NCBI RefSeq assembly: GCF_001427785.1
Contig: NZ_LMHM01000017.1
Location: 164-64,163, forward strand
Direction: 5' to 3'
Length of the DNA: 64,000 bases
Origin: Lysobacter sp. Root690
GTDB taxonomy: Bacteria; Pseudomonadota; Gammaproteobacteria; Xanthomonadales; Xanthomonadaceae
The position numbers and the translations under genes are program-made. Below, in pieces: positions 1 through 64,000 of this stretch. Within the stretch, counting starts at the first letter, position 1; each line of letters opens with the position of its first letter. The notes beneath the pieces were generated by a model, which worked only from the letters and a program-made list of their open reading frames with translations, was not told the DNA's origin and searched no databases.

Positions 1-60
1 GTTTCCTTCGGGCACAAGCCGCGCCCGTGCAACGCGCTCGCGTCGAAGGTGGGTCTCCCG

Positions 61-85
61 GTCGCGGCTTGCGCCGCTCCTACAG
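61..85. repeat. REP-like element, family A
   Basis: One copy of a dispersed palindromic element whose core reads GTCGCGGCTTGCGCCGCTCC followed by TACAG. Other copies lie near 28351, 28504, 28621, 44309, 44415, 56390 and 63729. It sits in a gene-free stretch (1-492). The rest of that stretch holds a related degenerate copy at about 229-338 and no convincing gene. Confidence 0.8.
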
Positions 86-228
86 GAAGCTATCGCCGCT
101 GTGTATCAACTGGACCGGCGCGGATAATCGATGTGCGCCCTTGCGATCGTCATCCCTTGCCGCAGTTTCTGCAGGCGTTGCCAACACCGGCAATTTCTGG
201 TCCGCGTCGAATGTGTAGTGGCGCAGTC

Positions 229-338
229 GTGGCTTGTGACCGAAGGAAATCAAGTAGGACGCCAATCCCATCGGGGATGTCGGGCATGCGTATGAATTTG
301 GGTTGCGATGCTGATCGCGCCGCGTGGGATGGTCTTGA
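229..338. repeat. Degenerate dispersed repeat, partner of 2793-2888
   Basis: This stretch contains GAAGGAAATC-AGTAGGACG and then a diverged tail ending near GCTGATCGCGCCGCG. The same order of words recurs in the same orientation at 2793-2888. Shorter pieces recur near 60722 and 63622. The two long copies flank the beta-helix gene and the lectin-like remnant. Confidence 0.55.
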
Positions 339-492
339 TAGGTAGGCGTCGTTAAATCATGAAGTTTCCGACTTCGATAAATGCCACCTGACGTCTGGCC
401 GAGCGTCCTCCATTCTCAATGTCGGCAACACATAACGGCGACAATGCGTCGGCGCGCATGATCTCGCACGGCCACGGACAGGACGAATTTGT

Positions 493-2136
493 ATGAAAAG
501 ACGAAAGTTCATAACAGCGCCGTTGGCCATGACGGCGGCTGCGGCCGCAGGTGCATTGAGCAGTGGGAGCTCGGTAGCGCAACAATCGGTGCTTATCGAT
601 GCCAACGACGTGAGCTATTCGCCCGCGGACGGTAGCGCCACGCCGCGCTCGGTCCAGGGGCGTTTGCGCGAGATGCTCAGCGTTAAGGACTTCGGAGCGA
701 GCGGGGACGGCACCTCCAACGATTCGACCGCTTTCGCCCAAGCCGCGACTACGACTGGACAAGTCTATGTGCCGGAAGGCGACTACACCGTTGCAATAGC
801 ACCGGCATTGGGAAAGTTCTTCGGCCCTGGGCGGGTCAAGGTCGGCTCGACGCGTGTATATGTCCATCCCTTGCCTGGTCCGGTCAATGCGATCCACGCG
901 GACGTCTTTGGATTGGGGTCGAACGAAGGCGTGGATTCATCCGCGGCGCTACAAGCGGCGGTGGACTACGCCAACGATCGCGCCATCGCGCTGGAGTTGC
1001 CGGCGGGCCGCAGGATTCGCGTGGACTCCACGGTTGTGGTCAAGCTTGGCGCGGCAGCGGTAGGAGACCCATCTCGCAGATTTCTGTTGAAGGGCAACAA
1101 CTGCGAAATCATGGCTAATGTGGCTGGCCCGGCGCTGCGCTTGCAGCCGCAATGCCCGATCGGCGGCACGCCGGGTTTGGAAGTGGGCTATTTCCAAATC
1201 GATAACCTACGTTTCAACGGCTATTTCGCCAGCCAAAACGGCCTGATCGGCCGCAGCGCGATTCAGATCGGCGAAGTCGGCAAAAAATTCGCTGGTTTCC
1301 AGAAGTGCCAACTACGCGACGTGTTCGCTCTGGGCTTCAATACGCCAACGATAAGACTTGTTGGTGCGTTGACGCGAATGATCAATTTCGATCGAGTTGT
1401 GGTCAACGACGGCGGTTTGGAGATCGCGACCCACGAAAACAATTCGTTCATCGGAGACTTGGATTTCAACAATTGCCAGTTCGGTGGCACCGTGACTAAT
1501 CCACCACTCAAGATCGAATCCGCAGCAACCGGGGCAGCCAGTGAGATCCGCGGCATTCGCTTCTTTGGCACGATCTTCTATGGTTCGGGTACGTTGATCT
1601 ACGCGCATAAGAATGGTCGCATCGGCGATCTGTGGTTCAACTCGCTTCAGTGGGAAGGCAGCAGCAATCCAGTGGGCGCCCATGCCCTGTGGATTGTGGT
1701 AGACGACACTGCCGACTTGTTCCAAATATTCATCGACAACCCTTATGTTGTCGGGTTTAACGGCAATGCGATGCTGTTCGAGCGTTTCGGAGCAGCTCGG
1801 GTCAAGGCTGTCTCGGTGCGCGGAGCGAAGATTAACGAGATCATGACCGCGCAGTACCGGCCGATCGTATTGACCCAATTCGACGATACTTCGATCCTGG
1901 ATTGCGATTTCTTCGGCCAGATCGCCGCGGATTCCTGCGTCTCGGTTTACAACGCCAAGAACGTGATTATCAGCCGTTGCCGCTCGATGCCTAATATCGG
2001 AACCGCGTACTTCACCGAGATCAGCGGGACTTCCGATCGTGTGCTGGTAGCGAACAACATCGCTGATACACGGGTGAGCTTCATCGCAAATTCGGCTGCG
2101 GGCAGCGTCGTCAGCGACAACAATATCAACTTCTGA
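493..2136 (+). CDS. Tat-exported right-handed beta-helix protein (pectate-lyase-3-like)
   Basis: This 547-residue protein opens with a twin-arginine leader (KRRKFI, then an Ala-rich hydrophobic stretch to about residue 30), so Tat export is likely. At about residues 63-90 it has the SVKDFGASGDGTSNDSTAF block that starts the pectate-lyase-3/phage tail-spike beta-helix fold. The rest is rich in short Asn/Gly/Ile turns such as RDVFALGF, IRGIRFFGTIFYGS and NVIISRCRS, as expected of a parallel beta-helix. Such proteins bind or cleave polysaccharide, but no catalytic residues can be assigned. The gene stands alone between dispersed repeats, next to a lectin-like remnant. Its codon use looks less GC-biased than its neighbours (my impression, not computed), which would fit an acquired gene. 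Confidence 0.75.
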   Translation: MKRRKFITAPLAMTAAAAAGALSSGSSVAQQSVLIDANDVSYSPADGSATPRSVQGRLREMLSVKDFGASGDGTSNDSTAFAQAATTTGQVYVPEGDYTVAIAPALGKFFGPGRVKVGSTRVYVHPLPGPVNAIHADVFGLGSNEGVDSSAALQAAVDYANDRAIALELPAGRRIRVDSTVVVKLGAAAVGDPSRRFLLKGNNCEIMANVAGPALRLQPQCPIGGTPGLEVGYFQIDNLRFNGYFASQNGLIGRSAIQIGEVGKKFAGFQKCQLRDVFALGFNTPTIRLVGALTRMINFDRVVVNDGGLEIATHENNSFIGDLDFNNCQFGGTVTNPPLKIESAATGAASEIRGIRFFGTIFYGSGTLIYAHKNGRIGDLWFNSLQWEGSSNPVGAHALWIVVDDTADLFQIFIDNPYVVGFNGNAMLFERFGAARVKAVSVRGAKINEIMTAQYRPIVLTQFDDTSILDCDFFGQIAADSCVSVYNAKNVIISRCRSMPNIGTAYFTEISGTSDRVLVANNIADTRVSFIANSAAGSVVSDNNINF

Positions 2137-2222
2137 CGCAGTTCCATGCGTGGAGGCTACGATCGGTGGCGTCTTGTCTATCTTCGGTGAATCGATTGAT
2201 GGAGTGATCGTAAGCGCTCGGC

Positions 2223-2488
2223 AACCCGATGGAATTTGTCGCCGGCAACGCGGCCGTGTGGTGTACCGAGGCGAGGACAGCCGCATCTTCGAACGGGTCG
2301 ACTGGAACGGCCAATGGCTGCTCAACGATATGAGCGCCACTCGCGGCGCGTTGAAAGAGAACGCCGATCCGATGGGCTTCGTCGACGCGAATGGAGCGGC
2401 GCGAATCGTGTACCGCGGCGACGAGTACATGCAGCCGCAGGCGAGCGACGACAATATGCTGTATGAATTGTTCTACAGCGGCGGTTAG
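2223..2488 (+). pseudogene. Frameshifted remnant of a lectin-like beta-propeller
   Basis: In one frame (from 2223) the sequence reads NPMEFVAGNAA. In the next frame it continues RVVYRGEDSRIFERVDWNG and then DPMGFVDANGAARIVYRGDE, ending LYELFYSGG and a stop at 2488. These are successive blades of a tandem-repeat sugar-binding propeller with the pattern DPMGxVxxxGxARVVYRG...YELxW. Adding one base near 2257-2260 would join the first blade to the second. A TAA lies just upstream of the first blade in its own frame, and no start or signal peptide is present. An open frame can be drawn from 2150 (112 residues), but its first 35 residues do not resemble the repeat. The exact lectin family is uncertain. 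Confidence 0.55.
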
Positions 2489-2711
2489 TGGTTGCATCGC
2501 GACCCTGTGAGCGCGGTGCGAAACGCCCGTTGGGCGCAGATCCACTCGGGACGACGGCGCCCGGAGTCGAAATCGCGACGATTCACCGACCTTGGTCGGA
2601 AGCAGCGAGCGCGCAGCGCGGCTGCACCCGTCCTTGGTCGCGCATCGCGACCCATGCGGTCCGGCGATTGATCCCGGGCCGGCCGATCCAAGATCGCGAG
2701 GAGAGGTCCAG

Positions 2712-2747
2712 ATGAAGTTCACCAACATCGGCAAGGATCAGCACTAA
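2712..2747 (+). other. 11-codon mini-ORF with a good ribosome binding site
   Basis: An ATG at 2712 is preceded by a purine-rich GAGGAGAGG and encodes MKFTNIGKDQH before TAA. It is too short to assign. It could be a leader peptide or the 5' stub of a lost gene. Apart from it, 2489-3056 holds a dispersed repeat (2793-2888) and nothing else recognisable. Confidence 0.25.
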
Positions 2748-2792
2748 GTCCGATGCCGTGGTCTACTTCGGGCTTGTGTCGTATGTGGGTTA

Positions 2793-2888
2793 CGCGGTGG
2801 CGAAGGAAATCCAGTAGGACGTCGTTCCTACAGAGGGTGTCGAGCCTGCGTATTGATTGTGGTTGCGGTGGTGATCGCGCGGGGTGAC
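2793..2888. repeat. Degenerate dispersed repeat, partner of 229-338
   Basis: It contains GAAGGAAATCCAGTAGGACG and a tail ending GGTGATCGCGCGGGG, collinear with the copy at 229-338. The two lie in direct orientation about 2.5 kb apart. Confidence 0.55.
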
Positions 2889-3056
2889 GAATAACCGGTA
2901 TCCAGGCGCCGGCCTCTCGCAATGAACGCAGGACATCGCGAATTGTCAGCCGTGTTTCGACTGATCCTGCCGCGATAATTTCGGGTCGGAATGGCGGGCG
3001 GGTTACCGCCGGGTCGTGCAAGCGATCGCGAACATCGCGCAGCGGTCGTTTGCATC

Positions 3057-4373
3057 TCAGGTGACGTGATCACCCTGCGGCGCCAGACCGAGTTCGACCC
3101 GCGTGTCTCCATCCTCGGTCTGGATCCGCAAGCCGATCCGATAGCGTTCGCACAGCCGTCGCACGATCGCCAAGCCAAGTCCGAGGCCGGCGCTGCCTTC
3201 GCGGCGTTGAAACGGCCGGTGCAGGGTCGCGAGCAAGTCCGGTTCAATCGCGTGCCCGCTGTTGACGATGTTGAAGCTTGCGCGGTCCTGGCTTTGCGCA
3301 TGCTCGATCCAGATACGCACCACGCCGGCTTCGGTGTGCGCGAACGCGTTGCCGATCAGATTCGACAACAGGATGTGCAGTACCGGTTCGGGCAATACGC
3401 TGCGGATGTCGGGCGGCACCTGGATATCGAGTTCGATCTCTTTTCCTTCCAGCAGTACTGCCTGATCCAGGATCACGCGTTCCAGCAGCGGCAACACGGC
3501 CACCGGATCACCCGCGTGTGCCGGCTCCTGCGACTCGCGCGCCAGACTCAACAGGGTGGCGACGGTCTGCTCGAGCTGCGACGCCGATTGGCGCAGATGC
3601 ATCAAGTGCTGGCGTCCGGCCGGCGACAGGCCGGGTTCGTCGAGCAGGCGCTCGCTGGTGCTGGCGATCACCGCGAGCGGCGTGCGCAGTTCATGGCTGG
3701 CATCGCGGGTGAATTCCTGTTCGCGTTCGATGAAGGTGCGGATGCGTTCGATCAATTCGGCGACGCCTTGCGCGACCATGCCGACTTCGTCGTCGACGCG
3801 CTCGGGCAGCGGCAGCGCCGGCAGATGCTGCGGGGTGATCGAGCCGACCTGCGCGGCCAGTCGCGCCAGCGGCGCCGCGGTCCGTCGTGCCAGCCAGTAA
3901 GCGATCAACAACGCCAATGCGAACACCGCGGCCGCCGACCAGGCCAGCAATTGCAGGATGCGGTCGCGCATCGGCCGGACCACCAATTGCTGGCTGACTT
4001 CGGCGACCAACCATGCGTTCGCGGCCGGGGCGGGGGCCTGCAGGGTTCTGAGATGGTAGTGGCGCCCGTCGCGACCCGCGTATTCGTGACGCCAGGGTTC
4101 GTCTTGATAAGTCGAACGCAAGTCGTCGGGGAATTGCGCCACGTCGGTGTACACCTTCATGTACGGACTGCGCGGCGTTTCCCAGCGGCCGTGCTGCTGT
4201 CGCGCGCGCATCAGGGCGGCGGCTTCCTGTCGCAACGCGGCGTCGAAGAACGCGTCCTCGGTCGCGTACATGAAGACCATCGCGTAGAGGCCGAACACGC
4301 CGGCGACCAGCACAGCGAATCCGCCGAACGCGATCATCAGACGGTTGCGCATGCGCCGGCGCGGCCGCTTCAT
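3057..4373 (-). CDS. Two-component sensor histidine kinase
   Basis: This 438-residue inner-membrane kinase has transmembrane segments at about 11-36 and 142-162 enclosing a periplasmic sensor region. A HAMP-like linker follows, then a HisKA domain with DASHELRTPL (phospho-acceptor His about 227). The HATPase domain has an N box (NLIGNAFAHT, about 338-347) and a G2 box (GLGLGLAIV, about 396-404). The first glycine box reads NSGHAI at about 371-376, with Asn where most kinases have Asp. The start at 4373 overlaps the regulator's TGA as ATGA. A start 12 bases upstream is possible. It pairs with the regulator at 4370-5056. The stimulus is unknown. Confidence 0.93.
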   Translation of the reverse strand: MKRPRRRMRNRLMIAFGGFAVLVAGVFGLYAMVFMYATEDAFFDAALRQEAAALMRARQQHGRWETPRSPYMKVYTDVAQFPDDLRSTYQDEPWRHEYAGRDGRHYHLRTLQAPAPAANAWLVAEVSQQLVVRPMRDRILQLLAWSAAAVFALALLIAYWLARRTAAPLARLAAQVGSITPQHLPALPLPERVDDEVGMVAQGVAELIERIRTFIEREQEFTRDASHELRTPLAVIASTSERLLDEPGLSPAGRQHLMHLRQSASQLEQTVATLLSLARESQEPAHAGDPVAVLPLLERVILDQAVLLEGKEIELDIQVPPDIRSVLPEPVLHILLSNLIGNAFAHTEAGVVRIWIEHAQSQDRASFNIVNSGHAIEPDLLATLHRPFQRREGSAGLGLGLAIVRRLCERYRIGLRIQTEDGDTRVELGLAPQGDHVT

Positions 4374-5056
4374 GGGCGTTCGCACAGCTTGAAACCGACG
4401 CCATGCACGGTGTGCAGCATCGGCCAGGCGAAGGGTTTGTCGAGCGCTTGCCGCAACAGATACAGATGCGAACGCAACGGATCCGACGGCGGCGCTTCAT
4501 CGCCCCACAAGCGTTGCATGAGTTCGCTGCGGGTGAGGGTGCGGGGCCAGGCTTCGGCAAGAATCAGCAGAATGCGGTAGGCGGTCTGATGCAATTCGAG
4601 CGGCGTGCCGTCGCGTTGCGCGCTGTTGCCGCGGCGATCGATGCTGAGCGGGCCGATCCGCAGCAGATGCTGTTCGCCGCCGCGATGGCGCTGCGACAGC
4701 GCCAGGCAGCGGGCGAGCAGTTCCTCGCCCGCGAACGGCTTGACCAGGTAATCGTCGGCGCCGGCCTCGAAGCCCTTGAGCTTGTCGGCGAGGGTGTCGC
4801 GGGCGGTCAGCATCAGCACCGGGATGCGACGGTCGGCCTGCTCGCGCAACTGCGTGCATACGCGCAGGCCGTCCAGGCCGGGCAGGTTGAGGTCCAGCAC
4901 CAATACGTCGGGTGGATCGTCCAGCGCCAGGCGCAAGCCGGTGCGGCCATCGGCGGCGAAGTCGACCTGATGGCCGTGCGACTCGAACATCGCCGCCATC
5001 GCCGCGCGCAGCGGCAGATGATCTTCGACCACGAGTATGCGCAGACGCTCCACCAT
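4370..5056 (-). CDS. OmpR/PhoB-family response regulator
   Basis: This 228-residue protein has a receiver domain (residues 5-115) with the acidic pair E11-D12, phospho-acceptor D55 (LVLDLNLPG), T84 and K106 (VKPF). A C-terminal winged-helix DNA-binding domain follows, with RSELMQRLWG and TVHGVGFKL. Its stop overlaps the kinase start as ATGA. Its own start lies six bases after the stop of the DJ-1/PfpI gene, so the three genes look like one operon. It presumably regulates genes answering the same stimulus as the kinase and may include its own operon. Confidence 0.94.
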   Translation of the reverse strand: MVERLRILVVEDHLPLRAAMAAMFESHGHQVDFAADGRTGLRLALDDPPDVLVLDLNLPGLDGLRVCTQLREQADRRIPVLMLTARDTLADKLKGFEAGADDYLVKPFAGEELLARCLALSQRHRGGEQHLLRIGPLSIDRRGNSAQRDGTPLELHQTAYRILLILAEAWPRTLTRSELMQRLWGDEAPPSDPLRSHLYLLRQALDKPFAWPMLHTVHGVGFKLCERP

Positions 5057-5062
5057 CGCGGC

Positions 5063-6178
5063 TCAGGTTCCGATGCGTTGCAACAGTTGTTTAGCTTCGG
5101 CCATGTCGGGGTGGCTTTCCAGTACTTCGCCGGTCAGGGCGCGCGCGCGTTCGCGATCGCCCAGCCGCAGGTGCGCTTCGGCCATGCCCAGGCGCAGTTG
5201 CGGTTCGGGCATGTACGGCGCGGCCAGTTGCATGATCGACAGCGCGTCGCGGGTGGCGGCCAGGTCCTCGGTGGACTGCGATTGGTAGTAGCCGAGCAGG
5301 CCTATCAGTTGCACGTGATAACTGTCGCGATCGGCGGCCAGGGCCTGGCGCACGGCCGCGGATTCGCCGTTCAATGCGCGCTCCACCAGGGCCATGGTGC
5401 GTTCGTCGCGCCACGGCGTGCGCGCTTTGGGTTGACGGCCGAGCGCGCCGACGATGGCTTCGGCGACGGCGGGCGTCGAGTACGGGTTCTGTCCGGTGAT
5501 CAGGCGGCCGTCGACGACCAGCTTGGGCATCATCAAGGCCGCTTCCTGCCATTGCGCGCCACGCGCCTTGAGCGCGTCTTCGAGCTGGAAGCGGTACTGC
5601 TTCGCCCAGCGTTTGCCGAACACGGCCTCTTCTTCATTGCTGAAACCGGTCATGCGCTTGCCGTCGACCAGCCATGCGCCGTTGCCGAGCCGCACGTCGA
5701 CCAGCGCGGCGGGGCCGTGACAGACCGCCGCGACCACGCCGCCGCGTTCGTAGATGTCCGCCACCACGCGCTGCAAGGCCGGGTCGGCGGGCAGATCGAA
5801 CATCGCGCCCTTGCCGCCGACCACGTAGACCGCGGCATAGTCGGCGGCCTTGAGATCGCCGGTCTTGCGCGTGGCCGCGAGTTGCGCGGTCGCGTCGGCA
5901 TCGGCGAGCAGGCTCGCGTTGAACGCTTCGGTCGCGTCGTATTTGTCGGCTTCGGCGCGGCCACCGTTGGGGCTGGCGACGTCGATGGCATAGCCGTTGT
6001 CGCGGAAGATCAGATAGGCCTGGGCGAATTCGTCCATCTCGAAGCCCGGCCGGGTCTTGCCCTGGTCGCGGCCTTCGCCGCTGACCACGATCAGGATCTT
6101 GTCGGCGGCCATCGAAGGTGCAACGGCGAGCAGCAACGACAGGGCGAGTACGGCGCGGCGAATACGGTGCGGGGTCAT
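5063..6178 (-). CDS. Exported DJ-1/PfpI-family protein with C-terminal TPR region
   Basis: About 371 residues from the ATG at 6178. A signal peptide (RRAVLALSLLLAVAPSMAA) precedes a class I glutamine-amidotransferase-like domain of the DJ-1/PfpI type with a nucleophile elbow AVCHGPAAL. The Hsp31-like members of the family act as glyoxalases, deglycases or chaperones. The last 120 residues are alpha-helical with TPR character (MPEPQLRLGMAEAHLRLGDRE), which is unusual for this family. The longer 391-residue frame from 6238 would bury the signal peptide, so 6178 is preferred. It is the first gene of the operon with the two-component system and may be linked to an envelope or carbonyl stress signal (inference). 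Confidence 0.82.
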   Translation of the reverse strand: MTPHRIRRAVLALSLLLAVAPSMAADKILIVVSGEGRDQGKTRPGFEMDEFAQAYLIFRDNGYAIDVASPNGGRAEADKYDATEAFNASLLADADATAQLAATRKTGDLKAADYAAVYVVGGKGAMFDLPADPALQRVVADIYERGGVVAAVCHGPAALVDVRLGNGAWLVDGKRMTGFSNEEEAVFGKRWAKQYRFQLEDALKARGAQWQEAALMMPKLVVDGRLITGQNPYSTPAVAEAIVGALGRQPKARTPWRDERTMALVERALNGESAAVRQALAADRDSYHVQLIGLLGYYQSQSTEDLAATRDALSIMQLAAPYMPEPQLRLGMAEAHLRLGDRERARALTGEVLESHPDMAEAKQLLQRIGT

Positions 6179-6269
6179 GGAGGCGATCTCGGCAAGCGGG
6201 AGCCTCAGTCTCGGCAGGGGCTGTGAATCAAACTTCAAACATCGCGCCGCCGCGCCGACCCCGATGCAA

Positions 6270-7004
6270 TCAAGCCGTCTTGCGGAACGTCACCACCAGC
6301 ACATCGCGATGCGCTTCGCGTTGCGGGTCTTGCGGCGTCACCGCGGTGACGCCATGGAATACGCGCGCATCGTCGACCAGCGCGGCGTCGAGCGGCGCGG
6401 TCAGGGTGAAACTGCCCAGTTCGGTGCCGTCGGCGGTGTGGATGGTGGTGGTGCCGCTGAGGATGTTGTGGCGGTCGATCAACAGCACCAGCACGTAGTC
6501 GACGCCGTCGCGATGCACGCCTTCGGGTGTGGGCTGGCCGTCTTCGTCGCTGCGCGCTTCGATGCGGAACTGATGCAGCTCGATATGCCAGGCCTGCGTA
6601 TCCGGCGCGAGCGTGGAAAAGAAATCGCGGCAGAACCCGAGCACCGTGGTGAGGCTGGCGCCGCCGGCGATGGTGTCGTGCACCGGTTCGAACCAGCGCT
6701 CGATGTCACCTTGCAAGGTGTTGTAGTTGAGGCTCTGGTAATGCGGCTGATGCGGCTGGCGCTCGATCGCGCCGTCGCGGCCGGCGCGGAACACCGCATG
6801 CCGGCGGCGGCGATGGCGGCCGACGCTGGCCAGGTACTGATCGGGCGCCAGGTCGTTCCAGCTGTCGGCGAAAGCCGGCCAATCCTGCAGCGAGCCGTGC
6901 TGCAGCAGATGCTCGCGCATGTGCTCGCCGTCGACGAAGCAGAAGCCGTCGCCGCGCAGGGATTGCGCGAAGTTTTCATGATCGGTGCGCGGGGCGGGGG
7001 ACAT
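6270..7004 (-). CDS. 2-oxoglutarate/Fe(II) dioxygenase family protein
   Basis: This 244-residue protein resembles the 2OG-Fe_Oxy_2 family, which includes amino-acid hydroxylases such as isoleucine dioxygenase. Visible iron ligands are the HRD of GVHRDGVDYV and a distal His in DDARVFHGVTAV. A downstream Arg (REAHRDVLVVTFR) would hold 2-oxoglutarate. The N-terminal DGFCFVDGEHM and the NYNTLQGDIERWFEPV block are also family-like. It stands between the DJ-1 operon and a MAPEG gene on the same strand, 92 bases after the latter. The substrate cannot be named from sequence. Confidence 0.82.
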   Translation of the reverse strand: MSPAPRTDHENFAQSLRGDGFCFVDGEHMREHLLQHGSLQDWPAFADSWNDLAPDQYLASVGRHRRRRHAVFRAGRDGAIERQPHQPHYQSLNYNTLQGDIERWFEPVHDTIAGGASLTTVLGFCRDFFSTLAPDTQAWHIELHQFRIEARSDEDGQPTPEGVHRDGVDYVLVLLIDRHNILSGTTTIHTADGTELGSFTLTAPLDAALVDDARVFHGVTAVTPQDPQREAHRDVLVVTFRKTA

Positions 7005-7096
7005 TCACGACTCTTCGGGACAGCGGGATGCGGCGGGGGACGTGGCGAACGCGAGCTGCGTTCGCAAGGGACGGATGCGAAAGGCTTACGCAGGAC

Positions 7097-7558
7097 TCAG
7101 CTGGGCAAACCGGCTTGCGTAGAGCCGTCGAGCAGACGCAGCACCACCTGCGCGCTGGCATCTTCGGACGCCGCCAGCGCGGCCAGGACCAGCAAGGCCA
7201 GCACGCAGCCGAAGCCCAGCACCCAGGCCAGGCTGCGCAACCTCGGCTGACGCAGCACATAGAACACGCCGTGCAGTACGCGGAAGACGATGAAGGCCAT
7301 CGCCAGGCCGACGATCCAGTCGGTGGCCACGCCGGTCATCTGCGCGCCGATCACGCCGGCCGCGAACGGGGCGAAGGCTTCGAACGCGTTGAGGTGGGCG
7401 GCGTAGGCGGCGTTGGAGCGCGGGTTGTCCTGGCGGGTCTGCCAGCCGCGCGGGTCGCGGTTGTCGTAGCGCTTGCCGCTGGCCTTGGCGACGGCGACCC
7501 ACAGGTACGGCAACAACGCGGCGATCAGCACGCACCAGTAGGCGATGGACATGGACAT
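7097..7558 (-). CDS. MAPEG-family integral membrane protein
   Basis: About 153 residues and four membrane segments. The family-typical RYDNRDPRGW...NAAYAAHLNAFEAFAPFAAGV block is followed by FRVLHGVFYVLRQPRLRSLAW. Bacterial MAPEG proteins are small membrane proteins related to glutathione S-transferases and eicosanoid enzymes, and most have no tested role. The ATG at 7558 and the one six bases further in are both plausible. The frame also opens at 7576. Confidence 0.85.
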   Translation of the reverse strand: MSMSIAYWCVLIAALLPYLWVAVAKASGKRYDNRDPRGWQTRQDNPRSNAAYAAHLNAFEAFAPFAAGVIGAQMTGVATDWIVGLAMAFIVFRVLHGVFYVLRQPRLRSLAWVLGFGCVLALLVLAALAASEDASAQVVLRLLDGSTQAGLPS

Positions 7559-7606
7559 GCGTGTTCCTTCAGGCATACCGCAAGCCGCGGCTGCTAAAGC
7601 CTAGCG

Positions 7607-7637
7607 GAAAAAACCACGGCGCCCTTGGGCGCCGTGG
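7607..7637 (-). terminator. Rho-independent terminator of the M28 peptidase gene
   Basis: An 11-bp perfect stem CCACGGCGCCC / GGGCGCCGTGG with a 2-base loop is followed, read on the minus strand, by a run of T. It lies about 60 bases past the peptidase stop codon. Confidence 0.88.
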
Positions 7638-7695
7638 TCGGATCGCTGTGCGGCAAGGGCCGGCCCGCCGGACCGGCCCCGCGCGCGGGCGCGGA

Positions 7696-9474
<1,779 letters not shown>

Positions 9475-9647
9475 GGTCGAGACCTCCAGGAGCGGCGCGA
9501 GGCCGGGGGTGGGGGAGGTCCATTCTAGGTGCTGCGGTTTCGCGGTGTTGTCCCGATCAGTTCGCTCGCCGAGCGGTCGGGCGCGGTGCGAACGCCCCGC
9601 CCGGATCGCCGTGGCCGTGGCGACTCGGACGGGACGCGGGTGCGGCG

Positions 9648-10313
9648 TTACTCCGCCGGCGGGGTCGCGGTGTTGAACGCGATCGCGGTGGCGCCGCGGA
9701 TCGGGCCGGTCTTGGCGGTGCTGTGCACGTACAGCTTCACTTCGCGCTCGAACACCAGCGCGCCGTCGACGCGCGCGTTCGGCCCGATGATCACGCGCGG
9801 GTCGCGCTGCTTGGTCAGGCGGATGCCGTTGGGCTTGGTGTAGCGAATGCCGCCGCTGACGTGCGAATCCACGCCGACGGTGAGGTCGCCGTTGACCGTC
9901 TCGATGCCGCCGGTGACGTCGGTATCGACCAGGCCGATCGCGCCGTTGACGGTTTCCAGGTCGCCGCGCACGGTGCCGCCGCGATCGACGAAAATGCTGC
10001 CGTTGACGGTTTCGATGCCGCCGTTCGCGGTCAGGTTGGTGCCGGCGCGGATGCTGCCGTTGACCGTTTCCAGGCCGCCGGTCTGGCTGCTGTTGCCGAC
10101 GTGGATGCTGCCGTTGACCGTCTCGGCCTTGCCGACGCGGGCGCTGTCGCCGATCTTGATGCTGCCGTTGACGGTGTCCAGGTCGCCCTGGCGCTGGCTG
10201 GCTTCGACATTGATGCTGCCGTTGACCTTGCTGATGCCGTCGTCGGCGAACGCCAGCGGCGAGGACAGGGCGATCAGGACCGACAGGCTGAGGGTGAGGC
10301 GGGTGCGCGTCAT
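9648..10313 (-). CDS. Exported protein of tandem TVNGSI repeats
   Basis: About 221 residues from the ATG at 10313 (a start 27 bases earlier is possible). After a signal peptide (LTLSLSVLIALSSPLAFA) the mature chain carries seven consecutive units of 18-19 residues. They begin KVNGSI, TVNGSI (four times), TVNGAI and TVNGDL, and most end in a Gly-Gly-x-Glu turn. A different domain follows (ARVDGALVFEREVKLYVH). The pattern suggests a solenoid of stacked beta-rungs, as in DUF4097-like or bactofilin-like proteins. The function is unknown. It is divergent from gpmI. Confidence 0.8.
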   Translation of the reverse strand: MTRTRLTLSLSVLIALSSPLAFADDGISKVNGSINVEASQRQGDLDTVNGSIKIGDSARVGKAETVNGSIHVGNSSQTGGLETVNGSIRAGTNLTANGGIETVNGSIFVDRGGTVRGDLETVNGAIGLVDTDVTGGIETVNGDLTVGVDSHVSGGIRYTKPNGIRLTKQRDPRVIIGPNARVDGALVFEREVKLYVHSTAKTGPIRGATAIAFNTATPPAE

Positions 10314-10565
10314 GGCGTGTTCCGTTGTCTTGGTGGGCAAGGTCTGTGATGCGGCGAGCGCGCGATCGGTTTAAGGCGAATGCGCATTTCGTGATGTCGG
10401 TGAACATAGGACGTGCCAAGCCAAGCACTATCAAGCACTTGCGATGTGGCTAGTAACCCGGCCGCGAACCCGGCGCCGCGTTCCCCGGGGCTTCATCGTC
10501 CGCTTCGCTACAATCGCAGAATCCGCCTGCGGCGGCCCCTGCCCCTGGTCATAGGAATCCCCCAC

Positions 10566-12101
10566 GTGTCAGCGAATGCCCGACCCAAGCCCGTAGTGCT
10601 GTTGATCCTGGACGGTTGGGGCCATCGCGACGACCCCGCCGACAACGCCCTGGCCCAGGCCACCTTGCCGAACTGGCATGCGCTGCTGGCCTCGCAGGCC
10701 CACACCCTGATCCACACCGAAGGCCGCCACGTCGGCCTGCCGGACGGGCAGATGGGCAATTCCGAGGTCGGCCACATGAACCTCGGCGCCGGCCGCATCG
10801 TCTACCAGGACCTGACCCGGATCGACGCGGCGATCGAGGACGGCAGCTTCTACGCCAACGACGAGTTGCGCGCGGCCTGCGCGGCGGCGAAGTCGTCGAA
10901 CGGCAGCCTGCACGTCATGGGCTTGCTCTCGCCCGGCGGCGTCCACAGCCATGAGAAGCACATCTTCGCGATGCTCGAACTCGCCCAGCGCGAAGGCGTG
11001 GCGCGGGTCGCGGTGCATGCGTTCCTCGACGGCCGCGACATGCCGCCCAAGTCGGCCGCGCCGAGCCTGCAGCGCCTTCAAGACGTGTGCGACCGCCTCG
11101 GCAACGCGCATATCGCCTCGATCAGCGGTCGCTACTACGCGATGGACCGCGACAAGCGCTGGGATCGCCAGTTGCGCGCCTGGAACGCGATGGTCGAAGC
11201 CGACAGCCCGGAGCACGCGCCGACCGCATTGGCCGGGCTCGAAGCGGCATACGCGCGCGGCGAAACCGACGAATTCGTCGCCCCGACCGTGATCGACGGC
11301 GCCACCGCGATGGCCGACGGCGACGCGGTGGTGTTCATGAATTTCCGCGCCGACCGCGCGCGTCAGTTGAGCGCGGCGTTCGTCGATCCGAACTTCGACG
11401 GCTACGAAGCGCGCCGGCCGAAGCTCTCGCGTTTCGTCTGCCTGACCGAATACGACGCGCGCCTGCCGGCGCCGGTCGCATTCGGCCCCGACGATCTGCA
11501 CAACACCCTGGGCGAACTGCTGGCCGCCAACGGCCTGACCCAGCTGCGCATCGCCGAGACCGAGAAATACGCCCACGTCACCTTCTTCTTCAGCGGTGGG
11601 CGCGAAGATCCGTACCAAGGCGAAAGCCGCATCCTGGTACCGAGCCCGAAGGTCGCGACCTACGACCTGCAGCCGGAGATGAGCTGCCCGGAAGTCACCG
11701 CCAAGCTGATCGAAGCGATCAAGTCCGGCGCCATCGATGTCGCGATCTGCAACATCGCCAATCCCGACATGGTCGGCCACACCGGCGATCTGCAGGCCGC
11801 CATTCTGGCCGCGCAGGCGGTCGACAAGGCGATCGGCCCGATCGCCGCCGCGGTGCAGGAGGTCGGCGGCGCGCTGCTGATCACCGCCGATCACGGCAAT
11901 CTGGAAATGATGCGCGACCCGAGCACCGGCCAGCCGCACACCGCGCACACCGTCGGCCCGGTGCCACTGGTCTATCTGGGCCCGCGCAAGGCCAGCTTGC
12001 GCAGCGGCGGCGCCTTGCGCGATGTCGCGCCGACCATCCTCGACCTGCTCGGCATCGCCCAGCCGGTCGAGATGACCGGCACGAGCCTGCTGGAGCGCTG
12101 A
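10566..12101 (+). CDS. gpmI: 2,3-bisphosphoglycerate-independent phosphoglycerate mutase
   Basis: It interconverts 3- and 2-phosphoglycerate in glycolysis and gluconeogenesis, using two Mn ions and a phosphoserine. From the GTG at 10566 it is 511 residues, the usual family length. The metal ligand Asp16 (LILDGWG), the nucleophile Ser66 in GQMGNSEVGHMNLG, the HSHEKH loop, the DGRD loop and the C-terminal TADHGN and HTAHTVGPVP metal sites are all present. The frame is open from 10413, but those residues are not conserved-looking. Its TGA overlaps the envC ATG, so the two are co-transcribed. Confidence 0.95.
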   Translation: MSANARPKPVVLLILDGWGHRDDPADNALAQATLPNWHALLASQAHTLIHTEGRHVGLPDGQMGNSEVGHMNLGAGRIVYQDLTRIDAAIEDGSFYANDELRAACAAAKSSNGSLHVMGLLSPGGVHSHEKHIFAMLELAQREGVARVAVHAFLDGRDMPPKSAAPSLQRLQDVCDRLGNAHIASISGRYYAMDRDKRWDRQLRAWNAMVEADSPEHAPTALAGLEAAYARGETDEFVAPTVIDGATAMADGDAVVFMNFRADRARQLSAAFVDPNFDGYEARRPKLSRFVCLTEYDARLPAPVAFGPDDLHNTLGELLAANGLTQLRIAETEKYAHVTFFFSGGREDPYQGESRILVPSPKVATYDLQPEMSCPEVTAKLIEAIKSGAIDVAICNIANPDMVGHTGDLQAAILAAQAVDKAIGPIAAAVQEVGGALLITADHGNLEMMRDPSTGQPHTAHTVGPVPLVYLGPRKASLRSGGALRDVAPTILDLLGIAQPVEMTGTSLLER

Positions 12102-13369
12102 TGGCGAGCGCGCGCGCGTGGTGGCTGGCCGGTGTGGCGGCGTGGTCGCTGGCGATGAGCCTGGGCGCCCACGCGGCCGCGCAGAGCAACAGCCGCGACG
12201 CCGAGCGCAAGCTCGAGAAGATCAAGACCGAACTCAAATCGGTCGCGGCCGAACGGCGCAAGCTCGAAGGCCAGCGCGGCGACGCCTCGCAACAATTGCG
12301 CCAGGCCGACGAACAGGTCGGCCATTCCAACCGGGCCCTGCGCGACACCGAAACCCGGCTCGCGCGCGAACAGGCTTCGCTCAAGGATCTGCAGAGCAAA
12401 CGCGACGCGCTCAACGCGAGCCTGGGTTCCAAGCGCGACGAGTTGTCCAGGCTGGTGCGCGCCGCGTATGCGCAAGGCAACGACGCGCCGCTCAAAGTGC
12501 TGTTGTCGCAGGACAAGGTCGCCGACAGCAGCCGCATCCTGACGTATCACGGTTATGTGCAGCGCGATCGCGCGCGCCGCATCGCCGAACTGAGCGCGCA
12601 ATTGCGCGAACTCGATGCGCTCGAGCGCCAGATCGTCGAGCGCCGCGCCAGCCTCGACAGCACCCGCAAACAGCAGCGCAATCAGCTCGGCCAGCTCGAA
12701 AAAGACCGCAAGACCCGCGCCGCGCTGGTCGCCCAGATCAACGAGAAATACGAAGACCGCAGCACCCGCGAACGCGAACTCGGCCGCGATGCGAAGGGCC
12801 TGGAGCAGTTGCTGACCAAATTGCGCGCGGCCGCCGCGCGCGCCGAGGCGCAACGTCGCGCCGCCGCCAAGGCCAAGGCCGAACGCGAGGCCCGCGAAGC
12901 GCGCGCCGCCGCCGCGGCGGCCAAGGCGCAAGGCAAGCCCGCGCCGGTGCGCAAACCGCCGGTGCAGGTCGCCAGCGCGCCCGCGCCGCAGGTCGGCGGA
13001 CTGGGCTGGCCGGTGTCCGGCGCGTTGCTGGCCGGTTTCGGCGGCACCATGCCGGACGGGCGCAGCAGTGAAGGCCTGCTGATCGGCGCGCCGGCCGGCG
13101 CCACGGTCAAGGCGGTCGCCGACGGCACCGTGGTGTATTCGGAATGGATGACCGGCTACGGCCTGCTGCTGATCGTCGACCACGGCAACGGCTACATGAG
13201 CCTGTACGCGAACAACGACGCCCTGCTCAAGGACGCCGGCGCGACGGTCAAGAAAGGCGATGCGGTCGCCACGGTCGGCAGTTCCGGCGGTCACGGCCGG
13301 CCGGCGTTGTATTTCGAATTGCGTCGCGGCGGTCAGCCGGTCAATCCGAATACCTGGTTGCGGCGCTGA
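12101..13369 (+). CDS. envC: EnvC-type murein hydrolase activator
   Basis: About 422 residues. A signal peptide ends near AHAAAQ. A long coiled coil (about 30-270) contains the VRAAYAQGNDAPLKVLLSQ segment typical of EnvC, and a Lys/Ala-rich linker follows. The C-terminal LytM/M23 domain begins about 300 and ends LYFELRRGGQPVNPNTWL. The first zinc motif of active M23 enzymes is absent (SSEGLLIGAP), as in Escherichia coli EnvC, so it should activate amidases at the septum rather than cut peptidoglycan. Pairing with gpmI by TGATG overlap is common in gammaproteobacteria. Confidence 0.93.
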   Translation: MASARAWWLAGVAAWSLAMSLGAHAAAQSNSRDAERKLEKIKTELKSVAAERRKLEGQRGDASQQLRQADEQVGHSNRALRDTETRLAREQASLKDLQSKRDALNASLGSKRDELSRLVRAAYAQGNDAPLKVLLSQDKVADSSRILTYHGYVQRDRARRIAELSAQLRELDALERQIVERRASLDSTRKQQRNQLGQLEKDRKTRAALVAQINEKYEDRSTRERELGRDAKGLEQLLTKLRAAAARAEAQRRAAAKAKAEREAREARAAAAAAKAQGKPAPVRKPPVQVASAPAPQVGGLGWPVSGALLAGFGGTMPDGRSSEGLLIGAPAGATVKAVADGTVVYSEWMTGYGLLLIVDHGNGYMSLYANNDALLKDAGATVKKGDAVATVGSSGGHGRPALYFELRRGGQPVNPNTWLRR

Positions 13370-13431
13370 GGCAGGGCGCCGCGGCGGTAACGGCTGATCC
13401 AGTTCGAAGCGCGCCGATCGCGTCGTAGCGG

Positions 13432-13542
13432 GAGGTCTCTGTGGGAGGGGCTTCAGCCCCGACGCTTTTCGCTCGGATCGCCGGACACCTGCCTTGTCTG
13501 AGCCGAAAGCGTTGGGGCTGAAGCCCCTCCCACACAGACCTC
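13432..13542. repeat. Long inverted repeat, family B (GGGAGGGGCTTCAGCCCC)
   Basis: Two 43-base arms (13432-13474 and 13500-13542) are inverted copies with only a few mismatches. They centre on TGTGGGAGGGGCTTCAGCCC and CGACGCTTTTCGCTC, separated by 25 bases. A diverged pair of the same family lies at 59550-59693. The stretch 13370-13696 holds no gene. Confidence 0.9.
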
Positions 13543-13696
13543 GTGGCGCGCGCAGGAGTCGAAATCCGCAACCCGCCGACGATTTAACAAAAGCTTGCAA
13601 GCGCGCGGCTTAACGTGCGCAGATAATCGATCGAACCCGGATCGCCTCGCGCGGTCCTATCGCTACCTGATTCGTACCCGTTCCGGAGCGCCGTGC

Positions 13697-15253
13697 ATGT
13701 CCCTGCGTCACCCCCTGCGTAGTCTGCTACCGCTCGCCCTGGCGCTGAGCGCCGCTCCGCTGGCGTTCGCGCAGCAGGCGCCGACCACGCCGCCGCCGGT
13801 CGCGCCTCAGAGCGCGCCCCAGCCCGCGCCTTCGACGGCACCGGCCACCCAGCCGACCGATAAGAAACCGGCCGAGACCAAACCAGCCGACACCAAGCCC
13901 GACACCAAGCCGGGCACTCCGCCGGCCGACGACACCGGCGCGGACGACACCGACACCCCGCCGCAGCCGGTGCCGCCCGCGCGCGCGCCGGCCGCCAAGG
14001 CCAAGCCCAGCAAGGACGGCGACGGCGTCGACTCCAAGGTGCCGATCGAGGAAATCCGCCGTTACGTCGCGGTCTACAACGCGGTCAAGCAGGCGTATGT
14101 GGAACCGGTCGACGACGCCAAGCTCATGCACGCGGCGATCCGCGGCCTGCTGCTCGATCTCGATCCGCACAGCGTGTACCTCGACAAGGTCGCGGCCGAA
14201 GACTTCGACGAACAATCGCGCGGCAACTACGACGGCATCGGCGTGGAGCTGCAGCGCCAGCCCGACGGCACCTTGAAGGTCATCTCGCCGATCGACGACA
14301 CGCCGGCGACGCGCGCCGGGATCAAGGCCGGCGACCTGATCATCGCCATCGACGGCAAGCCGTTCAAAGTGGACGAGGGCGACAGTTCCAGCACCCTGCG
14401 CGGCGCGCCCGGCAGCAAGGTGGTGCTGACCATCGTGCGCGAAGGCCGCGACAAACCCTTCGACCTGACCGTCGCGCGCGAAACCATCCGCGTCACCAGC
14501 GTCAAGAGCCGCATGCTCGAACCGGGTTACGCCTATCTGCGCATCAGCGCGTTCCAGGCCGACACCGCCGCGGATTTCGAAACCCAGCTGGAAAAGCTGA
14601 AGACCCAATCGGGCGGCAAACTGCGCGGCATGGTCATGGACCTGCGCAGCAATCCCGGCGGCCTGCTGACCTCGGCGGTGCAGATCGCCGACGACCTGCT
14701 CGACAGCGGCAAGATCGTCAGTACCCGCGGCCGCATCGCGATCAGCGACGCCGAATTCAGCGCGACCCCGGGCGACCGTCTCGACGGCGCGCCGCTGGTG
14801 GTGCTGGTCGACGCCGGTTCGGCCAGCGCCTCGGAAGTGCTGGCCGGCGCCTTACGCGACAACGGCCGCGCGCGCGTGGTCGGCAGCCGCACCTTCGGCA
14901 AGGGCTCGGTGCAGACCGTGCTGCCGCTCGACAACGGCGATTCGGTCAAGCTCACCACCGCGCGTTACTACACGCCGAGCGGCAAATCGATCCAGGCGCT
15001 GGGCATCGTGCCCGACGTGGTGCTGCGCGCGCCGAAGGCGCCCGATGCCGACGGCCGCCCGAGCTACACCGAAGCGACCCTGCCCGGGCATCTGCACGGC
15101 GACGAAGAGGACACGCCCGGCACCAATGCCGGCGAAGTGCTCGAAGGCGACGCGCCGATCGCATCGGCCCTGGCCGAACTGAAGAAACCCGCGGGCGCGA
15201 AAACGCCGACGGCGGTCAGCAAGGCGGCGACGCCGGGCGCGAGCAAGCGCTGA
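13697..15253 (+). CDS. S41 carboxy-terminal processing protease
   Basis: About 518 residues. The start at 13697 puts a signal peptide (LLPLALALSAAPLAFAQQ) at the N-terminus. A Pro/Thr/Asp-rich linker follows (about 30-120), then the S41 helical region (YVAVYNAVKQAYVEPVDD), a PDZ domain (about 175-260, GIGVELQ...GIKAGDLIIAIDGK) and the protease domain. The nucleophile Ser is in DAGSASASEVLAGAL and the partner Lys in FGKGSVQTVLPL. Family members (CtpA/Prc) trim the C-termini of periplasmic proteins. A strong terminator follows. Confidence 0.93.
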   Translation: MSLRHPLRSLLPLALALSAAPLAFAQQAPTTPPPVAPQSAPQPAPSTAPATQPTDKKPAETKPADTKPDTKPGTPPADDTGADDTDTPPQPVPPARAPAAKAKPSKDGDGVDSKVPIEEIRRYVAVYNAVKQAYVEPVDDAKLMHAAIRGLLLDLDPHSVYLDKVAAEDFDEQSRGNYDGIGVELQRQPDGTLKVISPIDDTPATRAGIKAGDLIIAIDGKPFKVDEGDSSSTLRGAPGSKVVLTIVREGRDKPFDLTVARETIRVTSVKSRMLEPGYAYLRISAFQADTAADFETQLEKLKTQSGGKLRGMVMDLRSNPGGLLTSAVQIADDLLDSGKIVSTRGRIAISDAEFSATPGDRLDGAPLVVLVDAGSASASEVLAGALRDNGRARVVGSRTFGKGSVQTVLPLDNGDSVKLTTARYYTPSGKSIQALGIVPDVVLRAPKAPDADGRPSYTEATLPGHLHGDEEDTPGTNAGEVLEGDAPIASALAELKKPAGAKTPTAVSKAATPGASKR

Positions 15254-15287
15254 ACGTTGCGCTGACTCTCGCCATTGCAGTCGGCAA

Positions 15288-15321
15288 GCAAACACCCGGC
15301 TCAGGCCGGGTGTTTGCGTTT
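15288..15321 (+). terminator. Rho-independent terminator after the S41 protease gene
   Basis: A 13-bp perfect stem GCAAACACCCGGC / GCCGGGTGTTTGC with loop TCAG starts 34 bases after the stop codon. The following T run is short. Confidence 0.85.
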
Positions 15322-15551
15322 ATGGCGCGCGCCGCGGCGTGACCGGCGGTTTTGGCTTGATCGCGTCAATCGTGTTGATCGCAGCGGGCAGATCGATCGA
15401 TGCGAGGTCGTGAGACGTTTGCGGGCGGGACATCCGCGCCGACACTTTTCGATCCGCTCATCGAAAGCGGCGTCGTGTGAGTTGAATGCTTCGACGCCAA
15501 ATAGTCATCCGCGTTAGATGGGTGTCTTCAGACCGAACCGCGCGGCGCGGT

Positions 15552-16190
15552 TCAGTCGATCGGCGAAAAGAACGCGCGGATCAACCGGTAATGCTCGTCA
15601 TCGGGATCGTCGCGAAAACGCCGATGATCGCGATAACTCAGGTGCTCGCCGGACAAACCTCGCCGTGCCATCACCGCGCGCGCGGCGGCTTCGAAGTCTT
15701 CGTCGTCGTGCCGATGCCAGAACCGCACCTCCTGCTGCGTGAACTCGATATCGAGCGCGATCCGGAACGGCAGGTCGCGGCCGAATTCCTCGTCCCAGTT
15801 CGCCTCGGCCAGGCCATGCCAATCCAATGCGAAGCGATGGCCGCGGCGCACGCCGAAACGCAGTTGCGAGCGCGGCAGCGCCAGGTGCGAGCACAGGTAC
15901 AAGGTCGGCAGGCTGTCGCCTTCGTCGTCGCCTTCCAGATCGAATACGTAACCGCTGTGTTCGAGCTTGCGCCAGTCGTCGATGCGCAGCGGCATCGCTT
16001 CATCGTAGAAATGCGGGCTCAGGTCCTGGCTGAATTCGCCATCGCCGAATCGCGTTGCCATGCCGCGCACGTTGATCGACCAGCAGATTTCGCCGCTGGC
16101 ATCGTCGTACAGCCAGCCCTGCACCTGCGCGCGTTCAACCGCGAAACGCCGGTCCTTGAGTTCGATCGTATCGACGGGAGTATCGGTCAT
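15552..16190 (-). CDS. Conserved-looking protein of unknown function
   Basis: A 212-residue soluble acidic protein with no signal peptide or membrane segment. It is rich in aromatic residues and short beta-like stretches (AQVQGWLYDDASGEICWSI, LRFGVRRGHRFALDWHGLA). The C-terminal third is His/Asp/Arg-rich (RFWHRHDDEDFEAAARAVMA). I recognise no family. It is convergent with the S41 protease gene and on the same strand as the DUF1820 gene upstream. Coding is supported by length and the absence of a better frame. Confidence 0.65.
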   Translation of the reverse strand: MTDTPVDTIELKDRRFAVERAQVQGWLYDDASGEICWSINVRGMATRFGDGEFSQDLSPHFYDEAMPLRIDDWRKLEHSGYVFDLEGDDEGDSLPTLYLCSHLALPRSQLRFGVRRGHRFALDWHGLAEANWDEEFGRDLPFRIALDIEFTQQEVRFWHRHDDEDFEAAARAVMARRGLSGEHLSYRDHRRFRDDPDDEHYRLIRAFFSPID

Positions 16191-16231
16191 CGCGTGCGGC
16201 CTCGCGTTTCGCCGATCCTCAGTCTAGCCAA

Positions 16232-16549
16232 TCAGCGCGGCTTGGCCGGAAACGGAAACGGGGTGACGACTTTCTCGCCGGTGGCCGCGTCGCGGATCGC
16301 CGACTGGCCTTTGCGCTCGACTTCCTCGATCCGCACGATGCTCTGCATCGGCAGGTGCAACACCTTGGTGTTGCCGAACTCGTCGCGCAGGCGTTCCTCG
16401 GTCGGATCGACCACCAGACCTTCATGCACGTCGAACACCAGGTCGCTGACCTCGGTGAACCCCCACAGCGAACCCGAGCCGATCTTGCGCGCGTATAGCT
16501 CGTAGATCTTGCCGGCGTTGAGGAAGGTGACTTTGTAGAGGGTAGGCAT
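16232..16549 (-). CDS. DUF1820 family protein
   Basis: This 105-residue protein begins MPTLYKVTFLNAGKIYELYA and carries the family block GSLWGFTEVSDLVFD plus LPMQSIVRIEEVERKG. Family members are small soluble proteins of pseudomonads and xanthomonads with no established role. The start at 16549 is chosen because the 18 upstream codons (RFPIPHSRFPIPG) are translated from the GGGAATC tandem repeat. That repeat therefore forms its 5' untranslated region. Confidence 0.85.
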   Translation of the reverse strand: MPTLYKVTFLNAGKIYELYARKIGSGSLWGFTEVSDLVFDVHEGLVVDPTEERLRDEFGNTKVLHLPMQSIVRIEEVERKGQSAIRDAATGEKVVTPFPFPAKPR

Positions 16550-16554
16550 GGGGC

Positions 16555-16702
16555 CGGGAATCGGGAATCGGGAATGGGGAATGGGGAATCGTAAAAGCGG
16601 CAATGACGCGATCTGAAAACAGCGTTGGGGCTTGCGCCGTCAACTCAAGAGCATCGGGGCGGCTCTTACGATTCCCGACTCCCCATTCCCGATTCCCGGC
16701 TC
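16555..16702. repeat. Heptamer-repeat inverted pair, family D
   Basis: Runs of GGGAATC/GGGAATG (16555-16594) and the complementary GATTCCC/CATTCCC runs (16663-16702) face each other across about 70 bases of unrelated sequence. They fill the gap between the rhomboid and DUF1820 genes. Confidence 0.8.
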
Positions 16703-17398
16703 TCAATACCCACGCTTGCGCCGCAATCGTCGCGCGATGCCGGCGCGGGCGATCAGGGCGAACGCGCCGCCGAACGCGAAGCCGGCCAGATGCGCCGACC
16801 ACGCCACCGCGCCGAAGGCCGGGCCGATGAAGGTGAACACCACCTGCAACGCCGCCCACACGCCGATCAGCAGCGGCGCGGGCACTTTGACGAACTGCAG
16901 GAACAGGCCCAGCGGCACCACCACGCCGAGCTTGGCGCTCGGGAACAACGCCAGGTACGCGCCGATCAGCGCCGACACCGCGCCGCTGGCGCCGATGATC
17001 AAGCGGTCCGGGGTGCCGATAGCGATCACCGCGGCCAGGTTGGCGACCGCGCCGCCGAACAGGAACAACGCCAGCAGCCGCCACGGCCCCATCGCGCGCT
17101 CGGCCGGCAGGCCGAAGATCAGCAAGAACACCAGGTTGCCGAGCAGATGCGCCCAGTCGGCATGCAGAAACAGCGCGCTGAACAGGCGCAGCAGGCTGCC
17201 GTCGCGCACCGCGTCCCACCACGCCAGCGGGCTGGACAGGCCGCCCGACAACGCGCCCCACTCGAGCATCAGCCGGCGCTGCTCCGGGTCCGGCAGGACC
17301 ACCGCCGAGACGATGAAGCACAGCCACAGCAAGGCGAACAGCAGCGGAGTGGCCCAGCGCAGCCGGGTGCGCTCGCGCGTGGGAATGGTGACGAACAC
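16703..17398 (-). CDS. Rhomboid-family intramembrane serine protease
   Basis: This 231-residue protein has six or more membrane segments. The catalytic Ser lies in GASGAVSALIG and the catalytic His in WSAHLAGFAFG. The HADWAHLLGNLVFLLIFG segment supplies the family's conserved His/Asn of the L1-TM2 region. Rhomboids cleave transmembrane helices within the inner membrane. The basic C-terminus (RLRRKRGY) is cytoplasmic. The substrate is unknown. Confidence 0.92.
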   Translation of the reverse strand: MFVTIPTRERTRLRWATPLLFALLWLCFIVSAVVLPDPEQRRLMLEWGALSGGLSSPLAWWDAVRDGSLLRLFSALFLHADWAHLLGNLVFLLIFGLPAERAMGPWRLLALFLFGGAVANLAAVIAIGTPDRLIIGASGAVSALIGAYLALFPSAKLGVVVPLGLFLQFVKVPAPLLIGVWAALQVVFTFIGPAFGAVAWSAHLAGFAFGGAFALIARAGIARRLRRKRGY

Positions 17399-17664
17399 GC
17401 GCTCAGCTCCGCCGGCCGGGGATGCCGACAGCTACCCCATTAAGGCACGAAAGATGGGTAAGTGGTTGCTTGGCTTGGCTTTGCGACATCGGTACGGGAC
17501 GGCTTTGCGGTCTTGGGCGTATTGTTAGCGTTCGGTTAATAGCCGCGCTATAGTGCATACGGCGTCGTACGTCGGGAGGGGTTTCCGGCGGCATGGAGCT
17601 CGCAATTGCGGTTCCGCGCACACGGCCAGGAAAGACTAAAAATACTCCAACGGAGACTACACGC

Positions 17665-19038
17665 ATGCAACCCTCACACCGCTACACCCGCCTGACCGCG
17701 ATCGCGCTCGGCATCGCTGGCGTCATCAGCTTCGGTTCGGCCGGCGCTACCGGTTTCCAGATTCGCGAGAACAGCGTCAAGAACCAGGGCCGTGCTTTCG
17801 CCGGCAGCGCGACCGGCCAGGACGACGCCTCGGTCGTGTCGAACAACCCGGCTGCGATGGTCAATCTCGACACCACCACCATCCGCACCGACGTCACCCT
17901 GATCGACCTGACCGCGAAGTTCAAAGGCGGCGGACGTAGCGGCGCGGGCACCCCACTGACCGGCGGCAACGGCGGCGACCCGGGCGACGCTACCCCGGTG
18001 CCGGCGATGTCGATCGTCGTGCCGTTGCACGGCGCGTTCGAGAAGCTCACCCTCGGCGCGCAGCTCAGCGCTCCGTTCGGCCTGAAGACCGAATACGACA
18101 GCACCTGGGTCGGCCGCTACAACGCGATCGAGTCGGAAGTGAAGACCATCGACCTGACCTTGTCGGCCGCGGTGAAGATCACCGACCGCTTCTCGGTCGG
18201 CGCCGGCTTCGTCTACGAGCGCGCGGAAGCGACGCTGACCAACGCCGTCGACTTCGGCTCGGGCATCTGCGCCAATCCGCAGACCCGTCCGCTGTGCCTG
18301 ACCCCGAATCCGACTGCCGCCGCGTTCGGCCCGCAGAAGAACGACGGCCTGGCCAAGGTCAAGGGCGACGACACCGGTATCGGCTGGATCCTCGGCTTCC
18401 AGTGGAAGCCGACCGACGCGCTGTCGATCGGCTATTCGCACCGCTCGGAAATCGACCATGACCTGGCTGGCAACATCACGTTCACCAAGCCGGGCAACGT
18501 CGCGGCCGTGTTCGCGGCCGGTGGCGTCACCACCTACAACAACGGTCCCGGCGGCGCCGCGCTCACCACGCCGAGCACCGATACGGTCAGCGTGACGTAT
18601 GCGTTCAACGACCAGTTCCGCATGATGTTCGACGCGCAGCAGACCGATTGGCATTCGCTGCAGTCGGTGGACATCAAGCGCGCCAACGGCAACCTGATCA
18701 CCAGCGAGAAGTTCGAGTGGGACGACACGATGATGTACGCACTCGGCGCCGAGTACGACTTCAGCGATTCGTTCACCCTGCGCGGCGGCGTGGCCAAGGA
18801 TGAGTCGCCGACCAACGACACCCACCGCACCCCGCGTCTGCCCGACAACGACCGCATGCTGTACTCGGTCGGTCTGACCTGGAACGCGAACGAGCACCTG
18901 AGCGTCGACGCGGCGTATACCCGCATCACCATCGACAGCCCGGACGTGGACGTGGTGTCCTCGAGCAGCTCGACCCTGGTCGGCAAGTTCAAGGGCCACG
19001 CCGATCTGTTCGGTATCGCCGCTCAGTACAAGTTCTGA
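17665..19038 (+). CDS. FadL/OmpP1-family outer-membrane transport protein
   Basis: A 457-residue beta-barrel with a signal peptide (LTAIALGIAGVISFGSAGA). The mature protein starts TGFQIRENSVKNQGRAFAGS, and the typical FadL hatch SNNPAAMVNLD follows. Alternating beta-strands end in a C-terminal aromatic (QYKF). FadL proteins bring long-chain fatty acids and other hydrophobic molecules across the outer membrane. The ATG at 17665 has CGGAGAC a few bases upstream. The frame opens earlier at 17593, but that part is not a signal sequence. A terminator follows directly. Confidence 0.92.
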   Translation: MQPSHRYTRLTAIALGIAGVISFGSAGATGFQIRENSVKNQGRAFAGSATGQDDASVVSNNPAAMVNLDTTTIRTDVTLIDLTAKFKGGGRSGAGTPLTGGNGGDPGDATPVPAMSIVVPLHGAFEKLTLGAQLSAPFGLKTEYDSTWVGRYNAIESEVKTIDLTLSAAVKITDRFSVGAGFVYERAEATLTNAVDFGSGICANPQTRPLCLTPNPTAAAFGPQKNDGLAKVKGDDTGIGWILGFQWKPTDALSIGYSHRSEIDHDLAGNITFTKPGNVAAVFAAGGVTTYNNGPGGAALTTPSTDTVSVTYAFNDQFRMMFDAQQTDWHSLQSVDIKRANGNLITSEKFEWDDTMMYALGAEYDFSDSFTLRGGVAKDESPTNDTHRTPRLPDNDRMLYSVGLTWNANEHLSVDAAYTRITIDSPDVDVVSSSSSTLVGKFKGHADLFGIAAQYKF

Positions 19039-19060
19039 TCCAACGCCGCATCGCTGCACG

Positions 19061-19089
19061 AAAAACCCCGCCTCGGCGGGGTTTTTTTT
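19061..19089 (+). terminator. Rho-independent terminator of the fadL-like gene
   Basis: A 7-bp stem CCCCGCC / GGCGGGG with loop TC is followed by eight T. A run of A on the left makes it partly bidirectional, so it could also serve the convergent flc operon. Confidence 0.92.
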
Positions 19090-19125
19090 GCCCGCGACCG
19101 GCTGATCGCCGTCCCGCGTTTCGGC

Positions 19126-20199
19126 TCAGGGCCGCAGTTCGAACAACGCCGGCAACGGCGGCCGATCGGAAGGCACCTTGCGTACGCGGCTGAAGCCGGC
19201 CTTGGCGGCCATGTCGCGCGCGCGGGTTTCGCCCATGAAGGCGCCGAGCCCGGCGCCGCCGTGCGACAACGAACAGGTCATGCAGTACAGCGTGCTCTGC
19301 GGGTACATCACCCGGCCGAACAGATTCATGTTTTCGTGCAGTTCCTCGGACAGGTTGAGCTCGACCATGAGGTAAGTCCCGTCGTCGGCGGTCGAGGTGC
19401 GCAGGTCCTTCATCATCTGCTGAGGATCGGCCGCGTCGTGGATCACCACGAAAGTGGTCACGAAGTCGAACTTCTTGCCCAGCAGCGCATCGGAATCGGC
19501 GACCTCGAAACGCACTCGATCGCCGAGTCCGGCCGCATCCGCGTTCGCGCGCGCGCGCTTGATCGAGGGCAGATGGAAATCGCAGCCCAGGATGCTGGCG
19601 TTCGGAAACGCCTGGGCCATGGTGATCGCGGCCAGCCCGCTGCCGCAGCCGAAATCGAGCACGCTGCCGCCAGCTTCGAGCTTTTCCTTGACCCCGGTCA
19701 GCGACGGGATCCAATGCTGGACGAGGAAGTGCTTGTACCAGGGCATGGTCATGCGCTCCATGCCCTGCCAGGTTTCGACCGGATAGGATTCTTCCGGCGC
19801 ACCGCCGCCATGACGGAACGCCTCGATGATCCGCGGCGCCATCGACACGAACGGAACGCTCAGCTGGATGATGCCGCCGGCGAAGTAGGGCGAGTCCTCG
19901 TCGGCCAGCACCGGGACGAATTCGTCGGGCAGGCGATAGCGCTTGCTGTGGCGGTCGTAGCTCACGTAGTCGCCGGTCGCCATGCTGCCGAGCCACTCGC
20001 GCAGATAGCGCGCGTTGAGCCCGGTGTGATCGGTGAGTTCCTCCAGCGTCACCGCGCCGGTCTGGGCCAGAGCCTTGAACAGGCCCAACTGGTCGCCGAT
20101 GTAGAGCATGGCGCCGCGCAGCGTATTGCCGTAATCCTCCATGATGCGCGCGGAAAACTGCTGGACCTTGGCCGGATCGGCTTCGATGCTCACTGACAT
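19126..20199 (-). CDS. flcA: SAM-dependent methyltransferase, putative FlcA of a fluopsin-like pathway
   Basis: This 357-residue protein has an N-terminal winged-helix region (about 25-95, GAMLYIGDQLGLFKAL...LTDHTGLNARYLREWL) and a class I methyltransferase domain with motif I VLDFGCGSGLAA at about 180-191. The start at 20199 follows an AAAGGA site. It is the last gene of a five-gene operon that matches the fluopsin C enzyme set: two lyases, two iron enzymes and one methyltransferase. In that pathway the methyltransferase adds the N-methyl group of the thiohydroxamate. The assignment rests mainly on this context. Similar methyltransferases occur in other roles. Confidence 0.75.
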   Translation of the reverse strand: MSVSIEADPAKVQQFSARIMEDYGNTLRGAMLYIGDQLGLFKALAQTGAVTLEELTDHTGLNARYLREWLGSMATGDYVSYDRHSKRYRLPDEFVPVLADEDSPYFAGGIIQLSVPFVSMAPRIIEAFRHGGGAPEESYPVETWQGMERMTMPWYKHFLVQHWIPSLTGVKEKLEAGGSVLDFGCGSGLAAITMAQAFPNASILGCDFHLPSIKRARANADAAGLGDRVRFEVADSDALLGKKFDFVTTFVVIHDAADPQQMMKDLRTSTADDGTYLMVELNLSEELHENMNLFGRVMYPQSTLYCMTCSLSHGGAGLGAFMGETRARDMAAKAGFSRVRKVPSDRPPLPALFELRP

Positions 20200-20266
20200 T
20201 CCTTTCTCCCGATGAGTTATGCGGCGTGTGTTCGCGCGGATCATTCGCGCTGATGAATCCAGTGCT

Positions 20267-21724
20267 TCAGAAACGACGGTTGCCGACCTGAGTCAGTACG
20301 TCGTCGACGATGGTCTCGGCCATTCCCAGATGCGCCCTGGGTTCGAACAGGCGCGCGAGCTTTCCCTCGTCGACGGCGGCGAGCACCCGCGGATCGCACT
20401 CGACCGCCTCGCGGATCGAGACCCGGTCGCGCTGACAGGCCTGGGTGAGTTCGAAGATGATTTCGTAGGCGCTGCTTTTGCCGAGCGTCTTGGCCATCTC
20501 GAACACGAACGCCTCCATGCAGATCGCGTCGCCGTAAGCGTGCGCGTTGCGATCCATCGCCGCGTCGTTGACGGTGAGCTTGCCGATCGTGTCGCTGAGC
20601 AAGGCCAGCGCGGTCAGCGCGTAGTGGGAGACATCGGCGACCGCGCACCACTCCAGGCGGGTGCCGCGGTAGTCGCGTTCGTGCTCCAGGATCATCGCGT
20701 CCAATGCGAGAACGACCTGCGCCTTGGCCAGGCGGGCCATCACCACGACCTGCTCGCAGCCTTCCGGATTGCGCTTGTGCGGCATCGTGCTGCTGCCGAT
20801 CTGCTGCTCCGACCAGCCGACTTCGACCTCGGCGATCTCCCAGCGGTTCAAGGTGCGGATTTCGTCGGCCACCCGCGCCAACGACGCGGTCATCATCGCC
20901 AGCGCGCTGACGAATTCGGCGACGCGGTCGCGCGCCACATGCCAGCCGGCGTGCGGCACGCCGAGGCACAGCCGGCGCGCGAACACGTTCAGCAGCGCCA
21001 TGGCGTCGGGTCCGAACGCGGCCATCGTGCCGACTCCGCCGAACAACTGCACCACGAGCACGCGCTGGCGCGCCTGTCCGAGGCGATCGCGATGGCGCAA
21101 CAACTCATCGATCCAGCCGGCCACTTTCAAACCGAAGGTCGTGGGCAAGGCCGGTATCGAGTGGGTTCTGGCGACCATCAGCGAGCCGCGGTGCGCGTTC
21201 GCCAGCGCAGCGAGCTGCGCGATCAAGCCATCGAGCGCGACGTCGACGCTGTCGAGCACGTCGCGCATCTCCAGCGACTGCGCGGTGTCCTGGATGTCCT
21301 GGGTGGTCGCGCCGTAGTGAACGTACTCGCGCGCGCTCGGACTGCAGTTGTCCTGCAGCGCGCGCAGCAGCGGCATCAACGAGTGCCCGGTCTTGCTCAC
21401 GCCGTCGGCGATCTGGTCCAGATTCATCGCCGACAATTTCGCGCTGCGCTGGATTTCCAGCGCGGCCTGCAGCGGGATCATGTGGACTTCCGCCTGCGCC
21501 ATCGCCAGCACCGATTCGACGTCGAGCCAGCGCTGCAGCCGACATCGGCCGCAGAAGATCGCCCGGCTCGCGGAACCGGCGTAGCCGCCGCCATGCACCT
21601 TCGAATCCAGAATGTGGCTGTGTTCGTGCCGGCAGTCGTCGATCACCGCCGGCTCGCTCACCGAGCAACCGCGGCGCGCGGCGAACGCAGGATGCGGCGT
21701 CACTTTCAAGGTCTGTGGTTCCAT
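20267..21724 (-). CDS. flcB: Aspartase/fumarase-superfamily lyase, putative FlcB
   Basis: This 485-residue protein belongs to the adenylosuccinate-lyase branch of the superfamily. It has HYGATTQD at about 136-143, MVARTHSIPALPTTFG at about 183-198 and the signature GSSTMPHKRNP at about 310-320 (catalytic Ser loop). It carries an N-terminal extension of about 40 residues with several Cys and His absent from its paralogue. It is not the housekeeping PurB, given its pairing with a second lyase and two diiron enzymes. In the fluopsin C pathway one lyase joins cysteine to fumarate and the other releases fumarate at the end. Which is which here is assigned by gene order. It starts 58 bases after the flcC stop. 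Confidence 0.77.
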   Translation of the reverse strand: MEPQTLKVTPHPAFAARRGCSVSEPAVIDDCRHEHSHILDSKVHGGGYAGSASRAIFCGRCRLQRWLDVESVLAMAQAEVHMIPLQAALEIQRSAKLSAMNLDQIADGVSKTGHSLMPLLRALQDNCSPSAREYVHYGATTQDIQDTAQSLEMRDVLDSVDVALDGLIAQLAALANAHRGSLMVARTHSIPALPTTFGLKVAGWIDELLRHRDRLGQARQRVLVVQLFGGVGTMAAFGPDAMALLNVFARRLCLGVPHAGWHVARDRVAEFVSALAMMTASLARVADEIRTLNRWEIAEVEVGWSEQQIGSSTMPHKRNPEGCEQVVVMARLAKAQVVLALDAMILEHERDYRGTRLEWCAVADVSHYALTALALLSDTIGKLTVNDAAMDRNAHAYGDAICMEAFVFEMAKTLGKSSAYEIIFELTQACQRDRVSIREAVECDPRVLAAVDEGKLARLFEPRAHLGMAETIVDDVLTQVGNRRF

Positions 21725-21782
21725 CGCATACCCTCCATCCAAGAATGGGCTGACTGGAAACTCGTTTGATGATGTCGCCCGC

Positions 21783-23153
21783 TCAGGATCGGCCGCGCAG
21801 ATGGCCGGTCGCGTCGCGCGCGACCCGGTCGACCATCTCCACGGCCAGTCCCGCATAGGTGACCGGATCGAGCAGATCTTCGAGCGCCTGAGGCGTGAAG
21901 CTGCCACGCAGGCGCTCGTCCTTGAGCAAGGCGTCGCGGAACGGAACATCGTGCCGTCGCGCCTCCATCGATATTTCATGCACCAGTTCGTGCGCGGTCT
22001 GCTTGCCGAAGCGACCGCCAAGCGCGAGCATCACGCGCTCGGACAGAATCAACCCGCCGAGCAAGTCGAGGTTGTCGCGCATGCGCTGTTCGCGCACGTC
22101 CAGGCCCGCCGCCAACATCTCGTCCATGCGCGCGAGCAACGCGCCGGTGTAGACGAACAACTCGGGCAGGGCGGCCCATTCGATCCGCCAGGCCGTGCCG
22201 TCGCGTTCGTGCAGGTGAAACGCGGCATCGGTGAGCGCGACCATCTGCGCCCGGATCAGCCGCGACAACGCGCTGATCAGATCGGCGGTCGACGGATTCT
22301 GCTTGTGCGGCATGGTGCTGCTGCCGATCTTGCCGGGCGCGGTTCCTTCGCGGACCTCGTCGACTTCGGTCCGCTGCAGGTGATAGATCTCGTTGGCGAT
22401 CCGCCCCATCGTGACCGCGCACTGGACCAGCAATCCGCCCACCTCCAGGATCCGATCGCGCACCGAATGCCAACTGGTGCGCGGAGCATCGAGCCCGAGG
22501 CTGGCCAAGGTGCGTCGCTGGACCTCGAACCCCTGCGCGCCGAACGAGGCCATGGTGCCGACCGCGCCGGTGAGGTTGCCCACCATCACCCGCGCACGCG
22601 CCTCGTCGAAACGCTGCAGATGCCGATCGATCTCGTCGACCCAGACCGCGACCTTGTAACCGAAGGTGGTTGGCAACGCGTGCTGGCCGTGGGTGCGCGC
22701 GACCATCGGCGTGCGCCGGTGCTTGCGCGCCAACGCGAGCAGCTGGGTCTGGATCGAACGCAGCCGCGCGAGCACGAGGTCCCAGGCTTCGGCGACCTGC
22801 AGCATCAGTCCGGTGTCGAGGATGTCCTGGGTGGTCACGCCGTAGTGAACGTACTCGCCCCATCCGTTCTGGCAGCGCTCGGCCAGCGCCCAGATCGTCG
22901 GAATCAGGATGTGCCCGGTTTCGCGGCTCTCGCGGCCGAGCCGTTCGAGATCGAACAACTCCACATGAGTGCGGCGCGCGATTTCCTGCGCGGCCTCATG
23001 CGGGATCAGGCCCATCTGCGCCTGCGTCGACGCGAGCGCGCGCTCGACATCGAGCCATTTCTGCAGCTGATTGCAATCGGAGAAGATCGCGGCGAACTCC
23101 GGATCGGAGTAAACGCCGCCATGGATGCGCGATTCGCTGACGTGGCTCGGCAT
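21783..23153 (-). CDS. flcC: Aspartase/fumarase-superfamily lyase, putative FlcC
   Basis: A second adenylosuccinate-lyase-like enzyme of about 456 residues with HYGVTTQD, MVARTHGQHALPTTFG and GSSTMPHKQNP, the superfamily signature. It is collinear with FlcB over most of its length but clearly diverged, so the two are paralogues with separate steps. An in-frame GTG at 23198 overlaps the flcD stop as GTGA and would add 15 residues. The ATG at 23153 is chosen because the family-like sequence starts there. Its proposed role is releasing fumarate from the oxidised S-succinyl intermediate (inference from the Pseudomonas pathway). Confidence 0.77.
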   Translation of the reverse strand: MPSHVSESRIHGGVYSDPEFAAIFSDCNQLQKWLDVERALASTQAQMGLIPHEAAQEIARRTHVELFDLERLGRESRETGHILIPTIWALAERCQNGWGEYVHYGVTTQDILDTGLMLQVAEAWDLVLARLRSIQTQLLALARKHRRTPMVARTHGQHALPTTFGYKVAVWVDEIDRHLQRFDEARARVMVGNLTGAVGTMASFGAQGFEVQRRTLASLGLDAPRTSWHSVRDRILEVGGLLVQCAVTMGRIANEIYHLQRTEVDEVREGTAPGKIGSSTMPHKQNPSTADLISALSRLIRAQMVALTDAAFHLHERDGTAWRIEWAALPELFVYTGALLARMDEMLAAGLDVREQRMRDNLDLLGGLILSERVMLALGGRFGKQTAHELVHEISMEARRHDVPFRDALLKDERLRGSFTPQALEDLLDPVTYAGLAVEMVDRVARDATGHLRGRS

Positions 23154-23194
23154 GCTGGCTGATCCGGTGGCTTGGCTGGCGGGCGAAAGGACGG

Positions 23195-24184
23195 TCACTG
23201 CACGCTCTGCATTTCGTCCCAGACCGCGTCGTAGTACGCCCGCTCGACCCGGAAGTGCTGCGCCAGCGAAGTCAGGAACGATTTCTGGAACGCCGGATCG
23301 GCGATGCGTCGCGAGATCAGCTGCCACTCGCGCTTGGCGCGCGGCGGCACCAGGCTGACGTGGATCTTGTAGTACTCGGCGGCGTCCTCGCTGAGGCCGG
23401 CCTGGAGCAGCGCGTTGTAGAGCTTCTCGTGATTGCCCGGCACGACGATTTCGGTGATGTAGAACACCGCCAGGCCCCAGCCCACGTCCGGGTTGCGGAA
23501 GCTGCGCACGCGATTGTTCAAGTACGCGATTTCCTCGGGCATCGTGCTGACGGCCTGGAAGTCCGCGTCCAGATCGACGGCATCGAGCAACTTGGCCAGC
23601 AGCCGCGGGTGCGAGCGCACTTCGTCCTCTTCGCCCAGTTCTCCGTGCAGATAGCGGCCGAGCGCCGCCGCGTCGTCCACGTCGACCAGGTTCACCAGCA
23701 GATCCGCGGCCTCGCGGTACAGGCGGAAGGTGCGGAACCACTGCCGGTGCAGGAACACCCGCAGCTGCGCCGGCGAAGCGGAGCCTTCGAAGATGTACTG
23801 CGACATCGGGTGCTTCTCGCGCGAGCGCGACGACACCTCTTGTTCTATGCGCGCCAGGAACTCGGCTTCCGACAAGGCCGTGGGCACTTCAGCGGCGGGA
23901 ATGAAACGTTCCTCTACCCGATACGCCCAGTTGCACAGCCAGCGACGCGCGAGCGCGGTGGCGGTGTCGTCGCTGAGCGACAGGATGTACAGCAGTTTCT
24001 GGTACTCGGCATGGCTGTCGCTGTTGCCGTTGAGCGCGGTTTCGGCCAGTTCGGACAAGGTCTTGGCCGCCGTTTCCAGATGGGCGAACGAGGCCTTGGG
24101 TTCCAGCGCGCGGGCGAGGATGCGCGCGCGGTTGGTCTGAAGGGCTTCGAGCTGTGGCAGGGAATGATTGCGAGTGTTCGACAT
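23195..24184 (-). CDS. flcD: Heme-oxygenase-like diiron oxidase, putative FlcD
   Basis: This 329-residue protein is all-helical with the TenA/HDO pattern. Candidate iron ligands are the Glu and His of HGELGEEDEVRSHPRLL, the Glu of FYITEIVVPGNH and the His of YYKIHVSLVPP. Such non-heme diiron enzymes carry out N-oxygenation, decarboxylation and carbon excision. In fluopsin C biosynthesis one of the two removes a methylene from the cysteine-derived oxime. It is paralogous to the gene upstream. The shared patterns include KHPMSxxxFxG, the NNRxRxxR block and WGLxxxY. Spacing to flcE is 36 bases. Confidence 0.77.
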   Translation of the reverse strand: MSNTRNHSLPQLEALQTNRARILARALEPKASFAHLETAAKTLSELAETALNGNSDSHAEYQKLLYILSLSDDTATALARRWLCNWAYRVEERFIPAAEVPTALSEAEFLARIEQEVSSRSREKHPMSQYIFEGSASPAQLRVFLHRQWFRTFRLYREAADLLVNLVDVDDAAALGRYLHGELGEEDEVRSHPRLLAKLLDAVDLDADFQAVSTMPEEIAYLNNRVRSFRNPDVGWGLAVFYITEIVVPGNHEKLYNALLQAGLSEDAAEYYKIHVSLVPPRAKREWQLISRRIADPAFQKSFLTSLAQHFRVERAYYDAVWDEMQSVQ

Positions 24185-24220
24185 GCGCGCTCCTTGGCAG
24201 GCACGGTGAGGAATCGGGGC

Positions 24221-25240
24221 TTAGTGGATGTGCTGTCCCTGCATCTGTCGCCACAACATGTCGAAATAGGCCCGATTGATGTCGAAGTGACGCGTCAGCG
24301 ATTGCATGAAGGTGCGCTGGAACGATTCGCTGTGAGCGAACTTGGCGATGAGTTCCCACATCTCCTCGGTGTCGATCTCGTCCTGCGTTCCATGCAGGCG
24401 ATGGAATTCGCTCGGCCCGTCGGGAACGCCCATGCGCTGCAGCAGTTCGTAGATCCGCAGGTGGTTGACGCAGCTGACCGATTCGACCGCGTACACCAGC
24501 GACAATCCCCAGGCCACGTCGGTGTGGCGAACGCAGCGGATGCGGTTGTTGAGGTAGGCCTTTTCCAGCGGATCGAGCGCGGCGAAGTCGACCCGCAGCG
24601 GGATGTCGAAATACGCCATCAGCCGCGCCAGCAAGGTCGGATGCGCGTTGTCGGGCGTCTCCGCGCCGGCTTCGCCGTAGAGGTTGCGATAGAAAACGGA
24701 AGCGTCGTGGATGGCCTCGAACCGGAACGCGAGTTCGGCCAGCAGGCTGTAGAAGTTGTACGAGCGGTTCCAGTGATGCTGCAGGAACAGGCGCACGTCG
24801 CGCAGCGGCGGCGTGCCCTGGAACAGGTGCAGCGACATCGGGTGTTTGACCCGCGTGCGCGAGGCGATCTCGGCATCGACCTTGGCGCGGAACTGATCCA
24901 CCGGCACGACCTGGAAGTCCGCGAGCGCCGGCGCGAACCGGTCTTCGACCTGATAGATCTGGCTCGCCAGCCAGCGCCGGGTCGGTTCGGTGCGTGGCTC
25001 GCCGGGAACGTGCAGGTCGAGCAGGATGGATTGGTACTGCGCATACGCGGTCGCATCGCCCTCGAGTCCCTTCTGGGTGAGCGCGAGCAAGGCGTCGGCC
25101 GCGAGCGCGGTCCGCGAACTGGCCGCTCCGGGCTTCAGCGCTTCGGCCAGCAGGATCGATGCGTCGGCCGACGCCGGCGTGGCGTGGCCGGAAGGAGTTT
25201 TTGCGTGCTGCGTATCGCGAAACGTGCTGGTCTCGTTCAT
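24221..25240 (-). CDS. flcE: Heme-oxygenase-like diiron oxidase, putative FlcE
   Basis: This 339-residue paralogue of FlcD and first enzyme gene of the operon starts at the ATG at 25240, behind a GGGGA site. Candidate ligands are Glu in NLYGEAGAE, His in DNAHPTLLARL, Glu in VYAVESVSCVNH and His in FHRLHGTQDE. Core blocks match FlcD (KHPMSLHLFQG, LNNRIRCVRHTDVAWGLSLVY). In the Pseudomonas pathway one HDO decarboxylates and N-hydroxylates an S-succinyl-cysteine to an aldoxime. The assignment to that step is by gene order. The open frame extends to 25339, but the extra residues are Arg-rich and unlike the family. Confidence 0.77.
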   Translation of the reverse strand: MNETSTFRDTQHAKTPSGHATPASADASILLAEALKPGAASSRTALAADALLALTQKGLEGDATAYAQYQSILLDLHVPGEPRTEPTRRWLASQIYQVEDRFAPALADFQVVPVDQFRAKVDAEIASRTRVKHPMSLHLFQGTPPLRDVRLFLQHHWNRSYNFYSLLAELAFRFEAIHDASVFYRNLYGEAGAETPDNAHPTLLARLMAYFDIPLRVDFAALDPLEKAYLNNRIRCVRHTDVAWGLSLVYAVESVSCVNHLRIYELLQRMGVPDGPSEFHRLHGTQDEIDTEEMWELIAKFAHSESFQRTFMQSLTRHFDINRAYFDMLWRQMQGQHIH

Positions 25241-25456
25241 GAGTGTCCCCGTTTGCTGGCGAATGGCCGCTGGCTGTGAATGAACGGCGCGCAGGCGCAC
25301 GCGCCGCGATCGACTCGCGACCATGGTGTTTGTTGGCAATCAAGAACCCCGGATGCCGCGCCGCGCTCGGCGGCCCGTCAGGCTGCGCGGATAGCTTCGC
25401 TATGCGCGGCCGCTGCGCTTACCGGGATAGTCCCCATACATCGCTGGAGCTAGGTT
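25241..25456. other. Gap between the YHS gene and flcE
   Basis: This 216-base stretch has no gene. It holds GC-rich palindromes, including GCGGATAGC-TTC-GCTATGCGC (about 25387-25408). By eye I find no second copy of the MerR-type operator seen at 26156, so the flc genes may be read from the regulator promoter or from an unrecognised promoter here. Confidence 0.4.
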
Positions 25457-25714
25457 TCAGCGCGCCGCCGATGCCTGCGCGTTGGAATCGGCGAACGTTT
25501 GGCGGCAATGCGCCGAACAAAAGTAGTGTTCGACACCGGCCAGGGCGAGGCGATGCGGCGTTGCGGCCGGGTCCACCTGCATGCCGCAGACAGGATCGAT
25601 GCTGGTTGCCGTTGCAGCGGCGGTGCTGGCGCAGGTTCGCGCGGCGGAGCAGCAGTCGCGCGGGACGTCTTCGACGTTGTCGGATGGCTTGTCCGATGCC
25701 TGTGTATCGCTCAT
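25457..25714 (-). CDS. Small YHS-domain metal-binding protein
   Basis: 85 residues. The C-terminal half is a YHS domain (DPVCGMQVDP...GVEHYFCSAHCRQTF), the module found at the N-terminus of copper P-type ATPases and in stand-alone metal carriers. The N-terminal half has extra Cys residues (RDCCSAARTC). It starts inside the MerR gene's stop (ATGA) with GGAGGGG upstream, so the two are translationally coupled. It lies directly upstream of the flc operon on the same strand. A role in binding or handing over copper for this locus is inferred. Confidence 0.85.
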   Translation of the reverse strand: MSDTQASDKPSDNVEDVPRDCCSAARTCASTAAATATSIDPVCGMQVDPAATPHRLALAGVEHYFCSAHCRQTFADSNAQASAAR

Positions 25715-26109
25715 GTTTCATCCCCTCCCAGGGCGTTGAGAATCGGGCAGCGCTCCACCGCTCCGTGCCCGGGGCACGAATTGAGCAGGATCCGCAGTCC
25801 GTTGCGTATACGTGTGAGTTCGTCGATCTTGGATTCCAGGTCGGCCAGCTTCTGGGTCGTGGTCGCCTTGACCCCGGCCATGTCGCCGCCGCGCCGGCTG
25901 GACAGGGCGAGCAGTTCGCGGATTTCCTCCAGGGTGAATCCGAGCGCCTTGGCCTTGCGCACGAACTGCAGCCGGGCGATGTCCTTCGCCTCGAAACGCC
26001 GATAGCCCGACAATTGGCGCATCGGCAGCGGCAACAAACCCCGGCGTTCGTAATAGCGCACCGTGTCGATACCCACCCCAGCGCGCTGCGCGAGCTCCCC
26101 AATCTTCAT
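25711..26109 (-). CDS. MerR-family metal-responsive transcription regulator
   Basis: This 132-residue protein has a winged helix-turn-helix (IGELAQRAGVGIDTVRYYER), a long dimerisation helix and a metal loop with Cys112 and Cys121 (CPGHGAVERC). The C-x8-C spacing resembles mercury/zinc sensors more than the C-x7-C of CueR. At the position that is Ser77 in CueR and Cys in divalent sensors, this protein has Met77 (GGDMAGVK). It probably represses and, with metal, activates its own promoter by DNA distortion. Adjacent YHS and flc genes suggest copper as the signal. The metal is not settled by sequence. Confidence 0.9.
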   Translation of the reverse strand: MKIGELAQRAGVGIDTVRYYERRGLLPLPMRQLSGYRRFEAKDIARLQFVRKAKALGFTLEEIRELLALSSRRGGDMAGVKATTTQKLADLESKIDELTRIRNGLRILLNSCPGHGAVERCPILNALGGDET

Positions 26110-26146
26110 TGCGCACCTCCATGTTCACAGTGGCGGGTATTGGAAC

Positions 26147-26178
26147 AGTGTTCGGTCTGGACCATGGTCCAGAGTCAA
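26147..26178 (-). promoter_or_regulatory. MerR-type promoter and operator
   Basis: Read on the minus strand, -35 TTGACT (26178-26173) and -10 AACACT (26152-26147) are separated by 20 bases, the over-long spacer typical of MerR-regulated promoters. The perfect 18-base palindrome TCTGGACCATGGTCCAGA (26156-26173) lies in that spacer, its distal end overlapping the -35 by one base. Transcription would start near 26140, about 30 bases before the regulator's ATG. Confidence 0.88.
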
Positions 26179-26512
26179 GCCTTTTTGCGACCGACTTCCA
26201 GCAACGTTGACCGAGTTCTCACAGTCGACGTCCGTGGACGATGCGCCGGAAGGCCGGGCCCGGGCCGACCGCATCCGCGTTCGAGCGGGCGCGCCTCGTG
26301 ATTGAGGTCCCGGTTCGTTCATCCGGGCATCGCCATGGGCGGGAAGGCGTGCGCAACGCGGACGAGTGCCTTTCGCCTGGCCGCGGTTGGCTTGAAGCGG
26401 CATGACCTCGCGCAGGTGCGAGAATGGCGGCGTAGACCACGCCGGCTCGCGCGAGGCCATCGTTGCGATGCGGACCTTGTCCGGGGCCGCGCTGGTCACG
26501 ACATCGCCGGTC

Positions 26513-27238
26513 ATGACCTCGTTCGAGAGCGCCATCGCTTTGATCCAGTCCGACACCGTTATCGACGCGCTGTTGCGCGGACGCGCCCGACCTTACACGC
26601 GGCCGGGCAGCGTCAGCGCGATCGCCAAGCGCGCGTTCGCCGGACGCGTGCGGGTCGGCCCGCTGGGATTGGATGGCGACGAGCAGGGCGACCTGCGCGT
26701 GCATGGCGGGCCCGACAAGGCGCTGCATCACTATCCGCGCGATCACTACTCCTGGTGGGCCGAGCGGATCGGCGCGCACGCGCTGCTGCGCGAGCCCGGC
26801 GCATTCGGAGAGAACCTCAGCAGTCACGGACTGACCGAGGCGCAGGTATGCCTGGGCGATCGCTATCGCATCGGTGAGGTGCTGATTGAAGTGAGCCAGG
26901 CCCGGCAGCCGTGCTGGAAACTCAACGATCGCTTCGGCGTGGCCGACATGGCGCGGCAGATGCAGGCCAGCGGGCGCACCGGCTGGTATTACCGGGTGCT
27001 GCACCCTGGCGAGATCGCCGCCGGCGAGACGATGACGCTGCTTGAGCGGCCGTGGCCGCAGTGGACGCTGCAGCGCATCGCAACCTTGCTGTATACGCGC
27101 ACTCTGGAGCTGGACGAGTTGCGCGACCTGCTGGCGCTGCCATTGGTGCCGTCGTGGCGCAGGCTGGTGGAGGCCCGGCTGGCGCGCGGCACGGTCGAGG
27201 ATTGGCGGCCGCGTATCGATGGGCCGGCGACGGATTGA
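26513..27238 (+). CDS. yiiM: MOSC-domain protein, YiiM type
   Basis: 241 residues from the ATG at 26513 (frame open from 26402). The opening RGRARPYTRPGSVSAIAKR, the block GLDGDEQGDLRVHGGPDKALHHYPRDHY and GENLSS are family features. The likely molybdenum-ligand Cys is in QARQPCWKLN, and a C-terminal 3-alpha region follows. MOSC proteins of this group reduce N-hydroxylated compounds using a molybdenum cofactor. It lies about 335 bases downstream of the divergent MerR promoter. A link to the N-hydroxylated product of the flc locus is possible but speculative. Confidence 0.85.
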   Translation: MTSFESAIALIQSDTVIDALLRGRARPYTRPGSVSAIAKRAFAGRVRVGPLGLDGDEQGDLRVHGGPDKALHHYPRDHYSWWAERIGAHALLREPGAFGENLSSHGLTEAQVCLGDRYRIGEVLIEVSQARQPCWKLNDRFGVADMARQMQASGRTGWYYRVLHPGEIAAGETMTLLERPWPQWTLQRIATLLYTRTLELDELRDLLALPLVPSWRRLVEARLARGTVEDWRPRIDGPATD

Positions 27239-27375
27239 GCTTTGCCTGGTGTGTGCATCGGCGTGTGATACCGCGCGCGAATCAGCGCCTGCGACGCGCG
27301 ACGCATACTGTGCGCGACCGGCGAGGATGCGGCGCGGTCCGCATCCTGCCTTCCTCTTCCAGCCCGGACCGATCG

Positions 27376-27630
27376 ATGAGCGACATAAAATTCTCCAGCG
27401 AAGAAAAGACCCTGATCGTGGCCAAGCTGCAGCGCTACTTCAGCGAAGAGTTGAAGCAACAGATCGGCCGGTTCGACGCGGAGTTCCTGATCGACTTCAT
27501 TTCCGAGGAAATCGGCGGGTACTACTACAACCGCGGGGTGTACGACGCGCAGACGGTGGTCGCGGCGCGGCTGGAGGATATCGGCGATCAGCTGTTTCAG
27601 CTGGAGCGGCGGACTGATTTCAAGCGCTGA
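27376..27630 (+). CDS. DUF2164 family protein
   Basis: This 84-residue soluble protein matches the DUF2164 pattern: LQRYFSEELKQQIGRFDAEFLIDF followed by ISEEIGGYYYNRGVYDAQ. The start at 27376 gives the usual length, and the frame upstream is a shadow of the yiiM region. Its function is unknown. Confidence 0.87.
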   Translation: MSDIKFSSEEKTLIVAKLQRYFSEELKQQIGRFDAEFLIDFISEEIGGYYYNRGVYDAQTVVAARLEDIGDQLFQLERRTDFKR

Positions 27631-27759
27631 TGGATTTAGCGCTAACGGATTTGCGGAAACGATCGGTGACGCGTACGTTTTGATCGAAAGATGCACGCAT
27701 GGCTTCGCCGACCCGGCATTGAATCCATTCGGTCCGATTCGCTCGGGCGAAATACCGAC

Positions 27760-28212
27760 TTAACTCTCGTGGCGCGATCCGGCCCGCGCTTGCGCGAAGC
27801 ACGCCCGCGCCGGCGTGCTCACGATCAGCACCGCTTCCTGCTTGAAGCGGCGCTTGTACTCGTCGGCGACCTCGACCACGCGCTTGCGCTCCTCGGCGGT
27901 ATCGGCGTGGATCAGGTCGATCGCGCGCGAGTCTTCCTGCTCGACCTGGCCGCTGTCGCCGCGCCACTGGCCCTTGGCCTGATACACGGTGAGCCCGGCG
28001 GGAAACCGCGGCGTCACCACCTCGGCGAGGAACGCCTGCCATTGCGTTTCGCTGACCGGGCCGTCGGGACTGTTCATGCCGAACAGCACCCGATCCTGGC
28101 GGCGTTCGCTGCACGCGCTCGGATCGCCGGGCTTGACCGGCAGCGGGGCGAGGGTGGCGCAGGCGGTGAGCGCGCATAAGCTTGCGGCCAACAGCGGCAG
28201 ATGACGGGACAT
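27760..28212 (-). CDS. DUF3574 lipoprotein
   Basis: About 150 residues with a lipoprotein signal (LPLLAASLCALTAC). The mature part reads RVLFGMNSPDGPVSETQWQAF then VTPRFPAGLTVYQAKGQWRG, the DUF3574 core. It is probably an envelope protein, role unknown. It is convergent with the DUF2164 gene and has repeat-rich DNA upstream. Confidence 0.82.
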   Translation of the reverse strand: MSRHLPLLAASLCALTACATLAPLPVKPGDPSACSERRQDRVLFGMNSPDGPVSETQWQAFLAEVVTPRFPAGLTVYQAKGQWRGDSGQVEQEDSRAIDLIHADTAEERKRVVEVADEYKRRFKQEAVLIVSTPARACFAQARAGSRHES

Positions 28213-28350
28213 GGTCCGTGTCTCCAGTGGGCGATGGCGTAAGCGTACTGCGCTCGGGCGTAGGGGCATCTGCGACGGCGGTCGCAGGCCGGGTGTCGGG
28301 GCGCGCTGGGCGAATCAACCATCCGCCTGCGCGAACGTCCGAAGTCCGAC

Positions 28351-28645
28351 TGTAGGAGCGGCGCAAGCCGCGACCGCGAAACCACGCCGACGTCGTAACC
28401 GGGGTGTCGTGATCGCGCGCCGCCAGGGGATGGCGATCCCGCGTGGCGAAACGTCGTGGCGTAGGCGTAATCGCGACCTCGTGCCTGCGATACGGGCGAG
28501 GTGTCGCGGTCGCGGCTTGCGCCGCTCCTACAGGGAGTGGGCGATGCCGCGTAGAGAAATGAAGGCGTGGCTTGGGGCGTAACCGCAGCATCGTGCCTGC
28601 GACGTAAGCCGGATGTCGCGGTCGCGGCTCGCGCCGCTCCTACAG
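28351..28645. repeat. Three REP-like copies, family A
   Basis: Copies at 28351-28378 (forward: TGTAGGAGCGGCGCAAGCC), 28504-28533 and 28621-28645 (both reverse) occupy 28213-28700. The sequence between copies shares further words (ACGTCGTAACC, CGTAACCGC...TCGTGCCTGCGA). I see no gene in this 490-base gap. Confidence 0.85.
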
Positions 28646-28660
28646 GAAGCGGCGCAAACG

Positions 28661-28693
28661 GCGCGGCGGGACGAACAGCTCGCCCCGCCGCGC
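28661..28693 (-). terminator. Possible hairpin terminator of putA
   Basis: A 10-bp perfect stem GCGCGGCGGG / CCCGCCGCGC with a 13-base loop lies just past the putA stop. It lacks a T run, so its activity is uncertain. Confidence 0.45.
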
Positions 28694-28700
28694 ACGGCGA

Positions 28701-31700
28701 TCAATCGCCCAGGGTCAGCAGCGAAGCGTTGCCGCCGGCCGCGGTGGTGTTGACGGTGATCGTCTTTTCGGTGGTGAAGCGCGGCAGGTAGTGCGGGCCG
28801 CCGGCCTTGGGGCCGGTGCCGGACAGGTTCTGGCCGCCGAAGGGCTGCACGCCGACGACCGCGCCGATCTGGTTGCGGTTGACGTAGCAGTTGCCGACCT
28901 TCACCCGCGCGCTGATGCGGTCGATGGTTTCGTCGATGCGCGAGTGGATGCCCAGGGTCAGGCCGTAACCGGTGGCGTTGATCGCGTCGATCACCGCGTC
29001 GAGCTGATCGGCCTTCCAGCGGATCACGTGCAGCACCGGGCCGAACACTTCCTTGTGCAGCTGATCGAGCGACTTGAGCGCATACGCGCGCGGCGCGAAG
29101 AAGCTGCCATGGGCGCTGTCGGCGTCGACCGGCACTTCGGCGATCTTGGTCGCTTCGGTGTCCATGCGCGCGGCATGGTCGACCAGCATCTTCAGCGCGT
29201 CTTCGTCGATCACCGGGCCGACGTCGGTCGACAGCAGGCCGGGGTTGCCGACTTTCAGCTCGGCCATCGCGCCGGCGAGCATGGTGGTGACCTTGTCGGC
29301 GATGTCTTCCTGCACGAACAGCACGCGCGCGGCCGAGCAGCGCTGGCCGGCCGAGGTGAAGGCCGAGCCGATCGCGTCCTTGACCAGTTGCTCCGGCAGC
29401 GACGACGAGTCGGCGATCAGCGCGTTCTGGCCGCCGGTTTCGGCGATCAGCACGCCGATCGCGGCGTCGCGCGCGGCCAGCGAACGGTTGATCGCGCGCG
29501 CGGTGTCGGTCGAGCCGGTGAAGGCCACGCCGGCCACGCGCGGGTCCTTGGTCAGCGCGGCGCCGACGGTGGCGCCGTCGCCGGGCAGGAACTGCAGCAC
29601 CGCTTCGGGCACGCCGGCTTCGTGCAGCAGCTTGACGGCGTAGTAACCGATCAGATTGGTCTGTTCGGCCGGCTTGGCGATCACGCTGTTGCCGGCGGCG
29701 AGCGCGGCGGAGATCTGCCCGGCGAAGATCGCCAGCGGGAAGTTCCACGGGCTGATGCACACGAACACGCCGCGGCCCGACAGATGCAGGGTGTTGGATT
29801 CGCCGGTCGGGCCGGGCAGGGCTTCGGGCGCGAACAGTTTGCGCGCCTGGGCGCCGTAGTAACGCAGGAAATCGACCGCTTCGCGCACTTCGGCGACGCC
29901 GTCGGGAATGGTCTTGCCGGCTTCCTTGGTGCACAGCGCGATGTACTGCGGCATGCGCTGTTCGAGCAAGGTCGCGGCGTGTTCGAGGATGGTCGCGCGG
30001 CTGGCGGCCGGCATCGTGTCCCAGGCTTCCTGCGCGGCGACCGCGTTCTTCAGCGCGAGCTCGACCGTGGCGCTGTCGGCGGCCTGCCACTGGCCGACGA
30101 TTTCGCGGCGGTCGGCCGGGTTGGTCACGGCGATATCGGGACCGGTGACGGTCGCGCCCGGCACCAGCGGGGTGGCGCGCCAATCGGCGGCCGCGGCGGC
30201 GTTGACTTGCGCGGCGAGGGTCTGCAGTTGCTGATCGTTGGCGAGATTGACGCCCATGGAATTGGTCCTGTCGAAGCCAAAGCTGCGATACAAATCGGCG
30301 GGAAGAGGAATGCGCGGATGCGGGATGCTGTCGAACGCGGCGACGGTTTCGACCGGATCCTGGATCAGGTCGTCGATCGCGATGGCCTCGTCGGTGATGC
30401 GGTTGACGAAGCTGGAGTTGGCGCCGTTCTCGAGCAGGCGGCGCACCAAGTAAGGAAGCAGATCCTCATGCGAGCCGACCGGCGCATACACGCGGCACGG
30501 CGCGTTCAAGCGGTCGGCCGGAATCACTTCGGCGTACAAGTCGTCGCCCATGCCGTGCAGCTTCTGGAATTCGAAGTGCTGCGAGCGGCCCATGGCCTTG
30601 GCGCGCTGGTGGATGGTGGCGATGGTCTGCGCGTTGTGCGTGGCGAACATCGGATAGATCGCGTCGCCGGCTTCGAGCATGCGCCGCGCGTTCGCCAGAT
30701 ACGACACGTCGGTGTTCGGCTTGCGGGTGAACACCGGATAGCCGGCCTGGCCGTCGACCTGGGCGCGCTTGACCTCGCTGTCCCAGTACGCGCCCTTGAC
30801 CAGTCGCACCGGAATGCGGCGGCCGGTCTTGCGCGCGAGGTCGGCGATGAAATCGATCGCTTCGGGCGCGCGCTTTTGGTACGCCTGGATCGCCAGGCCG
30901 TAGCCTTCCCAGCCGTCCAGCGACTTGTCGCTGTAGGCCGCGGCGATCAGGTCCAGCGACATTTCCAGGCGATCGGCTTCCTCGGCGTCGATAGTGAAGC
31001 CGATGCCGTAGCTCTTGGCCAACTGCGCCAGTTCGAGCACGCGCGGCGTCAGTTCGGCGAACACGCGCTCGCGCTTGGCGTGCTCGTAGCGCGGGTGCAG
31101 CGCGGACAGCTTGACCGAAATCGACGGGGTGGCGAACACGTCGGCGCTCTTGTAATTGCCACTCTTGCCGATCGCATGGATGGCGTCGCGATACGCCTGC
31201 TGATAACGCAGCGCATCCTTGGTGGTCAGCGCGCCTTCGCCGAGCATGTCGAAGGAATAGCGGTAATTCGCGTTGTCGCCCTTCTTCGAACGCGACAGCG
31301 CTTCGCCGATGCTGCGGCCCATGACGAATTGGTGGCCCATGATCCGCATCGCCTGGCGCACGGCCAGGCGGATCACCGGTTCGCCGACCCGGCCGACCAG
31401 TCGCTTGAAGGCGTTGTGGACGTCGCGCTTGGTGTCGTCGGCCAGATCGACCAGCTTGCCGGTCAGCATCAGGCCCCAGGTCGAGGCGTTGACCAGCACG
31501 GAGTCCGATTGCCCAAGATGCCGCTTCCAGTCGGCGTCGCCGAGCTTGTCGCGGATCAGCTTGTCGGCGGTGTCCTGATCCGGAATGCGCAGCAGCGCTT
31601 CGGCCACGCACATCAGCAGCACGCCTTCGTCGCTGCCGAGGTCGTACTGGCGCATGAAGGCTTCGATCGCGCCCTGATCCTGCGCGCGGGCGCGCACGCG

Positions 31701-31919
31701 CTTGACCAGATCGGCCGCGGTGGCCTGGGCGGCGTCGCGGTCGGCATCGGGCAGGCGCGCGATCTCGAGCAGGTGGCGGACGTGATCGGCTTCGTCGCGG
31801 ACCCAGCCGGAGGTCAGCGCGGCGCGCGGACCGGTGGTGGGCGGCGGCAGCTCGGGGCTGATCATTGAAGTCGGCGGCGGGCCGTCGCTGGCGACGGCGG
31901 AGGGAGCATTGGTGGACAT
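28701..31919 (-). CDS. putA: Bifunctional proline dehydrogenase / glutamate-semialdehyde dehydrogenase
   Basis: About 1072 residues. It oxidises proline to glutamate in two steps. The N-terminal half is the FAD-dependent proline dehydrogenase barrel (SVKLSALHPRYEHAKRERVF, RIPVRLVKGAYWDSEVKRAQ, YAPVGSHEDLLPYLVRRLLENGANSSFV). The C-terminal half is an aldehyde dehydrogenase with the active-site Glu in IAETGGQNALI and Cys in GQRCSAARVL. There is no N-terminal ribbon-helix-helix domain, so it should not act as its own repressor. The ATG at 31919 is preferred over a GTG at 31931. Confidence 0.96.
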   Translation of the reverse strand: MSTNAPSAVASDGPPPTSMISPELPPPTTGPRAALTSGWVRDEADHVRHLLEIARLPDADRDAAQATAADLVKRVRARAQDQGAIEAFMRQYDLGSDEGVLLMCVAEALLRIPDQDTADKLIRDKLGDADWKRHLGQSDSVLVNASTWGLMLTGKLVDLADDTKRDVHNAFKRLVGRVGEPVIRLAVRQAMRIMGHQFVMGRSIGEALSRSKKGDNANYRYSFDMLGEGALTTKDALRYQQAYRDAIHAIGKSGNYKSADVFATPSISVKLSALHPRYEHAKRERVFAELTPRVLELAQLAKSYGIGFTIDAEEADRLEMSLDLIAAAYSDKSLDGWEGYGLAIQAYQKRAPEAIDFIADLARKTGRRIPVRLVKGAYWDSEVKRAQVDGQAGYPVFTRKPNTDVSYLANARRMLEAGDAIYPMFATHNAQTIATIHQRAKAMGRSQHFEFQKLHGMGDDLYAEVIPADRLNAPCRVYAPVGSHEDLLPYLVRRLLENGANSSFVNRITDEAIAIDDLIQDPVETVAAFDSIPHPRIPLPADLYRSFGFDRTNSMGVNLANDQQLQTLAAQVNAAAAADWRATPLVPGATVTGPDIAVTNPADRREIVGQWQAADSATVELALKNAVAAQEAWDTMPAASRATILEHAATLLEQRMPQYIALCTKEAGKTIPDGVAEVREAVDFLRYYGAQARKLFAPEALPGPTGESNTLHLSGRGVFVCISPWNFPLAIFAGQISAALAAGNSVIAKPAEQTNLIGYYAVKLLHEAGVPEAVLQFLPGDGATVGAALTKDPRVAGVAFTGSTDTARAINRSLAARDAAIGVLIAETGGQNALIADSSSLPEQLVKDAIGSAFTSAGQRCSAARVLFVQEDIADKVTTMLAGAMAELKVGNPGLLSTDVGPVIDEDALKMLVDHAARMDTEATKIAEVPVDADSAHGSFFAPRAYALKSLDQLHKEVFGPVLHVIRWKADQLDAVIDAINATGYGLTLGIHSRIDETIDRISARVKVGNCYVNRNQIGAVVGVQPFGGQNLSGTGPKAGGPHYLPRFTTEKTITVNTTAAGGNASLLTLGD

Positions 31920-32444
31920 CGGGCCCGGCACGGGGGTGGGAAGTCCGACATTTTAGAGCTTTCTCTCGGGCGCGGACGGCCCGGGACCGGGCCTGGGTCG
32001 CGTCCGCGGTGTCGGGCCGCGGCGAGGGCCCGAAGGGACACGCTGAGCAAGGTCGCCACGCTGCGCGGCGGGCGCCGATGGCGCGATCGGCGCGATCGGC
32101 GCGTTTATAGCCCACCGGAACTTGCATGGATCACGTTTGCGCGGGACTTCATTGAGAGGCCATAACCGCCCGGAAGCACGCGCAAAGCCCCGTGCGGCGT
32201 AGTGCGACGGCGGTGGCGCGCGCGCCAGGCTCGCAGTTCCGGGTTGCCGCAGGACGGGTCGGCCGCTACCATTTCTCGGTTATCCGTAGCGCCGATGCCG
32301 GCGTGATGGGCCCTGATCAGGGCTCGCCAGCCACCTTTAGACCGGACGGCCCCCTGCCCAGCTCCATGGCGCAGGACGGTGCCGGGAAAGGCAGCCCGCG
32401 GAGCGCGTCGTGAACATCACACTGATTTTTCGGGGCTCGAACTG
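31920..32444. other. Intergenic region between putA and the cytochrome oxidase operon
   Basis: This divergent 525-base region must carry promoters for putA and coxB. It contains a GC-rich stretch with short direct repeats (GCGATCGGC three times near 32080-32100) followed by TTTATAGC. No gene or clear operator is visible. Confidence 0.4.
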
Positions 32445-33392
32445 ATGAAAGCCGGTCGTTTCAAGCAGTGGGCAGCGGGCATCGCCTCGATGGCGCTGCC
32501 GGTCCTCGCGTTTGCCCAGGCTGCGGACCCTAAGCCGTGGCAGCTGAACATGGGCAAGGGCGTCACCGCCCAGTCGATGAACGCCTACTCCGCGCACATG
32601 CTGGCGCTGTGGATCTGCGTGGTGATCGGCATCCTGGTCTTCGGCGCGATGGCCGTGGCCATGTTCAAGTTCCGCAAGTCCAAGGGCGCGGTGCCCGACA
32701 AGGACTTCGTCCACAGCACCAAGCTGGAGATCGTCTGGACCGTGGTGCCGGTGGTGCTGCTGGTGCTGATGGCGTTCCCGGCGACCAGCAAGCTGATCGC
32801 GATGTACGACACCCGCGACGCGGGGATGACCGTCAAGGTCACCGGCTACCAGTGGATGTGGAAGTACGACTACCTCGGCGAAGGCGTGTCCTTCACCAGC
32901 CGTCTGGACCGCAAGAGCGACCAGCTGCGCCAGAGCGGCAAGCACGTCAGCGCCGCCGACCACGAGCATTACCTGCTCGACGTCGACAACGTGCTGGTGC
33001 TGCCGGTCAACACCAAGATCCGCTTCGTGATCACCGCCGACGACGTGATCCACGCGTGGTGGGTGCCGGCCCTGGGCTGGAAGCAGGACGCGATCCCGGG
33101 CATCGTCAACGAGGCCTGGACCGACATCAAGGAACCGGGCATCTACCGCGGCCAGTGCGCCGAGCTGTGCGGCAAGGACCACGGCTTCATGCCGATCGTC
33201 GTGCGCGCGGTGTCCAAGGTCGAGTACCAGCGCTGGCTGGCCGATCAGAAGGCCAAGAACGCACCGCCTGCCGCGCCGGCGACCCCGGCTGCTGCGCCTG
33301 CCGCCGCCCCGACCGAAGCGGCGCCCGCCGCGCCGGCCGCCGCGGCTTCGAATTCCGACACCACGACCGCGGCTCCCGCGGTCGCCGGTTGA
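32445..33392 (+). CDS. coxB: Cytochrome c oxidase subunit II
   Basis: 315 residues. A signal peptide (SMALPVLAFAQA) and two membrane helices (about 48-70, 92-115) precede a periplasmic cupredoxin domain with VTGYQWMWKYDY. The CuA ligands are in GQCAELCGKDHGFM plus an earlier His in VIHAWWVPALG. A Pro/Ala-rich tail of about 45 residues follows. It accepts electrons from cytochrome c. It is the first gene of the aa3 oxidase locus, 27 bases upstream of ctaD. The start at 32445 avoids a non-leader N-terminal stretch in the longer frame. Confidence 0.96.
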   Translation: MKAGRFKQWAAGIASMALPVLAFAQAADPKPWQLNMGKGVTAQSMNAYSAHMLALWICVVIGILVFGAMAVAMFKFRKSKGAVPDKDFVHSTKLEIVWTVVPVVLLVLMAFPATSKLIAMYDTRDAGMTVKVTGYQWMWKYDYLGEGVSFTSRLDRKSDQLRQSGKHVSAADHEHYLLDVDNVLVLPVNTKIRFVITADDVIHAWWVPALGWKQDAIPGIVNEAWTDIKEPGIYRGQCAELCGKDHGFMPIVVRAVSKVEYQRWLADQKAKNAPPAAPATPAAAPAAAPTEAAPAAPAAAASNSDTTTAAPAVAG

Positions 33393-33419
33393 TCGTCCAA
33401 GCATTCTCAGAGGTAGGCC

Positions 33420-35048
33420 ATGGCAGCCACGCACCCCGTCGCCGATCATCATCACGATCACGATGATCATCATGCCCACCAGCAGGGCTTCATCGAGCGT
33501 TGGTTCTTCTCGACCAACCATAAGGACATCGGCACGCTGTATCTGATCTTCAGCTTCGTGATGTTCATCATCGGCGCGGGCATGTCGGTGATCATCCGAG
33601 CCGAACTGGCCGAGCCGGGCCTGCAGTTCGTCAAGCCCGAGTTCTTCAACCAGATGACCACCATGCATGCGCTGGTGATGATCTTCGGCGGCGTGATGCC
33701 GGCCTTCGTCGGCCTGGCCAACTGGATGATCCCGTTGCAGATCGGCGCGCCGGACATGGCGCTGCCGCGCATGAACAACTGGTCGTTCTGGATCCTGCCG
33801 TTCGCCTTCACCCTGCTGCTGATGACCCTGTTCCTGCCGGGCGGCGCGCCGGCCGGCGGCTGGACGCTGTACCCGCCGCTGTCGCTGCAGGGCGGCTCCA
33901 ACGTGGCGTTCGCGATCTTCGCCATCCACATGATGGGCATCAGTTCGATCATGGGCGCGATCAACGTCATCGCCACCATCCTCAACATGCGCGCCCCGGG
34001 CGTGGACCTGTTGAAGATGCCGATCTTCTGCTGGACCTGGCTGATCACCGCGTTCCTGCTGATCGCGGTGATGCCGGTGCTCGCGGGCGCGGTGACGATG
34101 CTGCTGACCGACAAGTTCTTCGCCACCTCGTTCTTCAACGCGGCCGGCGGCGGCGACCCGGTGATGTTCCAGCACATCTTCTGGTTCTTCGGTCACCCCG
34201 AGGTCTACATCATGATTCTGCCGGCGTTCGGCGTGGTGTCGGAGATCATCCCGACCTTCAGCCGCAAGCCGCTGTTCGGTTATCAGGCGATGGTGTACGC
34301 GACCGCGTCGATCGCGTTCCTGTCGTTCATCGTGTGGGCGCACCACATGTTCACCGTCGGCATGCCGCTCGGTGGCGAGATCTACTTCATGTTCGCGACC
34401 ATGCTGATCGCGGTCCCGACCGGCGTGAAGGTGTTCAACTGGGTCACCACCATGTGGCGCGGCTCGATCTCATTCGAGGCGCCGATGCTGTGGGCGATCT
34501 CGTTCGTGATCCTGTTCACCATCGGCGGTTTCTCGGGCCTGATGCTCGCGATCGTGCCGGCCGACTTCCAGTACCACGACACCTACTTCGTGGTCGCGCA
34601 CTTCCACTACGTGCTGGTGACCGGCGCGCTGTTCTCGATCATCGCCGCGGTCTATTACTGGTGGCCGAAGTGGACCGGCCGCATGTACAGCGAGCCGGCG
34701 GCCAAGTTCCATTTCTGGTGGACGATGATCTTCGTCAACCTGCTGTTCTTCCCGCAGCACTTCCTGGGCCTGGCCGGCATGCCGCGCCGCATCCCGGACT
34801 ACAACGTGGTGTTCGCGGACTGGAACCTGATCAGCTCGATCGGCGCGTTCGGCATGTTCCTGACCCCGTTCATGATGCTTGGCATCCTGTGGCACTCGAA
34901 GCGTTACGGCGTCAAGGCCGAAGCGCGTTCGTGGGAATCGGCCAAGGGCCTGGAGTGGACCGTGCCGAGCCCGGCGCCGCACCACACCTTCGGCACCCCG
35001 CCGGTCATCCGCGACGGCGATCTGGCCCACGGCGACATCACCCACTAA
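33420..35048 (+). CDS. ctaD: Cytochrome c oxidase subunit I
   Basis: A 542-residue, 12-helix heme-copper oxidase core. The heme a His is in TTMHALVMIFG. The CuB His and cross-linked Tyr are in WFFGHPEVYIMILPAFG, the two further CuB His are in VWAHHMFT, and the heme ligands in YFVVAHFHYVLV. The N-terminus is unusually His/Asp-rich (HHHDHDDHHAHQQ). It reduces oxygen and pumps protons. Confidence 0.97.
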   Translation: MAATHPVADHHHDHDDHHAHQQGFIERWFFSTNHKDIGTLYLIFSFVMFIIGAGMSVIIRAELAEPGLQFVKPEFFNQMTTMHALVMIFGGVMPAFVGLANWMIPLQIGAPDMALPRMNNWSFWILPFAFTLLLMTLFLPGGAPAGGWTLYPPLSLQGGSNVAFAIFAIHMMGISSIMGAINVIATILNMRAPGVDLLKMPIFCWTWLITAFLLIAVMPVLAGAVTMLLTDKFFATSFFNAAGGGDPVMFQHIFWFFGHPEVYIMILPAFGVVSEIIPTFSRKPLFGYQAMVYATASIAFLSFIVWAHHMFTVGMPLGGEIYFMFATMLIAVPTGVKVFNWVTTMWRGSISFEAPMLWAISFVILFTIGGFSGLMLAIVPADFQYHDTYFVVAHFHYVLVTGALFSIIAAVYYWWPKWTGRMYSEPAAKFHFWWTMIFVNLLFFPQHFLGLAGMPRRIPDYNVVFADWNLISSIGAFGMFLTPFMMLGILWHSKRYGVKAEARSWESAKGLEWTVPSPAPHHTFGTPPVIRDGDLAHGDITH

Positions 35049-35124
35049 GAGCGCATGATCGGGTGAGGCCCGCGCTCGGACGCTTCGGCGAACGAGCGCA
35101 GGGCGCCCCTCCAAGAAGACCGCC

Positions 35125-35256
35125 ATGACCCAGTCGACCGACCAGACCGATCTGACCCAACGCCGTTCGGCCGCGCGCCGCACCGCGCTGTGGTTCGGGC
35201 TGGCCGCGATCGCGGTGTATGTCGGTTTCATCGCGCTCGGGGTGCTGAACCAATGA
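35125..35256 (+). CDS. Small single-span cytochrome oxidase locus protein
   Basis: A 43-residue protein, MTQSTDQTDLTQRRSAAR then one membrane helix (TALWFGLAAIAVYVGFIALG). It lies between ctaD and ctaG, and its TGA overlaps the ctaG ATG. Short membrane proteins at this position in xanthomonads and burkholderias are annotated as oxidase small assembly proteins. A function in assembly is inferred from position. Confidence 0.82.
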   Translation: MTQSTDQTDLTQRRSAARRTALWFGLAAIAVYVGFIALGVLNQ

Positions 35257-35942
35257 GCGCGCACGAGTCCAAGGGCGAACAGGCCGGTGTCGATCAGGCC
35301 GGTGTCGATCAGGTCGGTGCGAACCAGCCCGGTGTAAGTCAGCCCGAGGTCAATCAGGCCCGCGCCCAGTCCGGCCCGAAGATGACCAAGATCATGGTCG
35401 GCGTCGCGCTCGGAGCGTTCGCCTTCACCTTCGCGCTGGTGCCGATGTACCGCATCGCCTGCGAGAAAGTGTTCGGCATCCGCCTGGAACGTGGCGTGGC
35501 CGAGGCCGATCTCGGCGGGCACGCGGTCTCCGATCGCATGGTCACCGTGCAGTTCGACGGCAGCGTCAATTCCAAGCTGCCGTGGGACTTCAAGCCGCAC
35601 GTGCTCAGCATGAAGGTGCGTCCGGGCGAGCAGTACGAGACCACCTACTACGCCCGTAACACGACGGACCGTGCGATCGTCGGCAGCGCCTCGCCTTCGG
35701 TGGCGCCGGCGCGCGCGTCGGGCTATTTCAACAAGACCGAATGCTTCTGCTTCACCGCCCAGACCTTGCAGGCCGGCGAAGCGCGCGAAATGCCGGTGCG
35801 TTTCATCATCGACCCGAATCTTCCGGCCGATGTCGAAACGGTCACCTTGTCCTACACGTTCTTCAAGAACGACGCGCTGACCGCGCGCCTGCAGCAGGGG
35901 GCGACGTCGAAGACGCCGGCCTCGCCGCTGGCGGCGCCGTAA
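35253..35942 (+). CDS. ctaG: Cytochrome c oxidase assembly protein CtaG (Cox11)
   Basis: 229 residues. It inserts copper into the CuB site of subunit I. One membrane helix (about 45-65) is followed by an immunoglobulin-like periplasmic domain. That domain has the copper-binding CFCF in NKTECFCFTAQTL and the block VRFIIDPNLP. Before the helix is a cytoplasmic tail of about 35 residues built of five-residue near-repeats (GVDQA, GVDQV, GANQP, GVSQP), not expected in this family. The start overlaps the preceding small gene as ATGA. Confidence 0.95.
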   Translation: MSAHESKGEQAGVDQAGVDQVGANQPGVSQPEVNQARAQSGPKMTKIMVGVALGAFAFTFALVPMYRIACEKVFGIRLERGVAEADLGGHAVSDRMVTVQFDGSVNSKLPWDFKPHVLSMKVRPGEQYETTYYARNTTDRAIVGSASPSVAPARASGYFNKTECFCFTAQTLQAGEAREMPVRFIIDPNLPADVETVTLSYTFFKNDALTARLQQGATSKTPASPLAAP

Positions 35943-35973
35943 GCCTCGCACTAATCACCAACGGAACGCCGCC

Positions 35974-36852
35974 ATGGCCCACGCCCACACGCCAGACGCC
36001 AACATCTACTACGTGCCGCACAGCAGCCGCTGGCCGTTCCTCGGTTCGATCGGGCTGTTCACCACCATGATCGGCGTCGCCAGCTGGCTCAACGAAGTCA
36101 ACTGGGGCAAGCCCACCTTCTTCGTCGGCATCGCGATGATGATCGGCGTGCTGTTCGGCTGGTTCGGCGACGTGATCCGCGAATCGGTGCGCGGCAACTA
36201 CAACAAGCAGGTCGACGTGTCCTTCCGCATGGGCATGGTCTGGTTCATTTTCTCGGAAGTGATGTTCTTCGCCGCGTTCTTCGGCGCGCTGTTCTACGCG
36301 CGCCAGTTCGCGCTGCCGTGGCTCGGCGGCGACGGCGACGGCGTGATGACCAACAGCCTGCTGTGGCCGGAATTCAGCGCGGCCTGGCCGAGCAGCGGCC
36401 CCGGCGGCGTCGGCGGCGCGTTCGAGACCATCCCGGCATGGGGCCTGCCGCTGCTCAACACCCTGATCCTGCTGACCTCCGGTTCGACCGTCACCGCCGC
36501 GCACCACGCGCTCAAGGGCGGTCACCGCAAGGCGCTGCTGTTCTGGCTGGGCCTGACCGTGCTGCTGGGCTGCGTGTTCCTGTTCTTCCAGGCCGAGGAA
36601 TACATCCACGCCTACACCGAGCTGAACCTGACCCTGGGTTCGGGCATCTACGGTTCGACCTTCTTCATGCTCACCGGCTTCCATGGTCTGCACGTGACCC
36701 TGGGTACCTTGATGCTGGCGATCATCTGGTTCCGCTGCCTCAAGGGCCATTTCGACAAGGACAACCACTTCGCGTTCGAAGCGGTGGCCTGGTACTGGCA
36801 CTTCGTCGACGTGGTGTGGCTGGGTTTGTTCCTGTTCGTTTACGTGCTGTAA
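35974..36852 (+). CDS. ctaE: Cytochrome c oxidase subunit III
   Basis: 292 residues with seven membrane helices. Conserved segments include GMVWFIFSEVMFFAAFFGALF, TLILLTSGSTVTAAHHALK, FFQAEEYIH, MLTGFHGLHVTLGT and WYWHFVDVVWLGLFLFVYV. It stabilises the oxidase core and proton uptake. A terminator hairpin follows, which would end the structural-subunit transcript. Confidence 0.96.
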   Translation: MAHAHTPDANIYYVPHSSRWPFLGSIGLFTTMIGVASWLNEVNWGKPTFFVGIAMMIGVLFGWFGDVIRESVRGNYNKQVDVSFRMGMVWFIFSEVMFFAAFFGALFYARQFALPWLGGDGDGVMTNSLLWPEFSAAWPSSGPGGVGGAFETIPAWGLPLLNTLILLTSGSTVTAAHHALKGGHRKALLFWLGLTVLLGCVFLFFQAEEYIHAYTELNLTLGSGIYGSTFFMLTGFHGLHVTLGTLMLAIIWFRCLKGHFDKDNHFAFEAVAWYWHFVDVVWLGLFLFVYVL

Positions 36853-36887
36853 GCGCGCGACGACGAGAACGGTAAAACCATGACGAG

Positions 36888-36914
36888 GGCCGGCGCTGCC
36901 GGCCTTTCGTTTTT
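36888..36914 (+). terminator. Rho-independent terminator after ctaE
   Basis: A 7-bp stem GGCCGGC / GCCGGCC with loop GCT is followed by TTTCGTTTTT, about 35 bases after the ctaE stop. Confidence 0.82.
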
Positions 36915-37077
36915 GCGGTGGTGTTGGTGGTGTTGGGTGGTGTTGGGTTGTGTTTGTGGCGGTGCCGCGTCGTTTCTAGCCGCAGACACGCTCGATGCCG
37001 GTGGTGTGCAGGGTCTTAGATGCAGTAAAGAGCAGTCGAAGAGGTGAGTGCGCCAGTAGGGCACGACACCCCACGGC

Positions 37078-37188
37078 CGTCATTCCCGCGAAGGCGGGAA
37101 TCCAGAGACTTCAAACGTTCTCGCACGAAAGGCCCTGGATGTTCGGCTCCGCCGAAGTAAAGCGGAGCCCGCCTTCGCGGGAATGACG
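37078..37188. repeat. Inverted repeat element, family C (GTCATTCCCGCGAAGGCGGG)
   Basis: A 111-base unit begins CGTCATTCCCGCGAAGGCGG and ends with its inverse (CCGCCTTCGCGGGAATGACG). Between them are ACTTCAAACGTTCTCGCACG and CTCCGCCGAAGTAAAG. The same unit recurs at 51884-51994 and 52081-52347. It and a T/G-rich low-complexity stretch at about 36912-36965 fill the gap 36853-37326. Confidence 0.9.
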
Positions 37189-37326
37189 ATCTGGAGAGAG
37201 GCGCAAGCGTTCTGCTCAGCGGTTTCGGATCGGTCTGCGCTCGCTAGGACGCAGTGGCAAGGTGCGTTGTTCCCGCGCCGTAGCCAACGCAATCAGCCAG
37301 CCAACCTCGGCCAGCCATCCACCGCC

Positions 37327-37554
37327 TCAATTCGGATTCGACCCCACCCCATGCGGCGTGATCCAGCCCATGTAGATCGCCAGGACCACCAGCAGGATCA
37401 GCGCGACGGACAGCGCGATACGACGGGTCAGCGCGTTGACGGTGCGCTTGCTCTGACCCTTGTCCACCAGCATGTAATACAGACCGGCGCCCAGGTTCCA
37501 CACGATGACGATCAGGAAGGCGACAACCAGCAGGATCTTCAGCGACTCGTTCAT
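37327..37554 (-). CDS. Twin-transmembrane protein, DUF2909 type
   Basis: A 75-residue protein with two membrane helices (ILLVVAFLIVIVWNLGAGLYY and IALSVALILLVVLAIYMGW) joined by a short basic loop (VDKGQSKRTVNALTRR). DUF2909 proteins sit in cytochrome oxidase assembly loci of many proteobacteria. It is divergent from the SURF1 gene. A longer frame to 38379 is antisense shadow. Confidence 0.85.
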   Translation of the reverse strand: MNESLKILLVVAFLIVIVWNLGAGLYYMLVDKGQSKRTVNALTRRIALSVALILLVVLAIYMGWITPHGVGSNPN

Positions 37555-37746
37555 CGCGGCCTCCTCGGGCGCGCGCGGCGCGCGCATGAATGCGAAGGCG
37601 GCATTATCGCTCCGATTCGCTGGTCGCGCCGAGTGCGGCATCGGGTCGCACCGGGCTGACGCGGGTGGCCGCGGTCGCCGGCGGTACAGTGGCGGCATGC
37701 GCGCCCACGCCACCCACGCGCTTCTCACCCATACGGACCGCGCACG

Positions 37747-38487
37747 ATGAGCCGCCGCGGCAGCCTGCTGTTCGGCTGGATCCTGGCGCTGGCGACGATC
37801 GCGGTGTTCGCCAGCCTGGGCCGCTGGCAATCGCATCGCGCGGTCGAGAAGCAGGCGATGCTCGATGCCGCCGCCGCGGTGCTGCACGATCGCCGTCCCA
37901 AGCCGCTGTCGCTCGCCGACGATCCGGCGCGGCTGCGCGATTACGACTGGGCCTCGGGCCTCGGCTCGTTCGACGCGCGCGGCCCGCTGCTGCTCGACAA
38001 CCAACAGCGCAACGGCCGCGCCGGCGTGCGCGTGTACCGCATCTTCCTGCCGCGCCAGAGCGGCCCGCTGCTGGTCGACCTGGGCTGGCTGCCGCTGGCC
38101 GGCGACCGCAAGCTGCCGGTCATCGCCAAGCCCGAGGGCGAATTCGCGCTCGGCGGCCTGCTGACCGCGCCGCCGTCCAGCGGCATCGCCCTGGGCGCCG
38201 GCATCGGCCGCGAAGGCGAGGGCTGGTTGCTGACCCGGGTCGATCCGGCCGCGATCGCCGCCGCGACCGGCCTGTCGGTGCCGCTGGCGCCTCGGGTGCT
38301 GCGCCTGGATCCGGCGATCAAGCTCGGCTTCGAGCGCGATCTGGAACTGCTCGCCAACACCCTGCCGCCGCAGCAGCATCGCGGCTATGCGCTGCAGTGG
38401 TACGCGCTGGCCCTTGCGGTGCTGGCCACCGCGCTGATCCTCACCTTCCGCCGCAAGCGGACCCGCCCCGACGCCGCGAACCCATGA
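37747..38487 (+). CDS. SURF1-family oxidase assembly protein
   Basis: 246 residues with membrane helices at both ends (LLFGWILALATIAVFASLGRW and ALALAVLATALILTF). The periplasmic part has the family blocks GLGSFDARGPLLLDNQQRNGRAG and LLVDLGWLPL. SURF1 helps place heme a in subunit I. The stop overlaps the next gene as ATGA. Confidence 0.93.
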   Translation: MSRRGSLLFGWILALATIAVFASLGRWQSHRAVEKQAMLDAAAAVLHDRRPKPLSLADDPARLRDYDWASGLGSFDARGPLLLDNQQRNGRAGVRVYRIFLPRQSGPLLVDLGWLPLAGDRKLPVIAKPEGEFALGGLLTAPPSSGIALGAGIGREGEGWLLTRVDPAAIAAATGLSVPLAPRVLRLDPAIKLGFERDLELLANTLPPQQHRGYALQWYALALAVLATALILTFRRKRTRPDAANP

Positions 38488-39065
38488 CCGACTCCGCTTC
38501 GACCGCCGCCGCCAACAAGCAGCGCAACCGCAATCGCCTGACCTTGGTGCTGATCGCCGCGTTCTTCTTCGTGCCGATGCTGGTGGCCGGGATCCTGCGC
38601 TTCACCGATCACCATCCGGCGGTGACCCGCCAGCACGGCGAATTGCTCGAACCCAAGCCCGATCTGCGCACGCACGAGCCGCGTCTGGCCGACGGCAAGC
38701 CCTATCCGTGGCAGCCGCAGGCGCGGGTGTGGCGCATCCTGGTCGCGCCGAAGGCCGATTGCCGCGAAGCCTGCGTCAAGCTGTCGCGCGAGCTGGACAC
38801 GGTCTGGCAGTTGTTCGGCAAGGACGCCGACCAGGTCGACATCCTGTGGCTCGGCGCGCCGCCGGACGGGGCCGCGCGGCCGGTGTCGCTGCGGGTGCTG
38901 ACCGATTCGCCGTCGCTGCGGGCCCAGCTGCCACGCCTGAACGATCCGGCCGGCACGCCGGTGTATGTGATCGACCCGAACGGCTTCGTGATTCTGCGCT
39001 ACGCTCCCGGCTTCGAACCCGGCGGTCTGCGCGCGGACCTCGTCAAGCTGCTGAAACTGATGTGA
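38484..39065 (+). CDS. Membrane-anchored protein of the oxidase assembly locus, thioredoxin-fold-like
   Basis: 193 residues. One N-terminal membrane helix (LTLVLIAAFFFVPMLVAGIL) is followed by a periplasmic domain reading WRILVAPKADCREACVKLSREL...VYVIDPNGFVILRYAPG. The C-x3-C and the DPNGFVILRY ending recall SCO/thioredoxin-fold copper assembly proteins, though the full SCO motif is not present. It sits between SURF1 and ctaA with coupled translation, the usual place of this small protein in gammaproteobacteria. Confidence 0.8.
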   Translation: MTDSASTAAANKQRNRNRLTLVLIAAFFFVPMLVAGILRFTDHHPAVTRQHGELLEPKPDLRTHEPRLADGKPYPWQPQARVWRILVAPKADCREACVKLSRELDTVWQLFGKDADQVDILWLGAPPDGAARPVSLRVLTDSPSLRAQLPRLNDPAGTPVYVIDPNGFVILRYAPGFEPGGLRADLVKLLKLM

Positions 39066-39129
39066 TCGGTGGGCCGGCGCGGCGCGCTGGCCCCGGTATC
39101 GCAAGCATCGAGCAGGAAAGAGTTTTCGA

Positions 39130-40293
39130 ATGAGCGTAGCGAGCATGACCGGCCTGAGCGCTTCGGGCCTGTACAAGAATTTCCACCGCATCGCCTGGCT
39201 GGCCGTCGCGCTGGCTTTGTGCGTGATCGTGTTCGGCGCCTTCGTGCGCCTGTCCAACGCCGGCCTGAGCTGCCCGGACTGGCCGACCTGCTACGGCCGC
39301 GCCGCGTGGCCGACCACCGCGCACGAGATCACCGACCACGCCGCGACCGCGATCCGCCCGGTCGAAGTGCACAAGGCCTGGCGCGAACAATTCCATCGCA
39401 TGATCGCCGGCCTGCTCGGCGTGCTGGTGCTGACCCTGGCGCTGGTGTCGGCGCGTCGGCGCAGCAAGGGCATGCTGCAGATCGCGCTGGCCGCCGCAGT
39501 GGTCGCGATCGCGATTCCGCTGTACATGAAAAGCGAACACGTCGCCGCGTCGGGATTGGCGATCCTCGGCGAAGCGATCCTGCTCGGCGCGGCCTTGCGC
39601 TGGAGCAACACCGACCTGTCGCGCGCCTCGGCGCTGACCCTGGCGGTGATCATCTTCCAGGCCCTGCTGGGCATGTGGACGGTGACCTGGCTGCTCAAGC
39701 CGATCGTGGTGATGGGCCATCTGCTGGGTGGATTACTGACGTTCTCGCTGCTGGTGTGGATCGCGTGGCGCGCCACCAACCAGCCGATCCGGCTGGCCGA
39801 TGCGGTCAGCGTGCGCCGCTTGATCATGCTCGGCATCGCCGTGCTCGGCGTGCAGATCGCGCTCGGCGGCTGGACCAGCGCCAATTACGCCGCGCTCGCC
39901 TGCGGCAACGATTTCCCGACCTGCGTCGGCCAATGGATGCCGCGCCACGATTTCCGCGAAGCGTTCGTGCTGTGGCGCGGGATCGGCGTGGACTACGAAG
40001 GCGGCATTCTCGACGGCGAGGCGCGCATCGCGATCCAGCTCGCGCACCGGGCGATGGCGATGGTCGTGTTCGTCTATCTGCTGGGCCTGATGGTGAAACT
40101 GCTGCGCACCCCGGGCATGCGCGGTTGGGCGAGTCTGCTGGGCGCGCTGACCTTGTTGCAGGTCGGCCTGGGCATCGCCAACGTCAAACTCAGCCTGCCG
40201 CTCGCGGTCGCGGTCGCGCACAACGCTGGCGCGGTGCTGCTGCTGTTCGTGCTGGTATCGCTGCTCGCGCGCCTGCGCACGCCGGAGACCTGA
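39130..40293 (+). CDS. ctaA: Heme A synthase (COX15/CtaA)
   Basis: 387 residues and eight membrane helices. Heme-ligand His residues lie in [37 protein letters not shown] and [10 protein letters not shown]. The opening [20 protein letters not shown] carries the conserved Cys pair region. It oxidises heme O to heme A for the oxidase. The stop overlaps the ctaB start (TGATG). Confidence 0.95.
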
Positions 40294-41225
40294 TGAACGC
40301 CACCAGCCGTCCCACCGCGAGGCAATACTGGGCGCTGACCAAGCCGCGCGTGGTCGCGTTGATCGTGTTCACCGCGATCGTCGGCATGTTCCTGGCGGTG
40401 CCGGGCTGGCCGCCGCTGCGCGAGTCGGTGCTGGGTTTTCTCGGCATCTGGCTGGCCGCGTCCTCGGCCGCGGCGATCAACCAACTGCTGGATTCGCGCA
40501 TCGACGCGAAGATGGCGCGCACCTCGTGGCGGCCGATCGTCGCAGGCCAGGTGTCGCCGACCCAGGCGCTGGTGTTCGCGCTGATTCTCGCCGCCGCCTC
40601 GATGCTGATCCTGGTGCTGTGGGTCAACGTGATCACCGCGGTGCTGACCTTCGCCTCGCTGATCGGCTACGCGGTGATCTACACCGTGTTCCTCAAGCGC
40701 GCCACGCCGCAGAACATTGTGATCGGCGGCGTCGCCGGCGCCGCGCCGCCGCTGCTGGGCTGGGCCGCGGTCACCGGCATGCAGGGGCCGTGGGACTGGG
40801 CGCACGCGCTGCTGCTGGTATTGATCATTTTCGTGTGGACGCCGCCGCATTTCTGGGCGCTGGCGATCTTCCGCCGCGCCGACTACGCGCGCGCGATGGT
40901 GCCGATGCTGCCGGTCACCCACGGCGTGCAGTACACGCGCTGGCAGATCCTGTTCTACACCGTGCTGCTGGTGGCCGTGACCGTGCTGCCGTGGGCGGTG
41001 GGCATGAGCGGCGTGTTCTACCTGGGCGGCGCCCTCGTGCTCGGCGCGATGTTCCTGTACTACGCCTGGAAACTGATGGACCCGCCCGACGAGTTGTACG
41101 CGATGCGGGTTTTCAACTACTCGATCGTCTACTTGATGGCGTTGTTCGCGTTCTTGATGATCGACCACTGGATGCTGCCGGCGTTGCAGCCGGCCGCGGC
41201 CTTCGAGCTGCGCCAAGTGGGTTGA
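40293..41225 (+). CDS. ctaB: Protoheme IX farnesyltransferase (heme O synthase)
   Basis: A 310-residue UbiA-type prenyltransferase. The first Asp-rich motif is in [19 protein letters not shown] and the second region in [19 protein letters not shown]. It starts [20 protein letters not shown] as the family does. It adds the farnesyl tail to heme B, the step before CtaA. It is the last gene of the oxidase assembly set. Confidence 0.95.
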
Positions 41226-41279
41226 TCGGTCGCGCCGCCGAACGCGCGACCACCATTGAAGTCAGGGGAGATGCTGTCG

Positions 41280-42590
41280 ATGAGGAATCCGATCCTTCGT
41301 TCCATCACGGCGCTCCTGCCGCTGGCCATCGCCTTCGCGGCCTCGGCGCAGACCGCATCGCCGGCCGATGCGTCGGTGGCCGACGATCTGGTGGTGACCG
41401 CGGCCAAGCTGTTCGACGCGCGTAGCGGCAAGCTGATCGACCGGCCGCAGGTGCTGATCCGCGACGGCCGCATTATTGAGGTCGGCCGCATCGGCGACGC
41501 CGTACCCGATGGGATCAAGCGCCTGGACCTGGCCGGCATGACCTTGCTGCCGGGCCTGATCGACATGCACACCCATCTGGATTCCGATCCGTCCTACGGC
41601 GGCTACACTGGTCTGCAGTTCAACGATCGGTTCTGGTCGGTGCTCGCGGTCAAGCACGCGCAGCAGACCCTCGATGCCGGTTTCACCACCGTGCGCAACG
41701 TCGGCGCCGATGCCTGGAACGATGTCGGCCTGCGCCAGGCCATCGACGAAGGCCAGCTGCGCGGTCCGCGCATCGTCACCGCGGCGTATTCCTTCGGCGC
41801 CACCGGCGGGCATTGCGATTCGACCTTTTTCCCGCCGTCGATGAACCAGAAGAGCCCGTACAACGCCGACTCGCCCGAACAGGCGCGCCAGCGCGTGCGC
41901 GAGCTGCGCAAGTACGGCGCGCAGGTGATCAAGATCTGCGCCACCGGCGGCGTGTTCTCGCGCAATACCGAGCCGGGTCAGCAGCAGATGAGCTATGAGG
42001 ACATGAAGGCCGTCGCCGATGAAGCGCACCAGTGGGGCCTGCGCGTCGCCGCGCACGCGCACGGCGCCAGCGGCATCCGCGATGCGATACGCGCCGGGGT
42101 CGACACCATCGAGCACGCCAGCCTGATCGACGACGAAGGCATTCGCCTCGCCAAGCAACACGGCGCGTGGTTGTCGATGGACATCTACAACACCGATTAC
42201 ACCCAGGCCGAGGGCAAGAAGAACGGCGTGCTCGAGGACAACCTGCGCAAGGATCGCGAAGTCGCCGACATCCAGCGCGAGAATTTCCGCCGCGCGCATG
42301 CGGCCGGGGTGAAGATGGTCTACGGCACCGACGCGGGCGTGTACCCGCACGGTCAAAACGGCCGCCAGTTCGCGGTCATGACCCGCTACGGCATGAGCGC
42401 GGCGCAGGCGATCCAGGCGGCGACCGCGAACGCGGCCGAGGCATTGGGACGCAAGGACGTCGGCATCGTCGAGAAAGGCCGCTGGGGCGATTTGATCGCG
42501 GTTGCCGGCGATCCGACTCAGGACGTGACCTTGCTGGCTTCGGTGCCGGTGGTGATCAAGGGTGGCGAAGTGGTGAAGGACGCGCGCTGA
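41280..42590 (+). CDS. Exported amidohydrolase, prolidase-like
   Basis: About 436 residues with a signal peptide (ITALLPLAIAFAASAQT). The amidohydrolase barrel shows LPGLIDMHTHL (metal His pair), the metal-bridging Lys in QVIKICATGGVF, His in VAAHAHGASG and TIEHAS, and Asp in MVYGTDAGVYPHG. This subgroup includes Xaa-Pro and Xaa-Arg/Lys dipeptidases and carboxypeptidases. The start at 41280 lies about nine bases after AGGGGAG. It is probably part of periplasmic peptide use with the other peptidases here. Confidence 0.88.
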   Translation: MRNPILRSITALLPLAIAFAASAQTASPADASVADDLVVTAAKLFDARSGKLIDRPQVLIRDGRIIEVGRIGDAVPDGIKRLDLAGMTLLPGLIDMHTHLDSDPSYGGYTGLQFNDRFWSVLAVKHAQQTLDAGFTTVRNVGADAWNDVGLRQAIDEGQLRGPRIVTAAYSFGATGGHCDSTFFPPSMNQKSPYNADSPEQARQRVRELRKYGAQVIKICATGGVFSRNTEPGQQQMSYEDMKAVADEAHQWGLRVAAHAHGASGIRDAIRAGVDTIEHASLIDDEGIRLAKQHGAWLSMDIYNTDYTQAEGKKNGVLEDNLRKDREVADIQRENFRRAHAAGVKMVYGTDAGVYPHGQNGRQFAVMTRYGMSAAQAIQAATANAAEALGRKDVGIVEKGRWGDLIAVAGDPTQDVTLLASVPVVIKGGEVVKDAR

Positions 42591-42603
42591 GCGGCGCGCG
42601 TCC

Positions 42604-43095
42604 TTATTTCCAACCGTCCTCGCGCAGGCGCGTCAGGCTGCGATCGCGATTGCGGTACAGCAGCCAGGCGCCGATGCCGACCACGCCGAACGACGCCAGC
42701 GCGGTGGCGAGGCCGAAGCTCAGACCCAGGCCGCGCAGCGCCGGCACGCGCACGGCGATTTCCGCCGCGGTCGCCGCGAGCAAACCGATATAGGACCAGC
42801 CGATCAGCTCGTAATGGCGTTGCAGCCAACGCTCGGCCGGCCGCTTGCGATAGGCAGGATAGAAGCCGGCGGCCAGCGTGCCCAGGCTGATCAGCGCAAG
42901 CACATGGAACGGCCCGAACCCGCCGAACACCCGATAGATCATCAACGCGGTGAGATTGAGCGTCAGCATCGCGGCGACATAGCCGTAACCGAGCCAGCGA
43001 TGCAGGCGCGTGCCCTTGCGGCGCAACAGGACCGCGGCGCCGAGCGACACCGCCAGCACGCCGACCGCGGTATGCACCAGACCGAGCGTATTCAT
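42604..43095 (-). CDS. DUF2306-type integral membrane protein
   Basis: 163 residues and four membrane helices. TLGLVHTAVGVLAVSLGAAVLLRRKGTRLHRWLGYGYVAAM is the typical start of DUF2306 and related proteins, with His and Arg residues that could bind a cofactor. It ends RYRNRDRSL-type basic. The start at 43095 removes a GC-rich upstream shadow. Its function is unknown. Confidence 0.78.
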   Translation of the reverse strand: MNTLGLVHTAVGVLAVSLGAAVLLRRKGTRLHRWLGYGYVAAMLTLNLTALMIYRVFGGFGPFHVLALISLGTLAAGFYPAYRKRPAERWLQRHYELIGWSYIGLLAATAAEIAVRVPALRGLGLSFGLATALASFGVVGIGAWLLYRNRDRSLTRLREDGWK

Positions 43096-43227
43096 GCGCC
43101 ACCTCCTGTGGCGATCGTGCCGCCCCGGGTGGAGCGGCGCCGGCCCCATCCTCGCCGCGCCGCATCCATCGGCGGCACTGAGGAATGTCAGTGCCGGACG
43201 GTTATGCCGACCGGCCTGCCGCGCGGG

Positions 43228-44229
43228 TCAGTCGGCGATGTCTTCGGCCGCCGCCGGGATTGCAGGCCGCTTGCGCGCATAACGACGCGCGATATGCGCG
43301 CACACGATCAACTGCAACTGATGGAAGATCATCACCGGCAGCACGATCGCGCCGAGCGCGCTGCTCGCGAACAGGATCTTCGCCATCGGCACGCCAGTGG
43401 CCAGGCTCTTCTTCGAGCCGCAGAACACGATCGCGATTTCGTCCTCGCGCGAAAACCCCATCCGGCGCGCGGCGAAGGTGGTGGTCAGCATCACCACCGC
43501 GAGCAGCAACGCGCATACGCCGATCACCACGTACAACGCGCCCAGCGGCGTGTTCTGCCACAGGCCGCTGCTGACCGAGGCGGCGAACGCGGTGTAGACC
43601 ACCAGCAGCACCGTGCCCTGGTCGGTATAGCGCAACACCGCGCGCTGGCGTTCGACCCAGGCGCCGATCCAGCGCCGCAGCAGATGCCCGGCCACGAACG
43701 GCACTAGCAACTGCAGCATGATCTTGCCGATCGCTTCGCCCGGGTTCGCCATCGCGCCGTGCGCGCCGGCCAGCGCGCTCATCAGCAGCGGGGTCAGGAA
43801 CACGCCGAGCAGGCTCGACGCCGATGCGCTGCATACCGCCGCCGGCACGTTGCCGCCGGCCATCGAGGTGAACGCGATCGAGGACTGCACGGTCGAGGGC
43901 AGGGTGCACAGGAACAACAGGCCCAGGTACAACTCCGGCGTCAGCCAGTGGCCCGACAGTGGCCGCAGCATCAGGCCGAGCAGCGGAAACAGCACGAAGG
44001 TGCTGGCGAAGATCACCAGGTGCAATCGCCAATGCAAGGCGCCGGCGAGGATCGCTTCGCGCGACAGGCGCGCGCCGTGCAGGAAGAACAGCGCGGCGAT
44101 CGCGATATTGGTGAAGTCGTCCAGGGCGCCTGCTGACACGCCGCGGACCGGGAACCACCAGGCCAGCGCGACCGCGCCGAGCAGGGCCAGGGTGAAGCCG
44201 TCGACGCGCAGACGTTTTAGCCAATGCAT
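43228..44229 (-). CDS. Bile acid:sodium symporter-like (SBF-like) transporter
   Basis: 333 residues and about ten membrane helices. Family blocks are FFLHGARLSREAILAGALHWRLH, LPSTVQSSIAFTSMAGGNVPAAVCSASAS and IVFCGSKKSLATGVPMAKILF. The YfeH/SBF-like subgroup is widespread and has no agreed substrate. The start at 44229 is adjacent to a heptamer repeat. The longer frame runs through repeat DNA. Confidence 0.9.
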   Translation of the reverse strand: MHWLKRLRVDGFTLALLGAVALAWWFPVRGVSAGALDDFTNIAIAALFFLHGARLSREAILAGALHWRLHLVIFASTFVLFPLLGLMLRPLSGHWLTPELYLGLLFLCTLPSTVQSSIAFTSMAGGNVPAAVCSASASSLLGVFLTPLLMSALAGAHGAMANPGEAIGKIMLQLLVPFVAGHLLRRWIGAWVERQRAVLRYTDQGTVLLVVYTAFAASVSSGLWQNTPLGALYVVIGVCALLLAVVMLTTTFAARRMGFSREDEIAIVFCGSKKSLATGVPMAKILFASSALGAIVLPVMIFHQLQLIVCAHIARRYARKRPAIPAAAEDIAD

Positions 44230-44308
44230 GGAGGGCGGGGATTCGGGATTGGGGATTGGGGATTCGAGATTAGCGCCAGTGCCATCGCCGCGAATGCGGG
44301 TTTCGCAC

Positions 44309-44445
44309 TGTAGGAGCGGCGCGAGCCGCGACAGCGCCACTTCACATGCGACGCTTCCGGCCTGGGCGCGGTGATGGGTTGACGCTCGACCTCGCCGTTG
44401 CGGCGAGGTTTCATTGGCGCTGTCGCGGCTCGCGCCGCTCCTACA
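44309..44445. repeat. REP-like pair, family A, exact 31-base inverted repeat
   Basis: 44309-44339 and 44415-44445 are exact reverse complements (TGTAGGAGCGGCGCGAGCC then GCGACAGCGCCA) separated by 75 bases, like a REP doublet. A heptamer-repeat tract (about 44233-44271) lies next to it. Together they fill the gap 44230-44507. Confidence 0.92.
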
Positions 44446-44507
44446 GGGGGCGGACGAAGCCTGCGTTGCGACCGGGAGCTCCGCCATCGGCGAACGCACC
44501 CGTCACC

Positions 44508-44882
44508 TCACCAAGGCTTGACCTTGTCCGCGATCTCCGCCGCGCTGTCCGGCGTCACGTACCACTTGCCCGGGTCTTCGTATTCGAAGTCGATCGCGAC
44601 TTCGGCTGCTTCGCGGTTGATGCGGATGATGCACACCCGCCACGGCGCCTTGTCCTTGACCTGGGTGACCCGGCGCAGTTCTTCCAGGCGGTTCTCGATC
44701 TCCACGCCCGATGGCGTCAGCGGTTCGCCCGGCTGGTCCTTGTCGTAGCGGAAGCCGTTGAGGCGGCTGATGCCGTCGCCGTACCACGCGATCAGCGCGT
44801 AACCGTCCCACGGCCGTTCGCCGGCCTTGGGGTCGACCACGATCAGGCGCGCGATCTCGCCAAGCAATTCGTCTCTGTTCAT
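44508..44882 (-). CDS. Putative YezG-like immunity protein
   Basis: 124 residues, acidic, no signal. LIAWYGDGISRLNGFRYD and PWRVCIIRINREAAEVAIDFEYEDPGKW resemble the DUF600/YezG immunity fold that neutralises YeeF-type nuclease toxins in Bacillus. It lies 36 bases downstream of a gene with a matching nuclease domain, on the same strand, which is the usual toxin-immunity order. The similarity is judged by eye and is modest, so the call leans on context. Confidence 0.65.
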   Translation of the reverse strand: MNRDELLGEIARLIVVDPKAGERPWDGYALIAWYGDGISRLNGFRYDKDQPGEPLTPSGVEIENRLEELRRVTQVKDKAPWRVCIIRINREAAEVAIDFEYEDPGKWYVTPDSAAEIADKVKPW

Positions 44883-44918
44883 GTCCTGCCTTGCGTATCG
44901 GTAAGGGCGCGCCGGCGA

Positions 44919-45884
44919 TCAACCGGCGGCGATCATGTCGTCCATCTGACTGCCGTCGACCCGGTCGTAGTGCTGACCGGCGCGGTTGTCGAAGCTGACG
45001 CGTTGATCGTAAACCCTGCTGCCGTCGCTCGGGTCGATGACCTCATAGGAAATGCGAACCCGGTCCGGTCGATCGACGTTGCGCGGGGCCAGGTCGACGC
45101 TGATCTGCACGTCCATGCCCTTGTCGACCCAGGCCGCCCACTCGTTTTCGAGGGTTTTGTAGGCGCCCATGTTGAAGTTGCCGTTCTGCGGGAACAGGTT
45201 CTTCAGGCCCTGATCGGTGACGAAGCGATGGCCGAACACGTGGCCGCCCTGATCGCCTTCGATGCCGCGGTCGGCGGCGGCGCCTTGCGCGTCGGTCTCC
45301 GCGTCGCTGCGTTCGAGCTTGCTGAACACGGTGCGCAAGGTGCCCTCGGCATGGATCGGACGGCCTTCCGAGTCGACCGTCCAGACCGCATCGTTGACCT
45401 CGCCGCTGTCGGGATTGACGACGCTGGCGGAGATTTCCCGGGTGTCGTCCTGCGACGACGGCGACAACCCCAGCCATTGCTTGAGCTTGTCGACCAGGCC
45501 GTCGCCGTCGCCCTGCGGCAGCGCCGCATAGGCATCGCGCACCTGCGGCCCGCTGCTGCGTTCTACCGCGCTGGCGATGGTGTCGTGTCCGAACGCGGCT
45601 TCGAGCTTTTGCAATTGCGGCGCGTCGAGTTTGCCGGCGAGGTCCTGCGCCAGGGTGTCGCGATCGGCCAGCGGCAAGGCATCGACCTGATCGCGCAAGC
45701 GGTCGAGTTGCGGCGGCGTCAGCGCGTCGGTCGCGGCGCGCGCCTGCGCCGGATCGGCGTCGCGCAAGGCCTGCGGCGTGACCGCCGCAGCCGATGAATC
45801 CGTCGACCGGTCCAACGGCGGCAGGCGCTCGAAGGCGGGGCGCGAGCTGATCGGGTCGGTCATCGACGGGGCCTGACTGTGCAT
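44919..45884 (-). CDS. Putative secreted nuclease toxin (Endonuclease_NS_2-like)
   Basis: 321 residues. The C-terminal half has GDQGGH (210-215), NLFPQNGNFNMGAYKTLENEWA (229-250) and a beta-rich end, the pattern of non-specific DNA/RNA endonuclease toxins such as Bacillus YeeF. The GGH is the candidate catalytic His and the Asn-rich block the metal site. The N-terminal 140 residues are helical, with repeated ALRDADPAQARA/PPQLDRLRDQVDAL units and no signal peptide, so they may be a delivery or chaperone-binding part. The likely immunity gene follows. No type VI or other secretion genes lie in the window. Confidence 0.7.
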   Translation of the reverse strand: MHSQAPSMTDPISSRPAFERLPPLDRSTDSSAAAVTPQALRDADPAQARAATDALTPPQLDRLRDQVDALPLADRDTLAQDLAGKLDAPQLQKLEAAFGHDTIASAVERSSGPQVRDAYAALPQGDGDGLVDKLKQWLGLSPSSQDDTREISASVVNPDSGEVNDAVWTVDSEGRPIHAEGTLRTVFSKLERSDAETDAQGAAADRGIEGDQGGHVFGHRFVTDQGLKNLFPQNGNFNMGAYKTLENEWAAWVDKGMDVQISVDLAPRNVDRPDRVRISYEVIDPSDGSRVYDQRVSFDNRAGQHYDRVDGSQMDDMIAAG

Positions 45885-46056
45885 TGGTTACACAGGAAGT
45901 TAGCCATTAATGCGCCGCGATCCCAGTGGGGAAAACCCTGGTGAAGTGTGTCAATTCAATGACTTCCACGGTTTTTACTAGGGTCGCCCCCATCTGGCCC
46001 CGGCCCGGGGCGAGGACTAGCGTGAAAGCCCTCTCCCCCAGCGCGGCGCGACGGCC

Positions 46057-48093
46057 ATGAGCGGAATCTTCAACAACGGCTATTTCCAGAATCCGGCCCT
46101 GTTCCTGCAGCGCGAACCGCCGGCGCGGCCGGCGCCGCCGGTCGAGCCGGTCAAGCCGCAGCAGCAGGCCGAGGGTGTGGTGCCGCCGACCGGCACTCAG
46201 CACGAAGACGTCCAGGCCGCGGTCGACGCCACCATCAGCCCCGACGCCACGGTCGATCAGCGCAATACCGCCTATCGCGAAACCCAGGCTTACGTCGAAC
46301 GCTGCGCTTCGGGCGGCGATTTCGTGCAGATCGACGACACCTCGATGAAGTCGATCGCCTTGTACACGATGCGCAACGAAAACGTGCCGAGCAAATACCG
46401 GCCCGAGGTGCTCGAGGCGGTCGATCGCGAAATCTCGCCGCAGGCCAACACCGAACAGACCATGCAGGCCTACGACCAGATCCAGCAGTACGTCGACGCG
46501 GTCGGCGGCATCGGCGATGCCGGCATCACCGCCGAAGCGCTGCCGGGCCGCACCGCCGACCTGCTCGGCGAAGCGCGCATTCCGACCGTGAAGCAGGATG
46601 CGCAGAACGACGCGCAAGGCATCCTAGATGTCGGCAAGCGCGACGGCGAGGACGACTACGGCGCGCGCCGCGATGCCTTCGCCGATGCCGTGCGCGGCGA
46701 GCCCGAAGCCTATCGCGAATACCTCACCGCGGCCGTGCTCGAGCGCGACGCCGGCGCGGTCAAATCCTGGCTGACGCCGAGCGGCGTGCTCGGCCTGGCT
46801 AACGACGGCAAGATCGATGCGTCGACCCGCGCCGACATCACCGAGCAGATCGCGCAGGCCTACAACGACGGCAAGATCGACGCCGATTCCTTCGACGGCC
46901 TGGCCGATATCGACTACGGCCCCGATCAGGTGCGCGAGTACAAGGAAATCACCGATTTCCTGGGCGGATCGAGCGGTCCGGAAACGCTGGAGCTGCGCGG
47001 CGCCCTGGCCGATCGCATCTTCAAGACCTGGTCGGAATCGCCGTACCCGACCGACCTGGGCTTTCACAGCTACAACTACCGGCAACTGGAACTGGCGATC
47101 AACGTCGCCGGCGGCGACGCGCAGCATCCCGAAGTGTTGACCGATTTCCTGCGCGGCCTGCCGGCCGATCAGCTCGACAAGGTGATCGCGATCGGTTCGC
47201 AGCTGCCGCAGGCCGAGCCGGACATGATGGCGACGATCTTCTCGGCGGTCGCGCGCGACGATCGCGCCCAGGCCGGCGATCTGGCCGCGCAGCTCGCGCG
47301 TTTGCCGGGTGAGCACAGTGACTGGTTCGAACAGGGCCAGGTCGCGCGCAACGAAGCGTTGGCCGACATGCTCGGCGCGCATTCGGACAAGGTGCTCGAC
47401 GAACTCAGCGAATACGACGACAGCGGCGCGCGCGGCCTGGGTGACGACACCGATCGCAAGCAGTACGAGGTCAACGGCCGCGATCTGGCGGCGGTGCTGG
47501 AGCTGACCACGTTCAATCCGGAGATCGCCAGCAGCCACCGCGAGACCGCGCGTCAGGGCGTGCTGGAGTACTTCGGCGAGCAGGCGAAGATCGTCAACGA
47601 TTCGCTGGGGCAGACCAATTCGCCCGGTTATGAAGAGGCGTCGGGCCGGTTGGTGGTGATCTCGGCGGCGAGCGATGTCGCGGTCGATCGCGGCTTCGAG
47701 AAGCTGCAGTCCGACATCGAGGCCAAGCAGGAGGCGATCGCGTTCGTGGTCGATATGGCGCTGGTCGCGGTGCCGTTGCCCGCGCGCCTGGAAGCGCGCG
47801 CGACCGGCAAGCTGGAGACCTTGTTCGCCAACAACCCGCTGGTGCAGGAGGCGCTCACCGGTTTGACCGGCGAGGTCATCGACACCGCCACCGGACAGTT
47901 GACCGACGCGGCCAAGCAGCAGTTGTACGGCAACCTGGAGTCGAATCCGGAACTGGCCGCGCTGGTCGAACGCCAGACCGTGGCCGACGCGTTCCGCGAA
48001 AGCGGCCTGGGCGGCATCGCCGACGAACGCGACCGCGCCGAGATTCGCCGCGATGCGAATGGGTTGTCGGACGATATCAGCGAGATCGATTGA
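46057..48093 (+). CDS. Large protein of unknown function divergent from the nuclease toxin
   Basis: 678 residues, strongly acidic, no signal peptide. It starts MSGIFNNGYFQNPALFLQ, followed by a Pro-rich stretch (PPARPAPPVEPVKP). A long helical body with DGKIDASTRADITEQIAQAYNDGKID-type segments follows, and a hydrophobic stretch (AIAFVVDMALVAVPLPARLEA, about 570-590). I recognise no domain. The position back-to-back with the toxin-immunity pair, the Pro-rich head and the lack of a signal suggest an effector or its partner (inference). The 5' gap (45885-46056) holds no other gene. Confidence 0.72.
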   Translation: MSGIFNNGYFQNPALFLQREPPARPAPPVEPVKPQQQAEGVVPPTGTQHEDVQAAVDATISPDATVDQRNTAYRETQAYVERCASGGDFVQIDDTSMKSIALYTMRNENVPSKYRPEVLEAVDREISPQANTEQTMQAYDQIQQYVDAVGGIGDAGITAEALPGRTADLLGEARIPTVKQDAQNDAQGILDVGKRDGEDDYGARRDAFADAVRGEPEAYREYLTAAVLERDAGAVKSWLTPSGVLGLANDGKIDASTRADITEQIAQAYNDGKIDADSFDGLADIDYGPDQVREYKEITDFLGGSSGPETLELRGALADRIFKTWSESPYPTDLGFHSYNYRQLELAINVAGGDAQHPEVLTDFLRGLPADQLDKVIAIGSQLPQAEPDMMATIFSAVARDDRAQAGDLAAQLARLPGEHSDWFEQGQVARNEALADMLGAHSDKVLDELSEYDDSGARGLGDDTDRKQYEVNGRDLAAVLELTTFNPEIASSHRETARQGVLEYFGEQAKIVNDSLGQTNSPGYEEASGRLVVISAASDVAVDRGFEKLQSDIEAKQEAIAFVVDMALVAVPLPARLEARATGKLETLFANNPLVQEALTGLTGEVIDTATGQLTDAAKQQLYGNLESNPELAALVERQTVADAFRESGLGGIADERDRAEIRRDANGLSDDISEID

Positions 48094-48304
48094 GGCGGTG
48101 CGTCAGTCGGCCGTGCGTCATTGGGACGACGCGTCGATGGGCGATGCGTCGTTGGGTGTCGGACGGCTCGTGATGTGACGCGTGCGATTGATGGGGCGCG
48201 ATTGAACGGCTTGGGTGTTGCGATCCGGGTCGCGTCGTAGGCGGGGTGTCGCGAAAATCCCCCGCGCTGATGAGGCGTCGCGACTTCGTGCCGCGTGGGG
48301 CGCT

Positions 48305-48465
48305 CGCCCCCTTTGTCAAAGGGGGCGATGGTTTTATTCGGGATTCGGGATTCGGGATTCGGGATTCGGGATTCGGAAGTCGGAAGTCGGAAGTCGGAAG
48401 TCGCATGGCGACGTATCTCCCCGACGAAGCACAACCCGCTTTTCCCCCCTTTGCAAAAGGGGGGG
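48305..48465. repeat. CCCCCTTT/AAAGGGGG hairpins and heptamer tandem repeat (families E and D)
   Basis: An 11-bp hairpin CGCCCCCTTTG-T-CAAAGGGGGCG (48305-48327) and a second CCCCCCTTTGCAAAAGGGGG (48444-48464) bracket a tract of five GGGATTC and four GGAAGTC units (about 48335-48402). These fill the 410-base gap 48094-48502, where I see no gene. Confidence 0.85.
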
Positions 48466-48502
48466 CAGGGAGGATTCGCTTTTAGCTTCTAACCCGGCAA
48501 CC

Positions 48503-50482
48503 TCACTTCCCAATCAAATGCTGCTGCCAAAACTCCATGGTAGCCGCACTGAAATAATCGGCATTGGCCTTCTTCTGAAACCCATGCCCCTCATCGTTGA
48601 ACATCAAGAACCACACCGGCTGCCCGTTACCGCGCACCGCTTTGACGATCTGCTCGGCCTCGGTGTACGGCACCCGCGGATCGTTCTTGCCTTGCGCGAC
48701 GAACAACGGCGAACGGATCTTGCCGGCGTTCTTCAACGGCGATATCCGATCGAACACCGCCTTCATCTCCGGCACGCGCTCGTCGCCGTACTCGGCGCGG
48801 CGCAAATCGCGGCGGTAGGCTTCGGTGTTGTTGAGGAAGGTGGTGAAGTCCGAAATGCCGACGATGTCGACGCCGGCGCGGATGCGGTCGCTGTAATGCA
48901 TCAGCGAGGCCAGCACCATGTACCCGCCGTAGCTGCCGCCATGCACGCCCACGCGCGTCGCATCGAGTTCGGGCTGCTTGGCGATCCAGTCGAGCAGGCT
49001 GCCGATGTCCTTGACCGAATCCTCGCGCTTTTCGGCGTTGTCCAGCCCCAGATACGTGCGGCCGTAACCCGATGAGCCGCGCACGTTGGGCACCAGCACC
49101 GCCACGCCGAGTTCGTTGGCGAGGAACTGCGCGGTCGCGTTGAAAGTCGGCTGCGCCTGGCCTTCCGGGCCGCCGTGGATCTGGATCACCACCGGCAGTT
49201 TCTTGCCGGCCGGTGCGTTCGCCGGCTTGTAGTAGAACGCCGGAATCGTGCGTGGCTTGCCGTCGAGTTGGTCGAAGGTCGGGTAACGCACCAGGGTCGG
49301 GGTGACGAATTGGCTCGAATCCAGGCCGCCGACTTCGCTGCGGGTCCAGCGCGCGAGCTGGCGGTTGGCCAGATCGATCACGTACACGTCGCTGGGCGAG
49401 GTCGCGGTGTTGATCGACACCGCGATGCGCTTGCCGTCCGGCGAGAAGTCGACGCCGCCGATCACGCCGATCGGCAGGTCGGGGAGTTTCACCGGCTTGT
49501 GATCGGGCAGCGACAGCACGTGCAGTTTGCTGATCCCGTCTTCGTTGCTGACGAACAACAGATGCTTGCCGTCTTGCGACAGCGACACCCCGCCCACGTC
49601 CCACGGAATATCGGCGCTGAGCACCTGCAGCTTGTGATTGGAAAGATCGTGGCGGCGCAGGCTGGTGAACTCCTGCGCCTTGCCGTCGATCGGTTCGTCG
49701 GAGACGAAATAGACCGCGCGGCCGTCCTTGGCGAAGCGGAAATCGCTGATCGCCGCCTTGCCGCCGTCGACCGGGAACATTTCCAGCTTGCCGGTCTGCA
49801 GGTCGACCAGGCCCGGATAGGTTTCGCTGGCCGACACGAACTTGCTCACCAGCAACTGCTTGCCGTCGGGCGAGAAATCCGCCGCGTCCCAGCTGCCGCC
49901 CTCGGTCACCACCGCGCGCGGCTTGCGCGTGGCGAAGTCCATCACCCACACGTCGGTGTCCTTGCCGTTGCGCACGGTGCTGCTGTAGGCGAGTTGCTTG
50001 CCGTCGTGCGAGAACAGCGGCGAGTCGTTGCGCGACTTGCCGTCGGTCAACAAACTCACCTGGCGCGATGCCAGATCGAACCAGTGCAGTTGCCAGAACT
50101 CGTTGCCGCCGATGTCCTTGCCGAACACGAAACCGTTCGAGCCGCCAGGCGCCGCGGTCAGGCGATTGACCGGCTCGGGGTAGAAGGTCAGCTGCTCGCG
50201 CATGCCCAGCGGCTGGCAGACGCGATGGGCCTGGGTGGTTTCGGCGAAGCGGGTGCCGATCAGCACGCAGCCGTCGTGGGTCCAGCCGGCGAAACCGGCG
50301 CCGCGGGTGTTCTGGTAGCGGTTGAGCCGCTCCAGCAGTTCGGGGCTGATCGCCGGTACGTTCTCGCTGACCCGGTTGCCTTGTTCCTGGCGTGCAACAT
50401 CCTGCGCGTGGGCGGGGGCGTAGAGGAGTTGAGCGAATGCCAGCGCCAACGCGCTGACGGATAAGGCATGGCGCAGCGGCAT
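48503..50482 (-). CDS. S9-family prolyl oligopeptidase-type serine peptidase
   Basis: 659 residues. A signal peptide (VSALALAFAQLLYAPAHAQ) precedes a WD40-like beta-propeller (about 60-380, repeated SxDGKxL blocks). The alpha/beta-hydrolase domain has Ser in GVHGGSYGGYM, Asp in QGKNDPRVP and His in NDEGHGF. It is probably a periplasmic acylaminoacyl- or dipeptidyl-peptidase acting on short peptides. It belongs with the M28, M19 and amidohydrolase enzymes of the window as peptide-scavenging machinery. Confidence 0.94.
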   Translation of the reverse strand: MPLRHALSVSALALAFAQLLYAPAHAQDVARQEQGNRVSENVPAISPELLERLNRYQNTRGAGFAGWTHDGCVLIGTRFAETTQAHRVCQPLGMREQLTFYPEPVNRLTAAPGGSNGFVFGKDIGGNEFWQLHWFDLASRQVSLLTDGKSRNDSPLFSHDGKQLAYSSTVRNGKDTDVWVMDFATRKPRAVVTEGGSWDAADFSPDGKQLLVSKFVSASETYPGLVDLQTGKLEMFPVDGGKAAISDFRFAKDGRAVYFVSDEPIDGKAQEFTSLRRHDLSNHKLQVLSADIPWDVGGVSLSQDGKHLLFVSNEDGISKLHVLSLPDHKPVKLPDLPIGVIGGVDFSPDGKRIAVSINTATSPSDVYVIDLANRQLARWTRSEVGGLDSSQFVTPTLVRYPTFDQLDGKPRTIPAFYYKPANAPAGKKLPVVIQIHGGPEGQAQPTFNATAQFLANELGVAVLVPNVRGSSGYGRTYLGLDNAEKREDSVKDIGSLLDWIAKQPELDATRVGVHGGSYGGYMVLASLMHYSDRIRAGVDIVGISDFTTFLNNTEAYRRDLRRAEYGDERVPEMKAVFDRISPLKNAGKIRSPLFVAQGKNDPRVPYTEAEQIVKAVRGNGQPVWFLMFNDEGHGFQKKANADYFSAATMEFWQQHLIGK

Positions 50483-50664
50483 CGTCGTTCTCCCCGGTGT
50501 GTCGATGGGGCGTCAGGCCCGCGGCGCTGACGCACGGACCCCGAGCTTAGCGCGCCGCGCCGCCGCTGTGATCCATCCCGAAAGTCACGGACGGAAGCGC
50601 CCTACGTTTGGCTTAGAGTGCGGGACCGGCGTCACGCCGGGTGCCGCGTCCAGGGAGAAGATCG

Positions 50665-51801
50665 ATGCTCGATCGAAGGTCGTTTTTGATTCGCGGCGCG
50701 CTGGCTGGCGCGGCCGCGTTCGCCGCCGGCGCCGCCGGTCCGTTGCGCGCGGCGATGTCGCCCCCACGCTGGGCGCCGTACGACGAAGCGATGGTGATCG
50801 ACGGTTGCGGCTTCATCGGCGATGCCGATTCCGGGCCCGGCGAGGCCTTGTCGAAGCAGCTGATCGACGAAGCGCGCGGCAGCGGCCTGCGCGTGCTGCA
50901 GACCACGGTCGGCCCGGTCGCGCAGTACGAAGGCGCGTACGAAGAAGCGGTGCGCAGCATCGGCCTGTGGGAAAACGAAATCGACCGGCATCCGAACGTG
51001 TTCGCGCGGGTGCGCACCGGCGCCGATCTGGAGCGCGCGCGGCGCGAGAAGAAACTCGGCGTGGTCTATCAGTTCCAGGACAGCGCGCCGATCGGCGAGA
51101 AGCTCGAACGCGTCGACGATTTCCATCGTATCGGCCTGCGCACGGTGCAGCTGACCTACAACGTCCGCAATCTGGTCGGCGACGGTTGCATGGAAGCCGG
51201 CAACGCCGGCATCAGCCGTTTCGGCCACAGCCTGATCGAACGCCTCAACGAGCGCCGCATCCTGATCGACCTGGCCCACAGCGGTCGCCGCACCGCGACC
51301 GAAGCGATCGCCGCATCGAAGGCGCCGGTATTGATCAGCCATACCGGTTGCGCGGCTTTGGTCGAGCGTCCGCGCAACAAGACCGACGCCGAACTGCGCG
51401 CGGTCGCCGACGGCGGCGGCGTGGTCGGCATCTACCTGATGCCGTTCCTGCGCGAAAGCGGCCAGCCGATGGCCGCCGATCTGATCCGGCATATCGAACA
51501 CGCAGTGAAGATCTGCGGCGAAGACCACGTCGGCATCGGCACCGACAACATGCTGTCGCCGGTGGACCTGAGCGAGAAGTACAAGGCGCGTCATCGCGAA
51601 GACATCCGCGATCGTCGCCGCCTTGGGATTTCCGCGCCGGGCGAGAGCGAGACGGTGTATCTGTATATCCCCGACCTCAATACGCCGCGTCGTTTCGAAA
51701 CCCTGGCCGGGATGTTGTCGGCGCGCGGGCATTCGGATTCGGTGATCGGCAAGATTCTTGGCGGGAATTTTGCGCGGGTGATGGGGCAGGTTTGGGGGTG
51801 A
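50665..51801 (+). CDS. M19-family (membrane dipeptidase) homologue with Tat signal
   Basis: 378 residues from the ATG at 50665, behind AGGGAG. A twin-arginine leader (DRRSFLIRGALAGAAAFAAGAAG) is followed by the M19 barrel. Recognisable parts are VYQFQDSAPIG, RTVQLTYNVRNLVGDGCME, LIDLAHSG (metal His), PVLISHTGC (metal His) and HVGIGTDNML. The first metal motif, normally His-x-Asp after ID-G, reads VIDGCGFIGD, so the usual His is missing. The zinc centre or the activity may therefore differ from classical dipeptidases. Confidence 0.88.
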   Translation: MLDRRSFLIRGALAGAAAFAAGAAGPLRAAMSPPRWAPYDEAMVIDGCGFIGDADSGPGEALSKQLIDEARGSGLRVLQTTVGPVAQYEGAYEEAVRSIGLWENEIDRHPNVFARVRTGADLERARREKKLGVVYQFQDSAPIGEKLERVDDFHRIGLRTVQLTYNVRNLVGDGCMEAGNAGISRFGHSLIERLNERRILIDLAHSGRRTATEAIAASKAPVLISHTGCAALVERPRNKTDAELRAVADGGGVVGIYLMPFLRESGQPMAADLIRHIEHAVKICGEDHVGIGTDNMLSPVDLSEKYKARHREDIRDRRRLGISAPGESETVYLYIPDLNTPRRFETLAGMLSARGHSDSVIGKILGGNFARVMGQVWG

Positions 51802-51883
51802 GGGTTGCGCGAGGGATACGATGCTTGCGCGTGTGATAAATGCTAGCGCTAGATGTCCCGTCGTAAACCGCGTCGCGCCAAGC

Positions 51884-51994
51884 CGTCATTCCCGCGGAGG
51901 CGGGCTCCGTTTTACTTCGGCGGAGCCGAACATCCAGCGGCTTCAAGCGTTCTCGCACGAAAGGCACTGGATTCCCGCCTTCGCGGGAATGACG
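51884..51994. repeat. Inverted repeat element, family C
   Basis: A 111-base unit begins CGTCATTCCCGCGGAGGCGG and ends CGCCTTCGCGGGAATGACG. It contains the same internal words as the 37078 copy but with the central segment inverted (TTTACTTCGGCGGAGCCGAA comes first). Confidence 0.9.
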
Positions 51995-52080
51995 GTAGGA
52001 AAGCACGTAAAGCACTGTGAGTAGACGGACTCCGGAAACGCGAGTCGTTTGAAACTTATAGTCGCGGGGCTTCTCATGAT

Positions 52081-52347
52081 GTCAGTCCCGCGAAGGCGGG
52101 TATCGGAGGCTTCAGCGCCATCCCACCAGATCGTCATTCCCGCGAAGGCGGGTATCAGAGGCTTCAGCGCCATCCCACCAGATCGTCATTCCCGCGAAGG
52201 CGGGAATCCAGAGACTTCAGCGCCATTCTTCCAGAACGTCATTCCCGCGAAAGCGGGAATCCAGTGACTTCAAGCGTTCTCGCACGAAAGGCACTGGATG
52301 TTCGGCTCCGCCGAAGTAAAGCAGACCCCGCCTTCGCGGGAATGACG
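52081..52347. repeat. Tandem array of family C elements
   Basis: Four copies of GTCATTCCCGCGAAGGCGGG (the first reads GTCAGTCCC), each followed by a tail with GACTTCAGCGCCAT or GGCTTCAGCGCCAT, recur at a 52-53-base spacing (52081, 52133, 52185, 52238). The array ends with the inverse arm (52328-52347). Confidence 0.9.
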
Positions 52348-52453
52348 TTAGGAGAGGACGCAGAACTCTGTGAGCAGATGGGCTCCGGCAAACGCGCTGC
52401 TTGCAAATGCGTGTGATGTTGACCGCAACCGAAACTTACGACCAACAATCCAG

Positions 52454-52541
52454 ATACCGAACCCCGAACCCCGAACCCCGAACCCCGAACCCCGAACCCC
52501 GACTCCCAAATCCCAAATCCCGAATCCCGAATCCCGAATCA
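52454..52541. repeat. Heptamer tandem repeat, family D
   Basis: A run of GAACCCC units (about six) then CAAATCC/CGAATCC units abuts the dnaG stop codon. Together with the family C array it fills 51802-52538, which holds no gene. Confidence 0.85.
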
Positions 52542-54290
52542 ATTCGGCGCACGCGGCCTACTCAACCGCGCCTGCAACAACGCCAACAACTCCCGCTTCT
52601 CCTCATCCCCCAGCCCCGTCTCGCCCTGCTGCATCTGCAACTCGGCCAGCCGCTGCTCGACCATCTGCTTTTCCAACTGCCCCACCGCATCGAAGAACTC
52701 GCGCTGCAAGGTGTCGTCGTTGCCCGGCAGGCTCTGGCTGGCGAGCTTCTGCAAGGCGCCGGACTGCGGGTGTTCGGCGAAATGTTCGAGCAAGGCGCCG
52801 GTGCTGATTTCCGGGCGCTGCTGCACCACCTCGACGATCTCGGTCAGCAGGTCGATGCCCGGCTGGCGCAAGGCGGAAAAGCGATACGGCGGAGTCAATC
52901 CAGCGGCCAGCGAGGGTTTTTGCAGCAGCACGCCGATCGCGCTGCGCACCAGCGAGCGCCTCGGCGTCGGCGCGTGGCGGCCGCCGCCGGAATGCGCGCG
53001 CTGGGTCGGCACATGCGTGTCCGGGCTCGCCTGACGTCCGCCGACGCCGGTCAACTCGGTCAGTCGCTGCTTCATCAGATCGGCGAACGCGCCGTCGGGA
53101 ATCTGCGCGAGCAGCGGCTTGGCGCGTTCGGCCAGACGCCCCTTGCCTTCAAGCGTGTTGAGGTTGACGTCGGTGGCGATCGAGTCGAACAGGAACTGCG
53201 ACAGCGGCGTCGCATCGCGCAAGCGCCGGTCGAAACCTTCAGCGCCTTCGGTGCGCACCAGCGAATCGGGGTCTTCGCCATCGGGCAGGAACAGGAAGAA
53301 CGCCTGGCGCCCGTCCTTCATCCGCGGCAGCACCGATTCCACCGCCTTCCACGCCGCGCCGCGCCCGGCGCGGTCGCCGTCGAAACAGAAGTACACGTCG
53401 GCGGCGTTGCGGAACAGCAGTTCGGCGTGGTCGGGCGTGGTCGCGGTGCCGAGCGTGGCCACCGCGGTGTCGACGCCGTGCTGGAACAGCGCGATCACGT
53501 CCATGTAGCCCTCGACCACGATCAGGCGCGGGATCTTGTTGTGGGTCTGGCGCACCTGCCACAGGCCGTACAACTCGCGGCCCTTGTGGAACAGCGGGGT
53601 TTCCGGCGAGTTGAGGTACTTCGGCCCGTCTTCCTTGTCGAGCACGCGGCCGCCGAACGCGATTACCCGCCCGCGTCGGTCGTGGATCGGGAACATCACC
53701 CGGTCGCGGAATTTGTCGTACACCCGGCCGGTGTCGTTCTTCGACAGCATGCCGCCGCGTTCGAGCAGTTTCATCCGGCGCTCGTCGGTGCCCAGCGCGT
53801 CGCGCAGCGCGTTGAAGCCGTCGGGTGCGTAGCCGATACCGAAGCGGTCGCGGATGTCGATGCTGACCCCGCGGCTGTCGAGATAGCCCTGGGCCTTGCC
53901 GCTGCTCGCGTATTGCTTGAGGAAGAAACGCTGCGCGGCTTCCAGCGCGTTGAACAACTCCTGGGTGTCGGAGTCCTCGTTGCGCGAGCGGGTGTCGCGC
54001 GGGACTTCCACGCCGACCCGCTTGGCCAGTTCCTCGACCGCATCGAGGAACTCGAGCCGGTCGTAATTCATCAGGAAGCTGATCGCGGTGCCGTGCGCGC
54101 CGCAACCGAAGCAGTGATAGAACTGCTTGGTCGGCGAGACCCAGAACGACGGCGAGCGCTCGTCGTGGAACGGGCAGCGCGCCGAGTATTCCTTGCCCTG
54201 ACGCTTCAGCGGCACGCGCGCGCCGACCACCTCGACGATGTCGGTGCGGGCGAGGAGGTCGTCGATGAAGCCGTCGGGGATGCGGGCCAT
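52539..54290 (-). CDS. dnaG: DNA primase
   Basis: 583 residues; makes RNA primers for replication. Domains in order: CHC2 zinc finger (CPFHDERSPSFWVSPTKQFYHCFGCG, about 38-63), catalytic core with the TOPRIM motifs VVEGYMDV and FDGDRAG, and a C-terminal helical domain that would bind the replicative helicase. The linker (about 425-450) is rich in Gly, His and Arg. The start at 54290 (MARIPDGFIDDLLART) is the standard family start. It belongs to the rpsU-dnaG macromolecular-synthesis neighbourhood but is separated from rpsU by several genes. Confidence 0.96.
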   Translation of the reverse strand: MARIPDGFIDDLLARTDIVEVVGARVPLKRQGKEYSARCPFHDERSPSFWVSPTKQFYHCFGCGAHGTAISFLMNYDRLEFLDAVEELAKRVGVEVPRDTRSRNEDSDTQELFNALEAAQRFFLKQYASSGKAQGYLDSRGVSIDIRDRFGIGYAPDGFNALRDALGTDERRMKLLERGGMLSKNDTGRVYDKFRDRVMFPIHDRRGRVIAFGGRVLDKEDGPKYLNSPETPLFHKGRELYGLWQVRQTHNKIPRLIVVEGYMDVIALFQHGVDTAVATLGTATTPDHAELLFRNAADVYFCFDGDRAGRGAAWKAVESVLPRMKDGRQAFFLFLPDGEDPDSLVRTEGAEGFDRRLRDATPLSQFLFDSIATDVNLNTLEGKGRLAERAKPLLAQIPDGAFADLMKQRLTELTGVGGRQASPDTHVPTQRAHSGGGRHAPTPRRSLVRSAIGVLLQKPSLAAGLTPPYRFSALRQPGIDLLTEIVEVVQQRPEISTGALLEHFAEHPQSGALQKLASQSLPGNDDTLQREFFDAVGQLEKQMVEQRLAELQMQQGETGLGDEEKRELLALLQARLSRPRAPN

Positions 54291-54485
54291 GCCGGGGGCG
54301 CCCGCGAAGGGCGGCGGAACTCGTTGCGGATCGGCGACTAGGATGCCATGAGCGGCGCGCTCAGGCCGCGACGGGATCGGGCGGGCTTCCGATGGGCGTG
54401 CGCCGCCACGGCGGATCGGGCTTCGTTTGCGCGGGTCGGGCTTCAATCCGACGCGCGGGCGCTCGATGGCTTTCTGCCGCCGCGC

Positions 54486-55112
54486 CTACAGCCCCGGCCG
54501 CCCCGGCCACGGCTCGGCCCAGGCCGGAATCCGCATCAGCCCGTCCAGCCAGCGCACGATGTTCGGGTAGTCGCCCAGCGGCAGATGGCACTGGCGCCAG
54601 TAGGTCGCCATCGAGGCCAGCTGGAAGTCGGCGATGGTCAGCCGGTCGCAGGCGACGAAATCGCGGCCTTGCAGGTGGCCGTCGAGCACGCCGGCGTACT
54701 TGGCGATATCGCGCTGGCGCGATTGCAGCAGCTCCAGGTCCGGCTCGCCGAAACCGAAGTGGCCTTTGACGATGTATTCGAAGTAGTGCGCATCGATCGT
54801 CGTCGCCCAGTGGCAGTCGTTCCACGACAGCCAGCGCAGCACCTGCACCTGTTCGGCCGGATTGTGCGCCGGCCACATGTCCGAACCGGCGCGGATGCAC
54901 AGGTAGGCCATGATCGCCGAGGCTTCCCACAGCGCCACGTCGCCGTCGACCAAGGTCGGCGCTTTCATGTTGGGATTGAGCGCGGCGTAGTCGGGGTGTT
55001 TCATCGTGCCGGCTATGAGGTCGTGCTCGATCAGCTCGGCCTCGATGCCCAGGTGCTTGACCAGGGCCAGCACCCGGCGCGGGGCCTGGGCTTGAATCCA
55101 GTGGATCTCCAT
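54486..55112 (-). CDS. Glutathione S-transferase family protein
   Basis: 208 residues. The N-terminal thioredoxin-like domain has NPNMKAPTLVDGDVALWEASAIMAYL (glutathione-binding VP/ES region). The helical C-terminal domain has DFVACDRLTIADFQLAS, the N-capping box of GSTs. Substrate unknown. It stands between dnaG and the YihY gene on the same strand. Confidence 0.9.
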   Translation of the reverse strand: MEIHWIQAQAPRRVLALVKHLGIEAELIEHDLIAGTMKHPDYAALNPNMKAPTLVDGDVALWEASAIMAYLCIRAGSDMWPAHNPAEQVQVLRWLSWNDCHWATTIDAHYFEYIVKGHFGFGEPDLELLQSRQRDIAKYAGVLDGHLQGRDFVACDRLTIADFQLASMATYWRQCHLPLGDYPNIVRWLDGLMRIPAWAEPWPGRPGL

Positions 55113-55205
55113 CGGTGACCTCGTTGCGCTGCGGATACTCAGGCGACGAACGGGCGCGCACGGAATCGACAGGCGCCGCGCTCGCCGCGCGGCAGTCGGG
55201 GCCGC

Positions 55206-56234
55206 CTATGGTTCGGCTGAGGTTGCGGCGTCGTGCGCCGCCAATCCCGCCGCCTTGCGCTCCTCGGCCAAGCGCCGGCGCACCCGCGCGTGCTCGTCGA
55301 GCATCGCGGTGATCAGCGCGCCGAGCAGGAACACCACCGCGCAGTAGTACATCCACACCAGCATGATCACCAGGCCGCCGGCCGGCCCGTAGGCGGTGCC
55401 GAGGCTGGCCTGGCCCAGGTACAGGCCGATCGCGCTGCGGCCGAGCATGAACAAGCCCGCGGTCAGCGCGCCGCCGACCAGCGAGCGGCCCTTGCTGACC
55501 GGGCGGTCGGGCAGCCAGCGGTACATCGCCGCGAACACCAGCGCGTACAGCACGAACGAGGCGATCGCGGCGAACACCGGCAGCAGGTCGGGCACGTAGG
55601 CGATCAACAGTTGCAGCGCGGCCTGCACCGCCATCGACACCACCAGCAGGAAGCCGACGCTGATGACCATGCCGAACGAGAGCAGGCGCTTGCGCAGCCA
55701 CGCGGCCAGCCCGCCCAGGCGCTTGGCGTCGCTGCGGAACACCCGGTTGAGCGCGGCCTGCAATTGGCCGAACACCGCCGAGGCGCCGACCAACAGCGCG
55801 ACCGTGCCCAGCAGCGCCGCGAACGACCCCGTGCCCGGGCGGTTTTCAGCGTTTTCCACGATCAGCCGCGCCGTGCTTTCGACCTGGCTGCCGGCGAGCA
55901 GGCCGATCTGGCGGAAGAATTCCTCCTGCGCCGACGGATACAGCGCGGTGGTCAGCCACAGCACCATCAGGATTAGCGGCGCCAGCGAGAGCAAGGTGTA
56001 GAACGACAGCGCCGCGGCCAGGGCTAGGATGTCGTAGTCGACGAAGCGCTGTACGAACTTGCCCGGCCAACTCTGCTCCAGGCGGGCCTGCAGGGCGTGG
56101 ATGCGCTCCATGGTCTCGTGCGCGAACTCGCCGGCGCCGGAGCGCAGGTCCGGGTTGGAGGCGCGCGATGCGACATCGCGCGTGGGCGCTCGGTCGTTCG
56201 CGGGCGAGGTCGGCTGGTCGGAATTTACGGGCAT
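55206..56234 (-). CDS. YihY/BrkB-family inner-membrane protein
   Basis: About 342 residues and six membrane helices. Family blocks are LALAAALSFYTLLSLAPLIL, GASAVFGQLQAALNRVF and GQASLGTAYGPAGGLVIMLVWMYYCAVVFLLGA. The family was once called ribonuclease BN, but its members are membrane proteins with no agreed role. The start is set at 56234 (MPVNSDQ), and the ATG 33 bases upstream is also possible. Confidence 0.88.
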   Translation of the reverse strand: MPVNSDQPTSPANDRAPTRDVASRASNPDLRSGAGEFAHETMERIHALQARLEQSWPGKFVQRFVDYDILALAAALSFYTLLSLAPLILMVLWLTTALYPSAQEEFFRQIGLLAGSQVESTARLIVENAENRPGTGSFAALLGTVALLVGASAVFGQLQAALNRVFRSDAKRLGGLAAWLRKRLLSFGMVISVGFLLVVSMAVQAALQLLIAYVPDLLPVFAAIASFVLYALVFAAMYRWLPDRPVSKGRSLVGGALTAGLFMLGRSAIGLYLGQASLGTAYGPAGGLVIMLVWMYYCAVVFLLGALITAMLDEHARVRRRLAEERKAAGLAAHDAATSAEP

Positions 56235-56389
56235 GCGGAACAGATAGCGGCGCGTGCGGCGTCGCATTCAGTATCCGCCAATCGGGTTAGCGGCGCGTCG
56301 GCGTGGTGTGCAGATCGCGCGGGTGGTGTTCAGGCGGAGCGGGTCAGCGATTCACCGCCACGAGCTGCGGTCGAATGCCCCGCATCCCC

Positions 56390-56414
56390 TGTAGGAGCGG
56401 CGCGAGCCGCGACC
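56390..56414. repeat. REP-like element, family A
   Basis: A single forward copy (TGTAGGAGCGGCGCGAGCC then GCGACC) in the 260-base gap 56235-56495, which otherwise shows nothing recognisable. Confidence 0.85.
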
Positions 56415-56495
56415 GCGCCAACAAAACCGCCGCGCCGCCTGCAGACAGGCGACGCGACAGCAAGCCTGGACGGCCGTTCTCAGCCGCCAAAGCGA

Positions 56496-56867
56496 TCAAT
56501 CACGGAAGTAATCGTCGCGCTCGACCCCTTCATACCGCCCGGCGCCGAGGCAACAATTCCTTAAACCTCCGCGCGGAGCCGCAGGGGCAGGGATCGTTGC
56601 GGCCCAGCTTCTCGACCAGTTCCTTGTCGCCATGGACCAGGCGCCGGCCGCGTTTGACCCGGGATTCGGATGGATAGCCTTTGCGCCGCTTGCGGGTGAT
56701 TTCACGCGTGGGCGCCACGTCAAGCGCGATGTCGACGATGCCGCAGTCATCATCATGGAGCGCTGCCTCGAAATCGGTCTCGAAAGCAGGTCGCGGCGTC
56801 AAACGCCGGCGTGGTCTCGCGTTTCAGCGGCTCGAAAGCAGTCGCGGTGGATGGGCTTGCGTTTCAT
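56496..56867 (-). pseudogene. SEC-C-motif protein gene interrupted by two compensating frameshifts
   Basis: An ATG at 56867 with GGAGGT six bases upstream begins [20 protein letters not shown] but stops at 56799. A second frame (from 56802) carries the body, [20 protein letters not shown]...[16 protein letters not shown], and the SEC-C start [15 protein letters not shown], then runs out. The original frame resumes with [20 protein letters not shown] to a stop at 56496 and supplies the last two metal-binding Cys. One missing base near 56805 and one extra G near 56560 explain both. The SEC-C motif binds zinc. The gene is either broken or a sequencing artefact. Confidence 0.72.
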
Positions 56868-56981
56868 GCTGCACCTCCGGGTGTGCGGCCCTTGCGGGCG
56901 TGGGATCGCAGGCGCCACGGTCGCGGCGCCTGCGGGGTTCCAGGCCGCCCTCGTCCGGAGGGCGGCGGGTTGCTGCGCGGC

Positions 56982-57428
56982 TCAGCCGGCCAGACGCTTC
57001 TTCGCCAGCGCCGAGGCCTGGCCCATGTCGGCCTTGCCGGCCAGCTTGGCCTTGAGCGGGCCCATCAGCTTGCCCAGGTCGGCCGGACCGGTCGCACCGA
57101 CTTCGGCGATGGTCGCTTCGATCACCGCCAGCACCTCGGCCTCGCCCATCTTGGCCGGCAGGTAGCGTTCGATCACCACGATCTCCTCGCGCTCGACCTG
57201 GGCCAGGTCTTCGCGCGCGGCGGCTTCGTACTGGCTGACCGAGTCGCGGCGCTGCTTGACCATCTTGTCGAGGATCGCAATCACCGCCACGTCGTCGAGC
57301 TCGATGCGTTCGTCGACTTCCTTCTGCTTGAGCGCGGCATTCATCAGGCGGATCACGCCCAGGGAGTGCTTGTCGCCGCTCTTCATGGCGGCCTTCATGT
57401 CTTCGGTGAGGCGTTGCTTGAGGCTCAT
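56982..57428 (-). CDS. yqeY: YqeY (GatB/YqeY domain) protein
   Basis: 148 residues with the typical start SLKQRLTEDMKAAMKSGDKHSLGVIRLMNAALKQKEVD and the C-terminal tail domain (GKADMGQASALAKKRL) shared with the tRNA amidotransferase subunit GatB. It is thought to interact with tRNA or aminoacylation factors. It follows rpsU on the same strand, the usual order. The start at 57428 is the family start; upstream is heptamer-repeat DNA. Confidence 0.94.
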   Translation of the reverse strand: MSLKQRLTEDMKAAMKSGDKHSLGVIRLMNAALKQKEVDERIELDDVAVIAILDKMVKQRRDSVSQYEAAAREDLAQVEREEIVVIERYLPAKMGEAEVLAVIEATIAEVGATGPADLGKLMGPLKAKLAGKADMGQASALAKKRLAG

Positions 57429-57434
57429 AAGTGC

Positions 57435-57531
57435 TGGGATTCGAGATTGGTGATTCGGGATAGGGAAGCGAGGGAAGGGTGACCGGCATCCGCTTTTGCG
57501 AATCCCGAATCCCCAATCTCGAATCCCGGCT
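57435..57531. repeat. Heptamer-repeat inverted pair, family D
   Basis: GGGATTCGAGATTGGTGATT (57435 on) and the complementary GCGAATCCCGAATCCCCAAT (57498 on) face each other across about 35 bases between yqeY and rpsU. Confidence 0.8.
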
Positions 57532-57538
57532 TGAACGC

Positions 57539-57572
57539 AAAAAGCCGGCAGCGCACAAGGCGCGGCCGGCTT
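57539..57572 (-). terminator. Rho-independent terminator of rpsU
   Basis: On the minus strand a stem AGCCGGC / GCCGGCT encloses a loop with a further short pairing and is followed by five T, about 55 bases past the rpsU stop. Confidence 0.75.
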
Positions 57573-57627
57573 GATGGTCATCCCATGCAGGGCCAGCCGC
57601 GAAGCTGGCCATGCGCGGAATGCGCGA

Positions 57628-57843
57628 TCAGTACAAGCGCTGGCGCTTGGTGACGTCGCGCGAGGCGCGGCGCGCCTGACGCTTCACCGCTGCGGCGGCC
57701 TTGCGCTTGCGCTCTTGGGTCGGCTTCTCATAGAACTCGCGCTTGCGGGTTTCGGCGAGGACGCCGGCCTTTTCGCAGGTGCGCTTGAAGCGACGCAGGG
57801 CAAACTCGAAAGGCTCGTTTTCGCGGACTTTGACGCTGGGCAT
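57628..57843 (-). CDS. rpsU: 30S ribosomal protein S21
   Basis: 71 residues, very basic: [20 protein letters not shown] then [20 protein letters not shown], the standard S21 sequence. It helps bind mRNA at initiation. It is divergent from tsaD with about 150 bases between them, the conserved arrangement around the macromolecular-synthesis operon. Confidence 0.97.
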
Positions 57844-57991
57844 ACGTAATCTCGTTATCTGGGACCGGCCCGGAGGACCGGGAGAGCCGCGCATTATAGC
57901 GATGCTCCCGCCGAAGGTGCAACATACACCCCATGAACGCGACATTCTCCCAGAAAACGGCTGTCCCCGCCTCGTCCCAGGGCCCGTCCCG

Positions 57992-59014
57992 ATGAAAGTG
58001 CTGGGCATCGAGACCAGTTGCGACGAGACCGGCGTGGCCGTCTACGACACCGACACCGGCCTGCGCGCGCACGCCTTGTACAGCCAGATCGCCCTGCACG
58101 CGCAGTACGGCGGGGTGGTGCCCGAGCTGGCCAGCCGCGACCACGTGCGCAAACTGCTGCCGCTGGTTCGCCAGACCCTGGCCGAGGCCGGGCTGCGCGT
58201 GGACGAACTCGACGGGGTGGCCTACACCGCCGGGCCGGGCCTGGTCGGCGCGCTGCTGGTCGGCGCCGGAGTGGCGCGCGCGTTGGCCTGGGCGCTGGAG
58301 GTGCCGGTGATCGGTGTCCACCATATGGAAGGCCACCTGCTCGCGCCGCTGATGGAGGACGACCCGCTCGGCCGGCCCGAGCCGCCGTTCGTGGCCTTGC
58401 TGGTGTCCGGCGGGCATACCCAGTTGGTCGCGGTCGATCGGATCGGCCAGTACCGCCTGCTCGGCGAGACCCTCGACGACGCCGCCGGCGAAGCCTTCGA
58501 CAAGACCGCCAAGCTGATGGGCCTGCCGTACCCGGGCGGCCCGCAGCTGGCGGCGCAGGCCGAACTCGGCACCCCGGGCAAGTTCAAGTTCGCCCGTCCG
58601 ATGACCGACCGGCCCGGCCTGGATTTCAGTTTCAGCGGCTTGAAGACCCAGGTGCTGCTGGCCTGGCAGAACAGCGACAAGACCGAGCGGACCCGCGCCG
58701 ACATCGCCCGCGCGTTCGAGGACGCGGTGGTCGACACCCTGGCGATCAAGTGCGAACGCGCGCTCGATGCGGCCGGCTGCAAGACCCTGGTGGTCGCCGG
58801 CGGCGTCGGCGCCAACACGCGTCTGCGCGCCAAGCTCGCCGCGATGGCGGAAAAGCGCGGCGGCCGGGTCGCGTTCCCGCGACCGATGTTCTGCACCGAC
58901 AACGGCGCGATGATCGCCTACGCCGGCGCGCTGCGATTGCAGGCCGGGCAGCACGAGGAGGCCGCGGTGAAGGTGACGCCGCGCTGGGATATGGCGTTGT
59001 TGCAGGCGGTGTAA
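57992..59014 (+). CDS. tsaD: tRNA N6-threonylcarbamoyladenosine transferase
   Basis: 340 residues of the ASKHA fold. It transfers threonylcarbamoyl to A37 of ANN-decoding tRNAs, with TsaB and TsaE. Visible are [17 protein letters not shown], the iron-binding [15 protein letters not shown] and [12 protein letters not shown]. The start at 57992 is the family start. The open frame upstream is antisense to rpsU. Confidence 0.96.
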
Positions 59015-59028
59015 GTGAGGGGCGGGGA

Positions 59029-59160
59029 TTGGTGATTGGGGATTCGGGATTCGCAACGGCGGATTCGACCCGAGCATGACCTTGTCGCCGGCTGCGAGTA
59101 GCATGCGCTGCTTCGCGCTTTGTTGTTGCGAATCCCTAATCTCTAATCACGAATCCCATC
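59029..59160. repeat. Heptamer-repeat inverted pair, family D
   Basis: GATTGGGGATTCGGGATTCG (59034 on) and GCGAATCCCTAATCTCTAAT (59131 on) face each other across about 75 bases between tsaD and folB. Confidence 0.78.
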
Positions 59161-59164
59161 GCTC

Positions 59165-59521
59165 ATGGATCACGTTTTCATCGAAGGCCTGGAAATCGAA
59201 GCCGTGATCGGCATCTACGACTGGGAGCGCGGTATTCGCCAGCCGCTGGTGTTCGATCTGGAGATGGCGTTCGACAACCGCGTGCCCGCGGCCAGCGATG
59301 CGATCGGCGACACGCTCGACTATGCGGCGGTGTGCGCGCGCATTACCGAGTTCGTCGCGCAGTCGCAGTTCGGTCTGGTCGAGACCCTGGCCGAGCGCGT
59401 GGCCGCGATCGTGCTCGACGAGTTCAAGGTCGCCCGGGTCCGGCTCAAGCTCAGCAAGCCCGGTGCGATCCGCAATGCGCGCGGCGTCGGCGTGTCGATC
59501 GAGCGCAGCCGCGGCGGTTGA
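59165..59521 (+). CDS. folB: Dihydroneopterin aldolase
   Basis: 118 residues. It acts in folate synthesis, cleaving dihydroneopterin to 6-hydroxymethyl-dihydropterin. The start VFIEGLEIEAVIGIYDWERG, the active-site Glu in that block, TLDYAAVCARITEF, LVETLAERVA and the Lys in KLSKPGAI are family features. It lies alone after tsaD. Confidence 0.95.
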   Translation: MDHVFIEGLEIEAVIGIYDWERGIRQPLVFDLEMAFDNRVPAASDAIGDTLDYAAVCARITEFVAQSQFGLVETLAERVAAIVLDEFKVARVRLKLSKPGAIRNARGVGVSIERSRGG

Positions 59522-59549
59522 GCGGATTGCTTGGGGTGATCGGCGATTT

Positions 59550-59693
59550 GAGCCGAAAGCATCGGGGCTGAAGCTTCTCCCACAAAAAACCTATCGGCCT
59601 CAACGCCAGCAGGTGGTTTTCGCTATGGGCCGAAGGCATGACGCTTCGCTTTTTGTGGCAGGGGCTTCAGACCCGACGCTTTTGTCTCAGCTC
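59550..59693. repeat. Diverged inverted repeat, family B
   Basis: GAGCCGAAAGCATCGGGGCT...TTCTCCCACAAAAA (59550-59588) pairs with TTTTTGTGGCAGGGGCTTCA...CGACGCTTTTGTCTCAGCTC (59650-59693). It is the same family as 13432-13542 but more diverged, with a 60-base spacer. Confidence 0.82.
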
Positions 59694-59771
59694 GCCCGCA
59701 GCCCACATTCCACTTGCGAATTCCCATCACAGGTTCGACGATGCCCCGGTCACTAAACCTGGGGGCAGGCG

Positions 59772-60599
59772 ATGTTCGAGAAAATTTCCCGCAGCTGGCA
59801 ATTGGCCAAGGCCAGCGCGGCGGTGCTCAATTCGGATCGGGAGCTGTTGATCTTCCCGATCATTTCCGCGGTCTGCGTGCTGGTCGTGCTGGCGACGTTC
59901 CTGATTCCGGCGCTGGTGCTGGACGTGTTCGCCGATGGCTACGGGCCGGGCTCGCTGTTGTTCGCCTTCGCGTTCTACTTCTGCCAGTACTTCGCGATCA
60001 TCTTCTGCAACTGCGCGCTGGTCAGCGCGGCGATGATCCGGCTGGAAGGCGGCGACCCGACCCTGGCCGACGGCTTCAACGCCGCGCGTTCGCGCTTGGG
60101 CGCGATCGCCGGGTACGCGGCGATCGCCGCGACCGTCGGCATGATCCTCAAGGCGCTCAAGGACCGCGACAATAACTTCATCGTGCGCCTGATCGGCGGC
60201 GCGCTGGGCGCGGCCTGGACCATGGCGACGTTCCTGGTGGTGCCGGTGCTGGTCGCCGAGGACGTCGGCCCGATCGATGCGGTCAAGCGCAGCGTCGCGA
60301 TGTTCAAACGCACCTGGGGCGAGAGCGCGGCGGGCATGGTCGGGATCGGTCTGGCCACGGGCCTGGCGATGGTCGCGGTCGGCCTGCTCGGCTTCGGCCT
60401 GGCGTATGTGCTGGGCCTGCTGTCCTCGGCGTTGGCGGTGCTGCTCGGCGCGATCACCGTGCTGGTGCTGCTGGCGCTGGCGGTGTACCAGAGCGCGCTC
60501 GGCAGCGTGTACTCGGCGGCTTTGTACCGGTATGCCGTGGACGGCGAAGTGCCGCGCGGCTTTGAAGGCCTGCAACTGGAAAGCCCGCTGGCACGTTGA
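59772..60599 (+). CDS. DUF6159-type integral membrane protein
   Basis: 275 residues and five to six membrane helices, starting FEKISRSWQLAKASAAVLNSDRELLIFPIIS. The middle contains GGDPTLADGFNAARSRLGAIAGYAAI and VLVAEDVGPIDAVKRSVAMFKRTWGE, which define this membrane family. Its function is unknown. The 60600-60824 gap downstream holds a diverged GTAGGA / TCCTAC repeat (about 60721-60770). Confidence 0.85.
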   Translation: MFEKISRSWQLAKASAAVLNSDRELLIFPIISAVCVLVVLATFLIPALVLDVFADGYGPGSLLFAFAFYFCQYFAIIFCNCALVSAAMIRLEGGDPTLADGFNAARSRLGAIAGYAAIAATVGMILKALKDRDNNFIVRLIGGALGAAWTMATFLVVPVLVAEDVGPIDAVKRSVAMFKRTWGESAAGMVGIGLATGLAMVAVGLLGFGLAYVLGLLSSALAVLLGAITVLVLLALAVYQSALGSVYSAALYRYAVDGEVPRGFEGLQLESPLAR

Positions 60600-60824
60600 G
60601 GTGGATGCGCTGACGCAAGCCATTCGCGACGGTAAGGATCGGGGCGCTTCGGCGCCCCGATTCGTTTGCGACTCAAGATCGCGGTCAGCGACACGCCCGC
60701 ATCGAAGCCACGCAATCCGACTGTAGGATCGCCGTCCTACTGGATTTCCTTCGGTCACGAGTCGCGACCGCGCCACAACGACCACGCCGAAACCCACGCA
60801 ATCGCCGCGCCGCACACACCAACG

Positions 60825-61691
60825 CTAAGTCTTCGCCAACGCCGCCGCCAGCAACTCATCGTCGACCGCCCCCAGCGCCACCGCGATCCGGCTTTCATCG
60901 CCGGCATGCTCGGGATAGAACCACACCACTGCCGCATCGCCCACGCGCGGCAACTGCATCGCATCGAACTGACTGGTCTTGGTGACCCAGCGCTCGACGC
61001 CCTGGTGATCGCTGAACTTGACCACATAGCGAATGCGCGGCTGATTGAGGATCTCCACGCCGGTGTCGTGGGTTTCAGTGACCACGCCGGCGGTACGTGT
61101 GCCTTCGCTGACGATCCGGCGCAGACGCAGGAAGTAGCGCACGCGCTTGCGATAGGCGCGCAGCGCGAACATCGCGCAGACCAGCGCCGTGGCGACCAGC
61201 AGCAGTGGCAGCCAATACTGCGAATGCCAGCCCAGCCAGGTCAGCCAGTCCCATTGCGCGCTGGACGGCGAGGGCGCGGCCAGCGACGCGCCGACGGGCA
61301 CCGGCGGCAGCCACGAATCCGCGGCGCCGCGCCACAGGCCGAGCGCCCAGCCGATTTGGGTCACCGCGAAACTGCCCCAGGTGGTCGCGGCCAGCCCGTA
61401 CAGCTCGGCCAGCACGAAGCTCAACAGGAAGCCGAGGATAAATGCGCCGAAGGCGCCGACGAAGATGCCCCAGAACATCGGCGGGGTGGCGTCGGCCGCA
61501 TACGCCAAGGGCACCACATAACCGTCGCCGACGGGGTACTGAGCGATATGCGCGACCGAATAGGCGAACAGGCCCCACAGTGCCGCGACGATGAAAACGA
61601 AGACCCAGAACAGCCAGTTGGGCCGCTGCGGCTGCTGGAATTGATCGATCAGTTCCTGGCGCCGGACGATGGCCGGATCGACCGTGCTCAT
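60825..61691 (-). CDS. DUF3592 membrane protein
   Basis: 288 residues from the ATG at 61691, which follows GGAGG by seven bases. Several membrane helices (about 28-48, 75-100, 160-180) are followed by a soluble DUF3592-type domain (TAGVVTETHDTGVEILNQPRIRYVVKFSD...GDAAVVWFYPEHAGDESRIA). Its function is unknown. It is convergent with the DUF6159 gene and divergent from the MidA gene. Confidence 0.82.
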   Translation of the reverse strand: MSTVDPAIVRRQELIDQFQQPQRPNWLFWVFVFIVAALWGLFAYSVAHIAQYPVGDGYVVPLAYAADATPPMFWGIFVGAFGAFILGFLLSFVLAELYGLAATTWGSFAVTQIGWALGLWRGAADSWLPPVPVGASLAAPSPSSAQWDWLTWLGWHSQYWLPLLLVATALVCAMFALRAYRKRVRYFLRLRRIVSEGTRTAGVVTETHDTGVEILNQPRIRYVVKFSDHQGVERWVTKTSQFDAMQLPRVGDAAVVWFYPEHAGDESRIAVALGAVDDELLAAALAKT

Positions 61692-61920
61692 GCGCGAGCC
61701 TCCTTGGATGACCGCGCCATGCTGCACGGATAGTTTGAAAGTAAACCGCACGCCGCGCCGAAAGCCGCGGGTTTAGTACCAAAGCGCTAGCGTTCGGCGT
61801 CGGGCGGCGCGGCGCGGCGCGCAGATGCCGCAACAGCCCGTTCGACGCCCGCGACTCGCCGCCGCCATCGCCGGGCCGTATCCTGACGCCCTGTTCCTGC
61901 TGCCCGCCGTACGCCTGCCC

Positions 61921-63105
61921 GTGAAAACCTTCGATCTGCCGCCACCCGACGCCGACGCGCTCGCCCACAGCGCGCGCTTGGCCCACTTGATCCGCGAGCA
62001 GATCGCCGCGAACGGCGGGGCGATCCCGTTCTCGCGCTACATGGAGCTGGCCTTGTACGCGCCCGGCCTGGGCTACTACAGCGCCGGCGCGAGCAAGTTC
62101 GGCCGCGACGGCGATTTCGTCACCGCGCCCGAGCTCGGGCCGATCTTCGCCGCGTGCGTGGCCGAAGCGGTGGCGCCGGTGATGCAGCAGATCGGACCGC
62201 AGGCGCGGTTTCTGGAAGTCGGCGGCGGCACCGGCGCGTTCGCCGAAGTCGCGCTCAAGCGGCTGCTGGAACTCGATGCGTTGCCGGACCGCTACGCCAT
62301 CCTCGAACCCAGCGCGCAGCTGCGTCACCGCCAGCGCGAGCGCCTGCGCGAACGGCTGGTGCCGCCGCTGTTCGAACTGCTCGAATGGCCGGACGGCCCG
62401 TTCGGCGACGAGTGGGACGGCGTGCTGTTCGCCAACGAAGTGATCGACGCGCTGCCGACCCCGCGCTTCGCCATCCACGACGAGGAAATCCACGAAGAAC
62501 ACATCGTGATCGAAGGCGAGGGCTTCGCCCGCGAACTGCGTCCGGCCGACGATTTTCTCGCCAACGCGGTGCGTCAGGCCGAGCGTCGGCTTGAGCATCC
62601 GTTCGCCGAAGGCTATCGCTCCGAGTTATTGCCGCAGCTGCCGTACTGGATTCAGGCCGTGTCGGGTGGTTTGCGCCGCGGCGCGATGCTGTTCGTCGAT
62701 TACGGTTATCCGCGCGGCGAGTTCTACGCGCCCGAACGCAGCGACGGCACCTTGCGCGCGTTCTACCGTCATCGCATGCACGGCGATCCCTTGCTGTGGC
62801 CGGGCCTGCAGGATCTGACCGCGTCGGTGGATTTCACCGCGCTGGTCGAGGCCGGTGTGCATGCCGGGTTCGATCTGGCCGGCTACTGCTCGCAGGCGAG
62901 CTTCCTGCTCGGCAACGGCCTGGCCGGTGTTTTGCAGCGGATCGAGGCGATCAAGGACGAAAGCGAAAAGCAGCGCCGGCTCAGCGAGGTCAAGCAGCTC
63001 ACCTTGCCCAGCGAAATGGGCGAGCGCTTCCAGGTGATGGGATTGCAGAAGGACGTCGAGTTCGGCGTTGCGTTCCTGGCGGGCGATCTGAGTCATCGCC
63101 TGTGA
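61921..63105 (+). CDS. MidA/NDUFAF7-family SAM-dependent methyltransferase
   Basis: 394 residues from the GTG at 61921 (frame open from 61825). IPFSRYMELALYAPGLGYYSAG and the SAM motif LEVGGGTGAFAEVAL are family hallmarks. WDGVLFANEVIDALPT and MLFVDYGYPRGEFYAPERSDGTL are the other conserved blocks. The mitochondrial member methylates an Arg of complex I subunit NDUFS2. Bacterial members are presumed protein-arginine methyltransferases. The VanZ-like gene follows about 50 bases later. Confidence 0.92.
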   Translation: MKTFDLPPPDADALAHSARLAHLIREQIAANGGAIPFSRYMELALYAPGLGYYSAGASKFGRDGDFVTAPELGPIFAACVAEAVAPVMQQIGPQARFLEVGGGTGAFAEVALKRLLELDALPDRYAILEPSAQLRHRQRERLRERLVPPLFELLEWPDGPFGDEWDGVLFANEVIDALPTPRFAIHDEEIHEEHIVIEGEGFARELRPADDFLANAVRQAERRLEHPFAEGYRSELLPQLPYWIQAVSGGLRRGAMLFVDYGYPRGEFYAPERSDGTLRAFYRHRMHGDPLLWPGLQDLTASVDFTALVEAGVHAGFDLAGYCSQASFLLGNGLAGVLQRIEAIKDESEKQRRLSEVKQLTLPSEMGERFQVMGLQKDVEFGVAFLAGDLSHRL

Positions 63106-63157
63106 GCGCATGTGTGTTTGTCGAACGGTGTGTCGAGCTGTTCGTGAGCGAGCGCCT

Positions 63158-63583
63158 GTGAGCGCCGCGCCATCGCGCGCGTGGCTGCGCGAGTTCGAAC
63201 GTCCCACGCTGTGGGTCGCGCTGTGGCTGGCGATGATCGCGGTGGTGGTCGCGACCTGCCTGTTGCCCGCGCGCGATCTGCCGCCGACGCCGTTTTCACA
63301 GTTCGACAAGATCGAACATTTCAGCGCCTATCTGGCGATGTCGGCGTATGCCGGCATGCTGTTCGCGCGGATGCGGCCGCAGGCGATCGCGGCGATCGGC
63401 TTGATCGCGATGGGCGTCGGCCTGGAGTTCGCCCAGGCCAAGCTGACCGATTCGCGCAGCGGCGATGCCGCCGATGCTTTGGCTAATGGGCTGGGCGCGC
63501 TGGCCGGCTTGTTCGTGGCGCGCACGCCGGTGGCGTTGTGGTTGCAGCGCGTCGATCGCAGGCTGGCGTCGAAGCGAGGCTGA
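63158..63583 (+). CDS. VanZ-like membrane protein
   Basis: 141 residues from the GTG at 63158 and four membrane helices. FSQFDKIEHFSAYLAMSAYAGMLF and GVGLEFAQAKLTDSRSGDAADALANGLGALAG are the VanZ-like blocks. Function outside glycopeptide resistance is unknown. Confidence 0.85.
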   Translation: MSAAPSRAWLREFERPTLWVALWLAMIAVVVATCLLPARDLPPTPFSQFDKIEHFSAYLAMSAYAGMLFARMRPQAIAAIGLIAMGVGLEFAQAKLTDSRSGDAADALANGLGALAGLFVARTPVALWLQRVDRRLASKRG

Positions 63584-64000
63584 GCGGGGCGGCAGCGGGA
63601 TTGCGGCGTTGTTTCATCGACGTGGTCGCGGCTTGTGGCCGAAGGAAATCCGGTAGCACGCCGCTCCTACAGTTGCTTCGCCCAGCCACGCAGATGCTGG
63701 CACTTGCGGCATCCCGCCCGCAGCTCCCTGTAGGAGCGGCGCGAGCCGCGACCACGCCACTTCGACTACGACGAAGCCCCATCACCCCGACGCAACCGCC
63801 CGGTTCGCGCACCTGGCACATGCAATGCGCTCAATAGATGCCAGACAAGCGCCGCCACCCGCCGAACCCATTCAGTGACGCCCACCCATTAACCGCTGAA
63901 CCGCTCATTAGCCATTCGTCATTCTAGGAAATCTGTCACAAAGCCAAGGTCGGCACAGTCACACGGCGTATTGCGTAAAGGTTAAGAACTTGTGAGGCTC
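63584..64000. repeat. Repeat-rich end region
   Basis: Contains a hybrid repeat at about 63622-63670 (GTCGCGGCTTGTGGCCGAAG...GCTCCTACAG) and a family A copy at 63729-63752. The final 150 bases are less GC-rich (TTGCGTAAAGGTTAAGAACT) and could hold the promoter of a gene beyond the window. No gene is visible. Confidence 0.6.

What the first reader, a model, noticed from the sequence alone, without database searches (positions are those of the whole stretch)
19126..26178. Complete fluopsin C-type (copper-thiohydroxamate) biosynthesis locus in a xanthomonad, with its own metal regulator
Seen: one-strand operon of two heme-oxygenase-like diiron enzymes, two aspartase/fumarase-superfamily lyases and a methyltransferase, preceded by a YHS metal-binding protein and a MerR regulator. 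Known: in Pseudomonas aeruginosa exactly two lyases, two iron enzymes and one methyltransferase convert cysteine to the thiohydroxamate of fluopsin C under copper stress. Inferred: this locus makes the same or a closely related metal-binding antibiotic, in the same A-to-E order but with a different local regulator and a YHS partner. This is the best candidate for an undescribed system in the window.
Basis: partly seen in the sequence, partly recalled or inferred. Interest (0 to 1): 0.92.

Follow-up and report, generated by a model that had tools for sequence, protein, structure and literature searches.

The report
Copper-antibiotic genes under a pump's switch

Summary
On the minus strand lie merR, yhs, flcE, flcD, flcC, flcB and flcA. 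FlcD is 72% identical to the crystallised P. aeruginosa enzyme and keeps all 15 residues checked. All five enzymes match eight Pseudomonas flc loci at 68-83%, in the same order. One detail fails: FlcD carries the mononuclear-iron motif E-H-E-H-V-R, so "two diiron enzymes" is wrong.

What is new is the regulatory head. In 13 of 14 inspected flc-free loci of the family (or genus), the same MerR with the same operator precedes a copper-type P1B-1 ATPase whose N-terminus is the same YHS domain. Here the pump body is gone and flcEDCBA follows. In 5 of the 8 flc-bearing genomes of the genus, MerR and YHS are one fused protein. The genome keeps a separate CueR-CopA pair. The module (19122-26184) sits at two different sites in the genus, and both sites are found empty in other genomes.

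Most likely: a copper-induced fluopsin C operon under a switch captured from a copper-export operon. Copper induction, co-transcription of merR-yhs with flc, and the product are inferred, not shown. The enzymes are a known kind; the captured regulator makes this a new variant.

The parts
26147..26178 (-). MerR-type promoter of merR: TTGACT (26173-26178), 20-base spacer, AACACT (26147-26152)
   Evidence: Position; conserved in 8 of 8 flc loci and, as TTGAC[TC]CTGGAC, in 14 of 14 MerR loci outside flc. The assignment of the two hexamers is by eye. The sigma-70 scan with 16-18 base spacers finds no promoter here, as expected for a 20-base spacer.
26156..26173 (.). Perfect 18-base palindromic operator TCTGGACCATGGTCCAGA
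   Evidence: exact core only once in the window (the other match has 3 mismatches); the 25-base operator pattern has 1 match in the own genome at up to 3 mismatches
25711..26109 (-). merR: MerR-family metalloregulator, 132 aa, with Met where CueR has Ser77 and C-x8-C in the metal loop
   Evidence: below the CueR, ZntR and MerR equivalog cut-offs; alignment with 7 other flc MerRs, 12 MerRs outside flc and canonical CueRs
25457..25714 (-). yhs: 85-aa YHS-domain protein, homologous to the N-terminus of YHS-type copper ATPases; ATGA overlap with merR
   Evidence: PF04945; 57% over 54 residues to residues 21-72 of a CopA of the family; the DxxC...CxxxC residues named in PMC4626032 are present; fused to MerR in 5 of 8 flc loci
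24221..25240 (-). flcE: haem-oxygenase-like oxidase; [quoted passage not shown]
   Evidence: 73-77% to eight Pseudomonas FlcE; role from PMC11363339
23195..24184 (-). flcD: haem-oxygenase-like mononuclear-iron dioxygenase; by homology methine excision
   Evidence: 72% (234 of 326) to P. aeruginosa FlcD; 15 of 15 residues checked, motif E-H-E-H-V-R
21783..23153 (-). flcC: aspartase/fumarase-superfamily lyase; by position and homology C-S cleavage releasing fumarate
   Evidence: 75-78% to eight Pseudomonas homologues; GSSTMPHK[QH]NP in 16 of 16 sequences
20267..21724 (-). flcB: aspartase/fumarase-superfamily lyase; by position and homology adds cysteine to fumarate
   Evidence: 78-80% to eight Pseudomonas homologues; GSSTMPHKRNP in 16 of 16 sequences
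19126..20199 (-). flcA: SAM-dependent N-methyltransferase
   Evidence: 80-83% to eight Pseudomonas homologues; methyltransferase and Rv2258c-like winged-helix domains
19056..19091 (.). Likely two-way terminator between flcA and the convergent fadL (17-base arms, 2-base loop, A and T runs)
   Evidence: Inverted repeat, 88% complementary; function inferred
19122..26184 (-). Whole transferred module: operator, merR, yhs, flcEDCBA
   Evidence: Extent of DNA homology between window and the five subgroup-B loci (74-80% identity; one or more pieces per locus), with unrelated flanks

Best explanation
This is a fluopsin C (copper N-methyl-thiohydroxamate) operon whose switch was taken from a copper-export operon. 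MerR sits on the palindrome in front of its own gene. When cytosolic Cu(I) rises it binds the two C-terminal cysteines of MerR, the long-spaced promoter is untwisted, and merR-yhs-flcEDCBA is transcribed. The YHS protein, once the N-terminal metal-binding domain of the pump, probably binds copper next to the regulator and hands it over or buffers it; in five relatives it is part of the regulator itself. FlcB joins cysteine to fumarate, FlcE and FlcD remove carbons 1 and 2, FlcC releases fumarate and FlcA N-methylates; two product molecules chelate one copper. So the signal that makes relatives pump copper out makes this strain turn copper into an antibiotic, while its separate CueR-CopA pair keeps the export duty. 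Shown by sequence: the gene set, catalytic residues, shared operator, regulator clade, YHS homology to CopA, two insertion sites. Inferred: copper as signal, co-transcription, the role of YHS, the product.
For: FlcD 72% to the solved enzyme with 15 of 15 residues named in PMC11363339. All five enzymes at 68-83% and in the same order in eight Pseudomonas loci. MerR homologues in 65 of 198 family genomes at E <= 1e-40. Of 14 MerR loci outside flc that were inspected, 13 are followed by a YHS-bearing ATPase (11 of 12; 2 of 2). 11 of 11 of these ATPases checked carry CPC, YNxxxxP and MxxSS, the P1B-1 copper signature (recalled). Operator TTGAC[TC]CTGGAC in 8 of 8 flc and 14 of 14 other loci. flc MerRs form one clade (100/98), on the side of the pump MerRs and apart from CueR. 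MerR-YHS fused in 5 of 8 flc loci. The own CueR-CopA pair has a different box, TTGACCTTACCATCATGGGAACC. The YHS-ATPase type is present in 5 of 20 genus genomes, none with flc; the 8 flc genomes have only the 45-48% type. A YHS domain confers copper activation on a mycobacterial cyclase (PMC4626032, passages). In P. aeruginosa PA3515-3519 answer to Cu(I) through CueR (PMC7922089, passages).
Against: No expression or metabolite data. 216 bases lie between yhs and flcE (243-414 bases in three of the five fused loci), so one transcript is not assured; only one operator per flc locus was found, and no sigma-70-like promoter in 25200-26250. The metal is inferred from the relatives' pump; the C-x8-C spacing and operator half-sites recall zinc or mercury regulators as much as CueR (recalled), and MerR scores below the cut-off of CueR, ZntR and MerR models alike. 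One of 14 loci (L075) lacks the ATPase. No exporter lies in the module, unlike 6 of 8 Pseudomonas loci. YHS-MerR packing was not resolved: AlphaFold2 of the fused protein gave mean pLDDT 55. The midpoint-drawn tree leaves the branching among pump MerRs open.
Confidence: 0.75

Rival explanations
1. Fluopsin enzymes as above, but merR-yhs is only a passive neighbour: a broken copper-ATPase operon next to which flc landed, with flc expressed from its own promoter.
For: A 216-base gap between yhs and flcE, and the pump body lost.
Against: merR, operator and yhs are intact in 8 of 8 loci and move with flc to a second site; fusion in 5 of 8 keeps both domains; no other operator and no sigma-70-like promoter was found in the gap.
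Confidence: 0.15
2. Same enzymes, but the regulator answers another metal (Zn, Ag, Hg), so the thiohydroxamate is made for another metal or as a general detoxifying chelator.
For: NCBIfam gives MerR, CueR and ZntR nearly equal sub-threshold scores, 118.5, 116.4 and 114-116.3 bits. The operator half-sites resemble ZntR's (recalled).
Against: The homologous regulators precede P1B-1, copper-signature ATPases; the Cys that divalent-metal sensors carry (recalled) is Met in all 8 flc and 12 of 12 pump MerRs aligned.
Confidence: 0.15
3. A related but different thiohydroxamate is made (other acyl or N-substituent).
For: Product identity cannot be read from sequence; window enzymes are 68-83% to Pseudomonas ones.
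Against: All residues that bind the substrate in FlcD are conserved; no extra tailoring gene in the module.
Confidence: 0.1

Closest known systems
Fluopsin C biosynthesis operon flcA-E of Pseudomonas aeruginosa (PA3515-PA3519; gene-by-gene naming recalled)
   Same: Five homologous enzymes in the same order; FlcD 72% with all checked residues.
   Different: P. aeruginosa uses the distant CueR (PA4778) and 7 of 8 other Pseudomonas loci have a CueR-type box within 320 bases of flcE; here a local MerR-YHS head with another operator. No efflux pump gene in the module.
MerR - YHS-type copper P1B-ATPase operons of Xanthomonadaceae (loci L065-L074, L076, L106, L107)
   Same: MerR clade, operator, overlapping reading-frame arrangement, YHS domain.
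   Different: The ATPase after the YHS domain is absent and flcEDCBA takes its place.
CueR-CopA of the same genome (C16)
   Same: MerR-family copper regulator beside a copper ATPase.
   Different: CueR with Ser at the position where the flc MerR has Met, CopA with HMA domains and no YHS motif, box TTGACCTTACC.
YHS-domain copper-sensor module of Mycobacterium phlei adenylyl cyclase (PMC4626032)
   Same: YHS domain with DxxC...CxxxC attached to a signalling protein.
   Different: There on a cyclase, here beside or fused to a MerR regulator; copper response here untested.

Membership tests
Fluopsin C (flcA-E) pathway | Five enzymes: two lyases, two HDO-fold oxidases, one methyltransferase in one operon | tested here: met
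Fluopsin C (flcA-E) pathway | FlcD-specific E-H-E-H-V-R motif and substrate residues | tested here: met
   15 of 15 residues, in the window and in 15 of 15 homologues; the paper predicts the motif strongly in 1 of 150 HDO groups only
Fluopsin C (flcA-E) pathway | FlcE orthologue with its metal motif | tested here: inconclusive
   73-77% to Pseudomonas FlcE and identical at the compared columns, but the sixth ligand column is Asp, not His, in all; no P. aeruginosa FlcE sequence was at hand
Fluopsin C (flcA-E) pathway | Catalytic serine loop in both lyases | tested here: met
   GSSTMPHKRNP in FlcB 16 of 16; GSSTMPHK[QH]NP in FlcC 16 of 16
Fluopsin C (flcA-E) pathway | Copper-induced production of the Cu-thiohydroxamate | not testable with these tools
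   Needs culture and mass spectrometry
Fluopsin C (flcA-E) pathway | CueR-type box before flcE, as in Pseudomonas (not enzymatically defining) | tested here: not met
   Pseudomonas 7 of 8 within 320 bases; no TTGACCTT seen in the printed yhs-flcE gap of the window
CueR equivalog (TIGR02044) | Score above curated cut-off | tested here: not met
   116.4 bits against 147.4
MerR-YHS-CopA operon | MerR clade and operator | tested here: met
MerR-YHS-CopA operon | P1B-1 ATPase after YHS | tested here: not met
   tblastn of pump proteins finds only the YHS part in the 8 flc loci; other hits have E above 0.1 (alignments printed for 3 of 11 queries)

The most novel reading that the evidence does not exclude
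A copper-detoxification switch was rewired from defence to attack: the operator, MerR and the severed copper-binding head of an export pump were captured by the fluopsin genes, fused in one lineage into a two-domain MerR-YHS copper sensor, and moved as one self-regulated 7-kb module to two chromosomal sites within the genus.
Probability: 0.5. Interest if true: 0.68.

Novelty: new variant of a known kind. Interest (0 to 1): 0.55.

Why it matters
It puts a copper-based antibiotic pathway in a genus known for biocontrol. Lysobacter capsici AZ78 is copper-resistant and is combined with copper fungicides (PMC4742617, passages); whether that strain carries flc was not tested. It also shows how one stress signal can be switched from export to weapon by swapping what follows a regulator, and it offers a natural MerR-YHS fusion for testing what YHS domains do with copper. 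The Pseudomonas and Lysobacter loci appear to have reached copper control by different regulators, which makes the copper link directly testable.

Tried and rejected
Considered and rejected: chance neighbours (the seven genes recur in 8 of 20 genus genomes); both oxidases diiron; merR-yhs specific to flc (one search shows the regulator in 65 of 198 family genomes, most without flc); a plasmid-borne locus (no FlcD match in 72,556 plasmid records).

Led nowhere: AlphaFold2 of the MerR-YHS fusion (mean pLDDT 55.4); Rfam and tRNA scans of the window (no match); a conserved hairpin before flcE was looked for by eye in a poor alignment and is not claimed.

Errors mended: six of eight outgroup regulators were read on the wrong strand and its tree is discarded; one search replaces it. 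In one search the flcE start picked for window, L028 and L029 is an in-frame ATG 84 bases upstream of the one I use. One search printed no gap for L031 because its regular expression missed it; its fusion is.

Distribution searches: FlcD strong match in 8 of 20 genus genomes (two further genomes only at E about 1e-6), 7 of 297 family genomes, all in the genus, own only of 398 phylum genomes, own only of 369 class genomes, 8 of 348 Pseudomonas genomes, including the two already known. The collection pattern scan confirmed 3 loci of 39 candidate stretches.

Literature: 'fluopsin' with 'Lysobacter' gave 0 papers; 'YHS domain' with 'MerR' and 'copper' 0; 'flcA' with 'fluopsin' 1. The founding paper (Patteson 2021) is not held, so I cannot say whether it already lists Lysobacter.
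Full report
Observation. The window's minus strand carries merR, yhs, flcE, flcD, flcC, flcB and flcA between 26109 and 19126, with the expected Pfam domains. merR and yhs overlap by ATGA; 216 bases separate yhs and flcE. A perfect 18-base palindrome lies before merR, and a strong inverted repeat with A and T runs lies between flcA and the convergent fadL.

Enzymes. FlcD is 72% identical (234 of 326) to P. aeruginosa FlcD of known structure. All 15 residues named for metal, substrate or activity in PMC11363339 (abstract, introduction, structure section, motif section and passages seen) are present in the window and in 15 of 15 homologues. FlcE has Asp at the column of the sixth ligand in the window and in 15 of 15 homologues; I leave its cofactor open. 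Both lyases keep the GSSxMPxKxNP loop in 16 of 16 sequences each. The assignment of FlcB and FlcC, and of FlcA-E to PA3515-PA3519 one by one, rests on position and recall; no P. aeruginosa sequence other than FlcD was at hand. Roles of FlcB, E, D, C and A are taken from PMC11363339.

Relatives. The window's genome is of the same genus as Lysobacter sp. yr284 (genome G017; its flc stretch matches locus L006 exactly over the 10 kb compared). 8 of 20 genus genomes, own included, have the flcD-flcE pair, and all 8 have merR, yhs and flcEDCBA in the same order. Beyond the genus FlcD is rare: 7 of 297 family genomes, all in this genus, own only in 398 phylum and 369 class genomes, 8 of 348 Pseudomonas genomes. 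In the eight Pseudomonas loci inspected, the five genes stand in the same order at 68-83% identity to the window. A relative of the RND-pump genes found beside flc in L007 lies upstream in 6 of 8, and no YHS motif or MerR-YHS operator was found in any of the 8. In 7 of 8 a CueR-type box TTGACCTTGCCA lies within 320 bases of flcE. PMC7922089 and PMC12833586 (passages) say that CueR activates PA3515-3519; the MexPQ promoter printed in the latter begins TTGACCTTGCCA too.

Origin of the switch. MerR relatives at E <= 1e-40 occur in 65 of 198 family genomes. I inspected 12 of these loci (three of the genus, nine best or near-best of the rest) and two more of the genus found through the ATPase. In 13 of 14 the regulator is followed by a P1B-type ATPase whose N-terminus holds the YHS domain; the exception is L075. 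The 11 such ATPases of the first set all carry CPC, YNxxxxP, MxxSS and CPMHP. The promoter motif TTGAC[TC]CTGGAC precedes MerR in 14 of 14 of these and in 8 of 8 flc loci, once per flc locus. The window's YHS protein aligns with the pump N-terminus (57% over 54 residues); no pump remnant beyond it was seen in the flc loci (rows of 3 of 11 queries printed). flc MerRs are one clade (100/98) on the pump-MerR side of the tree and apart from canonical CueR. In 5 of 8 flc genomes MerR and YHS are one open frame of 212-217 codons; in the other 3 they overlap as separate genes, as merR and the pump gene do in relatives. The own genome has a separate CueR-CopA pair with HMA domains and another box. The YHS-ATPase occurs in 5 of 20 genus genomes, none with flc; the 8 flc genomes have only the 45-48% type.

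Movement. DNA homology between window and subgroup-B loci spans 26184 to 19122, with unrelated flanks. Three genomes carry the module between fadL and a MOSC gene, five between a GGDEF-EAL gene and the TIGR02449-zapA pair. The first site is empty, with fadL and MOSC 58-186 bases apart by alignment ends, in 8 of the other 17 genomes; in 2 more MOSC is about 1.2 kb away and in 7 it was not seen within the 1.5-kb flank. The second site is empty in 15 of 15 other genomes, own included. FlcD was not found on plasmids. The unrooted FastTree of the concatenated enzymes groups the Lysobacter set next to L007 and L008 among the Pseudomonas sequences, which fits transfer from Pseudomonas but has no outgroup.

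Mechanism. I infer that Cu(I) is the signal because the regulator, operator and YHS domain come from copper-ATPase operons, because Met replaces the Cys of divalent sensors (recalled) in 20 of 20 such MerRs aligned, because a YHS domain gave copper activation in a mycobacterial cyclase (PMC4626032, passages), and because the product binds copper. Against it: sub-threshold scores to all metal-specific MerR models, the gap before flcE, and no measurement. The position of copper on YHS and its hand-over to MerR is a guess; structure prediction did not resolve it.

Verdict. The biosynthetic locus is a new member of a known kind in a new lineage; its captured, in part fused, regulator makes it a new variant. 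The library holds no paper with both 'fluopsin' and 'Lysobacter', but the founding fluopsin paper is not in it.

Noticed in passing
G003 fadL locus L122 against the window's fadL (17593-19038): fadL next to the module is only 75-76% identical between window and G003, although the neighbouring rhomboid gene is 100% and flc about 95%: fadL may have been replaced by recombination in one of them.
   Followed up: no
L120, L121 (genomes G002, G001): The fadL reading frame carries one in-frame TAG in both genomes.
   Followed up: no
L072, L074: Copper ATPases with two tandem YHS domains at the N-terminus.
   Followed up: no
L007, L008, L077 (Pseudomonas): A copper P-type ATPase and RND pump genes lie upstream of flcE, so copper export and fluopsin genes are linked there as well, by another arrangement.
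   Followed up: partly
L077 (G834): About 2.1 kb separate the ATPase match from flcE, and no CueR-type box was found within 320 bases of flcE, unlike the other seven Pseudomonas loci.
   Followed up: no
L075 (G095): The MerR with the same operator stands without YHS or ATPase behind it; what it controls was not examined.
   Followed up: no
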